Shown piece after piece: positions 1 to 64,000 of a stretch of DNA of 64,000 bases. The DNA is from Weissella koreensis KACC 15510. GTDB taxonomy: Bacteria > Bacillota > Bacilli > Lactobacillales > Lactobacillaceae. The position numbers and the translations under genes were made by a program. Below the pieces are notes generated by a model. The model searched no databases. It was not told the DNA's origin and was given only the letters and a program-made list of their open reading frames with translations. The stretch's first letter is position 1, and the number at the start of each line of letters is the position of its first letter. The stretch spans positions 868,001 through 932,000 of the forward strand of contig NC_015759.1 of assembly GCF_000219805.1 (NCBI RefSeq), written 5' to 3'.

Positions 1-403
<403 letters not shown>

Positions 404-497
404 AGTTGAATACGACGTGGTGGTTCAAGGTGTATTGTTAAAATTTATAAATATATGATTCAGTTTTGAGGGAACTAACTCTCAACAATTTAATACG

Positions 498-614
498 TGT
501 CGTGACGATAGCACTGAGGTCACACCTGTTCCCATCCCGAACACAGAAGTTAAGCTCAGTCACGCCGAAAGTAGTTGGAGGATCGCCTCCTGCGAGGATA
601 GGAAGTCGCGACGC
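498..614 (+). rRNA. rrf: 5S ribosomal RNA
   Basis: About 117 nt with the conserved 5S core ACACCTGTTCCCATCCCG and GAACACAGAAGTTAAGC. The ends GTCGTGACG and GTCGCGACGC sit where the terminal helix is expected. It lies about 95 bp after 23S and 5 bp before tRNA-Asn, so it is probably co-transcribed with the rRNA operon. The exact ends are estimated. Confidence 0.95.
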
Positions 615-619
615 ATTAT

Positions 620-692
620 TCCGAATTAGCTCAGTTGGTAGAGCACACGACTGTTAATCGTGCTGTCGTCGGTTCGAGCCCGACATTCGGAG
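620..692 (+). tRNA. tRNA-Asn (GTT)
   Basis: A 73-nt cloverleaf: acceptor TCCGAAT pairs with ATTCGGA, discriminator G, anticodon GTT in the loop CTGTTAA. CCA is not encoded. An identical gene lies at 6387-6459. Confidence 0.97.
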
Positions 693-719
693 TTGTAATT
701 CAGCTTTGCTGACGGACAT

Positions 720-792
720 GCCGACTTAGCTCAGTTGGTAGAGCGACGGTATCGTAAACCGTAGGTCGAGGGTTCGAATCCCCCAGTCGGCA
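720..792 (+). tRNA. tRNA-Thr (CGT)
   Basis: A 73-nt cloverleaf: acceptor GCCGACT pairs with AGTCGGC, discriminator A. The anticodon stem ACGGT/ACCGT encloses ATCGTAA, giving anticodon CGT. Last gene of the rRNA operon tail. Confidence 0.96.
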
Positions 793-800
793 TAAATTCG

Positions 801-834
801 AGACATTAGTTAACTAACTAATGTCTTTTTTTTA
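801..834 (+). terminator. Terminator of the rRNA/tRNA operon
   Basis: AGACATTAGTTA and TAACTAATGTCT form a long perfect stem followed by eight T. It ends the 23S-5S-tRNA transcript. Confidence 0.92.
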
Positions 835-943
835 TTGTTAAAAGATATCTTGTATTCATCCACGAACATGTTTTTAAGATTATTTTAATTTAAATTTCAG
901 TAAAAGAGTATAATTGAAGTCAATATGATGGAGGTATATTTTT

Positions 944-2344
944 ATGATTAAGAATTACGAACCAACAGCTTGTACGACGATTTTAATTGGTAAAGGGGCC
1001 AGTGCAGATGGCTCAACTATTATTGCTCGAACTGAAGATTCCCCGAATGGCGTGTTCAATGCTAAAAAGATGATTGTGGTCAATCCAAAGGATCAACCAA
1101 GACATTATCAAGCTAAGATATCAAAAGTAGAGATCGATTTACCTGATAATCCAATGCGGTACACAGCTACACCGGATGTGGATGAAAATCATGGTGTCTG
1201 GGGTGAAGCTGGAATAAATGCTGAAAATATTGCAATGTCAGCTACTGAAACAATTACGACAAATGCCCGTGTCTTGGGGGCTGATCCTCTTTTGGAGAAC
1301 GGAATTGGTGAAGAGGATATGTTGACGTTAGTGCTGCCGTATATTCATTCTGCCCGCGATGGTGTTCAACGTTTAGGAGACTTACTGGAGCGATTTGGAA
1401 CTTATGAAATGAACGGAATTGCTTTTTCTGATGTCAATGAAATATGGTTCTTGGAAACTGTCGGTGGACATCATTGGTTAGCCCAACGAGTTCCTGATAA
1501 TATGTATGTAACAGTTCCAAATCAACGTGGAATTGAAGCATTTGATTTAGACGATACTGAAAATTTTATGGCGTCTGCAGATATGATTGGATTTATAAAA
1601 GAAAATAAACTTCAAATTGACGAAGAATTTAATTCTAGAATTATGTTTGGAACACATACTGAAATGGATCATGTGTATAATACGCCACGTGCTTGGTCTA
1701 TTCAAAAAATGCTTACACCACAGGTGCAACATGAGCCTATGGATGATGATATTCCCTTTGCTCAAAAACCTGATCATAAAATAACTATTGAAGATGTTCA
1801 TATGATAATGAGTAGTCATTATCAAGGAACAGAATATGATCCATATGGCCAATTAGGCGATGAAACAACACGAAATCTTTTCCGGCCAATTGGAATTAAC
1901 CGAAATTGTGAGTTAAGTGTATTGCAACTGCGGCCAAATATGCCAGAAGATAAAATGGCTTTACAGTGGCTTGCTTATTCAAGCATGCCTTTTGCGACCT
2001 TGGTTCCTATCTATACACAAGTTCAAGATATTCCAGCATACTTCAGAGATACTACATTGCGTGTGACAAGTGAGTCTTATTATTGGGCTAATCGCTTGGT
2101 TGCAGCAATGGCTGATGCGAATTACAGTGAAATTATTCCATTCATTGAGCGTTATCAGTTAAATACTCTTGGGATGGCACGTCAACATGTTCACGTTGTG
2201 GATCGTGATCCACAAGCTGACTTAGAGTTGGCTAATCAAAAATTTGCGAATGAAATCAAAGAAGAGTTAGAAGCCTTAATGGATCAAGTTTTAATGGCCC
2301 GTTCAAATAATATGAAAAATGGTTATTCACGTTCAGATAATTAA
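944..2344 (+). CDS. pepDA: C69-family dipeptidase (PepDA-like)
   Basis: Cytoplasmic peptidase of the C69 N-terminal-nucleophile family; family members cleave dipeptides released during peptide catabolism. The 466-residue length fits. The early segment ACTTILIGKGASADGST holds Cys10, expected to become the N-terminal nucleophile after processing, followed by IIARTED. There is no signal peptide. The ATG at 944 is preceded by GGAGG at 930-934. A TATAAT at 909-914 is a likely -10, but its -35 is weak. It appears to be a single-gene unit between the rRNA operon and an amino-acid permease, consistent with a role in nitrogen supply. Family assignment is firm; substrate range is inferred. Confidence 0.9.
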   Translation: MIKNYEPTACTTILIGKGASADGSTIIARTEDSPNGVFNAKKMIVVNPKDQPRHYQAKISKVEIDLPDNPMRYTATPDVDENHGVWGEAGINAENIAMSATETITTNARVLGADPLLENGIGEEDMLTLVLPYIHSARDGVQRLGDLLERFGTYEMNGIAFSDVNEIWFLETVGGHHWLAQRVPDNMYVTVPNQRGIEAFDLDDTENFMASADMIGFIKENKLQIDEEFNSRIMFGTHTEMDHVYNTPRAWSIQKMLTPQVQHEPMDDDIPFAQKPDHKITIEDVHMIMSSHYQGTEYDPYGQLGDETTRNLFRPIGINRNCELSVLQLRPNMPEDKMALQWLAYSSMPFATLVPIYTQVQDIPAYFRDTTLRVTSESYYWANRLVAAMADANYSEIIPFIERYQLNTLGMARQHVHVVDRDPQADLELANQKFANEIKEELEALMDQVLMARSNNMKNGYSRSDN

Positions 2345-2390
2345 AATGATTTTTATATAACTTTTATAGATATAAATAAAAATGATCTAT

Positions 2391-2424
2391 TTTGAAATAA
2401 AATAAAATAAAATAAAAATAATCT
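2391..2424. repeat. Low-complexity AAAAT tract
   Basis: About five imperfect AAAAT units in the gap after the dipeptidase gene. No coding or structural signal is visible in the tract itself. It lies just upstream of the permease promoter. Confidence 0.6.
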
Positions 2425-2441
2425 AATACTAATAAGGTTAT

Positions 2442-2469
2442 TGTATTCGCAATTAAGTAGTGATAATAT
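2442..2469 (+). promoter_or_regulatory. Promoter of the permease leader transcript
   Basis: TTGTAT (2442-2447), a 16-bp spacer and TAATAT (2464-2469). Initiation near 2476 would place the leader-peptide Shine-Dalgarno and ATG 5-25 nt into the RNA, as in classical attenuators. Confidence 0.6.
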
Positions 2470-2499
2470 GAAACTATTCAAGGAAGGTGGGAATTAATC

Positions 2500-2556
2500 A
2501 TGCAACAAAATAAACTTGTTAAAATTAAAAATACCACCACCTCAACCACAATTTAA
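2500..2556 (+). CDS. Thr-rich leader peptide of the permease attenuator
   Basis: An 18-codon ORF encoding MQQNKLVKIKNTTTSTTI. It begins 9 nt after a strong Shine-Dalgarno sequence (GGAAGGTGG, 2482-2490). Six of the last seven codons are Thr or Ser (ACC ACC ACC TCA ACC ACA), then Ile and stop. The hydroxy-residue run lies on the 5' strand of an RNA hairpin that competes with an antiterminator, as in leader peptides of ribosome-mediated attenuators such as the enterobacterial thr leader. A stable product is not expected; the act of translation is the signal. The ORF, RBS and pairing are seen directly; regulation by charged tRNA-Thr is inferred. Confidence 0.8.
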   Translation: MQQNKLVKIKNTTTSTTI

Positions 2557-2637
2557 ATGGTTGGGAGTTTTTGGATATCTGAAATTAGATAATTTAGAGC
2601 AACCCAATCAATGCCTTTAGCACTGATTGGGTTTTTT
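2541..2637 (+). promoter_or_regulatory. Ribosome-mediated transcription attenuator
   Basis: Four segments pair in the classic alternative way. Segment 1 CTCAACCA (2541-2548, inside the Thr codons) pairs with segment 2 TGGTTGGG (2558-2565). Segment 2 pairs equally well, over all 8 positions with one G-U, with segment 3 CCCAATCA (2603-2610). Segment 3 pairs with segment 4 TGATTGGG (2624-2631) in the terminator. A ribosome stalled on Thr codons would mask segment 1, allow 2:3 to form and prevent termination. Normal translation would leave the terminator free to form. No T-box consensus is visible. Confidence 0.8.
2601..2637 (+). terminator. Attenuator terminator
   Basis: A perfect 10-bp stem AACCCAATCA/TGATTGGGTT with a 13-nt loop, followed by TTTT. 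It ends about 22 bp before the permease ATG, so it is a conditional terminator for the downstream gene and not the end of the dipeptidase transcript. Confidence 0.88.
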
Positions 2638-2659
2638 ATATGGAAATGAGGAAGGTCAA

Positions 2660-4069
2660 ATGGAAAAAGATAAAGGTGATTCAAACAAAATGGGCTTAAA
2701 AGGCTCATTAACATCTGGGCAAATGCAGATGATTGCTTTGGGTGGAACAATTGGAGTAGGATTGTTCATGGGTTCTGCCTCAACCATCGCCTGGACCGGA
2801 CCATCTGTAGTATTAGCATATGCTGTGATGGGGTTTATTCTATATTTAGTTATGAGAGCATTGGGTGAGATGCTTTATATTAATCCTACTACTGGTTCCT
2901 TTGCGGATTATGCAACAAACTATATTCATCCGATAGCTGGTTGGATTACTTCTTGGAGTAATATATTTCAATATGTAGTGGTTGGTATTTCTGAAGTTAT
3001 TGCTGTTGGAACTTATATTAATTATTGGTTTCCATCTGTTCCAGGTTGGACGTCTGGTTTGGTTGTTTTAATATTTTTAACGCTGGCTAATCTCGTTTCT
3101 GTTAAAGCATTTGGTCGGTTAGAATATTATTTTGCGATGATAAAAGTTGTTACGATTGTTTTAATGATTATTATGGGATTGTTGATGATTTTATTTGGAT
3201 TTGGTAATCATGGTCAACCTATTGGATTTGGAAATTTGTGGCAACATGGTGGTTTCTTTACAGGCGGTTTGAATGGGTTTATGTTTTCACTAGCCATTAT
3301 TGCGGGATCATATCAAGGGATTGAAGTTTTAGGAATTACAGCAGGTGAAGCCGAAGAACCTAAAACGGCTATCGCTAAAGCTATTCATTCTGTGGTTTAC
3401 CGTATTTTGATTTTTTATGTAGGTGCCATCTTTGTGATCGTCACAATTTTTCCATGGAATCAACTTGGACAAATTGGTTCGCCTTTTGTAGAAACGTTTG
3501 CCAAGGTAGGAATTGCTGGGGCAGCTTCTATTATTAATTTTGTTGTTTTGACAGCTGCCATGTCAGGAGCAAATTCGGGTATCTATTCATCAAGCCGAAT
3601 GCTTTTTAAATTAAGTAAAGATGGATTTGTTTCTAAGACAATTGCTAAATTATCGAAGCATCAAGTTCCATATGTTTCAATTATTTCAATTTCTTTTGGG
3701 ATCTTAATTGGAATTATTATGAATGTTTTTTTACAAAATTTTAGTAATATGGGAACAAAGTTATTTGTGATTGTTTATAGTTCTTCTGTTTTGCCGGGAA
3801 TGGTTCCGTGGTTTGTAATTGTGATTAGTGAATTGCGATTTAGGCATGCAAATCAGCATCAAATGATAGATCATCCATTAATGATGCCATGGTATCCATA
3901 TTCTAATTACTTCACACTTATTGCATTAAGTATTATTTTAATTTTTATGGCTATTAACCCAGATACACGTTTGTCGATTATCGTTGGGGCAGGATATATT
4001 GTTGTCTTGGCTTTGTTTTATCTGGTTTGGCATAAAAAACACCCTGATTTTTATCAAGGGAAAAAATAA
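2660..4069 (+). CDS. Amino-acid permease, AAT/APC family (probably Thr/Ser)
   Basis: Secondary transporter of the APC superfamily, 469 residues with about 12 hydrophobic segments. The N-terminal stretch ALGGTIGVGLFMGSAS is the family substrate-binding TM1 motif, and GEAEEPKTAIAKAI after TM6 is also typical. The start is the ATG at 2660, preceded by GAGGAAGG. A longer reading from TTG 2627 would begin inside the attenuator terminator and is rejected. The attenuator reads Thr/Ser/Thr codons, which argues that the substrate is threonine, perhaps also serine. The overall look resembles Bacillus YbxG-like threonine permeases. Family assignment is firm; the substrate is inferred from regulation. 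Confidence 0.88.
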   Translation: MEKDKGDSNKMGLKGSLTSGQMQMIALGGTIGVGLFMGSASTIAWTGPSVVLAYAVMGFILYLVMRALGEMLYINPTTGSFADYATNYIHPIAGWITSWSNIFQYVVVGISEVIAVGTYINYWFPSVPGWTSGLVVLIFLTLANLVSVKAFGRLEYYFAMIKVVTIVLMIIMGLLMILFGFGNHGQPIGFGNLWQHGGFFTGGLNGFMFSLAIIAGSYQGIEVLGITAGEAEEPKTAIAKAIHSVVYRILIFYVGAIFVIVTIFPWNQLGQIGSPFVETFAKVGIAGAASIINFVVLTAAMSGANSGIYSSSRMLFKLSKDGFVSKTIAKLSKHQVPYVSIISISFGILIGIIMNVFLQNFSNMGTKLFVIVYSSSVLPGMVPWFVIVISELRFRHANQHQMIDHPLMMPWYPYSNYFTLIALSIILIFMAINPDTRLSIIVGAGYIVVLALFYLVWHKKHPDFYQGKK

Positions 4070-4075
4070 ATAATA

Positions 4076-4134
4076 AAAAAGCTATTAAGGCCGTCTGAAT
4101 GTTGATACATTTCGGTGCATTAATAGCTTTTTTT
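4076..4134. terminator. Bidirectional terminator between permease and rpiR-like gene
   Basis: AAAAAAGCTATTAA and TTAATAGCTTTTTTT form a long stem with A and T tracts on both sides, so it can serve both convergent genes. Confidence 0.85.
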
Positions 4135-4141
4135 ATTTGAT

Positions 4142-4984
4142 TTAATCACGAGTTTGATCAATGGCCTGACGAATTTCTTTCAAAACAGCGGTTGTTTTAT
4201 CACCCATTTGAACCCCGACGAGGGTGAATAGGGTATCAACGATTGTTAGTTGAGCGATCAACGATGACATTGATTCACTCCGAATATTAACTTCTTCAGC
4301 TGCGCTAGATAGTACTAAATCTGCATTTTTAGCTAATTCAGAATTTGGGAAAGCTGTAATAGCGATAATTTTTACTCCGTGAGCTTGTAAATGTTGCATG
4401 ACAGACAAAGTATCATGATTACGACCAGAATGTGAAATCACCACTGCGACATCTTTGTTTGTCATCCGAACAGCCTCCATGACCTGGATATCGTAATCCG
4501 GATGCTGAAAACCGTCAATGGGGGTTCTTAAAAATTTATGGTAAGCATTGAAGGCAACTAATGAAGAACCACCTATCCCAAAGAAGCCAACTTTTCTTGC
4601 AGAAGAAATCCAACTAGCGGCCGTGGAGATATTATCTTCATTTAGAACCTCTAAGGTTGAACTAAGTGCATTTTGTGCTCCTGAAAATACTTTTTTAATA
4701 ATATGATGGGTATCATCATCTTCGTTAATTTCACCAAAGAAAGTATTATCATTAGGCATTGAAATGGCTAAGCTCAATGAAAATTCACGGAAGGAATTGT
4801 AGCCAATACGTTTTACAAATCGTGAAATGGTCGCGGTCGAAAGAGAAGTTGCATTGGCCATTTCTTGAATTGTCATACTTTGTACTTGTTCTTCGTGCGT
4901 TAAGATAAAATCAGCAATTTTAGCATCCGAACCGTTTAATTGAGTTCTAAACGAACGAATTCTGGAAAATCCACTTTGTGCCAT
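4142..4984 (-). CDS. MurR/RpiR-family transcriptional regulator
   Basis: A 280-residue DNA-binding regulator. Residues about 1-75 form the RpiR-type helix-turn-helix (MTIQEMANATSLSTATISRF). Residues about 110-250 form a SIS sugar-phosphate-binding domain (GIGGSSLVAFNAYHKF, then VVISHSGRN). Family members sense phosphosugars. It is divergent from gnd across a 178-bp intergenic region, so gnd is the obvious candidate target and 6-phosphogluconate or another pentose-pathway sugar phosphate the candidate ligand; this is inference. The start is the ATG complementary to 4982-4984. Confidence 0.88.
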   Translation of the reverse strand: MAQSGFSRIRSFRTQLNGSDAKIADFILTHEEQVQSMTIQEMANATSLSTATISRFVKRIGYNSFREFSLSLAISMPNDNTFFGEINEDDDTHHIIKKVFSGAQNALSSTLEVLNEDNISTAASWISSARKVGFFGIGGSSLVAFNAYHKFLRTPIDGFQHPDYDIQVMEAVRMTNKDVAVVISHSGRNHDTLSVMQHLQAHGVKIIAITAFPNSELAKNADLVLSSAAEEVNIRSESMSSLIAQLTIVDTLFTLVGVQMGDKTTAVLKEIRQAIDQTRD

Positions 4985-5105
4985 GATGTTTTTCCTCGAT
5001 TCATAAGAATTATAGTATTTACCTTTTATTTTACACTATTTAGAGGCGAGAGTGAGAGTATAAAAGGAATATAAGCGTTTTGTAAATTTTTTACATATAA
5101 AACCC

Positions 5106-5134
5106 TTGCTTTAAGTAAAGATATTTCATATAAT
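5106..5134 (+). promoter_or_regulatory. gnd promoter
   Basis: TTGCTT (5106-5111), a 17-bp spacer, and a perfect TATAAT (5129-5134), 29 bp before the gnd ATG. Confidence 0.82.
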
Positions 5135-5162
5135 AGAGTCATAATAAAAGAAGAGGTAATTA

Positions 5163-6074
5163 ATGATGAAATTAGGAATGATCGGTCTTGGTAAAATGGG
5201 TCTTGGTTTGTCAGAAAATGCAGTAGACAATGGTAATGAAATTGTCGCATTTGACTTAAACAAAGACTTTGTTAAAAAAGCAACTGACTACTCAGATAAG
5301 ATCTCTAGTGCAGATTCAATCGAGGATATGTTGGCGCAATTGCCATCACCAAAGGTTGTATGGGTTATGGTTCCAGCCGGAGCACCAACTAACTCAACTA
5401 TCGATGAATTAATTTCAAAGATGGATGCTGGAGATATCATCATTGATGGTGGAAACTCAAATTACAAGGATAACTTAGAACAAAATAAGCGTACAACAGC
5501 AGCAGGAATCAAGTTATTCGATGCTGGAACTTCAGGTGGAATGGACGGAGCCCGTAACGGTGGAAACTTCATGATCGGTGGAGATGACGCAGAAGCATGG
5601 AAGATTTTGGAACCATTGTTTGAAGGAATCGCACAAGAAGGCGGATACCTTTACACAGGACGTTTGGGATCAGGACATTACTTGAAGATGGTCCACAACG
5701 GAATTGAATATGGAATGATGCAAGCGATTGGAGAAGGATTCGAAATTTTGGAAGCTTCACCATTTGACTATGATTTGGAAAAGGTAGCACATTTGTGGAA
5801 CCACGGATCAGTTGTTCGTTCATGGTTGATGGAATTGGCTGAAGAACAATTCAGCAAGGATCCTAAGTTGGATGACATTACAGGACGTGTGGTAGCAACT
5901 GGAGAAGGAAAGTGGACTGTTGAAGAAGCTTTGGATAACCAAGTACCAGCCCCAGTAATCGCAATTTCATTGATGATGCGTAACCGTTCATTACAAGCAG
6001 ACACATTTACTGGAAAAGTAGTATCAGCTTTGCGTAATGGATTCGGTGGTCATGCCATGGAAAAGAAGAACTAA
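5163..6074 (+). CDS. gnd: 6-phosphogluconate dehydrogenase, decarboxylating, short form
   Basis: Oxidatively decarboxylates 6-phosphogluconate to ribulose-5-phosphate, the CO2-releasing step of the heterofermentative phosphoketolase pathway. It has 303 residues, the short-form (YqeC/GntZ-like) length and not the 470-residue form. The N-terminal Rossmann motif is GMIGLGKMG (about residues 4-12). An acidic Asp in VAFDLNK ends beta-2, which usually favours NAD over NADP. The substrate region GTSGGMDGARNGGNFM and the catalytic KMVHNGIEYGMM are intact. Start is one of two tandem ATGs (5163/5166) after AGAGG. It is monocistronic, with its own promoter and a downstream hairpin, and divergent from an RpiR regulator. 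Codon use is strongly biased, as for a highly expressed gene. Confidence 0.93.
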   Translation: MMKLGMIGLGKMGLGLSENAVDNGNEIVAFDLNKDFVKKATDYSDKISSADSIEDMLAQLPSPKVVWVMVPAGAPTNSTIDELISKMDAGDIIIDGGNSNYKDNLEQNKRTTAAGIKLFDAGTSGGMDGARNGGNFMIGGDDAEAWKILEPLFEGIAQEGGYLYTGRLGSGHYLKMVHNGIEYGMMQAIGEGFEILEASPFDYDLEKVAHLWNHGSVVRSWLMELAEEQFSKDPKLDDITGRVVATGEGKWTVEEALDNQVPAPVIAISLMMRNRSLQADTFTGKVVSALRNGFGGHAMEKKN

Positions 6075-6187
6075 TTTTTAAGATATAATTTGGGGAAATT
6101 ATATTCTGTATTATAAAAATTAGCCTTCCACATAATGCTTTAAATTTTGGGAGTTAATGAAATACGTGTTATAAAACTCGTTCTTAG

Positions 6188-6236
6188 ATGTCGTATATTA
6201 GTTGGATATTTATCTAACTTTTATACGACATTTTTG
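6188..6236 (+). terminator. gnd terminator
   Basis: ATGTCGTATA pairs with TATACGACAT (6222-6231), followed by TTTTT. The inner arms GTTGGATA/TATCTAAC extend the stem. Confidence 0.82.
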
Positions 6237-6330
6237 TTGTTTAAATTTTATTTGTTAATTTTATTAATTATAGAAGTATAATTAAAACTAATGTAAAAAA
6301 CAGTGGATATGAACAAAGAATAATAAGTAT

Positions 6331-6359
6331 TTGACAACAATAAGATAAACCATTAAAAT
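6331..6359 (+). promoter_or_regulatory. Promoter of the solitary tRNA-Asn
   Basis: Perfect -35 TTGACA (6331-6336), 17-bp spacer, and TAAAAT (6354-6359), 27 bp before the tRNA. The second tRNA-Asn copy is therefore independently expressed. Confidence 0.8.
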
Positions 6360-6386
6360 ATAAAGTTGTAGTCAGGTTACAATTAT

Positions 6387-6459
6387 TCCGAATTAGCTCA
6401 GTTGGTAGAGCACACGACTGTTAATCGTGCTGTCGTCGGTTCGAGCCCGACATTCGGAG
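6387..6459 (+). tRNA. tRNA-Asn (GTT), second copy
   Basis: Base-for-base identical to the tRNA-Asn at 620-692, including a few flanking bases (ATTAT before, TT after). It has its own promoter upstream and its own terminator downstream. Confidence 0.97.
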
Positions 6460-6480
6460 TTTAGAATGATTTTATAGAGG

Positions 6481-6515
6481 GAGGTTGGGATCTTTTTGTC
6501 CCGACCTCATTTTTA
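6481..6515 (+). terminator. Terminator after the solitary tRNA-Asn
   Basis: GAGGTTGGGA pairs with TCCCGACCTC (one G-U), followed by a T-rich tract. Confidence 0.85.
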
Positions 6516-6533
6516 TTTGAAAGGAAATTGGGA

Positions 6534-7196
6534 ATGGTTAAGCAGGGTAAATTCGCACAAGTCAATCAAATGAAACAACAAAAAAATGTCGCCAGACGAC
6601 AGTTGGATCATAATAGTAAAACTATTATGAATGATAAAATCGCTGACTTTTTAACAGTCCGATATCATTTGATGAATCAAAAACAACCAGTGTGGGTGAT
6701 TCAAGAAACTATGCTGCGCTTTTTGAATATCCTAATTGACCAATTTGGAACACAAACAATATGGAATTTAGAGGATGGATTGGAACAAAGCTTTAAAACT
6801 ATTGGTAATCAAGTTCCTTGGCAGTTTTATTATATTTTAAGTCTTCAAAAAACAAATTTTATGAAATTTTTAAAGCGTGAAGTTCCGGCTGTACCACTAA
6901 AAGATCGGCTTATTATGGTGAATGTAAGTTTGCAAACCTTTGATGAAATTGTTACTCAGCATTTAGCTTTGAACTGGTTTGCTGCACAATATCGAAACCA
7001 GCCTGAAAAATTGCAACAATTACAAGCCACTCAGATTAGTGATCTTCAAAAAAGTTTTTTAAATGAAGAAGGGGTTGCTTGGAAGTCTGTTGAGGTGTTA
7101 TACTTAAATCAAGCTATTGCGAGTGACAAGAGTTCTTTAGATTCACAAACACGTAAATGGATTGCTGCTTTAAAACAAATTGAAATTAATTTATAA
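6534..7196 (+). CDS. Hypothetical protein between tRNA genes
   Basis: I do not recognise this 220-residue protein. The N-terminus is basic and glutamine-rich (MVKQGKFAQVNQMKQQKNVARRQ). The rest looks all-alpha and soluble, with no signal peptide, no membrane segment and no obvious catalytic motif. Start chosen at ATG 6534, about 8 nt after AAAGGA; a TTG at 6528 is possible but closer to the RBS. It stands alone between a tRNA-Asn terminator and the promoter of a three-tRNA cluster. Length and codon use look like a real gene. An all-helical, TetR-ligand-domain-like fold is possible, but there is no clear helix-turn-helix to support that. Confidence 0.7.
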   Translation: MVKQGKFAQVNQMKQQKNVARRQLDHNSKTIMNDKIADFLTVRYHLMNQKQPVWVIQETMLRFLNILIDQFGTQTIWNLEDGLEQSFKTIGNQVPWQFYYILSLQKTNFMKFLKREVPAVPLKDRLIMVNVSLQTFDEIVTQHLALNWFAAQYRNQPEKLQQLQATQISDLQKSFLNEEGVAWKSVEVLYLNQAIASDKSSLDSQTRKWIAALKQIEINL

Positions 7197-7203
7197 AATA
7201 TCG

Positions 7204-7232
7204 TTGACACTTTGCAATATAGTTGTTATGAT
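7204..7232 (+). promoter_or_regulatory. Promoter of the tRNA-Leu/Thr/Arg cluster
   Basis: TTGACA (7204-7209), exactly 17 bp, and TATGAT (7227-7232), 37 bp before tRNA-Leu. Confidence 0.85.
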
Positions 7233-7269
7233 ATATAAGTTGTTTCGGTTACTACAGTAAAACATCTAT

Positions 7270-7352
7270 GCGGATGTGGCGGAACTGGCAGACGCGCAGG
7301 ATTTAGGTTCCTGTGTCCTTGTGACGTGCAGGTTCGATTCCTGTCATCCGCA
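7270..7352 (+). tRNA. tRNA-Leu (TAG)
   Basis: An 83-nt class II tRNA with a long variable arm (TGTCCTTGTGACG). Acceptor GCGGATG/CATCCGC, discriminator A. The anticodon stem CAGGA/TCCTG encloses TTTAGGT, giving TAG. Confidence 0.96.
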
Positions 7353-7367
7353 TTTTATATCTATCAA

Positions 7368-7440
7368 GCCGACTTAGCTCAGTTGGCAGAGCGCTTCACT
7401 AGTAATGAAGAGGTCGCTGGTTCGATTCCAGTAGTCGGCA
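7368..7440 (+). tRNA. tRNA-Thr (AGT)
   Basis: A 73-nt cloverleaf with acceptor GCCGACT/AGTCGGC, the same as the tRNA-Thr(CGT) at 720-792. The anticodon stem CTTCA/TGAAG encloses CTAGTAA, so the anticodon is AGT with A at wobble position 34. A34 is unusual in bacteria outside tRNA-Arg(ACG). Confidence 0.94.
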
Positions 7441-7475
7441 TTGGCTTGATAAATATGATAGCCCACAATTATTTT

Positions 7476-7549
7476 GCACCTATAGCGCAATTGGATAGAG
7501 TGTCTGACTACGAATCAGAAGGTTGCAGGTTCGACTCCTGCTAGGTGCA
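7476..7549 (+). tRNA. tRNA-Arg (ACG)
   Basis: A 74-nt cloverleaf: acceptor GCACCTA/TAGGTGC, discriminator A, anticodon ACG in the loop CTACGAA. This is the standard bacterial substrate of TadA. Confidence 0.96.
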
Positions 7550-7563
7550 TTAATATCTTATTA

Positions 7564-7594
7564 TAAAAGAGATTGGATTTCCAATCTCTTTTAT
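7564..7594 (+). terminator. Terminator of the three-tRNA cluster
   Basis: AAAAGAGATTGGA pairs with TCCAATCTCTTTT over 13 bp, followed by a short T-rich end. Confidence 0.85.
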
Positions 7595-7749
7595 TGTCGT
7601 TTTATCTTTTTTTAAGCTTTAAACGTTAGAGTAGGTTAAACTTTTTCAATATTTAGGGTTTTTAATAATTAAAATGTTTGTTTTTTAATTAATTTAAGTC
7701 TAAAAATGATAAAATTAAGCTAATTTAAATTAAAAATAAGGAATACGAT

Positions 7750-8232
7750 ATGTCTTCTAAGAATATGACGGATATTATTGAAGCGTATTTACTTCAATTG
7801 TTGCAAGTTCAATCGGTAATTGAAATTAGAAGAGCCGAATTGGCACAACGTTTTGAAGTGGTACCTTCACAGATTAACTATGTTTTACGAACTCGTTTTT
7901 CCACGCACCGCGGTTATTTAGTTGATTCAAAACGGGGTGGGAATGGTTATATTAAAATAACACGCATTGATGAAAACGATCGAGCGTATCAATTAGTGGC
8001 GGTTTTAAAGATGATACCATCCCAAATCACGGTACAAGCTAGTCAAGAATTATTACAAATTATTCAAGAGATGCAATTAATGTCCCAGTGTGAAGTTGAA
8101 CTGATTTCAACATTATTCCGACCAGCAAGTCTGAATCGTGTTAGTGCAGAAGAAGGTGATCAACTGCGGGCGCATTTAATGCGAGAACTCATTGAACGGT
8201 TACGGTTTGAAATTATTCAGGAGGTTGAATAA
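7750..8232 (+). CDS. ctsR: Transcriptional repressor CtsR
   Basis: Repressor of class III heat-shock (clp) genes. At 160 residues it is of normal length. The N-terminal winged helix-turn-helix is followed by the wing GYLVDSKRGGNGYIKI, whose Arg-Gly-Gly tip is the known DNA- and heat-sensing element. The C-terminal dimerisation part follows. ATG after AAGGAAT. It sits 2 bp upstream of clpC with no mcsA or mcsB between, so the McsB arginine-kinase branch of the Bacillus operon is missing here; this arrangement is known in Lactobacillales. I could not find a clear tandem GGTCAAA operator upstream. Confidence 0.95.
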   Translation: MSSKNMTDIIEAYLLQLLQVQSVIEIRRAELAQRFEVVPSQINYVLRTRFSTHRGYLVDSKRGGNGYIKITRIDENDRAYQLVAVLKMIPSQITVQASQELLQIIQEMQLMSQCEVELISTLFRPASLNRVSAEEGDQLRAHLMRELIERLRFEIIQEVE

Positions 8233-8234
8233 AC

Positions 8235-10697
8235 ATGGCAGAAGATTACACACAAAGTGCACAAAATGTATTGAAGTTGGCGCAGGAACAAGCACGCTAT
8301 TTTCGACACCAAGCGGTAGGCACTGAGCATTTATTATTAGCACTTGTCTTAGAATATGATGGTGTTGCCAGCAACGTTTTACGTTCATTTGATTTATCAA
8401 TAGAATCTTTGCAAGAAACAGTTGAAGGGTTTATTGGTTATGGAAATGCAAAACGATCTGACTTAGCTTTTCGACCATATTCACCAAAAGCGGCTGAAAT
8501 TTTAAACTTAGCAGCTCAAGAGGCTCAAAGACTTAATGCCAATCAAATTGGAACAGAACATATCTTGTTGGCCCTATTGGCTGATGAAAGTGTTTTGTCA
8601 TCAAGAATCTTATTTGAGTTAGAAGTTAATCCAAATGATGTTCGCCGACAAGTGATTCAGATGTTGGGGATTGAAGAAAAGCCACAACGCGATCGACGCC
8701 GGAATAAAAATAATGAAGAACAAGGTGGAACTCCAACACTTGATGGGTTAGCACGTGATTTAACGGCACAAGCTAATGCAGGATCAATGGACCCTGTGAT
8801 TGGTAGGACTGATGAAGTTAAAAGAGTGATCCAAATTTTGGCCCGCCGAACTAAAAATAATCCAGTTTTGATTGGTGAACCAGGTGTTGGTAAGACAGCA
8901 ATTGCAGAAGGTTTGGCTCAAAAATTGGCCCAAGGTGATGTCCCAGCTGATTTACTTGGTAAGCGTCTGATGATGTTAGATATGGGTTCATTAGTAGCAG
9001 GAACAAAATTCCGTGGTGAATTTGAAGATCGTTTGAAAAAGATTATCGAAGAAATTCATCAAGATGGAAAAGTAATTCTGTTTATTGATGAATTACATAC
9101 GTTAATTGGTGCTGGCGGTGCAGAGGGGGCAATTGATGCTTCTAATATTTTAAAGCCAGCTCTTGCACGTGGTGAACTGCAAACCATTGGGGCCACGACG
9201 TTAAATGAATATCAAAAGTATATTGAAACCGATGCCGCTTTGGAACGTCGTTTTGCACAAGTAATGGTCAATGAACCTAGTGAAGCTGATGCAGTGGAGA
9301 TTTTACGTGGCCTAAAATCACGTTATGAAAGTCATCATCAGGTTGAGATTACAGATGATGCAATTAAAGCAGCAGTAAAGTTATCAAGTCGATACGTCCC
9401 AGATCGTTTCTTGCCAGATAAGGCAATTGATTTAATGGATGAAACGGCCGCAAAAGTACGAATTGATCAAATGGGGGTAAAAACTCCTTTGGTTAAGTTA
9501 GAAGCTAAGTTGCAAGCGTTACGTACTGAAAAAGATCAAGCTTTAGAAGAGCTTGATTTTGAATTAGCTGCCCAAATTCGTAAGAAAGAAATGACGCAAA
9601 AGAAACGACTTGATAACTATCGCCAAGAACAGGCTACGACGGGAAGTGATCGTTTAAAAGTTGAACCAGAGATGATTGCTGAAGTTTTGGCTGAGCAAAC
9701 AGGAATTCCAGTTCAACAGATGACAAAGAGTGAACAACAAAGACTTTTGAATCTTGAAAAAGAATTGCATGAACGTGTGATTGGTCAAGATGAAGCTATT
9801 TCCGCTATCGCTCGTTCAATTCGACGTGCTCGTTCAGGTTTGAAAGATCCAAATCGTCCAATTGGAACGTTTATGTTTTTGGGACCAACAGGGGTTGGAA
9901 AAACTGAATTGGCAAAAGCATTGGCTGCAACAATGTTTGGCTCAGAAGATAATATGATTCGAGTTGATATGTCTGAATTTATGGAGTCATATTCAACAAG
10001 TCGTTTGATTGGATCAGCACCAGGATATGTGGGTTATGATGAAGGTGGACAGTTAACAGAAAAAGTTCGTCGAAATCCATATTCAGTTGTTTTATTAGAT
10101 GAAGCGGAAAAAGCACATCCTGATATTTATAACTTAATGTTACAAGTCTTTGATGATGGTTATTTGACCGATTCAAAGGGACGTAAGGTTGATTTTAGAA
10201 ATACAATCATTATTATGACTTCTAATTTGGGAGCGACACGACTCCGTGATGAAAAGTCGGTTGGATTTGGGGCTGATAATAGCTTTGGTAATTTTGAAAA
10301 GATGAACAACGTCATGCGGAAGACTTTAAAAGAGACCTTCCGCCCTGAGTTCATCAATCGAATTGATGAAGTGGTGGTCTTCCAATCTTTGGCTGAGTCA
10401 GAAGTTCAACAAATTGTTCGCTTGATGGCGGATCAAATGATTAAAAGAATTGCCAATCAAGGCTTCAAGGTTAAAATGACGCCCGCAGCAATTTCAGTTG
10501 TGGCTAAAGCTGGATTTGATCCAGAATATGGGGCACGACCAATTCGTCGGGCTTTGCAAAACTTAGTTGAAGATCGTTTGAGTGAAGAACTGTTAGCAGG
10601 AAAAATTACCGTCAATGATCAGGTAACTTTGGGTGCTAAGAAAGATGAAATTACCATCACTGTTAAACCGATGAAAAAAGAAATGGTTAAAAATTAA
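8235..10697 (+). CDS. clpC: ATP-dependent Clp protease ATPase subunit ClpC
   Basis: AAA+ unfoldase that feeds ClpP. Its 820 residues comprise two N-terminal Clp repeats (about 5-145), AAA-1 with Walker A GEPGVGKT (about 215) and Walker [14 protein letters not shown], a middle domain with a UVR motif ([17 protein letters not shown], about 430), AAA-2 with GPTGVGKT (about 552), and the sensor-2 region [12 protein letters not shown] near the C-terminus. The RBS CAGGAGG lies inside the ctsR end. Translationally coupled to ctsR, its likely repressor. Heat-shock and protein quality control role from family knowledge. Confidence 0.96.
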
Positions 10698-10855
10698 TAA
10701 GATTAAGTTAAATTGCTATCTGGTTTATTGAATTGGATTTGGTATAAGGGTAACAGGTTGAAAAAAACAGTCAAAACTGTTATATTTAGATTAGTTTAAC
10801 TGTGTATTTAAAAAGTTATTTAGGAAATATTGTCCCCAAATGGCTTTATAGCAAG

Positions 10856-10897
10856 GATAATAGCGCTTTTGATAAAATAAGCGTTATTATCTTTTTT
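10856..10897 (+). terminator. clpC terminator
   Basis: GATAATAGCGCTT pairs with AAGCGTTATTATC over 13 positions (one G-U), followed by TTTTTT. It separates the ctsR-clpC and rpoBC transcripts. Confidence 0.85.
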
Positions 10898-10991
10898 GCG
10901 CTTAAAAATGGGTGAAATACACGATTTGTAACTAAACAGTAATATTTCATTTGGTGCACAGCAGACCAAAATTTAGAGTGAGGTGGAAAAC
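10898..10991 (+). promoter_or_regulatory. Structured rpoB 5' leader (candidate Lacto-rpoB-type element)
   Basis: Two hairpins are visible just before rpoB: TGAAATA/TATTTCA (10913-10919 with 10943-10949) and TTTGGT/ACCAAA (10950-10955 with 10965-10970) with loop GCACAGCAG. A conserved RNA upstream of rpoB (the Lacto-rpoB motif) is described in Lactobacillales. Position fits, but I cannot confirm the consensus from memory. I see no convincing promoter in this stretch. Confidence 0.4.
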
Positions 10992-13900
10992 TTGGCAGAA
11001 CATCATTTAGTTAAGTATGGTAAGCACCGAGTACGTCGTTCGTACGCACGGATTAAAGAAGTCTTGGACTTGCCAAATTTGATTGCAATTCAAAAAGATT
11101 CCTATGACTGGTTTATGGATGAAGGATTGAGTGAGATATTTAACGATATTTTGCCAATTGAAGACTATCAAGGTAAGTTAACCCTTGAATTCGTTGACTA
11201 CAGATTAAAGGATGAAAAATATAGTGTTGAAGAAGCTCGTATGCACGATGCTAATTATTCAGCACCCTTAGAAGTTACGCTTCGTTTAACAAATCATGAA
11301 ACGGGAGAAATTCAAGAAGATGTTGTCTTCTTTGGTGATTTCCCAAAGATGACGCCAAGTGGAACCTTCATTATTAATGGAGCAGAGCGAGTAATCGTTT
11401 CACAACTTGTGCGTTCACCGGGTGTTTATTACAACGTTGAAAATGATAAAAACGGACGTCCTCGTTATGGAACTACTTATATTCCATCACGTGGTGCTTG
11501 GTTGGAATATGAAACCGATGCCAAGGGACTTAGCTATGTTCGAATTGACCGAACACGTAAGTTGCCAGTTACTGAATTAGTACGAGCATTGGGTTATGGA
11601 TCAGACCATGAAGTTTTGCAAATCTTAGGAGATCAATATGATTCAATCAATTTGACTCTTGAAAAAGATGTGCACAAAGTTATGGAAGATTCACGAGTTG
11701 AAGAAGCTTTGAAGGACATCTTTGAAAAGTTGCGTCCAGGAGAGCCAACGACGGTTGATGCGTCACGAAATCTTTTGGTTGCTCGTTTCTTTGATCCAAA
11801 GCGTTATGATTTGGCTCCAGTTGGTCGTTATAAAATCAACAAAAAGTTGGCTATGGAGAACCGTTTGCTCGGTTTGACTTTGGCAGAAACTTTGGCAGAT
11901 CCTGAAACTGGTGAAGTAATTGCGCCAAAGGGAACGGTTGTTGATAAGAAGGTCTTAGGACAATTGAAGCCTTATCTTCAAAATCCTGATTTCAAGACTA
12001 CAACTTATACACCATCTGATGATGCTGTTGTAAACACACCAATGACTTTGCAAACAATTTTGGTAATGGATCCAAATGATCCTGAAAAGAACTTGCCAAT
12101 TATTGGAAATGGTCAAATTGATCCAAAGGTTCGAACTATTCAACCAGCTGATATCATCGCTGGAATGAATTATTTCTTAAACCTTTCATATGGAATTGGA
12201 AACGTTGACGATATTGATCACTTGGGAAATCGTCGTATTCGTCGAGTTGGAGAATTGCTCCAAAACACTTTCCGAATCGGTTTGACCCGTATGGAACGTG
12301 TTGTTCGTGAACGAATGACTACTTTGGATCCTGAAACAGTGAAGCCACAACAATTGATTAATATTCGTCCAGTGGTTGCTTCAGTTAAGGAATTCTTCGG
12401 TTCATCACAACTTTCACAGTTCATGGACCAAACAAATCCTTTGGGTGAATTGACCAACAAGCGTCGTCTATCAGCCCTTGGACCTGGTGGTTTGACTCGT
12501 GATCGTGCTGGATATGAAGTTCGAGACGTGCATTATACGCACTATGGTCGAATGGATCCAATCGAAACGCCTGAAGGACCTAACATTGGGTTGATCAATT
12601 CTTTGGCAACCTATGGAAAAGTTAATAAATATGGATTTATTGAAACTCCATACCGTCGTGTTTCATGGTCTGATCACAAAGTTACAGACCGTATTGACTT
12701 CTTGACGGCCGATGAAGAAGATAATTTCACCGTAGCACAAGGAAACTCAGTTTTGAATGAAGATGGTTCATTCGCTACTGACACTGTTTTGGCTCGTCGT
12801 GGGGATGAAAACTTGGAAGTTTCAATTGACCAAGTCGATTACATGGACGTTTCACCTAAACAAATTGTAGCCGTAGCCACTGCTGCGATCCCATTCTTGG
12901 AAAACGATGACTCAAATCGTGCCTTGATGGGAGCCAACATGCAACGTCAAGCTGTGCCTTTGATCAAGCCCCATGCTCCATTAATTGGAACTGGAATTGA
13001 ATATAAGGCCGCCCATGACGCGGGTGTTGCAATGATCGCAAGTAACGCCGGAACAGTTGAATATGTTGATGGTCGCGAAATTCGGATTCGTCGTGAAGAT
13101 GGTTCACTAGATAACTATAAGTTGATGAAGTTCCGTCGTTCAAACGCCGGAAAGAATTATAACCAACGTCCAATCGTTAGTGTTGGAGATCATGTTGATG
13201 TTGATGAAGTTATTGCTGACGGTCCTTCAATGGAACAAGGTGAACTAGCTTTGGGACAAAATCCATTGATCGCCTTTATGACTTGGCAAGGATATAACTT
13301 TGAGGATGCCATCATTATTAACGAACGTTTGATTCGTGATGATGTCTATACTTCAATTCACATTGAGGAATATGAATCAGAGGCTCGTGATACAAAACTT
13401 GGCCCTGAAGAATTCACACGTGAAATTCCAAATACTGGTGAAGACCAATTGAAGAATTTGGATGAAGATGGAACTATCCGTATTGGAGCTGAAGTAGAAG
13501 ATGGTGACATCTTGGTTGGAAAAGTTACACCAAAGGGTGTAACAGAACTTTCAGCTGAAGAACGTTTGTTGCATGCCATCTTCGGTGAGAAGGCTCGAGA
13601 AGTACGTGATACTTCATTGAAGGTTCCACACGGTGGGGGCGGAGTTGTTCAAGACGTCCGAGTCTTCACACGTGAAAACGGAGATGAATTGGCCCCTGGT
13701 GTTAACCGGATGGTTCGTGTTTATATCGCTCAACGTCGTAAGATTCAAGTTGGTGATAAGATGGCCGGTCGTCACGGAAACAAGGGAACAGTTTCAGTAA
13801 TTGTTCCTTCAGAAGACATGCCATACATGCCAGATGGAACACCAATTGACATTATGTTGTCACCAATGGGTGTGCCTTCACGTATGAACATTGGACAAGT

Positions 13901-14570
13901 TTTGGAACTTCACTTAGGTATGGCTGCTCGTGAATTGGGTATCCATATTGCTTCACCTGTCTTTGACGGGGCGCGTGACTCAGATATTTGGGAAGCCGTA
14001 AAGGAAGCCGGATTACCAGCTGATGGAAAGTCAGTTTTGTATGATGGTCGTACTGGAGAAGCCTTTGATAAGCGTGTTTCTGTTGGAATCATGCATTATA
14101 TGAAGTTAGCGCACATGTCAGAAGATAAGATCCACGCACGTTCAATCGGCCCTTACTCATTGGTTACACAACAACCTTTGGGTGGTAAGGCTCAATTTGG
14201 AGGACAGCGTTTCGGAGAAATGGAAGTTTGGGCCCTTGAAGCTTATGGGGCAGCACATACTTTGCAAGAAATTTTGACTTATAAGTCCGACGACGTTATT
14301 GGTCGTGTTAAGACTTATGAAGCTATTGTTAAGGGTGAACAAATTCCTAAGCCTGGAGTGCCAGAATCATTCCGTGTGTTGGTGAAAGAATTACAATCAC
14401 TTGGTTTGGATATGAAGGTTCTTGATATAAATCATCAAGAAATCGAGTTGCGGGATATGGATGAGGATGACACAGTCGTCAACATTGAAGTTGCAACAGC
14501 ACAAGCTCAACGTTTAGCAAAGGAATTTGCAGATGAGGGCGACAAAAAAGACGTCCCAGCAGCAGATTAA
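10992..14570 (+). CDS. rpoB: RNA polymerase beta subunit
   Basis: Catalytic beta subunit of RNA polymerase, 1192 residues, near-full similarity to lactobacillus RpoB by eye. Start taken at TTG 10992 ([21 protein letters not shown]), 6 nt after GAGGTGG, which matches the usual N-terminus in this group; a GTG at 10983 would run through the RBS. The fork-loop/rifampicin region [18 protein letters not shown] and the C-terminal [19 protein letters not shown] are present. In the rifampicin pocket the residue at the position of E. coli His526 is Asn (codon AAC 12456-12458, residue about 489). Followed 62 bp later by rpoC in the same operon. Confidence 0.98.
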
Positions 14571-14632
14571 TTTAATAAATAATGAGTTAAACCTCATATG
14601 AATATAAGGAATGATTGAAAGGGGTCAAAACA

Positions 14633-17600
14633 TTGATTGATGTCAATAAATTTGAAAGCATGCAAATCGGTTTGGCAAGTCCAGATAAGATTCGTAGCTG
14701 GTCTTATGGTGAGGTAAAAAAGCCTGAGACGATCAATTATCGAACACTTAAGCCTGAAAAAGATGGGTTGTTTGATGAGAGAATTTTCGGACCAACTAAG
14801 GATTATGAATGTGCTTGTGGTAAATACAAGCGAATTCGTTATAAGGGAATTGTCTGTGATCGATGTGGTGTGGAAGTTACCTCATCAAAGGTTCGTCGCG
14901 AACGGATGGGTCACATTGAATTAGCCGCACCAGTTTCACATATCTGGTACTTCAAGGGTATTCCTTCACGTATGGGATTAGTTCTTGATATGTCACCCCG
15001 TCAATTGGAAGAAGTAATTTATTTTGCTTCTTACGTTGTAACAGATGGTGGAGATACACCATTAGTTGCTAAGCAATTGTTGTCAGAACGTGAATATCGT
15101 GACAATAAAGCTAGTTATGGAAACCGTTTCGAAGCCCAAATGGGAGCCGAAGCAATTCGTACATTGTTACAAAATGCTGATATGGAAGGCGAAGTTGAGC
15201 AGTTGAAGGCGGACTTGCGTGAAGCCACTGGTCAAAAGCGTATTCGTGCAGTTCGACGTTTGGATATCATTGAAGCCTTTGTAAAGTCAGGAAACAATCC
15301 TGATTGGATGGTTATGGATGTAATTCCAGTTATTCCACCTGATTTGCGTCCTATGGTTCAATTGGAAGGTGGCCGTTTTGCCACATCTGATTTGAATGAT
15401 TTGTACCGACGGGTTATTAACCGAAATAATCGTTTGAAGCGTTTGTTAGAGTTGAACGCTCCTGGAATTATCGTACAAAACGAAAAGCGTATGTTACAAG
15501 AAGCGGTTGATGCCTTGATCGATAACGGTCGTCGTGGTCGTCCCGTAACTGGACCAGGAAATCGTCCATTAAAGTCTTTGTCACATATGCTTAAGGGTAA
15601 GCAAGGACGTTTCCGTCAAAACTTGTTGGGAAAGCGTGTTGATTATTCTGGACGTTCAGTTATCGACGTTGGGCCTTTCTTGAAGATGAACCAAATGGGA
15701 TTGCCAGTTCAAATGGCAATGGAACTTTTCCGTCCATTCATCATGAAAGAATTAGTTTCACGTGAATTAGCTGGCAATATCCGAGCTGCTAAGCGTAAGA
15801 TTGATCGCAAGGATGAAGACGTTATGGACGTTTTGGAGGACGTGATCAAAGAACATCCTGTTCTTTTGAACCGTGCCCCAACGTTGCACCGTTTGGGAAT
15901 TCAAGCGTTCGAACCAGTTTTGGTTTCTGGTAAGGCAATGCGTTTGCATCCTTTGGTTACCGAAGCTTATAACGCCGATTTCGACGGGGACCAGATGGCC
16001 ATTCACTTGCCATTGTCTGATGAAGCTCAAGCTGAAGCTCGTTTGTTGATGCTTGCTGCTGGCCACATCTTGGCACCTAAGGATGGAAAGCCAATCGTTG
16101 CCCCATCACAGGACATGGTTATCGGAAACTACTACTTAACGACTGAAGAAGCTGGTCGTGAGGGTGAAGGAATGATCTTTAGTGATCTTAACGAAGCCCA
16201 GACTGCTTTGCAAAACAAGTATGTTCACTTGCATACACGAGTGGGAGTTAAAACGTCTTCATTTGATGCTGCTAAGCCATTTACGGATGAACAACGTAGC
16301 AAGATTATGGTTACCACTGTTGGTAAGTTAATCTTTAATGATATCTTGCCAGTTGATTTTCCATATTTGAATGAACCGACTGAAGATAACTTGAAGAAAA
16401 TTGATGATAAGTTCTTCTTGGAACCAGGACAAGATATTCATGAATATATGAATAATACTCCTATCTATGGTGCCTTTAAGAAGGGTTACTTGTCAGATAT
16501 TATTGCGGAAGTTTACAAGATCTATAAGGTTACAGAAACTTCACTACTATTGGACCGAATGAAGGACTTAGGTTATGCTGAGTCAACTAAGTCTGGTTTG
16601 ACAGTTGGGGTTGCCGACGTTACCGATTTGAAGGAAAAGCCTGAAATTATTGAAGCAGCCCATGCTAAGGTTGCAACAGTTTCAAAGCAATTCCGTCGTG
16701 GTTTGATCACCGATGATGAGCGTTATACGCGTGTTATTGATATTTGGAACAAGGCTAAAGATGATATCACTGAAAAGCTGATTGAACACTTCGAACCAGA
16801 TAATAACATCTTTATGATGTCAGATTCTGGAGCTCGTGGTAACATTTCTAACTTTACTCAATTGGCTGGAATGCGTGGATTGATGGCTGCTCCTAATGGA
16901 AAAATCATGGAATTGCCAATCATTGCCAACTTCCGTGAAGGTCTATCCGTTTTGGAAATGTTCTTCTCAACCCACGGAGCTCGTAAGGGAATGACCGATA
17001 CGGCTTTGAAGACGGCCGATTCTGGATATTTGACTCGTCGTTTGGTCGACGTGGCCCAAGACGTTATTATTCGTGAATTGGATTGTGATACTGATCGTGG
17101 ACTTGACGTTTCAGCCATTATGAATGGAAATGAAACTATCGAACCATTGTATGATCGAGTACTTGGTCGTTATGCTCAAAAGACAGTTGTAAACCCTGAA
17201 ACTGGGGATGTAATTGTTGCACATAACGGTTTGATCGATGAAAATATCGCCAAGGCAATTGATGCTGCAGGTGTTAAGACGGTTAATATTCGTTCAGCCT
17301 TTACTTGTAATACTGAACACGGTGTCTGTGTTCACTGTTATGGACGTAACATGGCTACTGGTGATGTGGTTGAAATTGGTGAAGCCGTTGGTACGGTTGC
17401 TGCCCAATCAATCGGAGAACCTGGTACTCAATTGACAATGCGTACTTTCCACACAGGTGGAGTTGCCGGTGATGATATCACTCAGGGACTTCCTCGTGTG
17501 CAAGAAATCTTTGAAGCTCGTAACCCTAAGGGACAAGCTCAAATTTCTGAAGTATCAGGAATTATCGAATCAATTGAAGAAAATCCAGCTGATCGGACTA

Positions 17601-18280
17601 AGGAAGTTACTATTAAGGGCGAGACTGATACTCGTACTTATACTCTTCCAATGTCTGCACGTATGAAGTTTGCTGAAGGTGATCACATTCACCGTGGAAA
17701 CACAATTAGTGAAGGATCAGCTGATCCAAAGGAAATTATCAAAGTTCGTGATACGATGGCAACGGAAAACTATATTGTTGAACAAATTCAACAAGTTTAC
17801 CGGATGCAGGGAGTTGAAATTGGTGATAAGCACATCGAAGTTATGGCACGTCAAATGTTGCGTAAGGTTCGTGTGATGGATCCAGGAGCAACTGAATTGT
17901 TGCCAGGAACTTTGCTTGATATCGCTCAATTCCGTGAGGCTAATGAGCCTGTTTTGAAGTCTGGTAAGTTACCAGCAACAGCTCGTCCAGTTTTGTTAGG
18001 AATTACGAAGGCCTCATTGGAGACCAATTCATTCCTTTCAGCGGCTTCCTTCCAAGAAACAACACGTGTCTTAACTGATGCTGCTATTCGTGGAAAGAAT
18101 GATCCTTTGATCGGATTGAAAGAGAACGTTATTATTGGTAAGCTAATCCCAGCGGGAACTGGAATGCCAGAATATCGTTCAGTAAAACCAAAGCTTGATG
18201 CTGATCCAGTTGTTTCAACAACTGAAGAAGGGGCAAGTATTCCTTCAATTTCAGATATTGAAAATTCAATGAATTTGTAA
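14633..18280 (+). CDS. rpoC: RNA polymerase beta' subunit
   Basis: Catalytic beta' subunit, 1215 residues. Start at TTG 14633 ([19 protein letters not shown]), the usual N-terminus in lactobacilli, 8 nt after AAAGGGG; an upstream in-frame TTG at 14615 overlaps this RBS. The N-terminal zinc ribbon (CACGKYKR and CDRCGVEV) and the absolutely conserved Mg2+-binding NADFDGDQM near residue 450 are intact. The second zinc site [13 protein letters not shown] is also present. Co-transcribed with rpoB and closed by a strong terminator. Confidence 0.98.
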
Positions 18281-18297
18281 GAATTAAATTTGGTTAA

Positions 18298-18334
18298 TAA
18301 AAAAGCCGAGACATTTTGTCTCGGCTTTTTTTGT
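18298..18334. terminator. Bidirectional terminator between rpoC and tpx
   Basis: AAAAAGCCGAGACA and TGTCTCGGCTTTTTTT form a GC-rich stem with A and T tracts on the two sides, serving convergent rpoC and tpx. Confidence 0.92.
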
Positions 18335-18364
18335 TTAAATAATTTTAATTCACATTGTATTTTT

Positions 18365-18850
18365 TTAGATATTTTTAAGTGCCTCAGTATAATTCGGTTC
18401 TTGTCCTTGATCATGTAAGATCTCTGAGTATTTAACCGTTCCATTGGGGTTAATAATCCAGACTGAACGTAAATCTAATTTTAATTCTGGAACATATAGC
18501 CCCATCGCGTCGCCAAAATGATGGGCAACATCAGATAGCATTTTCATATTTTCAACATTTTCGGCGGCACACCAATTTGACTGCTCTTCCACAGTATTAG
18601 TTGAAATAGTTACGAAGTTAACATTAGGATGTTGATCAACAGTTTCATTGAAATGCTTAGTTTGTAAGCTGCAGACGGAAGTATTGATATTAGGAACAAC
18701 GCTAATTAATAAAGGTTTATCAATTAATAAATCTTGGGCTGAGATAGTTTGATTTTGGGCATCTACGACATTAAAAGTTGGAAGTTTCATACCCAGTTTA
18801 GGTTGATTGCCAGGGACTGTTACGGGTTCACTGTTAAAACTAAAAGTCAT
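18365..18850 (-). CDS. tpx: Thiol peroxidase (Tpx, atypical 2-Cys peroxiredoxin)
   Basis: Reduces hydrogen peroxide and organic peroxides with thioredoxin as electron donor. 161 residues, single thioredoxin-fold domain. The peroxidatic cysteine is Cys60 in NINTSVCSLQT and the resolving cysteine is Cys94 in SNWCAAEN, matching the 60/94 pair of the family. The usual Thr-x-x-Cys context is changed: the residue three before Cys60 is Thr (TSVC), but Ser replaces the common Pro. Monocistronic, convergent with rpoC. RBS GGAGG is visible on the minus strand (complement of 18861-18866 TCCTCC region). Confidence 0.92.
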   Translation of the reverse strand: MTFSFNSEPVTVPGNQPKLGMKLPTFNVVDAQNQTISAQDLLIDKPLLISVVPNINTSVCSLQTKHFNETVDQHPNVNFVTISTNTVEEQSNWCAAENVENMKMLSDVAHHFGDAMGLYVPELKLDLRSVWIINPNGTVKYSEILHDQGQEPNYTEALKNI

Positions 18851-19140
18851 AAAATTTATCCTCCATTGATCCTGTGTTAAAAAGTAACGGAATGTATATG
18901 TCCATCATACGTTAAAATAATAGATTCAACAAATATCTAATGGGTTATAGTATAATCGATAAAAATATATTTTGATATAAATAAAATGTATTTTTGAACT
19001 TTTTAAAGATGAAATTGATTAATATTTAGGCATAATAAAGTAAAAATTAAAGTTGCTAAAGGTCTAATTAATGTCAAAAAATTATAATGGTACATATTAT
19101 TAATTTAATAAAAAAGCGAAATAAAGAAAGAGGATTTCAA

Positions 19141-19578
19141 ATGATAATTAAAAGTGGGATCGGTGCGAGTCAAGTCAATATGGACGCACTCTTAATTCGC
19201 GATATAGTTTTTATTGGTGAACAAGGAATTGATCCAGAGTTAGAACACGATCAAACTGACTATGAGCGAATTCATTATGTGGGTTATTTGGATCAACAGC
19301 CTGTCGTTACTGGTCGGGTTAATGCCACTGATCAAACTTGGCATTTGGAACGGGTTGCTACTTTAAAGGACTATCGAGGGCAAGGACTGGCTAAAAATTT
19401 ATTAGAATTTATTCTTAAAGAAGCCATGAATCAAAAGATCAAACTGGTTGAATTAGATGCACAAATGCCTGCGAAACCATTTTATGTTAAATTAGGTTTT
19501 GAAGCATTTGGTGTGCCATTTTATGAAGCTGGATTAGAACATATCAAAATGCAAAAGAAATTAAAAATATCGTTATAA
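19141..19578 (+). CDS. GNAT-family N-acetyltransferase (ElaA/YjcF-like)
   Basis: A 145-residue GNAT protein. Motif A for acetyl-CoA, VATLKDYRGQGLAKNLLE, is intact, and ELDAQMPAKPFYVKLGFEAFG is the typical motif B end. The early segment RDIVFIGEQGIDPELEHDQTD (with VGY and PVVTGRV after it) is like the ElaA/YjcF group. Start at ATG 19141 after AAAGAGGA; an in-frame ATG at 19087 has no RBS. Substrate unknown. Stands alone, with a terminator downstream. Confidence 0.85.
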   Translation: MIIKSGIGASQVNMDALLIRDIVFIGEQGIDPELEHDQTDYERIHYVGYLDQQPVVTGRVNATDQTWHLERVATLKDYRGQGLAKNLLEFILKEAMNQKIKLVELDAQMPAKPFYVKLGFEAFGVPFYEAGLEHIKMQKKLKISL

Positions 19579-19585
19579 ACGTTCA

Positions 19586-19616
19586 AGAACCAGGACAATT
19601 TTGTTCTGGTTTTTTA
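19586..19616 (+). terminator. Terminator of the GNAT gene
   Basis: AACCAGGACA (19588-19597) pairs with TGTTCTGGTT (19602-19611) with one mismatch-free G-U bearing stem, then TTTTT. Confidence 0.85.
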
Positions 19617-19687
19617 ATATCTATTATTTTTAATATAAAAAAACACAATTGGTTGTAAAACCTATTAAGGCATGCTAAAATATCAAA

Positions 19688-19701
19688 TGTAAGCGTTTAC
19701 A
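19688..19701 (+). promoter_or_regulatory. cre site (CcpA operator) of the deo operon
   Basis: TGTAAGCGTTTACA is a perfect palindrome and a perfect match to the cre consensus TGWAANCGNTNWCA. It lies 129 bp upstream of deoC, suggesting CcpA-mediated glucose repression of nucleoside catabolism. Confidence 0.85.
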
Positions 19702-19720
19702 ATTAACAAAAAATAAACGT

Positions 19721-19800
19721 CTGCGGGTTGGTAGTGAAGTGGCGAGGAGACTACCAGTGCTAGGGATTTGGGCATTCCTAAAAATAAAAATATTTTTTTG
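19721..19800 (+). promoter_or_regulatory. Unassigned structured leader upstream of deoC
   Basis: A GC-richer patch in an AT-rich gap. Two hairpins are visible: TGGTAGT/ACTACCA (19729-19735 with 19750-19756) and TAGGGAT/ATTCCTA (19761-19767 with 19774-19780, one G-U). They are followed by an A-rich then T-rich tract up to the deoC RBS. I do not match it to a riboswitch class. It may be a leader RNA controlling deoC or only mRNA structure. Confidence 0.45.
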
Positions 19801-19816
19801 AAAGGTCGATATTATC

Positions 19817-20503
19817 ATGATGTCACTAACAAAGCACGAATTAGCAAAATATATGGATCACACTCTTTTGAAAGCTGACGCGACAAAAAAAGAGATCCAA
19901 GCCATTATTGATGAGGCAAAGGAGTACGATTTTGCCTCAATCTGCGTGAACCCATATTGGGTTGCCTACGGAGCAGAAAAATTGAAGGATACAACAGTTA
20001 ACGTATGTACAGTAATTGGATTTCCTTTGGGAGCTAATACTACGGCCGTTAAGGTTGCCGAAACTATTGATGCCATTGAAAATGGTGCTACTGAAGTTGA
20101 TATGGTGATCAATATTGGTGAACTTAAAGGCGGAAATGATGCCATGGTTACAGATGAAATTGCCCAATTGGCTAAGGCAGCTCATGATCGTGGTGCTATC
20201 TTAAAGGTTATCATCGAGACTGCTTTATTGACAGAAAAAGAGATTATTCGGGCATCCGAAGCAACTGTTAAAGGTGGAGCTGACTTTGTAAAGACTTCAA
20301 CTGGCTTCTCAACAGCTGGTGCGAAATTAAAAGATGTTAAATTAATGCGTGAGACAGTGGGACCTAACTTTGGTGTGAAGGCTTCTGGTGGAATTCACTC
20401 GCGCCAGGAGGCGGATGACATGATCTTAGCTGGTGCTACGCGCTTAGGTGTTTCTGCATCAGTAGCTATTATGAATGATGAAATTTCAAAAAGTAACTAT
20501 TAA
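19817..20503 (+). CDS. deoC: Deoxyribose-phosphate aldolase
   Basis: Class I aldolase splitting 2-deoxyribose-5-phosphate into glyceraldehyde-3-phosphate and acetaldehyde, the last step of deoxynucleoside catabolism. 228 residues, TIM barrel. The Schiff-base lysine is in [11 protein letters not shown] (about residue 159), and [10 protein letters not shown] and VKASGGI are also typical. Two tandem ATGs (19817/19820) follow GAAAGG. First gene of deoC-deoB-pdp-deoD, behind a cre site and a structured leader. Acetaldehyde produced here could be reduced by AdhE further on. Confidence 0.95.
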
Positions 20504-20558
20504 AATTTAATTCGAAAATTGTGATGATAAGTTGCGATTATAAACGAAGGTAGTTATG

Positions 20559-20592
20559 CACCTGGATACTAATCGTGTCGAGGTGTTTTTTT
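20559..20592 (+). terminator. Terminator or attenuator between deoC and deoB
   Basis: CACCTGGATAC pairs with GTGTCGAGGTG (two arms of 5 bp around a G-G mismatch), followed by seven T. It may separate deoC from deoB or cause partial termination. The preceding AAGGT could pair with its ACCT, so a conditional element is possible but unproven. Confidence 0.75.
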
Positions 20593-20621
20593 GATCGTTA
20601 TTTTAGAAATGGGGTAGAAAC

Positions 20622-21806
20622 ATGTATAAGCGTATCTTTGGAATTGTTTTAGATTCAATCGGAATTGGAAGTGCTGCTGATGCTCCTAAGTATGGAGATG
20701 ATGGATCAGATACTTTGGGGCATATTGGTGAATATTTTAAAGGTGATTGGGCTTTACCCAACTTACAAAGAATTGGTTTGGGAAATATTAGAACCGAGAA
20801 TCAGATTAAAGGGATTGAACCAATTGATTCCCCGATAGGATATTATGGAAAAATGACGGAAATGTCAGCCGGTAAGGATTCATTAGATGGTCATTGGGAA
20901 ATGATGGGTCTTCCGATGATGTACGAATTAAGTACTTATCCAAATGGTTTCCCTAAGGATTTATTGGATAAAATTGGTGCGTTTGCTGGACGTAAAATTA
21001 TTGCGAAAGGTCCGTATTCTGGAACTGAAGTTATCAAAGATTATGGGGAGGAAGCTGTAAAGGATGAGGCTTTGATTATTTATACTTCAGCAGACCCTGT
21101 GATGCAGATTGCTGCCCATGAAGATGTAATATCGGTGGAAGAACTTTATAAGATTTGTGAATACGCACGCTCATTGGTAAACAAAGCGCCAAATATTATT
21201 GGTCGAATTATTGCACGTCCGTTTATTGGACATAATGCTAATGACTTTAAGCGAACGTCCAATCGACATGATTTTGCATTGGCACCGACTGGGATGACCG
21301 ATTTAGTGCGGCTCCAAGTTGCAGGACAAAAGGTAATTGGAATTGGGAAAATCAATGATATTTTCTCGGGTCAAGGAATTGATGAGGGATATCATAATGA
21401 GTCTAATCGTGATGGAATGGATCATGTGGATAAAGTTATTCAACAGGATTTCACAGGTTTCGCATTTACCAACTTAGTAGATTTTGATACTTTATATGGG
21501 CATCGTCGTGACCCTGAAGGTATGGGTAAAGAATTGATGCAGTTTGACCAACGTTTGGGACAAGTAATGTCAGCGCTGAAACCCGATGATCTTCTGTTAA
21601 TTACTGCTGATCATGGAAATGATCCAGGTTTTAAAGGATCTGATCATACACGAGAACAAGTGCCAGTTTTGGCATATTCACCAAGTATGGAATCTCACGG
21701 ATCATTAGGTGTCAGATCAACTTTTGCTGATTTTGGAGCAACTATTTTAGACAACTTCAAGCTTGATAATCAGGTAGGAACTAGCTTTTTAAATGAATTA
21801 AAATAA
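20622..21806 (+). CDS. deoB: Phosphopentomutase
   Basis: Interconverts (deoxy)ribose-1-phosphate and -5-phosphate, linking nucleoside phosphorylases to DeoC. 394 residues, the usual length, alkaline-phosphatase-like metalloenzyme fold. The start [22 protein letters not shown] carries the first metal-binding Asp, and [24 protein letters not shown] carries the C-terminal metal-binding D-H-G and D-H. ATG at 20622 after GGGGTAG. Followed 80 bp later by pdp. Confidence 0.96.
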
Positions 21807-21886
21807 ATTAAATTACGAATATAAGTTTAAGTTTATTTATTTTTGGGATTCAAAAAGCTTTATATAAACAGGTTGAGGTGATAGTG

Positions 21887-23185
21887 ATGACAATGTTAGA
21901 AACTTTGATGAAAAAGCGAAATAATGAAGAATTAACATCAAATGAAATCGAGACAATGATTCAAGATTTTACAGCCGGTAAGATTCCAGACTATCAAATA
22001 TCAGCCTTTCTTATGGCTACTTATTTTACGGGAATGACTATTCCAGAATTGACTAATTTAACGATGGCAATGATGCATTCAGGGGATGTTTTAGATTTGA
22101 GCACTATTGAAGGCATTAAAGTTGATAAGCATTCCACTGGAGGTGTGGGCGATAAGGTGAGTTTACCATTAGCACCGATGTTGGCTGCATTGGGAATTAA
22201 AGTTCCCATGATTTCTGGTCGTGGATTGGGTCATACTGGTGGGACTTTGGACAAGTTGGAAGCTATTCCTGGTTATCAGGTTGAAATTAGTGAAGATGAA
22301 TTTAAAGCTCAAATTGATAAGGTAGGAACTGCAATTATTGGAGCAACGGGAAACATTGCACCAGCTGATAAGAAAATGTACGCCCTACGAGATGTGACCG
22401 CAACCGTTGACTCAATTCCTTTGATTGCTGCTTCAATTATGTCGAAGAAATTGGCTACCGGGAATAATGCTCTAGTTTTAGACGTTAAAACTGGATCTGG
22501 AGCATTTATGAAGGAACAGGATCAAGCAGAAGCTTTAGCCCAAATCATGGTTAAAATTGGCAAAGAAGCTGGAATGCAGATGCAAGCAGTGATTTCCGAT
22601 ATGAACCAACCTTTGGGGAATAAAATTGGTAATACTCTGGAAATTGAGGAAACTTTGGATACATTAAAAGGGCAAGGACCTAAGGATTTGTTGGAAGTGA
22701 CCCTCACCTTAGCCGCACCCATGGTAGTAATGGCTCAAAAAGCGGATGATGAAGTAACGGCTCGTGAAATGTTGATGAGAACAATTGAAGATGGTTCAGC
22801 TCTAGTCAAGTTTGGTGAAATGATTACTGCGCAAGGTGGAGATAATCGAGTCCTAGGAAATTATAATTTGATGCCTCACGCTAAATTTGAAGTTGAATTG
22901 ACTGCTCCAAGGACCGGATATCTTAGCCGTTTAGATGCTGATGCTGTTGGAATATCTTCGATGCGACTTGGCGGTGGCCGAACTAAAAAAGATGATGTTT
23001 TAGATTATGGGGTTGGCATTACACTTCATAAGAAATTGGGTGATGCAGTTACTGAGGGTGAAAGCTTGATGACCATTGCCACGGAAAAAGAAGATATAAC
23101 TGAAATTATGGATTATTTAAAGGAACATCTGGTTGTAGGTGATGCAGTTAAGGTTCCGACGTTAATTCATAAAATTATTAAATAA
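21887..23185 (+). CDS. pdp: Pyrimidine-nucleoside phosphorylase
   Basis: Phosphorolyses uridine, deoxyuridine and thymidine to base and (deoxy)ribose-1-phosphate. 432 residues. The signature KVDKHSTGGVGDKVSLPLAPMLAALG is the glycosyltransferase family 3 phosphate-binding site, and SGRGLGHTGGTLDKLEAI is the thymidine/pyrimidine phosphorylase motif. Start taken at ATG 21887, 6 nt after GAGGTG, in preference to the GTG at 21878. Low-GC Firmicutes normally carry the broad Pdp enzyme and not a strict DeoA, so Pdp is preferred. Confidence 0.94.
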   Translation: MTMLETLMKKRNNEELTSNEIETMIQDFTAGKIPDYQISAFLMATYFTGMTIPELTNLTMAMMHSGDVLDLSTIEGIKVDKHSTGGVGDKVSLPLAPMLAALGIKVPMISGRGLGHTGGTLDKLEAIPGYQVEISEDEFKAQIDKVGTAIIGATGNIAPADKKMYALRDVTATVDSIPLIAASIMSKKLATGNNALVLDVKTGSGAFMKEQDQAEALAQIMVKIGKEAGMQMQAVISDMNQPLGNKIGNTLEIEETLDTLKGQGPKDLLEVTLTLAAPMVVMAQKADDEVTAREMLMRTIEDGSALVKFGEMITAQGGDNRVLGNYNLMPHAKFEVELTAPRTGYLSRLDADAVGISSMRLGGGRTKKDDVLDYGVGITLHKKLGDAVTEGESLMTIATEKEDITEIMDYLKEHLVVGDAVKVPTLIHKIIK

Positions 23186-23232
23186 AAAATAACTAAATTG
23201 ATATCAAGTAAACCGAAAGTGAGAAACTAATT

Positions 23233-23952
23233 ATGGCAACTCCACACAATGAAGCAAAGATGGGCGACTACGCCGAAACAGTCCTATTACCAGGTGACCC
23301 TTTACGGGCTAAGTATATTGCAGAAACTTTCTTAGATGACGTGGTACAGGTCAATGGAGTACGGGGAGCACTAGGCTTTACGGGTAAATATAAGGGTCAC
23401 CGTATTTCAGTCCAAGGTTCTGGGATGGGAATTCCATCAATGTCAATTTATATCAATGAGTTGGTTAAAGAGTATGGTGTTAAAACTATCATGCGTGTTG
23501 GTTCTTTTGGCGGTATGGCTCCTGAATTAAATTTGGGTGATGTTGTTTTGGCCTCCGGTGGTTCAACTGATTCATCAGTAATTGCAAACACTTTTGGCCC
23601 AGGAATTTATTATTCAACGTTGCCGGATTTTGGATTACTAGGTACGGCTTACCATACCGCCAAAGATTTAGATATTCCAGTGACGGTTGGAAATATATTT
23701 GCAGCTGACCGTTTTTACAATGATGAAATTGATATGCAAAAGTTGACTGACTATGGAATCTTAGGGACAGAAATGGAAGTTGCGGGTTTATATCTATTGG
23801 GAGCCAAGCTAAATATTAAGACCTTAGATATTTTAACTTGTTCAGATCACGTTTTCCGCGGCGAAGCACTGTCATCGGAAGAACGACAAAATTCATTTGC
23901 TAATATGATGAAGGTGGCTTTGGAAACAGCCATTAAGAATGACGAAGCATAA
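23233..23952 (+). CDS. deoD: Purine nucleoside phosphorylase, DeoD type
   Basis: Hexameric trimer-of-dimers class phosphorylase acting on purine (deoxy)nucleosides. 239 residues. MATPHNEAKMGDYAETVLLPGDPLRAKYIAE holds the phosphate loop (GDPLRA), and TEMEVAGLY with the later CSDH (Asp of the active site) are typical. ATG at 23233 after AAAGTGAGAA. Last gene of the nucleoside salvage run, closed by a hairpin. Its free purine products could feed xpt further downstream. Confidence 0.95.
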   Translation: MATPHNEAKMGDYAETVLLPGDPLRAKYIAETFLDDVVQVNGVRGALGFTGKYKGHRISVQGSGMGIPSMSIYINELVKEYGVKTIMRVGSFGGMAPELNLGDVVLASGGSTDSSVIANTFGPGIYYSTLPDFGLLGTAYHTAKDLDIPVTVGNIFAADRFYNDEIDMQKLTDYGILGTEMEVAGLYLLGAKLNIKTLDILTCSDHVFRGEALSSEERQNSFANMMKVALETAIKNDEA

Positions 23953-23982
23953 TTAAAATGTTGGAATACGTTATTTTGTTTA

Positions 23983-24023
23983 AACGGCTGGGTATCGATA
24001 AAATGCGGTACTTGGTCGTTTTT
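23983..24023 (+). terminator. Terminator of the deo run
   Basis: AACGGCTGGGTA pairs along its full 12 positions with TACTTGGTCGTT using several G-U pairs, then TTT. Confidence 0.75.
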
Positions 24024-24121
24024 AATCAAAAAATCAATTTATGTAACTTAAAATAATTTGGGAATTGAACAAATTTAAGCATGGTATACTGAATTTAAGA
24101 TGGCAATGTAGGGGAAATGCA

Positions 24122-24463
24122 ATGACAGAAATGATGTTAAAGCTACCGGATGAAATTTATCAACAAATTAAGGCTGATGCAAAAAGTCAGCATTTGGCAC
24201 CTGAAGATTATGTTGTAAATCTATTGAAAGAAACAATGGCCGCTAAATTTGAGGATACTTTTGAGGCCCGCCAGTTTCAAGCCAAACGGATACCTGGGCG
24301 CAAATTTAATCGAGAGCATGAGTTGGTTTTAGTTGATGGTATTAACTATCGTTATCGGTTGGCTGATGGAAATACAATTAATTCTACATCCGATTATATG
24401 GTAATCGGGGCTAAAGGGAATGTTTTAATAATTAAGCAAGTGGGAACTAGTCAAACTAGTTAG
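24122..24463 (+). CDS. Hypothetical protein with ribbon-helix-helix-like N-terminus
   Basis: A 113-residue protein. The first 45 residues (MLKLPDEIYQQIKADAKSQHLAPEDYVVNLLKE) have the strand-helix-helix pattern of ribbon-helix-helix proteins. The remainder is beta-rich, with no motif I recognise. Start at ATG 24122 after AGGGGAA; the longer reading from 24065 has no RBS. It lies 13 bp upstream of an SPFH-protein gene, so the two are probably co-translated, but I do not know the link. DNA binding is possible but unproven. Confidence 0.6.
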   Translation: MTEMMLKLPDEIYQQIKADAKSQHLAPEDYVVNLLKETMAAKFEDTFEARQFQAKRIPGRKFNREHELVLVDGINYRYRLADGNTINSTSDYMVIGAKGNVLIIKQVGTSQTS

Positions 24464-24476
24464 AATGGAGTCATTA

Positions 24477-25295
24477 ATGCCTTTTGGAATTAAGATCGTA
24501 CCGCAAAACAATGTAGGCTTACGAGAGAATTTAGGAAAATACAGCGTCACGGTTGATTCTGGGATTCAATTTTACGTACCGATTTTTCAAAAAATTCGGC
24601 GTGTTAGCATGGCAATGAGCCCTTTAAGATTGCCAAACTATTCTGTGATAACAAAAGATAATGCAGATGTTTCTGCCAGTGTTACCTTGAATTATCATGT
24701 GACTGATGCGGTTAAGTACATGTATGAGAATACAGATTCTGTAGAATCAATGGCTCAATTGGTTCGGGGACATCTGCGCGATATCATTGGAAGAATGGAA
24801 TTGAATGAAGCATTGGGATCCACAGCGCTCATCAATCAAGAATTAAGTATTGCGATTGGTGACTTAACTAATACTTATGGCATTAATGTGGATCGAATTA
24901 ATATTGATGAATTAACTCCATCACGAGCCATTCAAGAAGCGATGGATAAACAATTAACGGCTGATCGAGAACGGGTTGCTGCAATTGCTGCTGCCGAAGG
25001 GCAAGCTCGTTCGATTGATTTAACGACCAAGGCAAAAAATGATGCTTTGATGTCGACAGCTAAGGCAGAGGCTGACGCAACTAAAACACGGGCTGATGCT
25101 GAAAAATATAGAATTGATACTATTCAAGAAGCTTTGAAAAGCGCCGATCAAAAATATTTTCAAAATCAGTCCATTGAAGCTTTTAAGACTTTGGGCGAAA
25201 ACCCTGCTAATACGGTAGTGGTTCCCAGTGATCAAGCTCACGAATATGGACAAATTCCGGTGATTGGAAAGTTGTTAAAAGATCAATTAAATTAG
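24477..25295 (+). CDS. SPFH/Band-7 (stomatin/prohibitin-like) protein without N-terminal anchor
   Basis: A 272-residue SPFH-domain protein. The segment IKIVPQNNVGLRENLGKYSVTVDSGIQFYVPIFQKI starts the band-7 fold. LVRGHLRDIIGRMELNEAL and a long alanine- and charge-rich coiled-coil (AEGQARSIDLTTKAKNDALMSTAKAEADATKTRADAEKY) follow. Relatives usually begin with one transmembrane helix of about 20-25 residues. Here the best start, ATG 24477 (MPFGIKIVPQ) after GGAG, leaves no such helix. ATG 24465 adds only four residues, and a stop lies further upstream. Function unknown; family members organise membrane microdomains. Confidence 0.85.
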   Translation: MPFGIKIVPQNNVGLRENLGKYSVTVDSGIQFYVPIFQKIRRVSMAMSPLRLPNYSVITKDNADVSASVTLNYHVTDAVKYMYENTDSVESMAQLVRGHLRDIIGRMELNEALGSTALINQELSIAIGDLTNTYGINVDRINIDELTPSRAIQEAMDKQLTADRERVAAIAAAEGQARSIDLTTKAKNDALMSTAKAEADATKTRADAEKYRIDTIQEALKSADQKYFQNQSIEAFKTLGENPANTVVVPSDQAHEYGQIPVIGKLLKDQLN

Positions 25296-25353
25296 TAACT
25301 ATAATAATTAAATCATTTAAAAATGACCGTTTTAAGGTGAAAGGAGCTTTATA

Positions 25354-26265
25354 ATGAAAGCAATTCAGATTGAACAATTTGGTGATGTCGATGAAATGAA
25401 AATGCAAGATGTCGATATTCCTGTTCTGGGCAAGCAACAAATTTTAGTACAAAATAATGCAGTGGCAATTGATCCATATGATATTAAATACGTCATGGGA
25501 GAATATGGGCCTAATGATACTTGGCCAGTCATTCCTGGATCTAGTGTAGCGGGAACTGTGATGGAATTTGGTGCTGAGGTAACCGATTTTAACCTTGGGG
25601 ATCGAGTAGTTGCAACTCGACATTTAAAAACTTATGCAGAAATGGTTCCAGTAGCACAATCAGCCTTAGCGAAAATACCTGATGAAATTTCAGATGAGAT
25701 AGCCGTGGCGGCTGCTTTAGGGGCTGCAACAGGATATCAAATGATTATTGAAAAACTAGCGGTGCAAGCCGGTGAACGAGTTTTGATTCACGGTGGGGCA
25801 GGTCAAGTCGGTGCTATGGCGATTCAAGTAGCTTTACTACAAGGCGCACAAGTTGTTGCGACAGCTAGTCCTGATGATTTTGAGTTTGTGCGTAGTTTAG
25901 GGGTAGAGGAAGTTTTAGATTATCATAAACTGAGTTGGGAATCATTAGCACCGTTTGATGCCATCTTAGATCCCATTGGTGGTCAGATGACTGAAAAGTC
26001 CGTTAAAGTGTTAAAGATGCATGGACGTTTGAAAACTTTAGGTATGATCCCAGAAACATTACAAAGTGGAGCCGATGTTGAGTCCGTTTATGCAGATATT
26101 AAACGGCCTACGTTGGAACGAGTTTTAGCTTTATTGGCGAAGAAGCAGGTTGAAATTCGTTTGGGGGATGTTCTGCCCTTTACGGAAAAAAATATTAGGC
26201 AAGCTCACGTGGTCGGACGACAACATACTTTGCATGGAAAAACAGTTTTAAAGTTTACAGAGTAA
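25354..26265 (+). CDS. NAD(P)H-dependent quinone-oxidoreductase-like MDR protein
   Basis: A 303-residue medium-chain dehydrogenase/reductase of the zinc-free QOR type. The N-terminal GroES-like part has IDPYDIKYVMGEYG in place of zinc ligands, and PVIPGSSVAGTV is typical. The Rossmann motif HGGAGQVGAMAIQVAL lies about residue 150. There are no structural zinc cysteines. The probable role is NADPH-dependent reduction of quinones or unsaturated carbonyls. ATG at 25354 after AAAGGAG. Stands alone upstream of the xpt riboswitch; substrate unknown. Confidence 0.88.
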   Translation: MKAIQIEQFGDVDEMKMQDVDIPVLGKQQILVQNNAVAIDPYDIKYVMGEYGPNDTWPVIPGSSVAGTVMEFGAEVTDFNLGDRVVATRHLKTYAEMVPVAQSALAKIPDEISDEIAVAAALGAATGYQMIIEKLAVQAGERVLIHGGAGQVGAMAIQVALLQGAQVVATASPDDFEFVRSLGVEEVLDYHKLSWESLAPFDAILDPIGGQMTEKSVKVLKMHGRLKTLGMIPETLQSGADVESVYADIKRPTLERVLALLAKKQVEIRLGDVLPFTEKNIRQAHVVGRQHTLHGKTVLKFTE

Positions 26266-26327
26266 ATTAAGGTTGCTTAATTGTTGATTTTAATTTATAT
26301 TGTATTAATCAGATTAATAAACTTAAC

Positions 26328-26389
26328 CTAGTATAATCGTTGGAGAATGGCTAACGAGATCTACCTGCACCTAAGCTGCGGACTACTAG
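26328..26389 (+). promoter_or_regulatory. Purine riboswitch aptamer, divergent, upstream of xpt
   Basis: A purine riboswitch fold: P1 CTAGTA/TACTAG (26328-26333 with 26384-26389), J1/2 UAAU, P2 of 7 bp (UCGUUGG/CUAACGA), P3 of 5 bp (CUGCA/UGCGG), then GACUAC. The C at the position of C74 fits guanine-like ligands. Loop contacts G37-C61 and G38-C60 can be kept (L2 AGAAUGG, L3 CCUAAGC). Deviations: J2/3 reads GAUCUAC, one base shorter than the usual GUUUCUAC, with U47 apparently replaced, and loop positions 33/66 and 34/65 differ from the usual. It is therefore a variant of the class, and the ligand is uncertain. Confidence 0.8.
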
Positions 26390-26398
26390 TTTTAAGGG

Positions 26399-26431
26399 AT
26401 GAGTCCATTCAATTATGGGCTCATTTTTTTA
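26399..26431 (+). terminator. Riboswitch-controlled terminator of xpt
   Basis: ATGAGTCCAT pairs with ATGGGCTCAT (10 bp, one G-U), followed by seven T. Its AGTCC (26402-26406) can alternatively pair with GGACT (26380-26384) of the aptamer's P3-J3/1, giving a simple switch: ligand bound, aptamer formed, terminator formed. Confidence 0.87.
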
Positions 26432-26483
26432 TTTTAAATTAAATCCGGATATTAACGCATATGAAATTAGAGGAGTTGGATTA

Positions 26484-27059
26484 ATGAAGTTATTAGAAGA
26501 ACGAATTAAGCAAGATGGTCGTGTCATTGGGACGGAAGTCCTCAAAGTAGATAATTTTTTGAACCATCAAGTTGATCCTGCCTTAATGGAAGCTATGGGA
26601 CAAGAATTTGCTCGTTTATTTAAAGATGAAAAAATTGATCGCATTTTAACGGTTGAATCATCTGGGATTGCACCGGCAGTCTTTACCGCATTAGCCTTAA
26701 ATGTTCCGATGGTTTTTGCTCGTAAGAAGCAGTCACTAACTTTAACGGATGATAATTATGTTGCTGATGTATATTCGTTTACGAAACAAGAAACTAATCA
26801 TATTATCGTTGATAAGCGCTTTATTCAAGCGGGTGAACGGATTCTATTGATTGATGACTTTTTAGCAAATGGTCAGGCGGTCCAAGGAATGTTAGAAATT
26901 GCTAAGGCTGCCCAAGCCGAAGTAGTTGGGGCGGGAATTGTCATTGAAAAGACCTTCCAAAAAGGAAGAGCGCTCTTGAATGAGCAAGGGCTTAAAGTCG
27001 AGTCTCTTGCACGGATTCAAGCTTTTGAAGATGGTAAAGTTATCTTTGCTGAGGCATAG
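26484..27059 (+). CDS. xpt: Xanthine phosphoribosyltransferase
   Basis: Salvages xanthine (and guanine) to the nucleotide using PRPP. 191 residues, the normal length. [25 protein letters not shown] and the PRPP loop [19 protein letters not shown] are characteristic. Start at ATG 26484 ([12 protein letters not shown]) after AGAGGAG; a longer frame starting at 26415 overlaps the riboswitch terminator and is rejected. Regulation by the preceding purine riboswitch is expected. Usually paired with a xanthine permease (pbuX), which is not present here. Confidence 0.95.
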
Positions 27060-27091
27060 CTTAAATTAAAAACAATATACTAGATGATATA

Positions 27092-27142
27092 AAAAAACGA
27101 CGTACTTGGAGCTTGTTTGTTAGCCGTAAAAGGGTCGTTTTT
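27092..27142 (+). terminator. xpt terminator
   Basis: AAAAAACGAC pairs with GTCGTTTTTT, enclosing a loop with smaller internal pairing. Confidence 0.75.
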
Positions 27143-27199
27143 TATTTACTGTAAAGAGCGTATAATTTGACATACAGTTCGGATAGAAAAGGTGAAAAA

Positions 27200-29089
27200 A
27201 TGCGAAAACAAGATGATTTTTATGCAGCAATTAATGGTACATGGGAAGAACAAGCTGAAATTCCAGCTGACAAGCCCCGAACAGGAGGGTTTAATGATCT
27301 TAGTGATGCAATTGAGGAGCTAATGTTAGCAACCTCTGATCAATGGCAAGCTGGTGAAAATTTACCAGATGATGTCGTTTTAAGAAATTTCATTAAATTA
27401 CATCATTTAACTACTGATCAAGCTCGGCGTAATGAAGTGGGATTAGCTCCAGTTAAAGACATTCTTCAACAAATTTCGGCGCTGAATTCTTTTGATGAAT
27501 ATACCCAAAATATTGCACGTTTTGAAAAACTAGCTTGGCCAAATGCCATGCCATTTGGGATCGCACCTGATTTTAAAGATGCTCGGACCAATGTTTTATG
27601 GGCTGATGCACTGGGAACGATTTTACCTGACACAACTTATTATGAACCTGGGCATGAAAAAGGGGCGGAACTATTAGCTGCTTATCGTGAAACCACATTA
27701 CCAATTTTAATGAAGTTTGGTTACACAGAAACCGAAGCCCAAACCTTATTGGATCAAAATATTGCTTTGGATGCTCGGATTGCCAAATATGTATTATCAA
27801 ATGAAGAAAATGCTGAATATGCCAAGTTATATCATCCTTATCAATGGGATCAATTTAAGGCTTTGGTACCGAATTTGCCTTTAGCAGATTTTATGCAGGA
27901 AATGATTGGAAGCCAACCGGATCAGATTATTGTGCCAGAGGAACGTTTCTGGCAAAATGCTGATCAGTTCTATTCTGAAGAAGCTTGGCCATTATTGAAA
28001 GCACACTTATTGATTGATGCAATGCTGGACTATACTAGCGTCTTGACCGATGAAATGCGTATCATGGGTGGCGCCTATGGCCGTATTATTAGTGGGACAC
28101 CTGAACCTAGTTCAACTAAAAAGGCAGCTTATTATTTGGCAGCAGGACCATACAGTCAAGCACTGGGATTATGGTATGCTCAAAATAAATTCTCGTCAGA
28201 TGCTAAAAAAGACGTAGAATTGAAAGTTTCCACAATGATTGATGTATATAAGGAACGTTTGGAGAATAATAGTTGGTTAGCAGAACAGACGCGTCAAAAA
28301 GCCATCAAGAAGTTAGATACGATTGTGGCACATATTGGTTATCCAAATGAATTACCACAACGTTACTATGATAAGGTGATTGATGAAAACAAGAGTTTGT
28401 TTGATAATTTCCAAACTTTGAGTGAACAATCAATTCAATATGAATGGGCTAAATGGAATCAACCTGTCGACCGAACGGAATGGCATATGCCAGCCCATAT
28501 GGTTAACGCTTATTATGATCCCCAACAAAATCAAATTGTCTTTCCAGCAGCTATTTTACAAGCGCCATTTTATGATCTAAAACAAAGTTCATCAGCCAAT
28601 TATGGCGGAATTGGGGCAGTTATTGCCCATGAAATTTCGCATGCTTTTGACACTAATGGAGCGTCATTTGATGAAAATGGAAGTTTAAATAATTGGTGGT
28701 TGCCTGAAGATTATGCTGCCTTTGAAGAACGAACCCAAGCGGTAATTGATCAATTTGATGGTTTGGAATCATATGGGGTTAAAGTTAATGGTAAATTGAC
28801 TGTTTCAGAAAATGTTGCTGACTTAGGTGGTTTATCTGCAGCATTAGCAGCTGCAAAACGAGATGCTGATTTTTCAGCTAAATCATTTTTCATAAATTGG
28901 GCTACTATTTGGCGGATGAAAGCACGTCCTGAATTTATGCAGATGATGGCTAGCGTCGATGTACACGGACCTGCCAAATTGCGGGTTAATGTACAAGTTG
29001 CTAATTTTGATGAGTTCTTTCAAACTTTCGATGTAGAGAAGGAAGATCAGATGTGGCGAGATCCAGCGCAACGAATTCAAATTTGGTAA
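27200..29089 (+). CDS. pepO: M13-family endopeptidase PepO
   Basis: Neprilysin-like zinc oligoendopeptidase, 629 residues, no signal peptide, so cytoplasmic. The catalytic VIAHEISHAFD (HExxH, about 477-483) and the third-ligand motif ENVADLGG (about 537) are intact. The substrate-side NAYYDPQQNQIVFPAAIL is the family NAY motif. Start at ATG 27200 after AAAAGGTG; the TTG at 27167 is unlikely. It acts on medium-length oligopeptides taken up by the cell, upstream of dipeptidases such as the one at 944. A TATAAT about 27158-27163 may be its promoter. Closed by a strong terminator. Confidence 0.94.
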   Translation: MRKQDDFYAAINGTWEEQAEIPADKPRTGGFNDLSDAIEELMLATSDQWQAGENLPDDVVLRNFIKLHHLTTDQARRNEVGLAPVKDILQQISALNSFDEYTQNIARFEKLAWPNAMPFGIAPDFKDARTNVLWADALGTILPDTTYYEPGHEKGAELLAAYRETTLPILMKFGYTETEAQTLLDQNIALDARIAKYVLSNEENAEYAKLYHPYQWDQFKALVPNLPLADFMQEMIGSQPDQIIVPEERFWQNADQFYSEEAWPLLKAHLLIDAMLDYTSVLTDEMRIMGGAYGRIISGTPEPSSTKKAAYYLAAGPYSQALGLWYAQNKFSSDAKKDVELKVSTMIDVYKERLENNSWLAEQTRQKAIKKLDTIVAHIGYPNELPQRYYDKVIDENKSLFDNFQTLSEQSIQYEWAKWNQPVDRTEWHMPAHMVNAYYDPQQNQIVFPAAILQAPFYDLKQSSSANYGGIGAVIAHEISHAFDTNGASFDENGSLNNWWLPEDYAAFEERTQAVIDQFDGLESYGVKVNGKLTVSENVADLGGLSAALAAAKRDADFSAKSFFINWATIWRMKARPEFMQMMASVDVHGPAKLRVNVQVANFDEFFQTFDVEKEDQMWRDPAQRIQIW

Positions 29090-29093
29090 AAAT

Positions 29094-29128
29094 AAAAAGG
29101 CTAAGGCAATATGACCTTAGCTTTTTTT
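29094..29128 (+). terminator. pepO terminator
   Basis: GCTAAGG pairs with CCTTAGC (29100-29106 with 29115-29121) between an A tract and seven T. Confidence 0.88.
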
Positions 29129-29297
29129 GTAGGGGTTAACCTCAAAGAAGGCCTACGATGGTCAATTAGGTTTGGGTAAAATATTTAAAAATTTGAACTA
29201 GATGTCCAAATTAATTTAAATATACGAATTTTATTTATCCACTTTATGAATTTTATTTCACAAAGTTTAAAAAATAACGAGTGGGTGAAAATGTTAA

Positions 29298-29311
29298 TGA
29301 AAGCGCTATCA
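29298..29311 (+). promoter_or_regulatory. cre site upstream of adhE
   Basis: TGAAAGCGCTATCA matches the cre consensus TGWAANCGNTNWCA at every position. It lies about 80 bp upstream of the adhE -35. At this distance CcpA could activate or repress; direction is not evident. Confidence 0.78.
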
Positions 29312-29389
29312 AATTAAAACGTTTCACAAATTCTACTTCTAATCCTTATTTAATCAGCACTTTGCGTTGATTATCATGCTGAATTGGTG

Positions 29390-29417
29390 TTGACAAAAAG
29401 ATTATACTTGATATAAT
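29390..29417 (+). promoter_or_regulatory. adhE promoter
   Basis: Perfect -35 TTGACA (29390-29395), 16-bp spacer and perfect -10 TATAAT (29412-29417), 62 bp before the adhE ATG. Confidence 0.88.
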
Positions 29418-29479
29418 TAACATTGTTAATAAATACACAAATGAAAATAAATAAGCGAACATATATGGGAGAAGTTAAC

Positions 29480-32182
29480 ATGGCTGAAACAAAAGCACCG
29501 AAAAAAGCAAAAAAAGTCTTAACACCCGAAGAAAAAGCAGCGCGTATGGACGCCGCTGTTAAAATGACTGGGGAATTAGTTGAAAAGGCCCAGAAAGCTG
29601 CAGTAGAGTTTTCAACATATACGCAAGAACAAGTTGATAAAATTGTTGCTGCGATGGCCTTAGCTGGTTCAGAAAATTCATTGCTACTAGCTCACGAAGC
29701 TGTTGAAGAGACAGGCCGTGGAGTAGTGGAAGACAAGGATACTAAGAATCGCTTCGCCTCAGAGTCAGTTTATAATGCAATCAAGAATGACAAGACTGTT
29801 GGTGTCATCAATGAAGATCGTGTAACTGGTAAAGTTGAATTAGCTGCTCCACTTGGGGTTTTAGCTGGAATCGTTCCTACGACTAATCCAACTGCAACAT
29901 CAATTTTCAAATCAATGTTGACAGCAAAGACTCGTAATACGATTGTTTTCGCTTTCCATCCACAAGCTCAAAAGTCTTCAGCACATGCAGCTAAAATCGT
30001 TTATGATGCTGCCGTTGCTGCTGGAGCGCCAGAAAACTTCATTCAATGGATTGAAAAGCCTTCACTTGAAGGAACTACTGCTTTGATTAAGAATCCAGGA
30101 ATTGCCTCAATTTTGGCTACTGGTGGTCCTTCAATGGTTCACGCAGCCTTGACTTCAGGTAACCCATCAATGGGTGTTGGAGCCGGTAACGGAGCTGTTT
30201 ATATTGATGCAACTGCTGATGTTAAGCGGGCTGTTGAAGACTTGTTGTTGTCAAAGCGTTTTGACAACGGAATGATCTGTGCTACTGAAAACTCAGTTGT
30301 TGTTGCTAAGGAAGTTTATCCTGCCTTCATGAAGCAAATGCAAGAGCAAGGTGCTTACTTGGTACCTGCTAAGGATCACGAAAAGCTAGCTGAAGGAGTC
30401 TTCGTCAAGAATGCTTCTGGTTACGGGGTTCAAGGTCCAGTTGCTGGAATGTCTGGTCAAAACATCGCTAAGCGCGCAGAGATCAAGGTTCCTGCTGACA
30501 AAGATGTTTTGATGTTTGAACTTGATAAGAAAAATATCGGTGAGGCCTTATCATCAGAAAAGCTTAGCCCATTATTGTCAGTTTACCAAGCTGGTTCACG
30601 TGAAGAAGGAATTGAAATTGTTCGCGCATTATTGAACTACCAAGGTGCTGGACATAACGCTGCTATCCAAATTGGGGCGCAAGATGACCCATTTGTAAAG
30701 CAGTATGCTGACGCTGTTGAAGCATCACGAATTTTGGTTAACCAACCAGATTCAATTGGTGGTGTTGGAGATATCTATACTGATGCTTTGCGTCCATCAT
30801 TGACGCTTGGTACTGGATCATGGGGGAAGAATTCATTGTCACACAATCTTTCAACTTACGATTTGCTAAATATCAAGACGGTTGCCCGTCGTCGTAATCG
30901 TCCACAATGGGTTCGCTTGCCTAAGGATATTTACTACGAATCAAACTCAATTACTTACTTACAAGACTTAGAAAACGTTTCACGTGCCTTTATTGTTGCT
31001 GATCCTGGAATGGTTCAATTTGGCTTTGTAGATAAGATCTTAGACCAATTTAATTTAAGTGCTACACCAGTGAAGACGTCATTGTATGGAACAGTACGCC
31101 CTGACCCAACTATCAGCCAAGCCGTTGATATTGCTCGTCAAATGGCAGCCTTTAAGCCAGATACTGTGATTGCATTAGGTGGAGGATCAGCTTTGGATGC
31201 CGGTAAGATTGCTCGCTTCTTGTACGAGTATTCAGTTTCTCACCCAGGCATCTTGGAAGATGATCAAGCTTTGATGTCATTGTTTGGAAAGTTGCAACAA
31301 AAGTTTATGGATATCCGTAAGCGAATTGTTAAGTTTGAACAAGCTAGTTCAACCCAATTAGTTGCTATTCCAACAACATCAGGAACTGGATCAGAAGTGA
31401 CACCATTCGCAGTCATTACGGATGATGAAACTCACGTTAAGTATCCTTTGGCTGACTATGAATTGACACCACAAGTTGCGATTGTTGATCCAGAATTTGT
31501 TATGACGGTGCCAAAGCGTACAGTTGCTTATTCAGGAATGGATGCATTGTCACACGCACTGGAATCATACGTTTCAGTAATGTCTTCAGAATTCACTCGC
31601 CCATGGGCTTTGCAAGCAATTAAGTTAGTCTTTGAAAACTTAGTTACATCATACAATTATGATCCAAGTCACCCAACACTTGAAGGGCGTGAAGCTCGTA
31701 CTAAGATGCACTACGCCTCAACTTTGGCTGGTCAATCATTTGCGAATGCTTTCCTTGGAGTAAATCATTCACTTGCTCACAAGACTGGTGGAGAATTCGG
31801 TTTGCCACACGGATTGGCTATCACAATTGCAATGCCACATGTTATTAAGTTTAATGCGGTGACTGGTAACGTTAAGCGTACACCATTCCCACGTTATGAA
31901 ACTTATACAGCCCAAAAGGACTATGCTGATATTGCTCGTTACCTTGGTTTGAAGGGACAAACTGATGCCGAATTGGTTGATGCTTTGTTAGCTGAAATCA
32001 AGAAATTGACTGATGCATTGGATATTGATGTTACTTTGTCAGGTAACGGAGTTTCTAAGAAAGACTTAGAAGGATCAGTTGATAAGTTAATGGATTTGGT
32101 TTACAACGACCAATGTACTCCAGGAAATCCTCGTCAACCACGTTTGGAAGAAATTCGTCAACTTTTGATGGATCAATTCTAA
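29480..32182 (+). CDS. adhE: Bifunctional acetaldehyde-CoA/alcohol dehydrogenase AdhE
   Basis: Converts acetyl-CoA to acetaldehyde and then ethanol, reoxidising two NADH; the main redox outlet of heterofermentative growth. 900 residues. The N-terminal aldehyde dehydrogenase half holds the catalytic Cys in NGMICATENS (about 268). The C-terminal iron-alcohol dehydrogenase half holds the nucleotide motif GGGSALDAGK (about 567) and the iron ligands in GVNHSLAHKTGGEFGLPHG (about 762-780). Start at ATG 29480 (MAETKAPKKAKK) after GGGAGAAG; the track-longer start at 29423 has no RBS. Strong promoter, cre site and biased codons suggest high expression. Single-gene transcript. Confidence 0.97.
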   Translation: MAETKAPKKAKKVLTPEEKAARMDAAVKMTGELVEKAQKAAVEFSTYTQEQVDKIVAAMALAGSENSLLLAHEAVEETGRGVVEDKDTKNRFASESVYNAIKNDKTVGVINEDRVTGKVELAAPLGVLAGIVPTTNPTATSIFKSMLTAKTRNTIVFAFHPQAQKSSAHAAKIVYDAAVAAGAPENFIQWIEKPSLEGTTALIKNPGIASILATGGPSMVHAALTSGNPSMGVGAGNGAVYIDATADVKRAVEDLLLSKRFDNGMICATENSVVVAKEVYPAFMKQMQEQGAYLVPAKDHEKLAEGVFVKNASGYGVQGPVAGMSGQNIAKRAEIKVPADKDVLMFELDKKNIGEALSSEKLSPLLSVYQAGSREEGIEIVRALLNYQGAGHNAAIQIGAQDDPFVKQYADAVEASRILVNQPDSIGGVGDIYTDALRPSLTLGTGSWGKNSLSHNLSTYDLLNIKTVARRRNRPQWVRLPKDIYYESNSITYLQDLENVSRAFIVADPGMVQFGFVDKILDQFNLSATPVKTSLYGTVRPDPTISQAVDIARQMAAFKPDTVIALGGGSALDAGKIARFLYEYSVSHPGILEDDQALMSLFGKLQQKFMDIRKRIVKFEQASSTQLVAIPTTSGTGSEVTPFAVITDDETHVKYPLADYELTPQVAIVDPEFVMTVPKRTVAYSGMDALSHALESYVSVMSSEFTRPWALQAIKLVFENLVTSYNYDPSHPTLEGREARTKMHYASTLAGQSFANAFLGVNHSLAHKTGGEFGLPHGLAITIAMPHVIKFNAVTGNVKRTPFPRYETYTAQKDYADIARYLGLKGQTDAELVDALLAEIKKLTDALDIDVTLSGNGVSKKDLEGSVDKLMDLVYNDQCTPGNPRQPRLEEIRQLLMDQF

Positions 32183-32297
32183 TCAAATAAGAATCAAAAA
32201 ATGCTAAAAAGCTCATATAAGGAACTGATTAAATAATCGCATTTTACCAATTTGGGTGAAGTTGAGATAAAACCTTGAGTTTTTGAACATATTAGAG

Positions 32298-32330
32298 AGA
32301 GGCTGGGGCTTTTGTTCCAGCCTCTTTTAT
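32298..32330 (+). terminator. adhE terminator
   Basis: AGAGGCTGG pairs perfectly with CCAGCCTCT (32298-32306 with 32317-32325), followed by TTT. Confidence 0.87.
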
Positions 32331-32669
32331 CATAATAAAAGACTAAAATATGATGAAATATAGTGCTCATTATTAAATGTTAAAAGATGCTAAATTTAAG
32401 GTTGAAACGTTATGATTAAAATGATTAGGTCCTTTGTGAACCTAGATTATTGAAAATCAATACTGTCTCATATAATAATCCCCGTTTCGGTCTGAAATAC
32501 GTTAAAATAAAAGAAAAAGGTTACGTTAGAATCAGGCTTAAACGAATTGATTGAAATGGGATAAAAGTTAAACGTTATTATCCGTAAATATAAAGTTAAA
32601 AATGATCTAAAATGCTTTATTAAATTTAAGCGACAGTATTTTAAAGTGAGAATGAGCGAGGGGAAACTG
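32331..32669. other. Gene-free AT-rich gap before the NDH-2-like gene
   Basis: About 340 bp with no ORF, tRNA or strong hairpin that I can see. Candidate promoter elements (TTGAAA and ATATAATAAT around 32451-32485) are badly spaced. Nothing else is supported. Confidence 0.5.
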
Positions 32670-34349
32670 ATGAAGAAGCGTATTGTAATTGTTGGAGCTG
32701 GTTATGCTGGAGTTATGACGGCTCGTAAATTAGCTAACCAATTTAATCAAAAATCAGAATATGAAATAGTTTTGATTGATGAGCATCCCTTTTTCACGTA
32801 CCGTACGAGTTTACATGAAGTGGCGACTAAGCGGATTGAACCTAACGCCGTACAATTTGATTTACGACAGCTTTTTATGCATCAAAAAAACGTTAAGATT
32901 GTGACAGCACGGGTTGAAAATATTGATGCAAATCAACATATCATTCATACCTCGATAGGACAGGTGGATTATAATAAGTTGATTTGGGCTGGTGGTGTTG
33001 AGGCACGGTCTGATGTTCCTGGAGTGAATGAATATGGTTTTCCGTTTTGGAGCTTGGACCAAGCAACTTCTCTGCGAGTACATATAGAAGAAGTCATTCG
33101 GCAAGGCGCAATTGAATTAGATGAAGATATTCGACAGCAAAAATTACGGCTCGTTGTGGTTGGTGGCGGTTATCTGGGGGTTCAAATTCTTGGTGAACTA
33201 CTGGATGAACGTAGAATTTTGGCTAAAGCGAACCAACTTCGTAATCGCGAAATTGAATTAACCTTAGTCGAATCTAAAGCCGAAATATTATCAGATTTAG
33301 ATGATGCTCGGGTTAGTCATAAAGTTGAAAATTACTTAAGGCATCAAGGCGTCAAGGTTTACAAAAAGAAAGCTGTATCAGAAATTTTTGAAGATCATTT
33401 AGTATTGAATGACGGTGATAAGATTATGACTAATACCGTTATTTGGGCTGGTGGTACGCAGGGTCGAACGCAAATGACTGAATTGGATTTAAGTCAAGAT
33501 GAAGAACGACATCTGCAAGTTACACCTGAAATGCGGATTCAGGATCAAGCTGATATTTATGCATTGGGTGACTCAGTGATTCAGCCTTTGCCAGCGCATT
33601 TAAAAGAACGGAAGGGTTCAGAAACCTTAATGCCTAAACGTGGTGAACATCGTTATTTCTGGCCTCAAAATGTGCATAATGCAGTCAATCAATCAGGTAA
33701 ATTAGCCAATAATATTGCGGTTAAATTATTAAATCATGGAGATTTAAGTGCTTTTAAACCGAAAAGTCAACGGATTTTTATTTCTGTTGGATCACGGTAT
33801 GGGGTCGCGATTTTTAAAAATCGTTTAGCGGTAACTGGATTTTGGGCACGTGAGTTTAAGCATTTAAGCAATTTACATTTTTTGGCCCAATTGGGATCAA
33901 CTTATCAAATACATCAATACTTAAAGCGTGAAATTTTCTCAACGCCGCAACATATGATTTCTGGACAAGGAAATGTTTCCAATGTCGGAAATACCTTGTG
34001 GTCTTTGCCGTTACGTTTAGCGACGGGAATATTTTTGATTATTACTGGGGTTGCGATTGGAGGGGGAATTGGTTCTATCTTTGCGGGAGTAGGAATGGCC
34101 CTGTTCTTTGGATTTATGACCACAATTGCTGGCTTTATGACTTTTTTGTTGTCGCTTGTAATGCTGGGAACTTCTTTTTCAATTTCAGCGTTGCTACTCC
34201 CCTTTGTCGGAATTGCTTTGATGAATGGTGCCGGACGTTCATTTGGGGTTGACTACTGGTTAGTTCCATTTATTCAAAAGAATTTAGGAATATTTATTAC
34301 TGGTGATAGTCAAGCTAGCTATAATGACTTGGAAGATGAAAAAAGATAA
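32670..34349 (+). CDS. NDH-2-like NADH dehydrogenase with C-terminal membrane extension
   Basis: FAD-dependent, probably membrane-associated type II NADH dehydrogenase. The first about 400 residues have the FAD motif VIVGAGYAGV at the start, the NADH motif VVVGGGYLGVQ (about 164), TNTVIWAGG and IYALGDS (about 300). Unlike the usual 400-residue enzyme, it continues to 559 residues. The region about 445-530 contains three or four hydrophobic helices (for example LATGIFLIITGVAIGGG), which would anchor it. ATG at 32670 after GAGGGG. Likely electron acceptor is a quinone, but no quinone genes are in the window. Enzyme class is firm; physiological role is inferred. Confidence 0.87.
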   Translation: MKKRIVIVGAGYAGVMTARKLANQFNQKSEYEIVLIDEHPFFTYRTSLHEVATKRIEPNAVQFDLRQLFMHQKNVKIVTARVENIDANQHIIHTSIGQVDYNKLIWAGGVEARSDVPGVNEYGFPFWSLDQATSLRVHIEEVIRQGAIELDEDIRQQKLRLVVVGGGYLGVQILGELLDERRILAKANQLRNREIELTLVESKAEILSDLDDARVSHKVENYLRHQGVKVYKKKAVSEIFEDHLVLNDGDKIMTNTVIWAGGTQGRTQMTELDLSQDEERHLQVTPEMRIQDQADIYALGDSVIQPLPAHLKERKGSETLMPKRGEHRYFWPQNVHNAVNQSGKLANNIAVKLLNHGDLSAFKPKSQRIFISVGSRYGVAIFKNRLAVTGFWAREFKHLSNLHFLAQLGSTYQIHQYLKREIFSTPQHMISGQGNVSNVGNTLWSLPLRLATGIFLIITGVAIGGGIGSIFAGVGMALFFGFMTTIAGFMTFLLSLVMLGTSFSISALLLPFVGIALMNGAGRSFGVDYWLVPFIQKNLGIFITGDSQASYNDLEDEKR

Positions 34350-34370
34350 AATTAGTATTTATAATATAAT

Positions 34371-34406
34371 TAAAAAGGGAGCTCGGATTTTTCCAGGCTC
34401 CCTTAT
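34371..34406. terminator. Terminator between NDH-2-like and SpoU genes
   Basis: AAGGGAGC pairs with GCTCCCTT (34375-34382 with 34397-34404). The T run is on the minus-strand side (TTTTTAAT after the stem when read in reverse), so it mainly serves the minus-strand gene. Confidence 0.75.
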
Positions 34407-34451
34407 GATATATTGCAAGAATCTTTAAATTAAAATTACTGCTTATTTATG

Positions 34452-35051
34452 TTATAGGTTGGGGTGTTGAGCAGCATAAAAAGCTAGGACAATTCCGTGA
34501 GCGACTGAAACGTTGAGTGAACGAACGCTTCCTGCTTGGGGAATATAGAGCATTGCATCAGAAGCTTTAATTAATTCATCAGCGAGGCCAATTTGTTCTT
34601 CACCAAAAATGAAGGCTGCCTTTTTAGCTAATTTGGTTTCAAAAAGGTTGGTTGGTTGGTAAGATTCAATGTTATCAATCGCGTAAATGGTATATCCTTC
34701 AGCATGTAGTTGATCAAAAATAACTTGATAATCGGTTACTCGATGATGTTCAATATGTTCGTAGTTATATGTTCCAACTGATCCACGACGATCCCATTTT
34801 TTTGAACCCTCTGGTCGATCGGGGAAAGATTGATTAACTGGATTAAGGAATATTAATTTGCGAGTCGCAAAAGCATTGCTATTACGTACGGCTGTAGCCT
34901 TGTTAAAATCATGCGTTAAATTTTGCATGATTGAAACGGCTTCATTACGTTTTTCATCCAAATCTGCTCGAATGGCTTCATCAGACATATTTTTATAATA
35001 ATCAGTGACATTCCGATAATCATTGGAATGGTTTAAATCGATTTCAGACAT
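34452..35051 (-). CDS. SpoU/TrmH-family RNA 2'-O-methyltransferase
   Basis: A 199-residue SPOUT methyltransferase. Motif 1 NSNAFATRK with an RN start, motif 2 FIFGEEQIGLAD and motif 3 SVRSLNVSVAHGIVLAFY, which forms the trefoil knot, are all visible. The fold binds S-adenosylmethionine and modifies a tRNA or rRNA ribose; the target nucleotide is not evident. It has a long N-terminal region of about 50 charged residues. ATG at 35051 (reverse) after CGAGGT. Single gene on the minus strand between two plus-strand operons. Confidence 0.88.
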   Translation of the reverse strand: MSEIDLNHSNDYRNVTDYYKNMSDEAIRADLDEKRNEAVSIMQNLTHDFNKATAVRNSNAFATRKLIFLNPVNQSFPDRPEGSKKWDRRGSVGTYNYEHIEHHRVTDYQVIFDQLHAEGYTIYAIDNIESYQPTNLFETKLAKKAAFIFGEEQIGLADELIKASDAMLYIPQAGSVRSLNVSVAHGIVLAFYAAQHPNL

Positions 35052-35238
35052 AGTTAATTTTTACCTCGTTTAAATTAAATTCGAAGGCACTACCTTTTAA
35101 ACTAGTGAAGATTGATTCATCAAAAATCAAATAAGCTAGAATAAACACAGTACGATACTCTTATTGTAACAAGAAGCTAATGATATTTGGTAGAATATCG
35201 TAGAGATTAAAATTAAAATTTTTAAGGATGTATGAATT

Positions 35239-36072
35239 ATGATTGAGATTAAAAATTTAACATATACATATCCTAATCGCTCCGAACCGGCGTTAGAACA
35301 ATTAAACTTTAACATTGAAAAGGGGGAATGGGTGGCAGTAATTGGTCATAATGGTTCTGGAAAGTCGACATTGGCCAAATTATTGACCGGTCTTTTGAAT
35401 ACACAATCTGGTCAGATTAAAGTTAATCAATTAGTAATTAATGAAGAAAATATTTATGAAATTAGAGATCTTGTTGGGATGGTTTTCCAAAATCCAGATA
35501 ATCAATTTGTCGGTGCCACGGTTGAAGATGATGTCGCCTTTGGGTTGGAAAATAGACAAGTTAAACGCGAAGAGATGTATCAACGAGTTCAAAATGCATT
35601 AAAACGGGTTGGGATGCAAGATTTTGCTACAAGGGAACCGGCTCATTTATCTGGTGGGCAAAAGCAGCGGGTTGCTTTAGCGAGTGCTTTGGTAATTGAA
35701 CCAAAAATTTTGATTTTAGATGAAGCTACCGCTATGTTAGATCCTAAAGGCCGCCGGGAAATGATTGAATTAGTACGTAATCTTAAGGCGGAACTAGGTG
35801 ATGAATTGACAGTTATTTCAATTACACATGATATTGATGAAGCGGCGCACGCTGATAACGTGATTGTGATTAATGATGGAAAGTTAGTAGAGATGGGTCA
35901 ACCAGATCAGGTTTTCAATAATGCTGAAAAACTAATTCAATTAGGATTAAATGTTCCATTTGCGGAACAACTCAAAGTTAAGCTGGCACAGCGTGGGATT
36001 AAAGTGCCGACAACTTATGAAACAATGGATGGGATGGTGGATTGGATATGGCAATCAATTTCCAAGAAGTAG
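35239..36072 (+). CDS. ecfA1: ECF transporter ATPase EcfA1
   Basis: First ATP-binding subunit of the shared energy-coupling-factor module for vitamin and metal uptake. 277 residues. Walker A GHNGSGKST, Q-loop FQNPDNQFVGATVEDDVAFG (the D-rich DNQF form typical of EcfA1), signature LSGGQKQR, Walker B ILILDEATAML and the switch His in SITHD are intact. ATG at 35239 after AAGGATG. First gene of ecfA1-ecfA2-ecfT-truA; the S-component is elsewhere. Confidence 0.96.
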   Translation: MIEIKNLTYTYPNRSEPALEQLNFNIEKGEWVAVIGHNGSGKSTLAKLLTGLLNTQSGQIKVNQLVINEENIYEIRDLVGMVFQNPDNQFVGATVEDDVAFGLENRQVKREEMYQRVQNALKRVGMQDFATREPAHLSGGQKQRVALASALVIEPKILILDEATAMLDPKGRREMIELVRNLKAELGDELTVISITHDIDEAAHADNVIVINDGKLVEMGQPDQVFNNAEKLIQLGLNVPFAEQLKVKLAQRGIKVPTTYETMDGMVDWIWQSISKK

Positions 36073-36914
36073 GTTTTACCTACCAAGTTGAGTCACCTTT
36101 TGCTGTGCCAGGCGTACATGATGTTAACTTTACGATCCCAAAGCAGCAATTTACGGCTGTGATTGGGCATACTGGTTCGGGAAAATCGACAATGTTGCAA
36201 TTGTTGGACGGATTGATTTTACCGCAGAGTGGTAAAATTGAAATCTTAGATCAAATGGTCACGCCAGAAACGAAATTAGCAGCTACGAATGAAATTCGCC
36301 GCCATGTGGGAATGGTTTTTCAGTTCCCTGAGGCACAATTATTTGAGGCGACCGTCTTAGAAGATGTGATGTTTGGCCCTAAAAATTTTGGTCATAGTTC
36401 TGAAGAAGCCAAAACTTTAGCATTAAAAGCATTACGTCTGGTTGGTATGCCTGAAAAATTTGATGATCAATCACCTTTTGATTTATCAGGTGGTCAGATG
36501 CGTCGGGTGGCTATTGCAGGAGTGCTAGCGTTAGAACCGGAAATTTTGGTTCTCGATGAACCAACAGCGGGTTTGGATCCACAAGGTCAACAAGAACTGA
36601 TGGCGCTATTTGCACAATTGCAACACGAATATGGAATGACAATTATTTTGGTAACCCATCAAATGGAATTTGTAGCACAATATGCACAACATGTTTTAGT
36701 ATTTGAACATGGAACAGTTATTAAAACGGGAACGCCTGAAGAAGTCTTTTCAAATCAGCAATGGTTACAAACAAAACAATTAGATGTTCCGATGGCTAAG
36801 GCTTTCGCAGATCGATTAGAGAACAAAGGTATTAAACTCGAACATGTGTTAAACCTTGACGCTCTAGCTGATCAATTGGCGCAAAAAATAAGGGAGGCCA
36901 ACAAAAATGTTTAG
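36048..36914 (+). CDS. ecfA2: ECF transporter ATPase EcfA2
   Basis: Second ATP-binding subunit of the ECF module, 288 residues. Walker A GHTGSGKST, Q-loop FQFPEAQLFEATVLEDVMFGP, signature LSGGQMRR and Walker B ILVLDEPTAGLD are present. Start at ATG 36048 overlaps the ecfA1 end by 25 bp, so the two are translationally coupled; a TTG at 36042 is less likely. Its stop overlaps the ecfT start. Confidence 0.96.
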   Translation: MAINFQEVGFTYQVESPFAVPGVHDVNFTIPKQQFTAVIGHTGSGKSTMLQLLDGLILPQSGKIEILDQMVTPETKLAATNEIRRHVGMVFQFPEAQLFEATVLEDVMFGPKNFGHSSEEAKTLALKALRLVGMPEKFDDQSPFDLSGGQMRRVAIAGVLALEPEILVLDEPTAGLDPQGQQELMALFAQLQHEYGMTIILVTHQMEFVAQYAQHVLVFEHGTVIKTGTPEEVFSNQQWLQTKQLDVPMAKAFADRLENKGIKLEHVLNLDALADQLAQKIREANKNV

Positions 36915-37710
36915 TAAAATTTTGATTGGTCGTTATTTGCCGGGTGATTCAGTGATTCATCGTTTAAATGCACGAGTTAAGTTGGTTTTGAGTATTGCCT
37001 TTATTTTTATGATTTTCTTAGCAACTAATTGGCCAGGCTATCTTCTTGCGACGGCTATTACTTTATTAGTAGTGAGCTTAACTAAACTGGGCTTTGGTGT
37101 TTTCTTGCGGGGTGTGCGGCCTTTGATTTTTCTAATGCTGTTTACCACTGTTTTGCAAATTTTATTTGTGACAACTGGTCATGTTTTGTGGTCATGGGGT
37201 TGGTTGAAGATCACTAGCGATGGATTAGTTAACGGGGTAGCTATTTTTATCCGTTTTATGTTAATTATTATGTTTTCTACGGTCTTAACATTGACGACGA
37301 CACCATTAGATATTGCAGATGCGCTTGAAACGTTATTGCGTCCCTTACAAAAAATCAAAGTTCCAGTCGCCGAGTTAGCTCTAATGGTTTCGATCGCATT
37401 GCGCTTTGTACCAACTCTATTGGATGAAGCAGAAATGATTATTAATGCTCAACGAGCGCGAGGTGTTTTGTTCAATGAGGGGAGTCTGGTGAAACGAGCG
37501 AAAGCTTTTATTCCAGTGTTGATCCCGTTGTTTATTAATGCAATTAAACGGGCTATTGAATTAGGGGATGCAATGGAGGTGCGCGGCTACCGAGTAGGGG
37601 TCGAACGTTCTAAATATCGGATGCAAAGTTGGCACAAAATTGATTCTTGGGCAGTAATAATTTTTATTGTTTTTGCGATCTTATTATTTGTTTTTTATCT
37701 AATTTTTTAA
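36907..37710 (+). CDS. ecfT: ECF transporter transmembrane subunit EcfT
   Basis: Scaffold transmembrane protein joining the two ATPases to vitamin-specific S-components. 267 residues with about five membrane segments. The two coupling-helix motifs are visible as ARGV (in NAQRARGVLF) and the later EVRGYR. ATG at 36907 after GGGAGG and overlapping ecfA2 by 8 bp. Followed 30 bp later by truA, the common order in Firmicutes. Confidence 0.95.
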   Translation: MFSKILIGRYLPGDSVIHRLNARVKLVLSIAFIFMIFLATNWPGYLLATAITLLVVSLTKLGFGVFLRGVRPLIFLMLFTTVLQILFVTTGHVLWSWGWLKITSDGLVNGVAIFIRFMLIIMFSTVLTLTTTPLDIADALETLLRPLQKIKVPVAELALMVSIALRFVPTLLDEAEMIINAQRARGVLFNEGSLVKRAKAFIPVLIPLFINAIKRAIELGDAMEVRGYRVGVERSKYRMQSWHKIDSWAVIIFIVFAILLFVFYLIF

Positions 37711-37740
37711 AATTTATCTGAAATGAAGGAGGGATATAAG

Positions 37741-38490
37741 ATGCCAAGATATCGTGCTATTGTTGCCTATGATGGAACCGACTTTTCTGGTTGGCAAGTT
37801 CAACCAAGTAAACGAACGGTGCAAGGAGAATTAGAAAAAGCTGTGAATAGAATGGCTAAAAATCCGGAACAACCAATTCGAGTTCAGGGGTCTGGTCGAA
37901 CGGATGCTGGGGTCCACGCTTTAGGTCAAGTAGCCCATTTTGATTTACCTTTTGATATTCCCGAAAGTGGGGTTCGTAAAGGACTTGCGACGATGCTACC
38001 CTTTGATATTGAAATAAAAAAAGTAGAGAAAGTTGATGCCGACTTTCATGCTCAATATAGTGCACATACCAAAACGTATCAGTATCGTTTATCAAATCGT
38101 GCTTTTCGGGACCCATTTAAACGCAATTATACTGGATATTGGCCGCGTCGGATTGATCCTAGTAAAATTGAAATGGCGATAAATGATTATTTAGGTGAAC
38201 ACGATTGGCAAAGTTTTGCGGCTTCTGGATTTCAGGCTAAAACCACAATCCGGACGGTCACGGCTGTTAAATTCATGAATGATGTTGAGCATGAGGAATT
38301 GATTTTTGAATTTACGGGAACCGGATTTTTGTATAATCAAATTCGAATTATGGTCGGCGTTTTATTAGAAATTGGTGGTGGGAGTCGCCCAGTTGATGAT
38401 ATCCCACGTCTATTAGCTCAAAAAGATCGACAACAAGCCCGATTAACAGCTCCAGCTAGTGGTTTGTATCTTAAATCAGTTGATTATTAA
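37741..38490 (+). CDS. truA: tRNA pseudouridine synthase A
   Basis: Makes pseudouridine at positions 38-40 of the tRNA anticodon arm. 249 residues. The catalytic Asp is in GSGRTDAGVHALGQ, and the C-terminal FEFTGTGFLYNQIRIMVGVLLEIG is characteristic. Start at ATG 37741 after AGGAGGG (MPRYRAIVAYDG); the upstream in-frame ATG at 37723 is in front of this RBS. End of the ecf unit. Its 3' end carries the promoter of the SRP RNA gene. Confidence 0.95.
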   Translation: MPRYRAIVAYDGTDFSGWQVQPSKRTVQGELEKAVNRMAKNPEQPIRVQGSGRTDAGVHALGQVAHFDLPFDIPESGVRKGLATMLPFDIEIKKVEKVDADFHAQYSAHTKTYQYRLSNRAFRDPFKRNYTGYWPRRIDPSKIEMAINDYLGEHDWQSFAASGFQAKTTIRTVTAVKFMNDVEHEELIFEFTGTGFLYNQIRIMVGVLLEIGGGSRPVDDIPRLLAQKDRQQARLTAPASGLYLKSVDY

Positions 38491-38509
38491 AACTAGAATG
38501 TGTTATAAT
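38480..38509 (+). promoter_or_regulatory. Promoter of the SRP RNA gene
   Basis: TTGATT (38480-38485), 18-bp spacer and TATAAT (38504-38509). The -35 lies inside the end of truA. Confidence 0.7.
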
Positions 38510-38519
38510 ATTTATGTCG

Positions 38520-38602
38520 AAAGACAAGGGCAAGTTTGCACTTCGAACCGTGTCAGGGTCGGAAGGCAGCAGCACTAAGGAGATCGTGGACTGTGCCTTA
38601 TA
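38520..38602 (+). ncRNA. ffs: Small signal recognition particle RNA (4.5S-like)
   Basis: The apical core GTGTCAGGGTCGGAAGGCAG followed by CAGCACTAAG is the signature of bacterial SRP RNA, which binds Ffh. Flanks AAGGGCA and TGCCTT close the long hairpin. About 80 nt, the short type without an Alu domain. Ends are estimated. It lies between truA and dnaX, a common place in Lactobacillales. Confidence 0.93.
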
Positions 38603-38616
38603 TATGAAATTTAACA

Positions 38617-38653
38617 AGAGGTTCGGAAATTTATGTTCCGAGCCTCTTTTTGT
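38617..38653 (+). terminator. Terminator of the SRP RNA gene
   Basis: AGAGGTTCGGAA pairs with TTCCGAGCCTCT (one mismatch), followed by TTTTT. Confidence 0.9.
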
Positions 38654-38742
38654 AAACATTTTTATAAAATAATTAGTTTTAAACTAGCAAAATTTTGGTA
38701 GAATAAAGGGTAAGATTATAAATTAAAAGGGGAGGGTCGCAA

Positions 38743-40482
38743 ATGGCTTATCAAGCACTTTATCGGACCTGGCGTCCACAAAAATTTGCCGATATGGTTG
38801 GTCAAGAGGTGGTTACAAAGACCCTCCGGAATGCTTTAATAACTGAACAAATTTCGCATGCTTATCTATTTACTGGACCTCGAGGAACAGGAAAAACTTC
38901 TGCGGCCAAAATTTTTGCAAAAGCCGTTAATTGTTTACATCCAGTTGATGGTGAGGCTGATGGAACTTGTGAAATTTGCCAGGCAATTGATCAAGGAACA
39001 TTAGGTGATATTATCGAATTAGATGCTGCATCTAATAATGGAGTGGATGAAATCCGAGAAATCCGAGAAGATGTTAATTATGCACCTACTTTGGCTAAAT
39101 ATAAGGTCTATATCATTGATGAGGTTCATATGTTGTCAACGGGGGCATTTAATGCTTTATTGAAAACTTTGGAAGAACCACCAGCAAATGTTATTTTTAT
39201 TTTAGCCACTACGGAACCACAAAAAATTCCGGCAACGATTATTTCAAGAACACAACGATTTGATTTCAAAAGAATTGATGCCAATGCAGCCTATGAACGG
39301 ATGGTATATATTCTAAATCAACGTGGTAATAACTATGATGATACAGCGGTTAAGGTCATAGCTAATGCCGCTGATGGTGGAATGCGTGATGCCTTGAGTA
39401 TTCTGGACCAGGCCCTTTCTTTTGGGAATGGAAATGTAACACTGGACAACGCTCTCTTAGTGACTGGATCGGTAACACAAACTTTGTTGGGTGAATATGT
39501 CATGGCTTTGGTAGAACACGATTCTAAACGAGCTTTAGCTAAGTTAACAGAGGTGTTAACTGACGGTAAAGATGCTGGACGTTTTATTGAGGATCTAATC
39601 AGTTATGCCCGCGACTTATTGTTGAATACTGAGGCACCTGATTTAATTTCATTGGTACCTGATGATAATTTTAAACAATTGGCCCAAGAGCAAAAGGCTG
39701 ATACTTGGTATCAAATGATTGATGTACTTAGTGAAACCCAACAACAACTACGATTTACTAATCGTCCTAGTATTTACTTGGAAGTATTAACCGTTAAATT
39801 GAGTCGTTTAAACCAGGCTGGAGTTGCTGAACCACAAGCAGTGGTAGCAGGAAATTCCGCCACAAATGTACACGCAAATACTGAAGCTACGCTGAAACCC
39901 TTAGATGATTCCAATGATGGTACTGTGATTGAGACCGATAACGTCGCACCTGTTGCTGAGCAGCCTATTAGAATTGCACATAAGGCAAGTACAGAGAAGA
40001 AGCATATTTTTGAAGTGCTAGATGCTGCCACACGTGGTGATTTGAATCGTTTACAAGCAGCTTGGGCAGATATTTTAGCTCAATTGAATGTTTCACAAAA
40101 AGCTATTCTTAGTACTGCTAAACCGGTGGCCGCTTCGTCAAACGGTGTACTTTTAGGTTTTGACTTTGAAATTTTCCGTGATAAAACCAAAAAAGATCAA
40201 GGGCTGGTTGATCTTTTGAATGAACAAATTAGAAAGTTAACTGAAAGTAAAGATGAGAGAAACTTGGTCTTAGTGACCAACGAAGAATGGCCAGATATAC
40301 GAAATCAATGGATTCAACAACATCGCAAAAATAAACCAGCAACTGAAAGTGCAGCAGCACCGGAAGCTGAATTAGCGGCCACTGATATTCCAGAACAAAA
40401 TGAGAGCACCCAAGATCAAACGATTGTGCAAGCCGCTAAAGATTTATTTGGGGATGAGTTAGTTGAAGTGAAAGCTGATTAA
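38743..40482 (+). CDS. dnaX: DNA polymerase III subunits gamma/tau
   Basis: Clamp-loader ATPase and polymerase organiser, 579 residues. Walker A GPRGTGKTSAAK (about 45-56), the zinc module (CLHPVDG...CEICQ), Walker B IIDEVHML and the sensor-1 SRTQRFDF are intact. The C-terminal third is alanine-, proline- and glutamine-rich before the DnaE-binding end. ATG at 38743 after GGGGAGGG. The YbaB/EbfC gene usually found between dnaX and recR is missing. Confidence 0.96.
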   Translation: MAYQALYRTWRPQKFADMVGQEVVTKTLRNALITEQISHAYLFTGPRGTGKTSAAKIFAKAVNCLHPVDGEADGTCEICQAIDQGTLGDIIELDAASNNGVDEIREIREDVNYAPTLAKYKVYIIDEVHMLSTGAFNALLKTLEEPPANVIFILATTEPQKIPATIISRTQRFDFKRIDANAAYERMVYILNQRGNNYDDTAVKVIANAADGGMRDALSILDQALSFGNGNVTLDNALLVTGSVTQTLLGEYVMALVEHDSKRALAKLTEVLTDGKDAGRFIEDLISYARDLLLNTEAPDLISLVPDDNFKQLAQEQKADTWYQMIDVLSETQQQLRFTNRPSIYLEVLTVKLSRLNQAGVAEPQAVVAGNSATNVHANTEATLKPLDDSNDGTVIETDNVAPVAEQPIRIAHKASTEKKHIFEVLDAATRGDLNRLQAAWADILAQLNVSQKAILSTAKPVAASSNGVLLGFDFEIFRDKTKKDQGLVDLLNEQIRKLTESKDERNLVLVTNEEWPDIRNQWIQQHRKNKPATESAAAPEAELAATDIPEQNESTQDQTIVQAAKDLFGDELVEVKAD

Positions 40483-40518
40483 TTCAGCTTACTTGGTAGA
40501 ATGCAAGGGGGAGATTTG

Positions 40519-41118
40519 ATGCAGTATCCAGAACCAATTGCAAAATTAATAGATAGTTATACGAAACTACCTGGAATAGGGATTAAAACAGCAACACGTT
40601 TAGCATTTTATACCATTGATATGCAAGAAGAAGATGTAACCCATTTTGCGCAATCATTAATTTCAGCTAAGCGTGATTTAAAGTTTTGTAGTATCTGTGG
40701 AAATCTAACAGAAGAAGATCCTTGCTCAATCTGTCAGGATGAAACTCGTGATCCTTCGGTTGTTTTAGTGGTTGAAGAAGTGAAAGATTTAATGGCATTG
40801 GAAAACACTAATGAATTCCGAGGACGATACCATGTTTTACATGGTGTTTTGTCACCACTAGCAGGAAAAGGTCCTGATGATATCAATATCGATACGTTGG
40901 TCCAACGTTTGCAGAAAAATGAAGAAATTCAAGAAGTTATTGTTGGAACAAATGCCAATGCTGAAGGTGAGGCGACAGCGATGTATTTGAGCCGTCTTTT
41001 GAAACCAGCGGGAATCAAAGTATCTCGACTAGCCACTGGCTTGGCGGTTGGTAGTGATATCGATTATGCGGATGAAATTACATTGATTAAGTCCGTTGAG
41101 GGAAGGACGCAGATGTGA
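40519..41118 (+). CDS. recR: Recombination mediator RecR
   Basis: Works with RecF/RecO to load RecA at gapped DNA. 199 residues: N-terminal helix-hairpin-helix ([16 protein letters not shown]), Cys4 zinc finger ([16 protein letters not shown]), Toprim domain ([14 protein letters not shown]) and Walker-like C-terminal region ([17 protein letters not shown]). Start at ATG 40519 after GGGGGAG; the ATG at 40501 precedes the RBS. Follows dnaX by 36 bp and overlaps yaaL by one base (TGATG). Confidence 0.95.
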
Positions 41119-41381
41119 TGTTTGGATTAAAGAAGCTAAAATTAAAACCGGAAGTTTACGATGCAGAATTGTTGGATGCAATTGATGATGCAAAATATGA
41201 TTATGAAAAAGCTAAGGCATCAGAAATAGCCCTATTTGAAAGCGAAATTGATCCACGTTGGATCAAAGCACAAACGGCTTTTGCTAAACAAAAATATTTC
41301 TTCTTGTTACGCGCGGCCCGCACTAGAAAGATGAAGGGCCAATGGCAACGTTCGATTATTCGTTCGGAGCAATTAGATTAA
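41118..41381 (+). CDS. yaaL: YaaL/DUF2508-family protein
   Basis: An 87-residue protein that is almost entirely helical and charged, with the family ending FFLLRAARTRKMKGQW. Function unknown; always found after recR in Firmicutes. The ATG overlaps the recR stop in TGATG, so it is translationally coupled; a GTG at 41115 is possible but would overlap more. Confidence 0.85.
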   Translation: MFGLKKLKLKPEVYDAELLDAIDDAKYDYEKAKASEIALFESEIDPRWIKAQTAFAKQKYFFLLRAARTRKMKGQWQRSIIRSEQLD

Positions 41382-41393
41382 GGAGACAAATCC

Positions 41394-42038
41394 ATGGTTG
41401 GAAAATTTATTAGTTTTGAAGGACCTGAAGGCGCAGGTAAAACCAGTGTCTTGAAAGTTTTGATACCTCGTTTACAAGCGCAATATGGCGCGCGGCTATT
41501 GGTAACGAGAGAGCCTGGCGGAACTGATAATCCAGTTGCTGAAGCTATTCGTGATTTGGTTTTAAGTCCAGACTATCCTGCAATGGATATTAGAACTGAG
41601 GCTTTATTATATGCAGCATCACGTCGGGAACATGTACAAAAAACGATTAAACCAGCTTTGGCAGCTAATAAAATTATTTTGTCGGATCGATTTGTCGATA
41701 GTTCAATTGCTTACCAAGGGGCGGGGCGTGGAATTGGATTTGAAGCTGTCCGTAAATTAAATGATTTTGTTTTAGAAGGGTTCTTACCAGATTGCACGAT
41801 CTATTTTGATATCCGCCCGGAAGTAGGTTTGGCTCGTATTAAAGCTCATCGTCAAAACGAGATCAATCGATTAGACCTTGATCCGATTGAATTTCATCAG
41901 CGAGTGAGTGCTGGATATCATCAGTTAGCTGAACAAGACCCAAAAAGAATTATTATAATTGATGCCGAACAACCGATGGAACAAGTCATTGAAGATGCTT
42001 GGCAAGTCGTTAACCGTATTTTGAAAATGGAGGAATAA
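41394..42038 (+). CDS. tmk: Thymidylate kinase
   Basis: Phosphorylates dTMP to dTDP for DNA synthesis. 214 residues. P-loop FEGPEGAGKTS (residues about 8-18), the dTMP-binding TREPGGT, and DRFVDSSIAYQGAGRG are all present; the lid IKAHRQNEINRLD follows. ATG at 41394 after AAGGAGA. Part of the dnaX-recR-yaaL-tmk-darA operon. Confidence 0.96.
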   Translation: MVGKFISFEGPEGAGKTSVLKVLIPRLQAQYGARLLVTREPGGTDNPVAEAIRDLVLSPDYPAMDIRTEALLYAASRREHVQKTIKPALAANKIILSDRFVDSSIAYQGAGRGIGFEAVRKLNDFVLEGFLPDCTIYFDIRPEVGLARIKAHRQNEINRLDLDPIEFHQRVSAGYHQLAEQDPKRIIIIDAEQPMEQVIEDAWQVVNRILKMEE

Positions 42039-42041
42039 ACC

Positions 42042-42371
42042 ATGAAAATGATTATTGCTGTGATACAAGATAAAGATGCGAACAAATTAGGAACTGCGTT
42101 TATTAAAAATAATATTCGGGCAACGCGAACAGCTACCTCTGGTGGATTTTTGCGTTCAGGAAATACTACTTTTATGATTGGAATTGAGGATGAACGAGTT
42201 GATGACGTGCTTGAGGTGATTAAAACTAATGCGAAAGCTCGGAAACAATTTATGGCACCCTCAGCCAGCTTGGACTTATCATTTGAAGCCACTACGGCAA
42301 TGCCAATGGAGGTTCAGGTTGGTGGAGCAACAGTATTCGTTCAAGATATTGAACAATTCCATCATTTTTAA
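42042..42371 (+). CDS. darA: Cyclic-di-AMP receptor, PII-like (DarA/PstA, YaaQ)
   Basis: A 109-residue PII-like signal protein of the DUF970 family that binds c-di-AMP in Firmicutes. The family motif RATRTATSGGFLRSGNTTFMIGIED carries the T-loop residues for the dinucleotide. ATG at 42042, only 3 bp after tmk, after GGAGGA. The effector partner is unknown in the family generally. Its place between tmk and holB is highly conserved. Confidence 0.92.
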   Translation: MKMIIAVIQDKDANKLGTAFIKNNIRATRTATSGGFLRSGNTTFMIGIEDERVDDVLEVIKTNAKARKQFMAPSASLDLSFEATTAMPMEVQVGGATVFVQDIEQFHHF

Positions 42372-42531
42372 AGATCGATTGGTCAAATTCGTTTGAAATT
42401 ATGATTTAACCTTGTTTTTTATTCTTTTTAATAGAAAATGAGGTTAAAAAATTAATTTTTGATTTTAATAAGAAAAGTATAATAACACTCATCCTATCTT
42501 TTAAAGGTTTAATAAAATTAAGGAGTAAAGC

Positions 42532-43542
42532 ATGGAAGCTCAAGAAATTGTGAAACGCGCTTATTTGCAACAGTCAGCGCTCGTGGAGCGGTTAAAGCTG
42601 GCAATTGAGAGTCATCAGTTGGCCCATGCTTTTTTATTTACTGGTCCAAAAGGTCAGGGACAGTTGGATGTGGCAACTTGGTTGGCTATGCGATTAATGT
42701 GTGAACATCCACAAGCCAACGGGGATACGGATTTAACATGTTCTCATTGTCAAAGAATTGCTAATCATGAACACCCTGATGTAATTGAAGTAAAACCAGA
42801 AGGGCGTTCAATTAAAATTGACCAAATTCGGTACCTTAAAGATGAATTCAATAAAACTGCTGTCGAAGGAAAACAGAAAATTTTTATTATTAGTGCAGCT
42901 GATACTATGACGGATAATGCAGCAAATGGTTTGTTGAAATTTATTGAGGAACCAGTGGGGCAACAAACGGCTATTCTAATGGTTGAAAATCGCCAACAAG
43001 TTTTACCAACGATTGTTTCACGAACCCAAGTTATTGATTTTCATGCAATTGAACCGGTAGCTTATCAAGAGGCTTTGATGCAACTAGGTTATCCCAAAGA
43101 GCAGCTTGAATTAGTAGCTGCTTTGACGAATAGTTTGGAAGTAGCTGGAGAATGGCTAGTTGATGATTGGTTTAAAAAAAGTTATCAGGTTGTGATAGAT
43201 TTGGTTGAAAGTATTTTAAGGCTAGATCCAAAAGCTTTTAATCAAGTTCAAATTAATTTGATGCCTTTAGCCCAAGATAAGAGTAAACAATTAGTATTAT
43301 TAAATTTGTTAGCGTCTGCATGGCGTGATTTGCTTCTGTTATTGGATGGAGCGATTAGTGAGCCACGGATGATTGAAGCTAAACAATGGCTCAGTTTGGC
43401 ACAATCATTTGGAATTGATCCGATTTTAAAGGTACAAGAAATCGTTCTGGAAGCTCCTAAATGGTTAAAGAGTAACATTAGTTTTCAAACGGTGGTTGAG
43501 ACAATGATTTTAAAAAGCCAGTTCGGATTAGCAGCTAATTAA
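42532..43542 (+). CDS. holB: DNA polymerase III delta' subunit
   Basis: Clamp-loader subunit, 336 residues. The P-loop is degenerate (GPKGQGQLD, lacking the GKT lysine), as expected for the non-hydrolysing delta' type. The zinc module (CEHPQ and CSHCQRI) and sensor region SRTQVIDF are intact. ATG at 42532 after AAGGAGT. 160 bp after darA; in most Firmicutes ricT and/or yabA follow holB, but here rsmI comes next. Confidence 0.94.
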   Translation: MEAQEIVKRAYLQQSALVERLKLAIESHQLAHAFLFTGPKGQGQLDVATWLAMRLMCEHPQANGDTDLTCSHCQRIANHEHPDVIEVKPEGRSIKIDQIRYLKDEFNKTAVEGKQKIFIISAADTMTDNAANGLLKFIEEPVGQQTAILMVENRQQVLPTIVSRTQVIDFHAIEPVAYQEALMQLGYPKEQLELVAALTNSLEVAGEWLVDDWFKKSYQVVIDLVESILRLDPKAFNQVQINLMPLAQDKSKQLVLLNLLASAWRDLLLLLDGAISEPRMIEAKQWLSLAQSFGIDPILKVQEIVLEAPKWLKSNISFQTVVETMILKSQFGLAAN

Positions 43543-43595
43543 AATGATTAGATAAAATACTTTGATCAGTTAATCTCAGTAGGAATGGAGTAGGG

Positions 43596-44477
43596 ATGCA
43601 AGTACAAAAAAGTTTTAGTAAGCAAACAACCGGGACTTTATTTTTAGTGCCAACACCAATTGGTAATTTGGGTGATATGACTCAAAGATCAATTGAAACC
43701 TTGAAAGCAGTGGATTTAATTGCTGCAGAAGATACACGGCATACAGCACAACTGTTGAATCAATTTTCGATATCCACTAAACAGATTTCATTTCATGAAC
43801 ATAATAAAGAAACTCGGATTCCAGAATTAGTGGAACGCTTGTTAGAAGGTATAGATTTAGCACAAGTTTCAGATGCTGGAATGCCATCTATTTCTGATCC
43901 TGGGCATGAGTTGGTTCAGGCGGCTTTAGATGCTGATATTCCAGTGGTACCAATTCCAGGTGCTTCAGCAGGAATTACTGCATTGATTGCTTCCGGCTTA
44001 GCTCCACAGCCATTTTTGTTTTATGGCTTCTTGCAGCGAAAACCCAAAGACCAACAAGCAGAATTAACTCAATTAGCACAACATTCAGAAACAATGATTT
44101 TTTATGAGGCACCACATCGATTAGCCAAAACTTTAGCAAATATTAGCCAAGTTTTAGGCCCTAATCGACGAGTTGTCCTAGCGCGTGAGTTAACTAAACG
44201 GTATGAAGAATTTTTGCGAGGAACTGCAGATGAATTGCTGGTTTGGGCGCAAGAAAACCAAGTTCGAGGTGAATTTGTAATCGTAATCGAAGGTGGATCC
44301 GGAGTAACATTAATTGAAGAAGAGAATGATCCTTTAGCGGAATTATCAAACTTGGAAGCAGTTGAGGCTTTGGTAAAACAAGGTAAGAAAACAACGGCGG
44401 CGGTTAAAGAAATTGCCAAAAAACGTGAATTAGATCGACAAGCTCTATATTTGGCTTATCAAGAACAAAATGAGTGA
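43596..44477 (+). CDS. rsmI: 16S rRNA 2'-O-ribose C1402 methyltransferase RsmI
   Basis: A 293-residue tetrapyrrole-methylase-fold enzyme that methylates the ribose of C1402. TLFLVPTPIGNLGDMTQRSIETLK and AEDTRHTAQLLN at the start, VSDAGMPSISDPGHELV, and PGASAGITALIASGL are the family signature. ATG at 43596 after GGAGTAGG. Follows holB by 53 bp. The thioesterase gene begins within or just after its stop codon. Confidence 0.95.
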   Translation: MQVQKSFSKQTTGTLFLVPTPIGNLGDMTQRSIETLKAVDLIAAEDTRHTAQLLNQFSISTKQISFHEHNKETRIPELVERLLEGIDLAQVSDAGMPSISDPGHELVQAALDADIPVVPIPGASAGITALIASGLAPQPFLFYGFLQRKPKDQQAELTQLAQHSETMIFYEAPHRLAKTLANISQVLGPNRRVVLARELTKRYEEFLRGTADELLVWAQENQVRGEFVIVIEGGSGVTLIEEENDPLAELSNLEAVEALVKQGKKTTAAVKEIAKKRELDRQALYLAYQEQNE

Positions 44478-44491
44478 TAAGAAAAAACGAA

Positions 44492-45226
44492 ATGCGAATT
44501 TACGAAACGAAACATGAAATTTTAGATTTTGAAGGTGATATGTCAGGAAAATTGATGTTACCAAATATTTTAAGTTTGGCGATTATGGGATCGACAAAAC
44601 AATCTCTAGCATATGAAGTGGGACCGGATTACACACATGCCATGGGCTTAGGTTGGATTGTTTTGCAACATGAGATTACGATCATTCGCCGGCCAATGGT
44701 TGGTGAAACGGTAACGATACAAACGCATGGAAAAGAGTTTAATAAGTATTTTGCTAAACGAGACTACACATTTTTAGATGAAAATAATAATAAAATTATT
44801 CAAATCGATTCAATGTATGCCATGCTCGACATGAAAAAACGAAAAATGGCACAAATTCCGGATGCTGTGGTACAGGCTTATCAACCTGAATCTGTTAAGC
44901 GCGTGCCTCATCTAGCTAAACCACTTCAGTTTACAGATGATGAAGTCGCCGAAATTACTTGTAAGTATCATGTCCGTTTTTCAGACATTGATTCAAATCA
45001 ACATGTGAACAATGCCAAGTATTTGGATTGGGCTCAAGATCCACTTGGTCGTGATTTTTTGCTAGCGTATGAACCACAATTAGTTAATATTAAATTTGAA
45101 CATGAAGTTTTGTTGGGTGAAACAGTTGAAGCAAAAATTGTTCAAAATGGTGATGAAACAAAACATCAAATTTGGATGGGGTCTGAACTAGCTGCTGAAG
45201 TAGGGATCAAATGGACTACAAACTAA
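44492..45226 (+). CDS. Acyl-ACP thioesterase (FatA/FAT type)
   Basis: A double hot-dog-fold thioesterase of the lactobacillus/plant FAT family, 244 residues, which releases fatty acids from acyl carrier protein. The C-terminal half holds the catalytic segment DIDSNQHVNNAKY, with Asn-His-Asn of the active site. ATG 44492 gives MRIYETKHEILDFEG; a GTG at 44474, overlapping the rsmI stop, is the alternative. Neither has a strong RBS, so coupling to rsmI translation is likely. Membrane lipid role inferred. Confidence 0.88.
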   Translation: MRIYETKHEILDFEGDMSGKLMLPNILSLAIMGSTKQSLAYEVGPDYTHAMGLGWIVLQHEITIIRRPMVGETVTIQTHGKEFNKYFAKRDYTFLDENNNKIIQIDSMYAMLDMKKRKMAQIPDAVVQAYQPESVKRVPHLAKPLQFTDDEVAEITCKYHVRFSDIDSNQHVNNAKYLDWAQDPLGRDFLLAYEPQLVNIKFEHEVLLGETVEAKIVQNGDETKHQIWMGSELAAEVGIKWTTN

Positions 45227-45302
45227 AGTAGTAGTATGATATAAACGATACGGAAGCGGATTCACAACGTTAGAAATTATGAATTTAATAAGGAGAACAG
45301 AC

Positions 45303-46304
45303 ATGAGTACTTTGGTATTAGGTGGAGCAGGATATATCGGATCACATATGGTTGATTCATTACGTGCCCAAAATAAAGCGGTGGTAGTTGTTGATAATTT
45401 GGCAACTGGGCACCGATTGGCTGTACCTGAAGATGTTCCTTTTTATCAGGTCGATATTCGAGATAAGGCTGCTTTGTCAGCCGTCTTTGATCAAGAAGAA
45501 ATTGATCAAGTAGTACATTTTGCAGCTTCTTCAATTGTGCCAGAATCAATGACAGATCCATTGAAGTATTTTGATAATAATACAGCTGGAATGATTTCAT
45601 TACTAGAAGTGATGTTGGAACATAATGTGAAGCAAATTGTCTTCTCATCAACGGCTGCTACATATGGCGACGCTAAAGAGAGCCCAATTAAAGAAACAAC
45701 ACCACAGTTACCAATCAATCCATATGGTTTGTCAAAGCTACAAATGGAACAAATAATGGGATGGGCTGATAAAGCACATGATTTGAAGTGGGTTGCTTTG
45801 CGTTACTTTAATGTGGCTGGTGCTAAGCCTGATGGTTCAATTGGTGAGGATCATCCTACAGAAACACATTTGGTGCCGATCATTTTACAAACAGCCTTAG
45901 GTGAGCGTGATGCCATCACGATGTTTGGGGATGACTACAATACACCTGATGGATTCAATGTTCGAGATTATGTACATGTTATGGATTTGGTTGATGCACA
46001 CGTTTTGGCTCTTGATTACTTGGCCAAAGGTAATGCTTCAAATCAATTTAACTTAGGGACGGCCAATGGTTATTCTGTAAAGCAAATGGTTGAAGCAGCA
46101 CGTGAAGCAACTGGTATGGAAATCCCGGCAAAAGTTGGGCCCCGCCGAGCTGGAGATCCTGACTCTTTGATCGCTGATTCAACGAAAGCTCGTAATGTTT
46201 TAGGCTGGAATCCGCAATATGAATCAGTTAAAGAAATTATTAAAACAGCTTGGACTTGGCATCAAACTCATCCAGAGGGATACCAAGATCGTTCTGAAAA
46301 ATAA
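45303..46304 (+). CDS. galE: UDP-glucose 4-epimerase
   Basis: SDR-type epimerase interconverting UDP-glucose and UDP-galactose, 333 residues. NAD motif GGAGYIGSH (residues 8-16), catalytic Ser/Thr in FSSTAATYG (about 115-117), and the YxxxK dyad Tyr141/Lys145 in NPYGLSK are intact. ATG at 45303 after AAGGAGA. Not next to galK or galT; it may supply cell-surface polymers such as those made by the nearby glycosyltransferases. Confidence 0.95.
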
Positions 46305-46379
46305 ATTTAAGATAAAAAAGAGGTTAGTAATATTTAAGATGAACCTCAAAAACTATAAGTTAATATCTAGTTATTTTTT

Positions 46380-46428
46380 CTAGACGGTACGTTTTCGGTA
46401 TTTTATCGAGGATGTACCGTCTAGTTTT
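46380..46428 (+). terminator. galE terminator
   Basis: CTAGACGGTAC pairs perfectly with GTACCGTCTAG (46380-46390 with 46414-46424), followed by TTTTA. The loop contains GTTTTCGGTATT, shared with the hairpin at 47266. Confidence 0.82.
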
Positions 46429-46598
46429 ATTTAGATGAAACTTGTAGTGATTTAATGGCATATTATTATATTTTTCACTTAATTTTTATTAAATATTGCA
46501 CTCTGTTTTTTGATCGGTAACATGTGGTACTACTTGTGTTTTGTCGTTTGATATAATTCTGAAGTCACATAGATTTCTAAACCACAGGAGAAATATTA

Positions 46599-47243
46599 AT
46601 GAAAAAGAATAATATTATATTACTCACAATTGCATCAATGACAATTGTTAGTTTAGCTACACCTATTACCTCAACAATGTTTTCAAATCCAACGACTGTA
46701 TCCGCATCGCAAGGTGCTTCAGTTACTATGGATAAATATAAAGCGGGCCATTCTATTTTTGGTGATTTTAATGGTAACGTTAAAGATATTTATCTTGCTA
46801 AAAACGGTACAGTTATCAAATCAACTATTGCTACTATAAGAGATGACAATTCTTATAGTATTTCTGTTGATGCTAAGTTAGATAAAGACTTGGTTGAAAA
46901 TGGTGGTAGTTATACTTTAGTAGCTTATGGACCTAATAATTCAGTTATTGCCCAAGGCGCCTTTAATAATGATGCGCCTTCTACAACGAGTGAAATTAAA
47001 AATGTTAATTATGACAAAAAATCTGGTTTATTAACGGGTAATGTTGATTCTGCGGTTAATAATATTAAAATTTCAGCAGATGGTTATTCATATAATGAAG
47101 AAGCAACCATTACTAATGGTACCTTTTCGATTAATGTCTCTGATGATTTTTATCACGATATGAAATTTGGTAATCATGTTGTATTGATTGAAGGATTGGA
47201 TAGCTCTCTTAATACCATTGCTCAAACAACTTATAGTTTATAA
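46599..47243 (+). CDS. Secreted protein with two Ig-like beta-rich units
   Basis: A 214-residue exported protein I cannot name. Residues 1-36 form a Sec signal peptide: MKKNN, a hydrophobic stretch, and a likely cleavage after TVSA. The mature part has two similar beta-rich halves: one starting SVTMDKYKAGHSIFGDFNG and one starting IKNVNYDKKSGLLTGN; each ends in a LVAYG or VLIEG strand. There is no LPXTG anchor. ATG after AGGAGAA; a TATAAT lies upstream near 46552. Composition is rich in Asn, Ser and Asp. Possibly a small adhesin or wall-associated protein; function unknown. Confidence 0.78.
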   Translation: MKKNNIILLTIASMTIVSLATPITSTMFSNPTTVSASQGASVTMDKYKAGHSIFGDFNGNVKDIYLAKNGTVIKSTIATIRDDNSYSISVDAKLDKDLVENGGSYTLVAYGPNNSVIAQGAFNNDAPSTTSEIKNVNYDKKSGLLTGNVDSAVNNIKISADGYSYNEEATITNGTFSINVSDDFYHDMKFGNHVVLIEGLDSSLNTIAQTTYSL

Positions 47244-47265
47244 AAAATTGAAGTTTATTTTAATT

Positions 47266-47320
47266 AATTGGTCGTAAAGTTTTCGGTATTCAACCGTGAA
47301 TTTTTCGGCCAATTTTGTTT
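47266..47320 (+). terminator. Terminator of the secreted-protein gene
   Basis: AATTGGTCG pairs with CGGCCAATT (one T-G), followed by TTTTG and TTTTT. The loop contains GTTTTCGGTATT as in the galE terminator. Confidence 0.75.
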
Positions 47321-47384
47321 TTATTTGGTAAATTTATGCCGAATCGTCTCATGGAATGCCTGCATTTTTATTTTTTTTGAAACA

Positions 47385-47430
47385 TAAAAAAGCCCTGTGA
47401 GTTAGATTGAATCCAACTTATAGGGCTTAT
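47385..47430 (-). terminator. Terminator of the minus-strand small gene
   Basis: AAGCCCT and AGGGCTT (47390-47396 with 47422-47428) with inner AGTT/AACT. The A tract before 47390 becomes the T run on the minus strand. Confidence 0.8.
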
Positions 47431-47447
47431 TTCGTATAGGTTTTATT

Positions 47448-47816
47448 TTATACTATTTCAACGGAAGCATTTTTAATTTTCATAATATCGTGGCCGATCC
47501 AATTATAAGGACCGAGAATTGATTCAGCCCATTCAAAATCAGAATCAACAAAAATATCAGTTGGTAATTCCGTATCAGTCAATAAAAATTCATGTAAATT
47601 ATTCATGGCGTCATTGCTGGTCTGAATCATTGTTGATTTAACTTGGTAATTGGCAGCTAGTTCATTTGGTAATTTTTCTAAATCTAATTTTGAAGTAGTT
47701 GGATCAGTTTGAATAGCAATTTTTAATTGAATCTCAACATTTTTACTTTGCGCTATTACGATTGGTCCAATTTTATCAATATGAGCTTGTTTAAAAACTA
47801 AAATTAAATTATTCAT
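47448..47816 (-). CDS. Hypothetical protein, 122 residues
   Basis: A small soluble protein that I do not recognise. It is predicted mixed alpha/beta with no membrane segment and no cysteine. The strand-like start NNLILVFKQAH and a C-terminal ESILGPYNWIGHDIMKIKN are the most notable parts. ATG (reverse) at 47816 with a weak RBS (AGGT). It has its own terminator and lies 60 bp downstream of the aldo/keto reductase gene on the same strand, so it may be a second gene of that unit. Confidence 0.6.
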   Translation of the reverse strand: MNNLILVFKQAHIDKIGPIVIAQSKNVEIQLKIAIQTDPTTSKLDLEKLPNELAANYQVKSTMIQTSNDAMNNLHEFLLTDTELPTDIFVDSDFEWAESILGPYNWIGHDIMKIKNASVEIV

Positions 47817-47876
47817 CAGAAACCTGACTTTCTAAGCACAATTAACGATAGTTATACGATTTATAAGTTATTCTTT

Positions 47877-48830
47877 TTATGGTAGATCATTTCCTGCTGC
47901 GAAATATATGTCATACCATTCTTGATTGGTAAGATGGACTTGATCAGCATCGGTCATTTCATTAATGCGGTTAATGTTCATTGAACCTAAAATTACTTGC
48001 ATATTAGCGGGATGATAAGTGATCCAAGCAACTGCGACGGCGTTTTTACTGGTGTTATTTTTATCCGCGATTTCTTGTAACTTAGCATTGATTTCAGGGA
48101 ACTTAGGATTATCGATAAATGGGCCTTCAAAGAAGCCATATTGGAATGGAGACCAAGCTTGAATGGTCATTTGATTTAAACGTGAATAGGCAAGGATTCC
48201 ACCGTCATGATCGACAGAGCGTGGATCTTGCATATTGACATGCAATTCAGCATCAATCATACCAGTGTGCATAATTCCAAATTGAAGTTGGTTGGCAATT
48301 AGTTTTTGATTTAAAGCACTTTGTAGGAATTCAACTTGCCACGGATTCATATTTGAAACCCCAAAATGACGAACTTTACCAGCTTTTTCAAGCTGATCAA
48401 AAGCTTTGGCGATCTCAGCTGGGTCCTGTAAAGTGTCAGGTCGATGGAGCAAGAAAGAATCCAAGTAATCAGTGTGAAGACGTTGAAGTTCAATATCAAC
48501 GGCCGCAATTAAATGTTTGGCGTCGAAATCATAACGAGGACCTTTCAGACCGTCACCGTTAATTTGGCCGTTTTCTAAAATAATTCCTCCTTTAGATTGG
48601 AGAAAATATTGATCACGATTTAAGGAACTGGCAGCTAGAGCATTACCTAGCACTGTTGAAGACTTTCCATCACCATAAATATCAGCAGTATCAAAAAAAT
48701 CAATACCTTTCATAAAGGCTTTTTCAATAATTTCAGTAGCTTCAGGGACTGATTTTTGATCCATTCGCATGACACCTAGGGCAGTGTCAGAGACTTGAAG
48801 GTCGGTTGGACCGAGATTAATTTTACGCAT
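47877..48830 (-). CDS. Aldo/keto reductase (YdhF-like)
   Basis: A 317-residue NADPH-dependent (beta/alpha)8 oxidoreductase. The catalytic tetrad is visible as Asp and Tyr in FFDTADIYGDG, Lys in LQSKGG and His in SFLLHRPD. The C-terminal cofactor site reads VILGSMNINRINE. The pattern GKVRHFGVSN with RLNQMTIQAWSPFQYGFF resembles the YdhF group, whose physiological substrate is unknown. Divergent from the lactate permease across 237 bp. Confidence 0.9.
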   Translation of the reverse strand: MRKINLGPTDLQVSDTALGVMRMDQKSVPEATEIIEKAFMKGIDFFDTADIYGDGKSSTVLGNALAASSLNRDQYFLQSKGGIILENGQINGDGLKGPRYDFDAKHLIAAVDIELQRLHTDYLDSFLLHRPDTLQDPAEIAKAFDQLEKAGKVRHFGVSNMNPWQVEFLQSALNQKLIANQLQFGIMHTGMIDAELHVNMQDPRSVDHDGGILAYSRLNQMTIQAWSPFQYGFFEGPFIDNPKFPEINAKLQEIADKNNTSKNAVAVAWITYHPANMQVILGSMNINRINEMTDADQVHLTNQEWYDIYFAAGNDLP

Positions 48831-48908
48831 AAATAAATCCTTTCTAATTATAACGGGTTAGAATTAATTAAATTTTAATTACCTCTATTATAACAGTAAT
48901 TTTAATAA

Positions 48909-48922
48909 TGGAAGCGATTGCA
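48909..48922. promoter_or_regulatory. Possible weak cre between akr and lctP
   Basis: TGGAAGCGATTGCA matches the cre consensus except at the third and twelfth positions. It lies in the divergent promoter region of the aldo/keto reductase and lactate permease genes. Support is weak. Confidence 0.4.
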
Positions 48923-49067
48923 AATATTCTGTGTGCAGGATAAAAATAAAAGTTATAAACGTAAATAGGGGGTTCCTTATAAATCCTGTATAATGTGTCT
49001 TTGAACGTACAATGTTAATTTAAAGTTAGTTGAAAATAAAATATAAAGATACATGGAGGAATAATGC

Positions 49068-50663
49068 ATGTTATTAATTGCATTATTGGCGGTTTTATTA
49101 CCGTTAATTTTACTAGCAGGTTTGAACTTTCCAGCAGCCAAAGGAATGGCGATTAGTGCAGGGGTAGTTTTGGTCACCGCGGCTATTTTTTGGAAAATGT
49201 CGGGTTTGGTTTTGCTGGCGTCAATGTTGCCAGGACTACATAAAACTTTACCAATTTTATGGATTTTATTTGGGGCTCTTTTGATGTTAGAGGTATTAAA
49301 GAAAACTGGAGCCATTCAAAGAATTAATCAAGGATTTATGCAAGTTACAACTGACCGACGCGTGTTAACCATTTTAATTGTTTATTTATTTGGTGGTCTA
49401 ATTGAGGGGGTATCAGGGTTTGGAACACCGGCGATGGTAACAGCCCCGTTGATGTTAGCTTTGGGATTTAATCCTTTAGCAGCGGTAACCTTAGCTTTGG
49501 TGGGAGATTCTACATCGGCATCGTTTGGAGCAGTTGGAACCCCCTTGACTGTGGGATTGAGTAATTTGCCAGGGGGTGCAAGTTACATTCAATTGATCGG
49601 GCAAATGATTACTCGAGTGGAGTTAACGGCAGGAACTTTTGTACCAACTTTAATCATTTGGATCTTGATCAAATTTTTTGGATCTAAAACAAATGAGACT
49701 GGCAAATTTAAGGAAATGTTGCCTTGGAGTTTGGCTTTGGGATTTAGTTATTCTTTGGTAGCCTTTATCACAGTACATTTGATTGGATATGAATTTGCTT
49801 CGATTGTGACACCGTTAGTAGTGTTAGGATTAACTTTATTATCAATTCGAATGCATTGGCTTTTGCCCGCATCGGTGTACAAAAATGCTTGGGGTACAAG
49901 CGTAGATTCAGTGCATAATAATGATAAATCAGCAAGTTCTATGCCGCTATGGTTGGCATGGTTACCATATTTATTAGTAGTGATCTTACTGTTAGTCACA
50001 AGAACGGTGGAACCGATTCGATATCTATTAGACCAATATTTAGACTTATCATGGGTTCAAATTTTAGGATTTAATGACATTAATTCAAGTTGGCAATTCT
50101 TATCATCACCAGGGACAATTTTAACGGTTGCAGCAGTGATTGGTCTGGCTTTTCAACAAAGAACTCTTAAGCCTTTAATTGGTAGTGCTAAAAGTGTTCT
50201 ACAAGGTATGAAGTTGACAGGCTTTACGTTGGCGGTGACATTAATGATGGTCCAAATTTTCAGTAATTCTGGATTAAATCAAGGCGACTTAGCAAGTATG
50301 CCGACGTATATTGCCAATTCGATTGCTGAAATTTTGGCTCCAGTTTGGCCGTTTGTTGCTCCGTTATTGGGAGAATTAGGCTCATTTATTACTGGGAGTG
50401 CGACAGTCTCAACGTTGACTTTTGCACCCATTCAAGCAAACGTGGCTCAACAAGCAGGTTTAAATGGTCAGTTGATCATGGCATTACAAGTAATTGGTGC
50501 CGCAGCTGGTAATATGATTTGTGTGCATAATATTGTTGCTGCCAGTGCCGTTGTTGGCTTATCTGGAAAAGAAGGTCAAATTTTACGTAGAACGGCGATA
50601 CCAGCTTTAGTTTATTGGTTGTTGTTGGGATTGACTGGCGCGATCTGGTTAATTTTTATTTAA
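49068..50663 (+). CDS. lctP: L-lactate permease (LctP/LldP family)
   Basis: A lactate/proton symporter with about 13 membrane segments, 531 residues. The family segment GGLIEGVSGFGTPAMVTAPLM and the following VTLALVGDSTSASFGAVGTP are intact, as is the C-terminal QVIGAAAGNMICVHNIVAASAVVGL. ATG at 49068, 7 nt after GGAGGA. Closed by its own terminator. In this organism it may import or export lactate; no lactate dehydrogenase gene is adjacent. Confidence 0.93.
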   Translation: MLLIALLAVLLPLILLAGLNFPAAKGMAISAGVVLVTAAIFWKMSGLVLLASMLPGLHKTLPILWILFGALLMLEVLKKTGAIQRINQGFMQVTTDRRVLTILIVYLFGGLIEGVSGFGTPAMVTAPLMLALGFNPLAAVTLALVGDSTSASFGAVGTPLTVGLSNLPGGASYIQLIGQMITRVELTAGTFVPTLIIWILIKFFGSKTNETGKFKEMLPWSLALGFSYSLVAFITVHLIGYEFASIVTPLVVLGLTLLSIRMHWLLPASVYKNAWGTSVDSVHNNDKSASSMPLWLAWLPYLLVVILLLVTRTVEPIRYLLDQYLDLSWVQILGFNDINSSWQFLSSPGTILTVAAVIGLAFQQRTLKPLIGSAKSVLQGMKLTGFTLAVTLMMVQIFSNSGLNQGDLASMPTYIANSIAEILAPVWPFVAPLLGELGSFITGSATVSTLTFAPIQANVAQQAGLNGQLIMALQVIGAAAGNMICVHNIVAASAVVGLSGKEGQILRRTAIPALVYWLLLGLTGAIWLIFI

Positions 50664-50688
50664 TTTAAATTAGATAAAATAAATTTAA

Positions 50689-50723
50689 AGGGGCTAGGAT
50701 GCTTTGCGTCCTGGTCTCTTTTT
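50689..50723 (+). terminator. lctP terminator
   Basis: GGGGCTAGGA pairs with TCCTGGTCTC using two or three G-U pairs, then TTTTT. Confidence 0.8.
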
Positions 50724-50870
50724 AAAATCAACGATGATTCACCGTGATATAATTAAATTTGGAAAATAACGTAATAAAATGAACGACCATTGGCGATTTT
50801 GATCCAGTGATGACGTTGATATTTGTTATAAGATGGGAAATAAAAAATAGTAATAAACGGGGAGAAACCG

Positions 50871-52451
50871 ATGATTTTTCATATCAATGCAACTTTGCCC
50901 GCTAAAAAATCAGGAATTGAGCATGCCGAATTAAAACGAATTCGTTTGTTTGAAAAAAACAAAATCAAACAAAAATTAGTGTTACGGGAATGGGACCCGA
51001 ATTTACATGCACAAGCTAGGAAAGAACATTTAAGTGATGATCAATTATTAAATTTATTTGATTATTTTCAGGGAACATTGGTGGTTGATCCAAAACATAT
51101 AACTTTGCATGATGTGGATTTTGGATTGCCGAATTTGAAATTTGCCCATGAAGAAAAAAAACATCGGTATTTAGTCTTTCATCAAGAACGTCTTTTAGCA
51201 CGGGTAAATTATGATCAGACGGATAATGAACGCGTTAAATCGGTGGAATGGTTTGATGGGTGGAATAATTTATATCAAGTGAAACATTATGATGAGCGTG
51301 GTTTTGTTTCTTTAGTCCAGTGGTATACCCCTGATAATAAAATTCATCAAGAGGTTTGGTTGGATTTACAAGGGCGTCCGGTGCTAGAAAATAGTTATAA
51401 ACATACCATGCAAAATGGGGATCGATTAGTAAAAACAGCTTGGTTGCTAAGGCATGCAGGTGAGATCCGTCAATTTGATACGCTGGATGAATTGATGACG
51501 CACTTTTTAAATTTAATCAATCGTGAATATTATCAAATTGCGCGACCCAATATTTTTATTTTAGATCGATCCCATTTAGGAGATGCTGGATTGTTGAAAT
51601 TAGATTTGCCAGCTTATCGTGTGCTACACATGCATAATGCCCATACTAGTAACGCGCAAAAGCCGATGGAAGCTAGTTTAAATAACCACTATGAATATGC
51701 ATTGTATAATTTATCAGCCTACGATGCCGTTGTTTCAGCAACACCACAACAGACCAATGATCTCATGGCTCGTTTTCAACCACAAAGTAATTTATTTACT
51801 ATTCCAGTTGGAATTGTGGATCAGAATTTGTTAGATCAACCCAAGGTTCCGGTACAAGCCCGAACTTTTGGGAAAATGGTAGTTTTTGCACGGATTGCAA
51901 ATGAAAAGCGATTAGATGATTTGGTAAGGGCTGTGTCCTTGGCGCATCAAAGTATACCGGAATTAACGTTAGATATTTATGGGTACGCTGACCCGACTGA
52001 TAACTATGCTGCTCGGCGCGCAATTGAACAGATCATTACTTCTGATAAATTAGAGCGGGTGGTCACTTTCCACGGTTATACAGAAGAAATTGATCAAGTT
52101 GAAAATCATGCGATGTTGTATGGCTTAACTTCACGGATGGAAGGCTTCAACTTAGCACTGATGGAAGCAATTTCACATGGCTTGATTGGGATAACTTACG
52201 ATGTTAATTATGGCCCTAATGAGATTATTCAAGATCAAGTGAATGGACGCATCGTAGAGTATGGTAACTATGAGGCTTTGGCCGAAGCTATCGTTAAAAT
52301 ACTTCAATCATCAGCATTAATAGAGAAATATTCAGTAGGAGCATATGCTTCTGCACAACGGTATTCGGAAAAAAATGTGATGCAAGCCTGGCAAAAATTA
52401 TTTGATGCTGCTCAAGTACAGTGGGATCAAATGCAAAAGGTTAATAGATAA
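50871..52451 (+). CDS. Glycosyltransferase, TagE/GtfA-like (first of pair)
   Basis: A 526-residue GT4-type (GT-B fold) glycosyltransferase. The N-terminal beta-meander domain (about 1-200) is typical of the GtfA/TagE group. The second Rossmann half has ARIANEKRLDDLVRAV and the EX7E segment MEGFNLALMEAISHG (about 423-433). Relatives glycosylate poly-glycerol-phosphate teichoic acid or serine-rich surface proteins. ATG at 50871 after GGGGAGA. The following gene encodes a paralogous partner starting 13 bp after its stop. Acceptor unknown. Confidence 0.85.
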   Translation: MIFHINATLPAKKSGIEHAELKRIRLFEKNKIKQKLVLREWDPNLHAQARKEHLSDDQLLNLFDYFQGTLVVDPKHITLHDVDFGLPNLKFAHEEKKHRYLVFHQERLLARVNYDQTDNERVKSVEWFDGWNNLYQVKHYDERGFVSLVQWYTPDNKIHQEVWLDLQGRPVLENSYKHTMQNGDRLVKTAWLLRHAGEIRQFDTLDELMTHFLNLINREYYQIARPNIFILDRSHLGDAGLLKLDLPAYRVLHMHNAHTSNAQKPMEASLNNHYEYALYNLSAYDAVVSATPQQTNDLMARFQPQSNLFTIPVGIVDQNLLDQPKVPVQARTFGKMVVFARIANEKRLDDLVRAVSLAHQSIPELTLDIYGYADPTDNYAARRAIEQIITSDKLERVVTFHGYTEEIDQVENHAMLYGLTSRMEGFNLALMEAISHGLIGITYDVNYGPNEIIQDQVNGRIVEYGNYEALAEAIVKILQSSALIEKYSVGAYASAQRYSEKNVMQAWQKLFDAAQVQWDQMQKVNR

Positions 52452-52464
52452 GGGGCTGCAACTA

Positions 52465-53988
52465 ATGAATTATTTTATTAATGAAAATATTTTTGCCTTT
52501 AACTCGGGAACGGAGCATTCACAAGCACGACGGGTAAAGATGCTAAATCAAAAAGGTGTGAAAAGTAAGTTTGTTACGCGCCAGTATAATCGTTACTTAG
52601 ATCGTGATCGCCATAATTTGGATTTAGATTTAAGTCAAATTATTAATATGTATGATTTTTTTCAAGGAACATTATTACGAAAACGGCAGCCTCAAAGTTT
52701 ACGAACCTTACCCAGTTTGCCTATGAAAAGCTATCATGTAGAGAGCCCATCACCAAATTATTCCTTAGTAAAGAAAAGTGGTCGGCAAATAGCTAGGATT
52801 AATGTTTTACCAGCCACGGTAGGATTAGTCGGTGAAATTTTATATAATGATCGGGCAGATAATATTACATTACGGGAAAATTGGGATTGGCGAGGTTTTT
52901 GTTCATCGGTTGATCGATTTATGCCAAATGGACAATTAAGTAGTCGACAGTTTTTGAATTTGGATGGAGAACCGGTCTTAGAAGTTACATATATGTTGGT
53001 AGAAAATCAAGTTAAACTAACTTTATGGCATTTGATTAAATATCAGGGCCGTGATTATCGGTTCAAGACAGAAAATGAATTATTTGTTTTCTTCTTAAAT
53101 GAATTAGGACGGTTAGATGCAACGGCTGACTTCATTTCAGAACGAAGATCAATGGATATTTCGGTAGCACAAACGATAACTGCTAATCATAAGATAGCCA
53201 TTGTACATGAAATGCATACGCCAGATGTTAATCATCCATTACAAGGTGATTTATATCAAAGTCATCATTCATTGTTTGAGGTAGTAGGGCCACGGTTTGA
53301 TTTGATTTTAACAGCTACTAAAGCACAAAAAGATGATTTAAAACGACGTTATCCTAAATTGAAGTTTGATGTCATTAATGACACGACCCTTTTTGAAGCG
53401 GACCTGGTATTAGACCAATCAAATTCTCGTATCAGTAATCATTTATTGTGGCTGGGTCGAATTAGTCCTGAAAAGAATCCTGCTGGTGCTTTAGAATTGT
53501 TGAAACAATTGAGAACACGAGTTCCGGATGCAACGCTGGAATTTATGGGTTATGCGCAAAATGCTGAATATTTAGAAAAATTCAAAAACCTAATTGTCCA
53601 ACTGGGATTAGGGCAGGTTGTCTTTATTACGCCATATGGATCACAGGAGCAAGTTCGAGCGGCCTTGCAACGTGCTAGCTTATTAATTAGTACATCGTCA
53701 AGTGAGGGGCAAGGAATGCAACTGATCGAAGGGTTAGCTCATGGATTGCCATTAGTAGTGGTAGAAAATCATTACACGACCCAAGATGATACTATAATCA
53801 CCGATGGAGAAAATGGATTGGTGATTGATTTGCATCAACCGCAGCGATGGTTGCCAGCCATCAGTCAAATTTTAGGGGATGAAGATACGTGGTCACGGAT
53901 GCATCAACAGAGTTACCGAAAAGCTCACACTTTTACTGTGATGGCTAGTTATCAGAACTGGGAAATGATTCAAGCAAAATTACATTAG
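52465..53988 (+). CDS. Glycosyltransferase, TagE/GtfB-like (second of pair)
   Basis: A 507-residue paralogue of the preceding protein with the same layout: a beta-rich N-terminal domain and a GT-B half with GRISPEKNPAGALELL and the EX7E segment SEGQGMQLIEGLAHG (about 412-422). Start at ATG 52465 after AAGGGG; a longer frame from 52402 overlaps the first gene. In the GtfA-GtfB systems of Gram-positive bacteria one subunit is catalytic and the other an inactive scaffold. Here both keep the EX7E acid residues, so both could be active. L. plantarum has a similar TagE5/TagE6 pair that glycosylates a surface hydrolase. Confidence 0.85.
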   Translation: MNYFINENIFAFNSGTEHSQARRVKMLNQKGVKSKFVTRQYNRYLDRDRHNLDLDLSQIINMYDFFQGTLLRKRQPQSLRTLPSLPMKSYHVESPSPNYSLVKKSGRQIARINVLPATVGLVGEILYNDRADNITLRENWDWRGFCSSVDRFMPNGQLSSRQFLNLDGEPVLEVTYMLVENQVKLTLWHLIKYQGRDYRFKTENELFVFFLNELGRLDATADFISERRSMDISVAQTITANHKIAIVHEMHTPDVNHPLQGDLYQSHHSLFEVVGPRFDLILTATKAQKDDLKRRYPKLKFDVINDTTLFEADLVLDQSNSRISNHLLWLGRISPEKNPAGALELLKQLRTRVPDATLEFMGYAQNAEYLEKFKNLIVQLGLGQVVFITPYGSQEQVRAALQRASLLISTSSSEGQGMQLIEGLAHGLPLVVVENHYTTQDDTIITDGENGLVIDLHQPQRWLPAISQILGDEDTWSRMHQQSYRKAHTFTVMASYQNWEMIQAKLH

Positions 53989-54000
53989 TAATAGAAAATA

Positions 54001-54068
54001 AAAAAGGCCTCGAGAATGATTAATTTAACTTTATCGTTAAGTTAGATCAATTTCTGAGACCTTTTTAT
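54001..54068. terminator. Long terminator after the glycosyltransferase pair
   Basis: AAAAAGGCCTCGAGAA and the distal TTTCTGAGACCTTTTT form the outer stem; TTTAACTT/AAGTTAGA and other inner pairs extend it. A and T tracts on both sides suggest it also serves tRNA-Cys on the minus strand at the other end. Confidence 0.8.
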
Positions 54069-54075
54069 ATATTGA

Positions 54076-54146
54076 AGGTAGTGACCGGAATCGAACCGGC
54101 GATCACGGTTTTGCAGACCGATGCCTTACCGCTTGGCTACACTACC
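54076..54146 (-). tRNA. tRNA-Cys (GCA)
   Basis: A 71-nt cloverleaf on the minus strand: acceptor GGTAGTG/CACTACC, discriminator T, D arm AGCCAAGCGGTAAGGC typical of Cys, anticodon GCA in CTGCAAA. Oriented opposite to the tRNA cluster at 54347. Confidence 0.95.
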
Positions 54147-54281
54147 AAAATTACTAGCAACAATCTAACATTATACTTTAGATTTAAAATAAATTCAATA
54201 TTTATGATAGTTAAGTGGTATGCTTTATAGCAGTGATATTTATGGCGAAAAAAGAAAATATAAAAACTTTGTCAAAAAGGG

Positions 54282-54310
54282 TTGCCAATATCGAAAATAT
54301 CTTGTATACT
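54282..54310 (+). promoter_or_regulatory. Promoter of the six-tRNA cluster
   Basis: TTGCCA (54282-54287), 17-bp spacer and TATACT (54305-54310), 37 bp before tRNA-Val. Confidence 0.75.
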
Positions 54311-54346
54311 TATTTTTGTTGTTGCGGTTGTAACAATTTAAAAAAT

Positions 54347-54419
54347 GGACGTTTAGCTCAGCTGGGAGAGCACCTGCCTTACAAGCAGGGGGTCACAGGT
54401 TCGATCCCTGTAACGTCCA
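54347..54419 (+). tRNA. tRNA-Val (TAC)
   Basis: A 73-nt cloverleaf: acceptor GGACGTT/AACGTCC, discriminator A, anticodon TAC in CTTACAA. Confidence 0.96.
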
Positions 54420-54421
54420 TT

Positions 54422-54495
54422 GGTCGCATGGTCTAGTTGGCTAGGACGCCTGCCTGTCACGCAGGAGATCACGGGTTCGAACCCCGTTGTGACCG
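54422..54495 (+). tRNA. tRNA-Asp (GTC)
   Basis: A 74-nt cloverleaf: acceptor GGTCGCA/TGTGACC with one G-U, discriminator G, anticodon GTC in CTGTCAC. Confidence 0.96.
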
Positions 54496-54503
54496 TTTTT
54501 AAT

Positions 54504-54576
54504 GGCTCGGTAGCTCAGTTGGTAGAGCATACGATTGAAGCTCGTAGTGTCGGGGGTTCGATTCCCTCCCGCGCCA
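54504..54576 (+). tRNA. tRNA-Phe (GAA), acceptor-stem mismatch
   Basis: A 73-nt cloverleaf: acceptor GGCTCGG opposite CCGCGCC, discriminator A, anticodon GAA in TTGAAGC. The fourth acceptor pair is T4 opposite C69, a mismatch. The other six pairs are Watson-Crick. T arm GGGGG/CCCTC has one G-U. The rest looks functional. Confidence 0.93.
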
Positions 54577-54608
54577 TTTGGGATGTTAAGTTCCATTAAG
54601 AAATAAAT

Positions 54609-54679
54609 AGGGATATAGTATAACGGTAGTACGACGGTCTCCAAAACCGCTGGTGTGGGTTCGATTCCCTCTATCCCTG
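54609..54679 (+). tRNA. tRNA-Trp (CCA)
   Basis: A 71-nt cloverleaf: acceptor AGGGATA/TATCCCT, discriminator G, anticodon CCA in CTCCAAA. Confidence 0.95.
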
Positions 54680-54690
54680 CTTGATATAAT

Positions 54691-54764
54691 GGCGGATGTG
54701 GTGAAGTGGTTAACACATCGGTTTGTGGTACCGACATGCGTGGGTTCGATTCCCATCATCCGCC
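54691..54764 (+). tRNA. tRNA-His (GTG)
   Basis: A 74-nt cloverleaf with the His-specific G-1 opposite C73: GGCGGATG and CATCCGCC. Anticodon GTG in TTGTGGT. Confidence 0.95.
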
Positions 54765-54816
54765 CTCGAGATTTATTTCTCAGTATATATCTCGATTACG
54801 TTTTAACGTAGTCATT

Positions 54817-54900
54817 GCCGTTGTGGCGGAATAGGTAGACGCGCGGGACTCAAAATCCCGTTCTCGCAAGAGAGTGTGGGTTCGATTCCCACCGACGGCA
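54817..54900 (+). tRNA. tRNA-Leu (CAA)
   Basis: An 84-nt class II tRNA with a long variable arm (GTTCTCGCAAGAGAGT). Acceptor GCCGTTG/CGACGGC, discriminator A, anticodon CAA in CTCAAAA. Confidence 0.95.
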
Positions 54901-54908
54901 TAATTAAT

Positions 54909-54960
54909 AAAAGCTGTATGTTCAAAGATGTTTAACATCTTAAGGCATGCGGCTTTTTTT
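54909..54960 (+). terminator. Terminator of the six-tRNA cluster
   Basis: AAAGCTGTATG pairs with CATGCGGCTTT (several G-U) around an inner AAGATG/CATCTT hairpin, followed by TTTT. Confidence 0.85.
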
Positions 54961-55060
54961 ATAAATTAAAATCTGGTTTTAATACAAAACAAAGTAAGAT
55001 AGTGTTGTTTTTTTAGATGATTTTTAACGAACCAGAATGCGGAAAATTAACATATATTCA

Positions 55061-55089
55061 TTGACGATTAGCTAAAAAAAGGGTAAGAT
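55061..55089 (+). promoter_or_regulatory. rplM-rpsI promoter
   Basis: TTGACG (55061-55066), 17-bp spacer and TAAGAT (55084-55089). Initiation near 55096 would place the L13 leader hairpin at the very start of the RNA. Confidence 0.75.
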
Positions 55090-55095
55090 AGTCGT

Positions 55096-55189
55096 TGGTA
55101 TTGTTTACCATGCCACATTTGGGAATGTCCTGGTACGACTTTTTATTATTGGTAATGTTAAACAAACAGAATTATTGGAGGAAATTTCC
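55096..55189 (+). promoter_or_regulatory. Ribosomal protein L13 leader
   Basis: The segment contains the L13-leader hairpin seen in Firmicutes: TACCA (55106-55110) and TGGTA (55131-55135) outer stem, ACATT/AATGT (55115-55119 with 55124-55128) inner stem. Location between promoter and rplM fits. The family is thought to mediate autoregulation by L13 or a partner protein. Confidence 0.75.
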
Positions 55190-55633
55190 ATGCGCACAAC
55201 TTATATGGCAAAGCCAGGTGAGATCGATCGTAAGTGGTATATCGTTGATGCTACTGACGTACCTTTGGGTCGTTTATCAACGGTCGTTGCATCAATCTTA
55301 CGTGGTAAGAACAAGCCTACTTTCACACCACACATCGATACCGGAGATAACGTTATCGTTATCAACGCGTCAAAAATTGCTTTGACTGGTAAGAAAGCTA
55401 CTGACAAGATTTACTATCACCACTCAAACCACCCTGGTGGATTGAAAGAACGTCAAGCTGGTGACTTACGTGAAAAGAACCCACAACACTTAATTGAACT
55501 TTCAGTTCAAGGAATGTTGCCAAAGGGAACTCTTGGTCACCAACAAGCTTTGAAGCTTCACGTCTTTGCTGATGCAAATCACAAGCACGAAGCACAAAAG
55601 CCTGAATTGTTGGATATCAACAGCTTAATCTAA
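55190..55633 (+). CDS. rplM: 50S ribosomal protein L13
   Basis: Large-subunit protein, 147 residues. [39 protein letters not shown] and [20 protein letters not shown] are typical. Start at ATG 55190 after GGAGG ([16 protein letters not shown]); an in-frame start at 55175 precedes the RBS. First of the conserved rplM-rpsI pair, preceded by the L13 leader. Confidence 0.97.
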
Positions 55634-55657
55634 ACTAGCAGAGAGGAGAAATAAGTT

Positions 55658-56050
55658 ATGTCTACTGTACAATATTACGGAACTGGTCGTCGTAAGAACT
55701 CTGTTGCCCGTGTACGTTTAGTACCTGGAACTGGAGCAATTACTATCAACGGTAAGTCAGCCGAAGAGTACATTCCTTTCGCTAATTTGCGTGAGGTTAT
55801 GATCCAACCATTTAACACTACTGAAACTTTGGGAAACTATGATGTTTTGGTTAACGTTAACGGTGGTGGATTCTCAGGTCAATCAGGTGCCATTCGTCAT
55901 GGTATCTCACGTGCATTGTTAGAAGTTGATCCCGAATTCCGTGGAGCATTGAAGGCAGCAGGATTGTTGACTCGTGACTCACGTATGAAGGAACGTAAGA
56001 AGCCAGGACTTAAGAAAGCCCGTAAAGCTTCACAATTCTCAAAGCGTTAA
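55658..56050 (+). CDS. rpsI: 30S ribosomal protein S9
   Basis: Small-subunit protein, 130 residues. [27 protein letters not shown], the Gly-rich [19 protein letters not shown], and the C-terminal SQFSKR that reaches the P site tRNA are intact. ATG at 55658 after GAGAGGAG, 25 bp after rplM. Terminated by the hairpin at 56076. Confidence 0.97.
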
Positions 56051-56075
56051 TATTTATTATCGTTTTAGAATTATT

Positions 56076-56107
56076 AAAGCACTCACTTTGGTGGGTGCTT
56101 TTTTTGT
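56076..56107 (+). terminator. rpsI terminator
   Basis: AAAGCACTCAC pairs with GTGGGTGCTTT, then TTTTT. The 28 bp at 56070-56097 are repeated exactly at 60443-60470. Confidence 0.9.
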
Positions 56108-56260
56108 TTAAAAAATTTAAAAATATAAGATAATGTGTAATATTAGGACGATAAAAGCTGAAAAGTTATACATAAAAGGACTATAATAACGTAGCAAATT
56201 AAAATCTCTATCGAAATTTTTTTTAAATTATTATTGATGTTAATAAAAAGAGGTAAAAAT

Positions 56261-56632
56261 ATGATTGATTTAAAGCAAGATGCGATTGAGATGTATCGCA
56301 AACATAATAAATATATGGTGGACGCTGATATTGAGCAATTGGGTTCCTTGCTAGATGATGATTTTCATTTAGTTCATATGACAGGAATGGTACAAAGTAA
56401 GCAAAAATGGCTAAGTGAAATTCAAAGTGGTCAAATGCATTATTATTCGTCAACGGAAGAACATGTGACGATAACTGAGCTAACCGCTAATCAAGCCATT
56501 TTAGTTGGTCAAAGCCAGGTTGATGCTAGTATCCATGGCTCACGTAATACGTGGCCATTGCAATTAATATTACATCTTAGTATGATTGACGGTCATTGGA
56601 TGATCATGCATATCGATGCCAGTATGTACTAA
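56261..56632 (+). CDS. NTF2-like (DUF4440-type) protein
   Basis: A 123-residue protein of the SnoaL/NTF2-like superfamily. Helical start DAIEMYRKHNKYMVDADIEQLGSLLDDDFHLVHMTG, then curved-sheet strands, ending in HLSMIDGHWMIMHIDAS. No catalytic residues can be assigned. Start ATG 56261 after AGAGG; a longer frame from 56234 lacks an RBS. Single gene with a terminator; function unknown. Confidence 0.78.
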   Translation: MIDLKQDAIEMYRKHNKYMVDADIEQLGSLLDDDFHLVHMTGMVQSKQKWLSEIQSGQMHYYSSTEEHVTITELTANQAILVGQSQVDASIHGSRNTWPLQLILHLSMIDGHWMIMHIDASMY

Positions 56633-56639
56633 GTAAGAA

Positions 56640-56677
56640 GACCAGTAATCGAAGTATAGCGATTATTGGCTTTTTTA
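56640..56677 (+). terminator. Terminator of the NTF2-like gene
   Basis: CCAGTAATCG pairs with CGATTATTGG (56642-56651 with 56660-56669), followed by TTTTTT. Confidence 0.88.
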
Positions 56678-56692
56678 TTTTAATTAAAAAGC

Positions 56693-56723
56693 TTGCCTTG
56701 GAGTTACTCCAAGGTTGTATACT
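56693..56723 (+). promoter_or_regulatory. MerR-type promoter and operator
   Basis: -35 TTGCCT (56693-56698) and -10 TATACT (56718-56723) are separated by 19 bp, the over-long spacer of MerR-regulated promoters. The spacer is covered by a perfect 19-bp inverted repeat CCTTGGAGTTACTCCAAGG (56696-56714). No merR-type gene lies in the window. The first gene downstream on this strand starts at 56967, 244 bp away. Confidence 0.85.
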
Positions 56724-56966
56724 AAAATTATGTTAAAGATTTAAAGGTATAGTTACTATAAATTCAACATAAATTTATTAGGTTTATTGATATTTTAATA
56801 CCACCATGATTACTTTTTGATGATATTTATATATTTTTTATTAATGTAATCACGTTGCAGACATCAAAATAACTAATTACAGATAAGAATAATAATCAAT
56901 AAAGGTTAAATTTAGATTGATGGTGGCGTATGGTATGGGTAATATAATTTTAGGAGATTTTTGATA
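56724..56966. other. Gene-free stretch between MerR-type promoter and SDR gene
   Basis: 243 bp with no ORF of note, AT-rich. A TATAAT-like element (TAATATAAT, about 56940-56948) is too close to the start codon to be a normal promoter. This stretch may be a long 5' UTR or the scar of a lost gene. Confidence 0.4.
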
Positions 56967-57572
56967 ATGACAAACATATTAATTATTGGGGCTAGTGGTA
57001 CGGTTGGTAGCACAACACGGCGTTATTTGTTAGACAATACTGACGATCAGTTGACCTTAATGGCTCGAAATACAAAGCGTTTAGGAAATTTGAATGTTGA
57101 GCGGGAGCGTGCGATTTCTGGCAGTGTAAATGATTTAGAAGCATTAAAGTCAGCATTAGAGGGACAGGATGTCGTTTTCGCTGCTTTAAGCGGTGATTTG
57201 AAAAGCATGGCCCAAGCATTAGTGGCTGCAATGGATAAAGCCGATGTGAAAAGACTATTGTTTATTACTTCTATGGGAATCTATAATGAAATTCCCGCAT
57301 CAGTTGAACCTTCTGGTAATTTAGCGTCTAATCCAGTTCTACAAAATTATCGGAATGCTGCTGATGTAATTGAAGCATCTGACTTAAATTATACGATTAT
57401 TCGTCCTGGTTGGTTTGATAATGGAAACGATACTGATTATCAATTAACACATAAGGGTGAACCCTTTGGTGGACATGATGTTTCGGTTATTAGTATTGCT
57501 GATCTAGTGCTGCAACTTGCACATGATCAAAACCTAGGTTTTCGTGATAGTTTAGGTATCAATAGAAAATAA
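56967..57572 (+). CDS. NAD(P)-binding (NmrA/SDR-like) protein
   Basis: A 201-residue atypical short-chain dehydrogenase. N-terminal Rossmann motif ILIIGASGTVGSTTRRYLL; FITSMGIYNEIP follows in the position of the active-site strand, but the YxxxK pair is not conserved (Y in SMGIYN without a matching Lys). RPGWFDNG is typical. ATG at 56967 after AGGAGAT. Probably a redox sensor or quinone/flavin-related reductase, but the role is not known. Possible target of the MerR-type promoter upstream. Confidence 0.85.
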   Translation: MTNILIIGASGTVGSTTRRYLLDNTDDQLTLMARNTKRLGNLNVERERAISGSVNDLEALKSALEGQDVVFAALSGDLKSMAQALVAAMDKADVKRLLFITSMGIYNEIPASVEPSGNLASNPVLQNYRNAADVIEASDLNYTIIRPGWFDNGNDTDYQLTHKGEPFGGHDVSVISIADLVLQLAHDQNLGFRDSLGINRK

Positions 57573-57737
57573 GTAACTTAGATATAAGGATAATTTTTAT
57601 ATTAAATATCATTTTTAAATTACTTTTTAATTTAATTTTTTTGGTATAATTTGGATAAATGAAAAAATGCACATAAAATTTGAAAGGAATTGAACGTCGT
57701 ATAATTTATTTGTTCGGTCGTTCTAGGTGTAATATTT

Positions 57738-58784
57738 ATGAAAGCAGCAATTTTTGAAAAGGCGGGGTTAGTTACCGTTCAAGATATTGATAAGCCAACT
57801 ATCCAAGCAAATGATGATGTCATCATTAGAGTCGTGCGTGCTTGTGTTTGTGGATCTGATCTATGGGCTTACGCAAATGGCGACAATAAACAAACTCATT
57901 CTGTTAATGATGGTCATGAGGCTATTGGGATCGTTGAAGAAGTTGGTTCAGCCATCACAACGGTACAACCGGGTGATTTTGTAATTGCACCATTCACACA
58001 TGGTTGTGGTGAATGTGATGCTTGTCTTGCTGGTTTTGATGGAACTTGTGATCGTCATCAAGGTGCAACGAACTGGTCTAATGGTTTCCAATCAGAATAC
58101 ATTCGCTTCCAATATGCCAATTGGGCATTGATTAAGATTCCTGGACAACCATCAGATTATTCTGAAGGAATGATCAAATCACTAACTACCCTAGCTGATG
58201 TTATGCCAACTGGATACCATGCAGCGCGCTGTGCTGATGTCCAAAAAGGTGATAAAGTGGTGGTCATCGGTGATGGTGCAGTTGGTCAATGTGCAGTGAT
58301 TGCCGCGAAAATGCGAGGGGCTTCACAAATTGTACTTATGAGTCGACATGAAGACCGTCAAAAGATGGCTTTACAATCAGGCGCAACTGCTGTTGTTGCT
58401 GAACGTGGAGCAGAAGGAATTGCTAAAGTACGTGAGATTCTTGGGGGCGGCGCTGACGCTGCGCTTGAATGTGTAGGAACTGAAGCTGCCATTGATCAAG
58501 CACTTGGTGTACTTCATAATGGTGGCCGAATTGGTTATGTTGGTGTTCCACACTACAATAACCATGCTTTAGGTTCAACTTTTGCTCAGAATATTTCAGT
58601 GGCTGGAGGTTCTGCCTCTGTGACAACTTATGATAAGCAATTATTGCTTAAAGCTGTTCTGGATGGAAATATTAATCCTGGTCGCGTCTTTACTGAAACA
58701 TACCGTTTGGATGATATCAATCAAGCTTACCAAGACATGCAAAATCGTAAAACAATCAAATCAATGGTTTTTGTAGCTGATTAA
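57738..58784 (+). CDS. Zinc-dependent alcohol dehydrogenase (MDR), first copy
   Basis: A 348-residue medium-chain zinc alcohol dehydrogenase. The catalytic zinc site shows CVCGSDLW and GHEAIG. The structural zinc lobe has HGCGECDACLAGFDGTC. The NAD(P) motif VVIGDGAVGQCAVIAA is intact (about residue 175). A paralogue with very similar sequence starts at 63183. ATG at 57738 after TAGGTG (weak RBS). Two TATAAT sequences (57645-57650 and 57699-57704) lie upstream. Substrate unknown. Confidence 0.9.
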   Translation: MKAAIFEKAGLVTVQDIDKPTIQANDDVIIRVVRACVCGSDLWAYANGDNKQTHSVNDGHEAIGIVEEVGSAITTVQPGDFVIAPFTHGCGECDACLAGFDGTCDRHQGATNWSNGFQSEYIRFQYANWALIKIPGQPSDYSEGMIKSLTTLADVMPTGYHAARCADVQKGDKVVVIGDGAVGQCAVIAAKMRGASQIVLMSRHEDRQKMALQSGATAVVAERGAEGIAKVREILGGGADAALECVGTEAAIDQALGVLHNGGRIGYVGVPHYNNHALGSTFAQNISVAGGSASVTTYDKQLLLKAVLDGNINPGRVFTETYRLDDINQAYQDMQNRKTIKSMVFVAD

Positions 58785-58829
58785 CTTTAGTGATTTTAAA
58801 TTGATAAATCAAGCAAGGAGTAGTTTGTT

Positions 58830-60413
58830 TTGGAACTTTTGATTTCATCTTTTGTCATTATTGTAGCGGTCGCTTTGAGTAATATTGCTGCGCGTTATGT
58901 GCCTAAAATTTCTAGCACATATATTAATCTTGTTGTGGGAATTATTGTTGGGTTAATACCAATGACCAATCATTTAGTTTTAGCTTTTAATAACGATATT
59001 TTCATGATTTTTGTTTTAGCGCCGTTATTATTTTTAGAAGGTCAGGCGACGCCGTTATTAATTATTCGAAAAAAAGTTAAAAATATTGTGGGAACAGCTG
59101 TTATCTTGGCAGTGATTTCAGCAGCGATTGTGACGGTAGCAATTAATCAATGGTTTGGCTTACTAATTTCGATTGCATTGATTATTGTAGCCATTAGTAC
59201 ACCCACTGATGCCACTGCGTTTGATTCAGTAGTATCGGGTCGAAAAATTTCACAATCATTGCGAAAAACGTTGAAAATGGAGTCATTGTTTAACGATGCA
59301 ACAGGTATTATTTTATTACAGGCGGCTATTTTGTGGTTGAGTACTGGTTATTTATCGTTTTGGACTAATATGCGTGAGTTTTTAATTGAGCTAGTTGGTG
59401 GTTTGATTATTGGTGCTGTCCTAGCAATTCTATTAATCACATTTCGCCAATATTTTCTTCGATCTACAAATAACGTAATTTCATCGCAAACGTTGATCTA
59501 CATTTTGACACCATTTTGTATTTATTTTGTTGCTGAGGAGCTAGGTGTTTCAGGAATTATTGCGGTGGTAACCGCTGGATTAGTGCATAATAGTGAAGCA
59601 AATCGTAGTCGTTTTTCATCACCAAGGCAAATGCATCTTGGTATCCAGGTTAATAATTTTGCCGGTGAGGTTTTGAATAGCTTTGTTTTTGTTGTCCTGG
59701 GAATTAGTTTGGAAAGAATTTTCTTTAGTCATTATAGTGCAATGACTAATTCGTTGCAGTGGTTGGCAGTGGGGGTACTTGTTTATCTCCTCTTATTGTT
59801 ATGTCGCTACGTTTATGCAAGATTCTTTGTGACCGATAAAAAGCGTCGTACGGCCATCCTATTTGCTTTGGGTGGCGTTCATGGCACGGTGACCCTAGCG
59901 ATGACCTTTTCTATTGCTAATGAAATTTCATCAGCGAATTTTAATTTTATTTTGATTGTGGAAACGGTTGTGATTATCTTAAGTATGTTGGTGCCAACCA
60001 TCGCATTTAAGCTGATTCTTCCCCGTGATCTGGAAGCAGAAAATAAACCAACTGAATTGCTACGATTAAGGCGTGAAATGGTTAAGGTGGGGATTGAAAG
60101 GGTAAAAGAAATGGAATTGAGCCCTGAAGTTCAAGCCAGTGTGATCTATGATCTGCGTGATCAAGTTCAGAAGAATACGATGAATTCTTTTTTCCAGCAG
60201 TGGAAATCCATGGGATCTAATAAAGATGTCTTGACTGGGTTGCAAAGCGTCGAGCAGCGGCGAGCTTTGATGCAGGTCTTTAATGTTGAACGTCAGTATT
60301 TGTATGATTTGGCTAAACAGCATTTAGTAAGTTCTGAATATGTTTATGAAATCTACAGTGAAATTTTATTGTCAGAATCATTAGTTTTAGATCCGCGTAA
60401 TCAAATGATTTAA
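58830..60413 (+). CDS. Na+(or K+)/H+ antiporter, CPA1 family
   Basis: A 527-residue cation/proton antiporter with about 12 membrane segments and a C-terminal cytoplasmic domain of about 130 residues. The ion-binding motif region IVAISTPTDATAFDSV and LFNDATGIILL is of NhaP/YvgP type. Start is TTG 58830 (MELLISSFVIIVAVAL), about 10 nt after AAGGAG. 45 bp after the first ADH gene, so possibly the same transcript. Ion specificity not determinable. Confidence 0.9.
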   Translation: MELLISSFVIIVAVALSNIAARYVPKISSTYINLVVGIIVGLIPMTNHLVLAFNNDIFMIFVLAPLLFLEGQATPLLIIRKKVKNIVGTAVILAVISAAIVTVAINQWFGLLISIALIIVAISTPTDATAFDSVVSGRKISQSLRKTLKMESLFNDATGIILLQAAILWLSTGYLSFWTNMREFLIELVGGLIIGAVLAILLITFRQYFLRSTNNVISSQTLIYILTPFCIYFVAEELGVSGIIAVVTAGLVHNSEANRSRFSSPRQMHLGIQVNNFAGEVLNSFVFVVLGISLERIFFSHYSAMTNSLQWLAVGVLVYLLLLLCRYVYARFFVTDKKRRTAILFALGGVHGTVTLAMTFSIANEISSANFNFILIVETVVIILSMLVPTIAFKLILPRDLEAENKPTELLRLRREMVKVGIERVKEMELSPEVQASVIYDLRDQVQKNTMNSFFQQWKSMGSNKDVLTGLQSVEQRRALMQVFNVERQYLYDLAKQHLVSSEYVYEIYSEILLSESLVLDPRNQMI

Positions 60414-60442
60414 AATTAATCTGAATGATAGATAGCATTTAC

Positions 60443-60477
60443 ATTATTAAAGCACTCACTTTGGTGGGTGTTTTTTT
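60443..60477 (+). terminator. Antiporter terminator, copy of the rpsI hairpin
   Basis: AAAGCACTCAC/GTGGGTGTTTT, followed by T. 60443-60470 is identical to 56070-56097. Confidence 0.88.
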
Positions 60478-60533
60478 AATAAATAAAAAATAAGGTGACA
60501 CGTAATTTTTCATTAAAAATATCGAATGGTACT

Positions 60534-60567
60534 AAAAAAGGAGTCCAATTTAATGGACTCCTTTTTT
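60534..60567. terminator. Bidirectional terminator before the DUF554 gene
   Basis: AAAAAAGGAGTCCA and TGGACTCCTTTTTT form a perfect 14-bp stem with loop ATTTAA. Confidence 0.93.
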
Positions 60568-60573
60568 GATGTT

Positions 60574-61305
60574 TTAATTTGTTAACATGGGTAAAATCCA
60601 ATTCATCCAAGCCCAGCTAAATGGCATTGCTAATATCATGGACGGGATCATATCAGCAGTTGGAAAAATTTTAATCTTCGTTATTCTAAATCCAGTTGCC
60701 ATCATCAGCGCTCCGCCAACTGCTTTGAAGTCAGCAATCATGGCGGGGTTGGTCAATGGGTATATCACCCCGGCTAGTAAAAATAGGATGTAAAGAATAA
60801 TAAATTGCGGTACCACAATAAAGGATACAACGTAACCTAAGTTGGCGGCAAAAATAATAGCAGTGAAGAAATCTAAGATCGACTTTGAAATTAAAATCGT
60901 GGAATCACCAGTCATTCCATTAACTAATGATCCGTAAATTCCCGTTCCAGAAGCAGTGAATAGAACAATGACGGTGATTAAAGTTGACATGAATTCTTCT
61001 TCAGGCATTCCCGATTTAACAGGAGCAATTTTAGCAATTCCACGTTGCATCAACCCTGCACCACGATTAATCCAAACTCCGAAGTGAAGAACTAAACCAA
61101 GTGCGGTTCCAATAATGATAGCAAAAATAACGGCGGCCATGTTTTTGGCCGGAGCAATGGCTATAATTCCCATCACCATAGATGAAATTCCAAAAATCAA
61201 ATTAATTTCTTCTTTAAATTTTTCTGAAAGTAGGTGACCAGCTAGTCCCCCAATTAAACCGCCAATAAAAATAGCAGCTCCATTTACAATAATTCCTGTT
61301 GGCAT
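60574..61305 (-). CDS. DUF554-family integral membrane protein
   Basis: A 243-residue protein with about seven membrane segments. GIIVNGAAIFIGGLIGGLAGHLLSE at the start and FAVGGALMMATGFRI-like C-terminal segments (KAVGGALMMATGFRI) are the DUF554/YdfK/YqgA signature. Function unknown. Start at the ATG at 61305 (reverse; MPTGIIVNG) after GAGGAGG; the ORF extends farther to 61320 (MRRCL) without support. Divergent from the LysR regulator 104 bp away. Confidence 0.88.
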   Translation of the reverse strand: MPTGIIVNGAAIFIGGLIGGLAGHLLSEKFKEEINLIFGISSMVMGIIAIAPAKNMAAVIFAIIIGTALGLVLHFGVWINRGAGLMQRGIAKIAPVKSGMPEEEFMSTLITVIVLFTASGTGIYGSLVNGMTGDSTILISKSILDFFTAIIFAANLGYVVSFIVVPQFIILYILFLLAGVIYPLTNPAMIADFKAVGGALMMATGFRITKIKIFPTADMIPSMILAMPFSWAWMNWILPMLTN

Positions 61306-61409
61306 AAGACACCTCCTCAATATTTATATTCTAGAGGCTATAGAGATCACCAGCAATTCACAAACAATGGTATAATATTCCAAATGGGAATATATTAAGA
61401 GGAGCTTTT

Positions 61410-62285
61410 ATGGATATTAAAAAATTAGAGATTTTTTTGAATCTCTCAAAAACAATGAATTATTCAGAAACGGCAGCACAACTTTTTACAACACAAGGGA
61501 ATATTTCAAAGCAGATTATAACTTTGGAAAAGGAATTGGGAACTAGTTTAGTCGACCGAAGTCATCGACAAATTAAGTTAACTTCAGCTGGAAAAATTGT
61601 GACGCAAATGGCCCCTAAAATTGTATCTGAATTTCAAAATATGCAACAAAAAATTCAACAAAATAAACAATATGTAGACCAACTATTAAGAATCGTGACG
61701 GTTCCGTCTGTCGCAAATTATCGAGGATTGGAATTAATTATTAATTTTCATATGCAGTATCCGGAAATAAAGTTAGATTTAACCGAGGTTGAAGGAGATC
61801 ACGTTTTAGATACCTTAAAAAATGGTGGGACTGGTGTTGTTTTTGCGCGCGACTTTGGAATTTTACAAAATCAATATGATAGTGTCATAACTGAGGAGGA
61901 TTGCTTTGTCTGTTTATTACCCAAGGATCATCCTTTAGCACATCAAAAAACGGTTGCGTTAGCTGATTTATCACAAGAAAACTTTTTATTATTGGGTCGG
62001 GAGACCATGCTTTATGATCATGTAATTAATTTGACAAAAAAAGCAGGATTTGAACCACGAGTTAGTTACGACGGCCGACAACTTAAAATCATTTTGAATA
62101 TGATTGAAAAAGGAATTGGTATCGCGATTGTTATGGATAAAAGTGTTGACCTACCTAGTGATGGGTCGATTATAAAACGCCCAATTGATCTCAGTGAAAA
62201 TAGTCAAATGTTATTTATGCGAAATTATAATGTAAAGTATCCAAAAGCAGTTGAGCTTTTTTGGAATTTTTTACAAACCAACTAA
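61410..62285 (+). CDS. LysR-family transcriptional regulator
   Basis: A 291-residue LysR regulator. N-terminal winged helix-turn-helix (residues 1-60: LEIFLNLSKTMNYSETAAQLFTTQGNISKQIITLEKELGTSL) and a C-terminal periplasmic-binding-like effector domain. ATG at 61410 after AGGAGC. Divergent from the DUF554 gene, its most likely target. Effector unknown. Confidence 0.92.
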   Translation: MDIKKLEIFLNLSKTMNYSETAAQLFTTQGNISKQIITLEKELGTSLVDRSHRQIKLTSAGKIVTQMAPKIVSEFQNMQQKIQQNKQYVDQLLRIVTVPSVANYRGLELIINFHMQYPEIKLDLTEVEGDHVLDTLKNGGTGVVFARDFGILQNQYDSVITEEDCFVCLLPKDHPLAHQKTVALADLSQENFLLLGRETMLYDHVINLTKKAGFEPRVSYDGRQLKIILNMIEKGIGIAIVMDKSVDLPSDGSIIKRPIDLSENSQMLFMRNYNVKYPKAVELFWNFLQTN

Positions 62286-62329
62286 GCAGAGATAATTAAT
62301 CAAAAATGATGATAATACGGGGATAAAAA

Positions 62330-62986
62330 ATGCAAATAAAAGATATTACGATAATTTTAAATGAATTATCTAATGAAGAAAATGCAGCAAAACAAAAAAG
62401 GTATTTACGCAATCAATTTGAATTTTTGGGTATTTCATCACCAAAACGAAAGCTTGCCTTGCGAGATTTATTAAAAGCGGAGAAAAAACTAAATATAGTT
62501 GATTGGACACTTCTCAAACAGCTTTGGGATCAACCTCAGCGCGAATATCAATATGTCGTAATTGATTATTTAACAGCTATGCAAAAATTAATTACATTTG
62601 ATGATTTGATAAAAATCGAATATTTTCTTAGAACTAAGCAATGGTGGGATTCAATCGATGGATTTAATCGCATCATGAGTGATTTGGGATTATTAGATTC
62701 GCGGTTAAATCAGGTCATGTTACAGTGGTCTCAAGATAATGATTTTTGGATTAGACGGGTGGCCATTGATCACCAATTATTACGTAAAAATGAAACTAAT
62801 GTTGAATTATTAGAGACTATTTTATTAAATAATTTGGGTAGTAGTGAGTTCTTTATTAATAAATCAATCGGTTGGGCGTTGAGAAATTATTCTAAAAGTA
62901 ATCCTGACTGGGTTCGCCATTTCATAGAAAAATATCATGCAAAACTGGCACCACTAAGTATCAGAGAGGCTAGTAAATATCTTTAA
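62330..62986 (+). CDS. AlkD-like DNA alkylation repair glycosylase
   Basis: A 218-residue all-helical HEAT-repeat (ALK-fold) protein. The segment TKQWWDSIDGF has W106 and D110, the spacing of the B. cereus AlkD Trp109/Asp113 pair, and WIRRVAIDHQLL has the basic residue of the active-site cleft. It removes alkylated purines (3-methyladenine/7-methylguanine types). ATG at 62330 after GGGG. 44 bp downstream of the LysR gene, so possibly in one transcript. Confidence 0.85.
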   Translation: MQIKDITIILNELSNEENAAKQKRYLRNQFEFLGISSPKRKLALRDLLKAEKKLNIVDWTLLKQLWDQPQREYQYVVIDYLTAMQKLITFDDLIKIEYFLRTKQWWDSIDGFNRIMSDLGLLDSRLNQVMLQWSQDNDFWIRRVAIDHQLLRKNETNVELLETILLNNLGSSEFFINKSIGWALRNYSKSNPDWVRHFIEKYHAKLAPLSIREASKYL

Positions 62987-63101
62987 TAGATGAGTTGAGT
63001 TTTAAATGATTCAATATCATTTAACTTTAAAAATTAGCTGATAAAGTTAATTCCAAAAAATTAAAAAATATATTAAATAACTTGATTAAAATTAAGCTCC
63101 A

Positions 63102-63117
63102 ATGATAAGATTATCAT
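63102..63117 (+). promoter_or_regulatory. Inverted repeat over the second ADH promoter
   Basis: ATGATAA GA TTATCAT, a perfect 7-bp inverted repeat with a 2-bp spacer. It overlaps a candidate -10 TAAGAT (63106-63111) that lies 18 bp after TTGATT (63082-63087). Regulator unknown. Confidence 0.5.
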
Positions 63118-63135
63118 AATAATTCAAGTATTATA

Positions 63136-63154
63136 GGATACTACTAAAGTATCC
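63136..63154 (+). promoter_or_regulatory. Inverted repeat downstream of the second ADH promoter
   Basis: GGATACT ACTAA AGTATCC, a perfect 7-bp inverted repeat around 5 bp, 28 bp before the ADH start. Its TACT...AGTA core resembles operators of HxlR/MarR-type redox regulators, but this is only a resemblance. Confidence 0.5.
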
Positions 63155-63182
63155 AGTCAATAAGATTGAGAGAATATATTTT

Positions 63183-64000
63183 ATGAAAGCAACTGTATTT
63201 ATTAAACCTGGAAAAGTTGAAGTACAAAACTTAGACAAGCCGGTTATAGAAAAAGAAACTGATGCAATTATTCGTGTAGTTCGTGCGTGCGTGTGTGGAT
63301 CTGATTTATGGTGGTATCGTGGGATTTCAGAACACGAATCAGGTTCAGCGGTTGGTCATGAAGCAATTGGAGTTGTTGAAACAGTTGGGTCAGCAGTTGA
63401 TACAATTAAGCCAGGGGATTTTGTTGTAGTTCCGTTTACACATGGATGTGGGCACTGCGCAGCTTGTTTGGCTGGATTTGATGGTGATTGTTTGAATCGT
63501 GATAGCCACTCAGTTGGTTATCAAGCTGAATATTTACGTTATGATAATGCAAATTGGGGTCTGGTTAAGATTCCAGGACAACCTAGTGACTATTCTGAGG
63601 AAATGTTAAATTCATTGCTAACTTTATCTGATGTGATGGCAACTGGTTATCATGCGGCAGCAACGGCTGAGGTTAAGCCAGGTGATACCGTAGTAGTCAT
63701 GGGTGATGGTGCGGTTGGTTTGTGTGGAGTTATCGCGGCTAAGTTACGTGGAGCAACACGAATTATTGCTATGAGCCGGCATGAAGATCGTCAAAAATTA
63801 GCTCTTGAATTTGGAGCGACTGATATCGTAGCTGAACGTGGTGATGAAGCAGTTGCTAAGGTGCTTGAATTAACTGATGGTGGAGTTGATGCAGTACTTG
63901 AATGCGTTGGAAATGAACAATCAGTGGAAACCGCCTTACAAGTTGGCCGCCCAGGAGCTATTGTCGGTCGTGTTGGAATTCCACAAAAGGCTGAAATGAA
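63183..64000 (+). CDS. Zinc-dependent alcohol dehydrogenase (MDR), second copy, cut by window end
   Basis: Starts at ATG 63183 (MKATVFIKPGKVEVQNLDK) after GAGAG and is still open at the window end, so only about 272 residues are visible. It keeps CVCGSDLWWY, GHEAIGVVE, HGCGHCAACLAGFDGDC and VVVMGDGAVGLCGVIAAKLRGA. It is very similar to the gene at 57738. Upstream lie two inverted repeats, unlike the first copy. Completeness beyond the window is not known. Confidence 0.9.
   Translation, partial: MKATVFIKPGKVEVQNLDKPVIEKETDAIIRVVRACVCGSDLWWYRGISEHESGSAVGHEAIGVVETVGSAVDTIKPGDFVVVPFTHGCGHCAACLAGFDGDCLNRDSHSVGYQAEYLRYDNANWGLVKIPGQPSDYSEEMLNSLLTLSDVMATGYHAAATAEVKPGDTVVVMGDGAVGLCGVIAAKLRGATRIIAMSRHEDRQKLALEFGATDIVAERGDEAVAKVLELTDGGVDAVLECVGNEQSVETALQVGRPGAIVGRVGIPQKAEM

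Follow-up and report, generated by a model that had tools for sequence, protein, structure and literature searches.

A probable threonine-sensing leader-peptide attenuator ahead of a ThrP-like permease gene in Weissella koreensis and part of the Lactobacillaceae

The leader of an amino-acid permease gene in the window, as we call the whole 64-kb stretch of DNA analyzed here, very probably (roughly 0.9) acts in ribosome-mediated transcription attenuation, sensing charged tRNA-Thr and thereby regulating a ThrP-like importer. The basis of this reading is a short open reading frame (ORF) rich in threonine codons, a set of alternative pairing strands, the conservation and co-variation of these elements, the geometry of a ribosome placed on them, their linkage to one group of permeases and the presence of T-boxes of threonine type on related genes. 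The importer would probably be switched on when the cell is short of threonine. Such a threonine-specific leader-peptide attenuator appears to be conserved in part of the Lactobacillaceae, and no Rfam model matches it in the 13 loci scanned.

Results

The Leader ORF and Its Surroundings

The leader ORF, MQQNKLVKIKNTTTSTTI, lies on the forward strand at positions 2500..2556 and comprises 18 sense codons followed by a stop, as delimited from the window sequence and from the leaders of relatives. Direct reading of the window places its Shine-Dalgarno sequence (SD), AGGTGGG, at 2485-2491 on the same strand, and the regulatory codons at 2533..2550 (forward strand) specify Thr-Thr-Thr-Ser-Thr-Thr as ACC ACC ACC TCA ACC ACA, with ACC at 2533, 2536, 2539 and 2545, ACA at 2548 and the Ser codon TCA at 2542. 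The ORF of 18 codons, with its own SD and its Thr run, is therefore present in the window sequence just as an earlier note on this DNA had described it. A comparable density of threonine is rare. In the 64-kb window, small ORFs of 12-36 codons offer 206 start sites behind an SD motif (loosely defined, each nested start included separately), and only the leader reaches five or more Thr per eight codons. Among the Thr codons of mechanically called window ORFs of at least 150 amino acids, ACC is used least (130/962), and despite this rarity it provides four of the five Thr codons of the run, a preference that would be explained equally well by base pairing with strand 2 (see below).

A possible promoter, TTGTAT...GATAAT with a spacer of 15, was recognized by eye shortly 5' of the leader SD (2441..2467, forward strand); this candidate is weak because the promoter scan did not list it. 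Boxes of the form TTGNNN...TATTCT, which resemble that of the window, were also seen by eye before the leaders of some relatives. Elsewhere, the window begins with rRNA genes and tRNAs, contains a purine riboswitch aptamer (RF00167, 26309-26405 on the forward strand, 40.7 bits with a gathering score of 37) and has seven tRNA genes clustered at 54076-54900.

Pairing Strands and Terminator

Fold, duplex and co-variation analyses define strand 1 (CTCAACCA, 2541..2548, all strands being on the forward strand) as the partner of strand 2 (TGGTTGGG, 2558..2565), which by duplex calculation and co-variation can pair with either strand 1 or strand 3. Strand 3 (AACCCAATCA, 2601..2610; hairpin search, duplex calculation and co-variation) forms the antiterminator with strand 2 or the terminator with strand 4 (TGATTGGGTT, 2624-2633); the latter, together with the T run at 2632-2637, constitutes the predicted intrinsic terminator (2624..2637; fold and hairpin search). 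A small hairpin, TATCT...AGATA, is predicted between strands 2 and 3 (2576..2591, forward strand) and is compatible with the antiterminator. The four strands lie where the earlier note had located them, and the full-length fold of 2482-2660 forms both the 1:2 and the 3:4 hairpins. This fold has an energy of -43.5 kcal/mol, compared with a mean of -32.2 (sd 3.5) in shuffled sequences (z -3.2), none of 200 being as low. Fold and hairpin search agree on a terminator at -16.7 kcal/mol, in which a stem of 10 pairs encloses an inner stem and precedes the T run; a simple terminator scan reported no terminator in window positions 2340-2700.

At the gathering score, the T-box model RF00230 does not match the leader, and at E values up to 1 it finds nothing in the window's own locus (L001). 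The Rfam families of amino-acid leaders likewise have no match in the window or in the 13 leader-bearing loci that were scanned (L001, L006, L008, L010, L024, L027, L061, L068, L072, L073, L079, L119 and L134). Weak Rfam matches other than T-box or tRNA, admitted up to E values of 1 and 0.5, look like chance and were discarded.

Conservation within the Genus

Relatives of the permease, at 58-100% identity, occur in 25 of the 28 genomes of the genus (L001 and L006-L029, with L029 in two pieces), and in 19 of these 25 the permease is preceded by a leader that has both an SD and a Thr run. The run mostly reads TTTSTT or TTTTSTT, with variants STTQTTS in L022 and TTTSFVTTT in L027, and it is kept while the N-terminal halves of the peptides vary. 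A leader with a Thr run is lacking in the remaining six relatives, being apparently decayed in L007 and not seen in L023, L025, L026, L028 and L029. In L007 (genome G014, about 1290-1500) the leader ORF reads MNNLQQKFELTATPIRL and has two Thr codons only, with LTATPIRL in place of the run, apparently a decaying attenuator before a permease that is 80% identical. Flanks of up to 1.5 kb were examined for the dipeptidase gene that precedes the leader in the window. Only three of the 25 loci (L001, L006 and L007) have this gene within them, so the leader travels with the permease and not with the dipeptidase.

A scan of 84,980 genomes for the motif ACCACCACCTCAACCA...GGTTG returned 24 records, 17 of them from Lactobacillaceae (12 Weissella, four Ligilactobacillus and one other). 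The permease adjoins the motif in 16 of the 24, and the 17th record of Lactobacillaceae (L054) ends before the gene; the seven remaining records, without the permease, look like chance matches.

Leaders in Other Genera

The permease is matched at an E value of 1e-130 or better in at least 295 of the 397 genomes of the family. Eighty upstream regions from other genera of the family, picked from the best places among the matches listed, yielded 27 Thr leaders, 26 with at least five Thr per eight codons plus one reading STSTST (L133). These leaders belong to genera g5, g6, g9, g14, g22 and g24, which rules out that the device is confined to the genus of the window; in g6 the run is mostly TSTSTTTT. 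ORFs with three or four Thr per eight codons in L089, L109, L129 and L137 were not counted as leaders. All 53 leaderless regions were scanned against Rfam, and neither a leader nor a T-box was found in 47 of the 80. Another 20 regions, of which 13 came from other families of the order and seven from four other genera of Lactobacillaceae, yielded no leader; T-boxes were sought in them by letter pattern only. Between leader and permease, a terminator was detected by script in 45 of the 46 leaders from the genus and from the 80 regions, the one missed being L119.

A looser motif search in the same 397 genomes produced 54 matches in 51 genomes, compared with two for the reversed control. By coordinates, 37 of the 54 lie directly 5' of a permease among the matches listed, as do two more, L191 and L192; four of the 15 remaining matches were inspected and had no permease alongside. 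Four additional leaders, L191-L194, stand outside all the pairing tests presented here. L192 and L193, both from g6 (genomes G153 and G326), show a Thr leader, MLIRQLKMHMIQLTSTSTTTI and MLNMQCEMYLIQLTSTSTTTN, respectively, at one copy of the permease; the region of the second copy in these genomes (L097 and L093) shows no leader.

Co-variation of the Alternative Pairings

We compared the pairing of own and permuted strands in nine columns of 41 of the 46 leaders, leaving out L022, L027, L066 and L072 (no anchor) and L119 (no terminator by script). The 2:3 pairs are standard in 335 of 360 cells, against a permuted mean of 298 and a maximum of 315 in 1000 permutations, counts that are not probabilities because related sequences are not independent. 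The corresponding figures for the 1:2 pairs are 328 of 360, with a permuted mean of 313 and a maximum of 321; in both cases the registers had been chosen on own partners, which introduces a bias toward own pairs. The segments used in this count for L064 and for g24 (L068-L070) differ from the strand 2 of the ribosome-geometry analysis. In the clearest 2:3 column, G or A in strand 2 is matched by C or T, respectively, in strand 3 in 35 of the 41 leaders, the remainder consisting of two G-T, three T-A (g24, in another register) and one A-C (L067) combinations. Opposite this column strand 1 mostly retains T and uses wobble pairing, with strands 1 and 2 both changed in L071 (CTCAATCAC with TGATTGAG) and strand 1 alone changed in L064.

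Duplex energies of 28 leaders that are less than 80% alike follow the same trend. Own 2:3 duplexes average -14.35 kcal/mol versus -12.13 for permuted partners (0/2000 as low), and own 1:2 duplexes -14.25 versus -13.52 (25/2000 as low); the own partner ranks first among the 28 in just two cases each for 2:3 and 1:2. Relatives, in the comparison that had been set beforehand, retain 2:3 pairing as well as Thr codons, which supports, rather than refutes, the proposal of leader-peptide attenuation advanced in the earlier note.

Ribosome Geometry and Modeled Switch

For 44 of the 46 leaders we modeled a ribosome whose assumed edge lies 13 nt past the first nucleotide of the A-site codon; a passage of PMC4833913 puts this edge at roughly 12 nt 3' of the codon being translated. 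Strand 1 is situated in or beside the regulatory codons of these leaders, and in all 44 a ribosome positioned on the stop codon extends to within 2 nt of the end of strand 2. When the last Thr codon occupies the A site, the overlap between the ribosome edge and strand 2 has a median of 3 nt, ranging from an overlap of 11 nt to a position 4 nt clear of the strand. When the RNA is cut before strand 4, the mean modeled probability of 2:3 pairing in the 44 leaders is 0.42 for free RNA and increases to 0.84 and 0.94 with a ribosome placed at the first Thr codon and in mid-run, respectively, the rise exceeding 0.2 in 30 of the 44. In the model of the window's own leader, 2:3 pairing already reaches 0.89 without a ribosome (1:2 pairing, 0.08) and 0.98 with it, so that the off state of this leader would need 1:2 to form first during transcription.

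We infer from these features that the leader is translated, that ribosomes stall on it and that read-through changes as a consequence. RNA polymerase would transcribe the leader ORF with a ribosome trailing. With ample Thr-tRNA, the ribosome would pass the Thr codons and reach the stop, covering strand 2, and once it had left the stop 1:2 would form instead; strand 2 being occupied in either way, strands 3 and 4 would pair and transcription would end. With scarce Thr-tRNA, the ribosome would stall on the Thr codons and mask strand 1, allowing 2:3 to pair before strand 4 is made, with read-through into the permease gene.

The Permease and Threonine Supply

The gene that follows the leader (2660..4069, forward strand) encodes a permease of the APC family that we consider ThrP-like, a putative importer of threonine and serine. 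Its best NCBIfam match is NF047867, the family of E. coli ThrP (YifK), with 558.9 bits over residues 8-458; the curated cut-off of 850 bits is not reached, and by this test the protein is not a ThrP member. E. coli ThrP is described as an H+-coupled threonine/serine carrier in a passage of PMC10070963. The attenuator gains importance by suggesting threonine as substrate for a protein that would otherwise be known only as an amino-acid permease. The earlier note had assigned threonine and serine as probable substrates: threonine is supported by the six T-boxes of threonine type described below and by the match to ThrP, albeit below cut-off, whereas serine has weaker indications, namely the single Ser codon here and the Thr/Ser alternation in g6.

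Threonine synthase (TIGR00260, thrC) has no match in the genome of the window, all 14 controls being positive, and an importer opened by threonine shortage would fit an organism unable to make this amino acid. Across the genus, some match to threonine synthase is present in six of the 28 genomes and exceeds the cut-off in three; the bacteria of the other 25 genomes probably must import threonine. Genome G021, in which the permease (L023) has no Thr leader, is one of the three with the synthase above cut-off.

T-boxes on Related Permeases

The Rfam scan of the 53 leaderless family regions revealed a T-box in six. Three exceed the gathering score of 93 (L078, 107.6 bits; L131, 103.9; L100, 95.1) and three lie below it (L103, 87.8; L127, 68.2; L122, 64.5). 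The model position that we take to be the specifier in RF00230 reads ACU, a Thr codon, in all six, and the corresponding permeases are 62-65% identical to that of the window. One sensing RNA would accordingly seem to stand in for another, the leader being found on the permease and the threonine T-box on its close relatives. In a permease tree of 39 rows, 22 leader-bearing and four leaderless proteins form one group (100/99), and the four T-box rows included fall outside it.

The genome of the window contains 12 T-box matches, three above cut-off and none at the leader. A paralogous permease in this genome (L002/L146, C2:776962-778554, 41% identical) is preceded by a T-box and not by a leader peptide; no specificity was assigned to this T-box because its Stem I aligned poorly. 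A T-box upstream of the permease of L023 was not counted, since it is on the strand opposite to that of the permease and has UAC at the specifier position.

Relation to Known Attenuators

The thr, his, trp, ilv and leu attenuators of Proteobacteria likewise combine a short ORF, enriched in codons for the regulating amino acid, with alternative 1:2, 2:3 and 3:4 pairing and an intrinsic terminator. They control biosynthetic operons, whereas the leader of the window precedes an importer gene and is directed at Thr alone; the thr leader of E. coli contains Thr together with Ile. Both the proposed mechanism and the phylum are shared by the leaders of Firmicutes, on which passages of published work report a His leader peptide before hisZ/hisS* in 2010 (PMC2965389), leader peptides of his operons (PMC9413887) and a Leu-rich leader before ilv of S. 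aureus, with predictions in Lactococcus and Streptococcus cited (PMC5794164). In Lactococcus lactis, a leader peptide was also predicted before lysQ, likewise a permease gene of Lactobacillales (Lopatovskaya 2010, as cited in a passage of PMC4833913). The amino acids and genes of these cases, as far as the passages describe them, differ from the Thr/permease case of the window. Because leader peptides of Firmicutes had already been predicted even before a Lactococcus permease, the leader of the window is an extension of a known type. Leader-peptide control in Lactobacillales, which the earlier note had set against the usual T-box regulation, is supported as present here, but related attenuators had been reported or predicted in the same phylum. 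We recognized no report of a threonine leader of Lactobacillaceae among the open-access PMC papers listed in our searches, and Lopatovskaya (2010) may list related cases.

The threonine T-box (RF00230) shares with the leader of the window both the quantity sensed, uncharged tRNA-Thr, and the kind of target. It binds the tRNA directly, whereas the leader is predicted to read it via a translated ORF. A passage of PMC2494555 describes one such Thr T-box for the SteT ortholog, an APC transporter, in the B. cereus group.

Alternative Explanations

The same elements could be viewed as the ordinary terminator of the upstream gene together with a Thr-rich ORF arising by chance, without any regulation. 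That gene, encoding a C69 dipeptidase (944-2344), is indeed on the same strand and ends 155 nt 5' of the leader ORF. This gene flanks only two of the 19 leader-bearing loci of the genus (L001 and L006), whereas the Thr run, the terminator and the 2:3 pairing stay with the permease and recur in other genera, and chance ORFs of this Thr content are rare; we regard this explanation as extremely improbable. Control at the level of translation, by exposure or masking of the permease SD or by translational coupling, with termination playing no part, would find some basis in the location of this SD (about 2649-2656) close behind the terminator and in the pairing of some of its bases in the fold. It is nevertheless very unlikely, considering that a stable stem with a T run is present in 45 of the 46 leaders and that the leader stop is 103 nt from the permease start, which is far for re-initiation.

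Other leader peptides of Firmicutes respond to ribosome stalling in general, by antibiotics or nascent-peptide arrest as in macrolide-resistance leaders (cf. PMC4335068 and PMC10314930), and the present leader might do so instead of sensing threonine. We give this hardly any credence, since Thr makes up the run in every group despite variation in the remainder of the peptide, the otherwise different leader of L027 also contains a Thr run and related permeases carry T-boxes of threonine type. More weight, though still of an unlikely alternative, is due to the notion that serine, or Thr and Ser together, is sensed: the run includes one Ser codon, g6 leaders alternate both residues, the whole peptide of L022 has five Ser versus four Thr and both amino acids are carried by E. 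coli ThrP (passage of PMC10070963). Against it, Thr exceeds Ser in the densest stretch of nine codons in all 46 leaders, and the six T-box specifier positions read a Thr codon.

A Helix between the Leader SD and the Thr Codons

The leader SD (2485..2491, forward strand) can also act as an additional strand '0' that pairs with the Thr codons (helix 0:1a), according to sequence inspection, duplex calculation and a permutation test. In many leaders, the SD together with the bases that follow can pair with the beginning of the Thr run or immediately upstream of it, forming 11 pairs in L059, nine in L073 and 10 in L133. In the 28 dissimilar leaders the own helix averages -11.42 kcal/mol versus -9.89 for permuted partners (0/2000 as low; own partner best in 5/28), and pairing of the SD with the rest of the same ORF averages -4.37 in 24 of the 28, a control unmatched for composition. 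The helix is weak in L060 (-4.7) and L027 (-4.0). In the fold of the window it stands beside hairpin 1:2 without sharing bases.

A default-off or one-shot role of this helix might be envisaged. More specifically, and as a tentative idea that we consider possible but rather doubtful, complementarity of the leader SD to its own Thr (or Thr/Ser) codons would be maintained across genera to close the leader after the first ribosome, making it a one-shot sensor. If so, only the pioneer ribosome, coupled to RNA polymerase, would take the reading, and one short stretch would combine the sensor codons, the border of strand 1 and an anti-Shine-Dalgarno.

A Probable Second Origin of the Leader

In the permease tree L027 falls into another group, with L025, L026 and L028 (99/100), and no sequence similarity between its leader and the remaining ones is evident. 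Its position in a different permease group and its unrelated leader sequence make a second origin likely, so that, judging from sequence comparison, this type of leader probably arose twice; extreme divergence would be the alternative. Segments of the L027 leader that were picked by eye, without a chance control, form a chain with energies of -10.9 (1:2), -11.3 (2:3), -15.8 (3:4), -12.5 (4:5) and -19.7 kcal/mol (5:6, the terminator). A stall on Thr codons would here free strand 2 for strand 3, leaving strand 4 for strand 5, whereby the terminator would open. This chain of six strands presumably resembles that of his-type attenuators.
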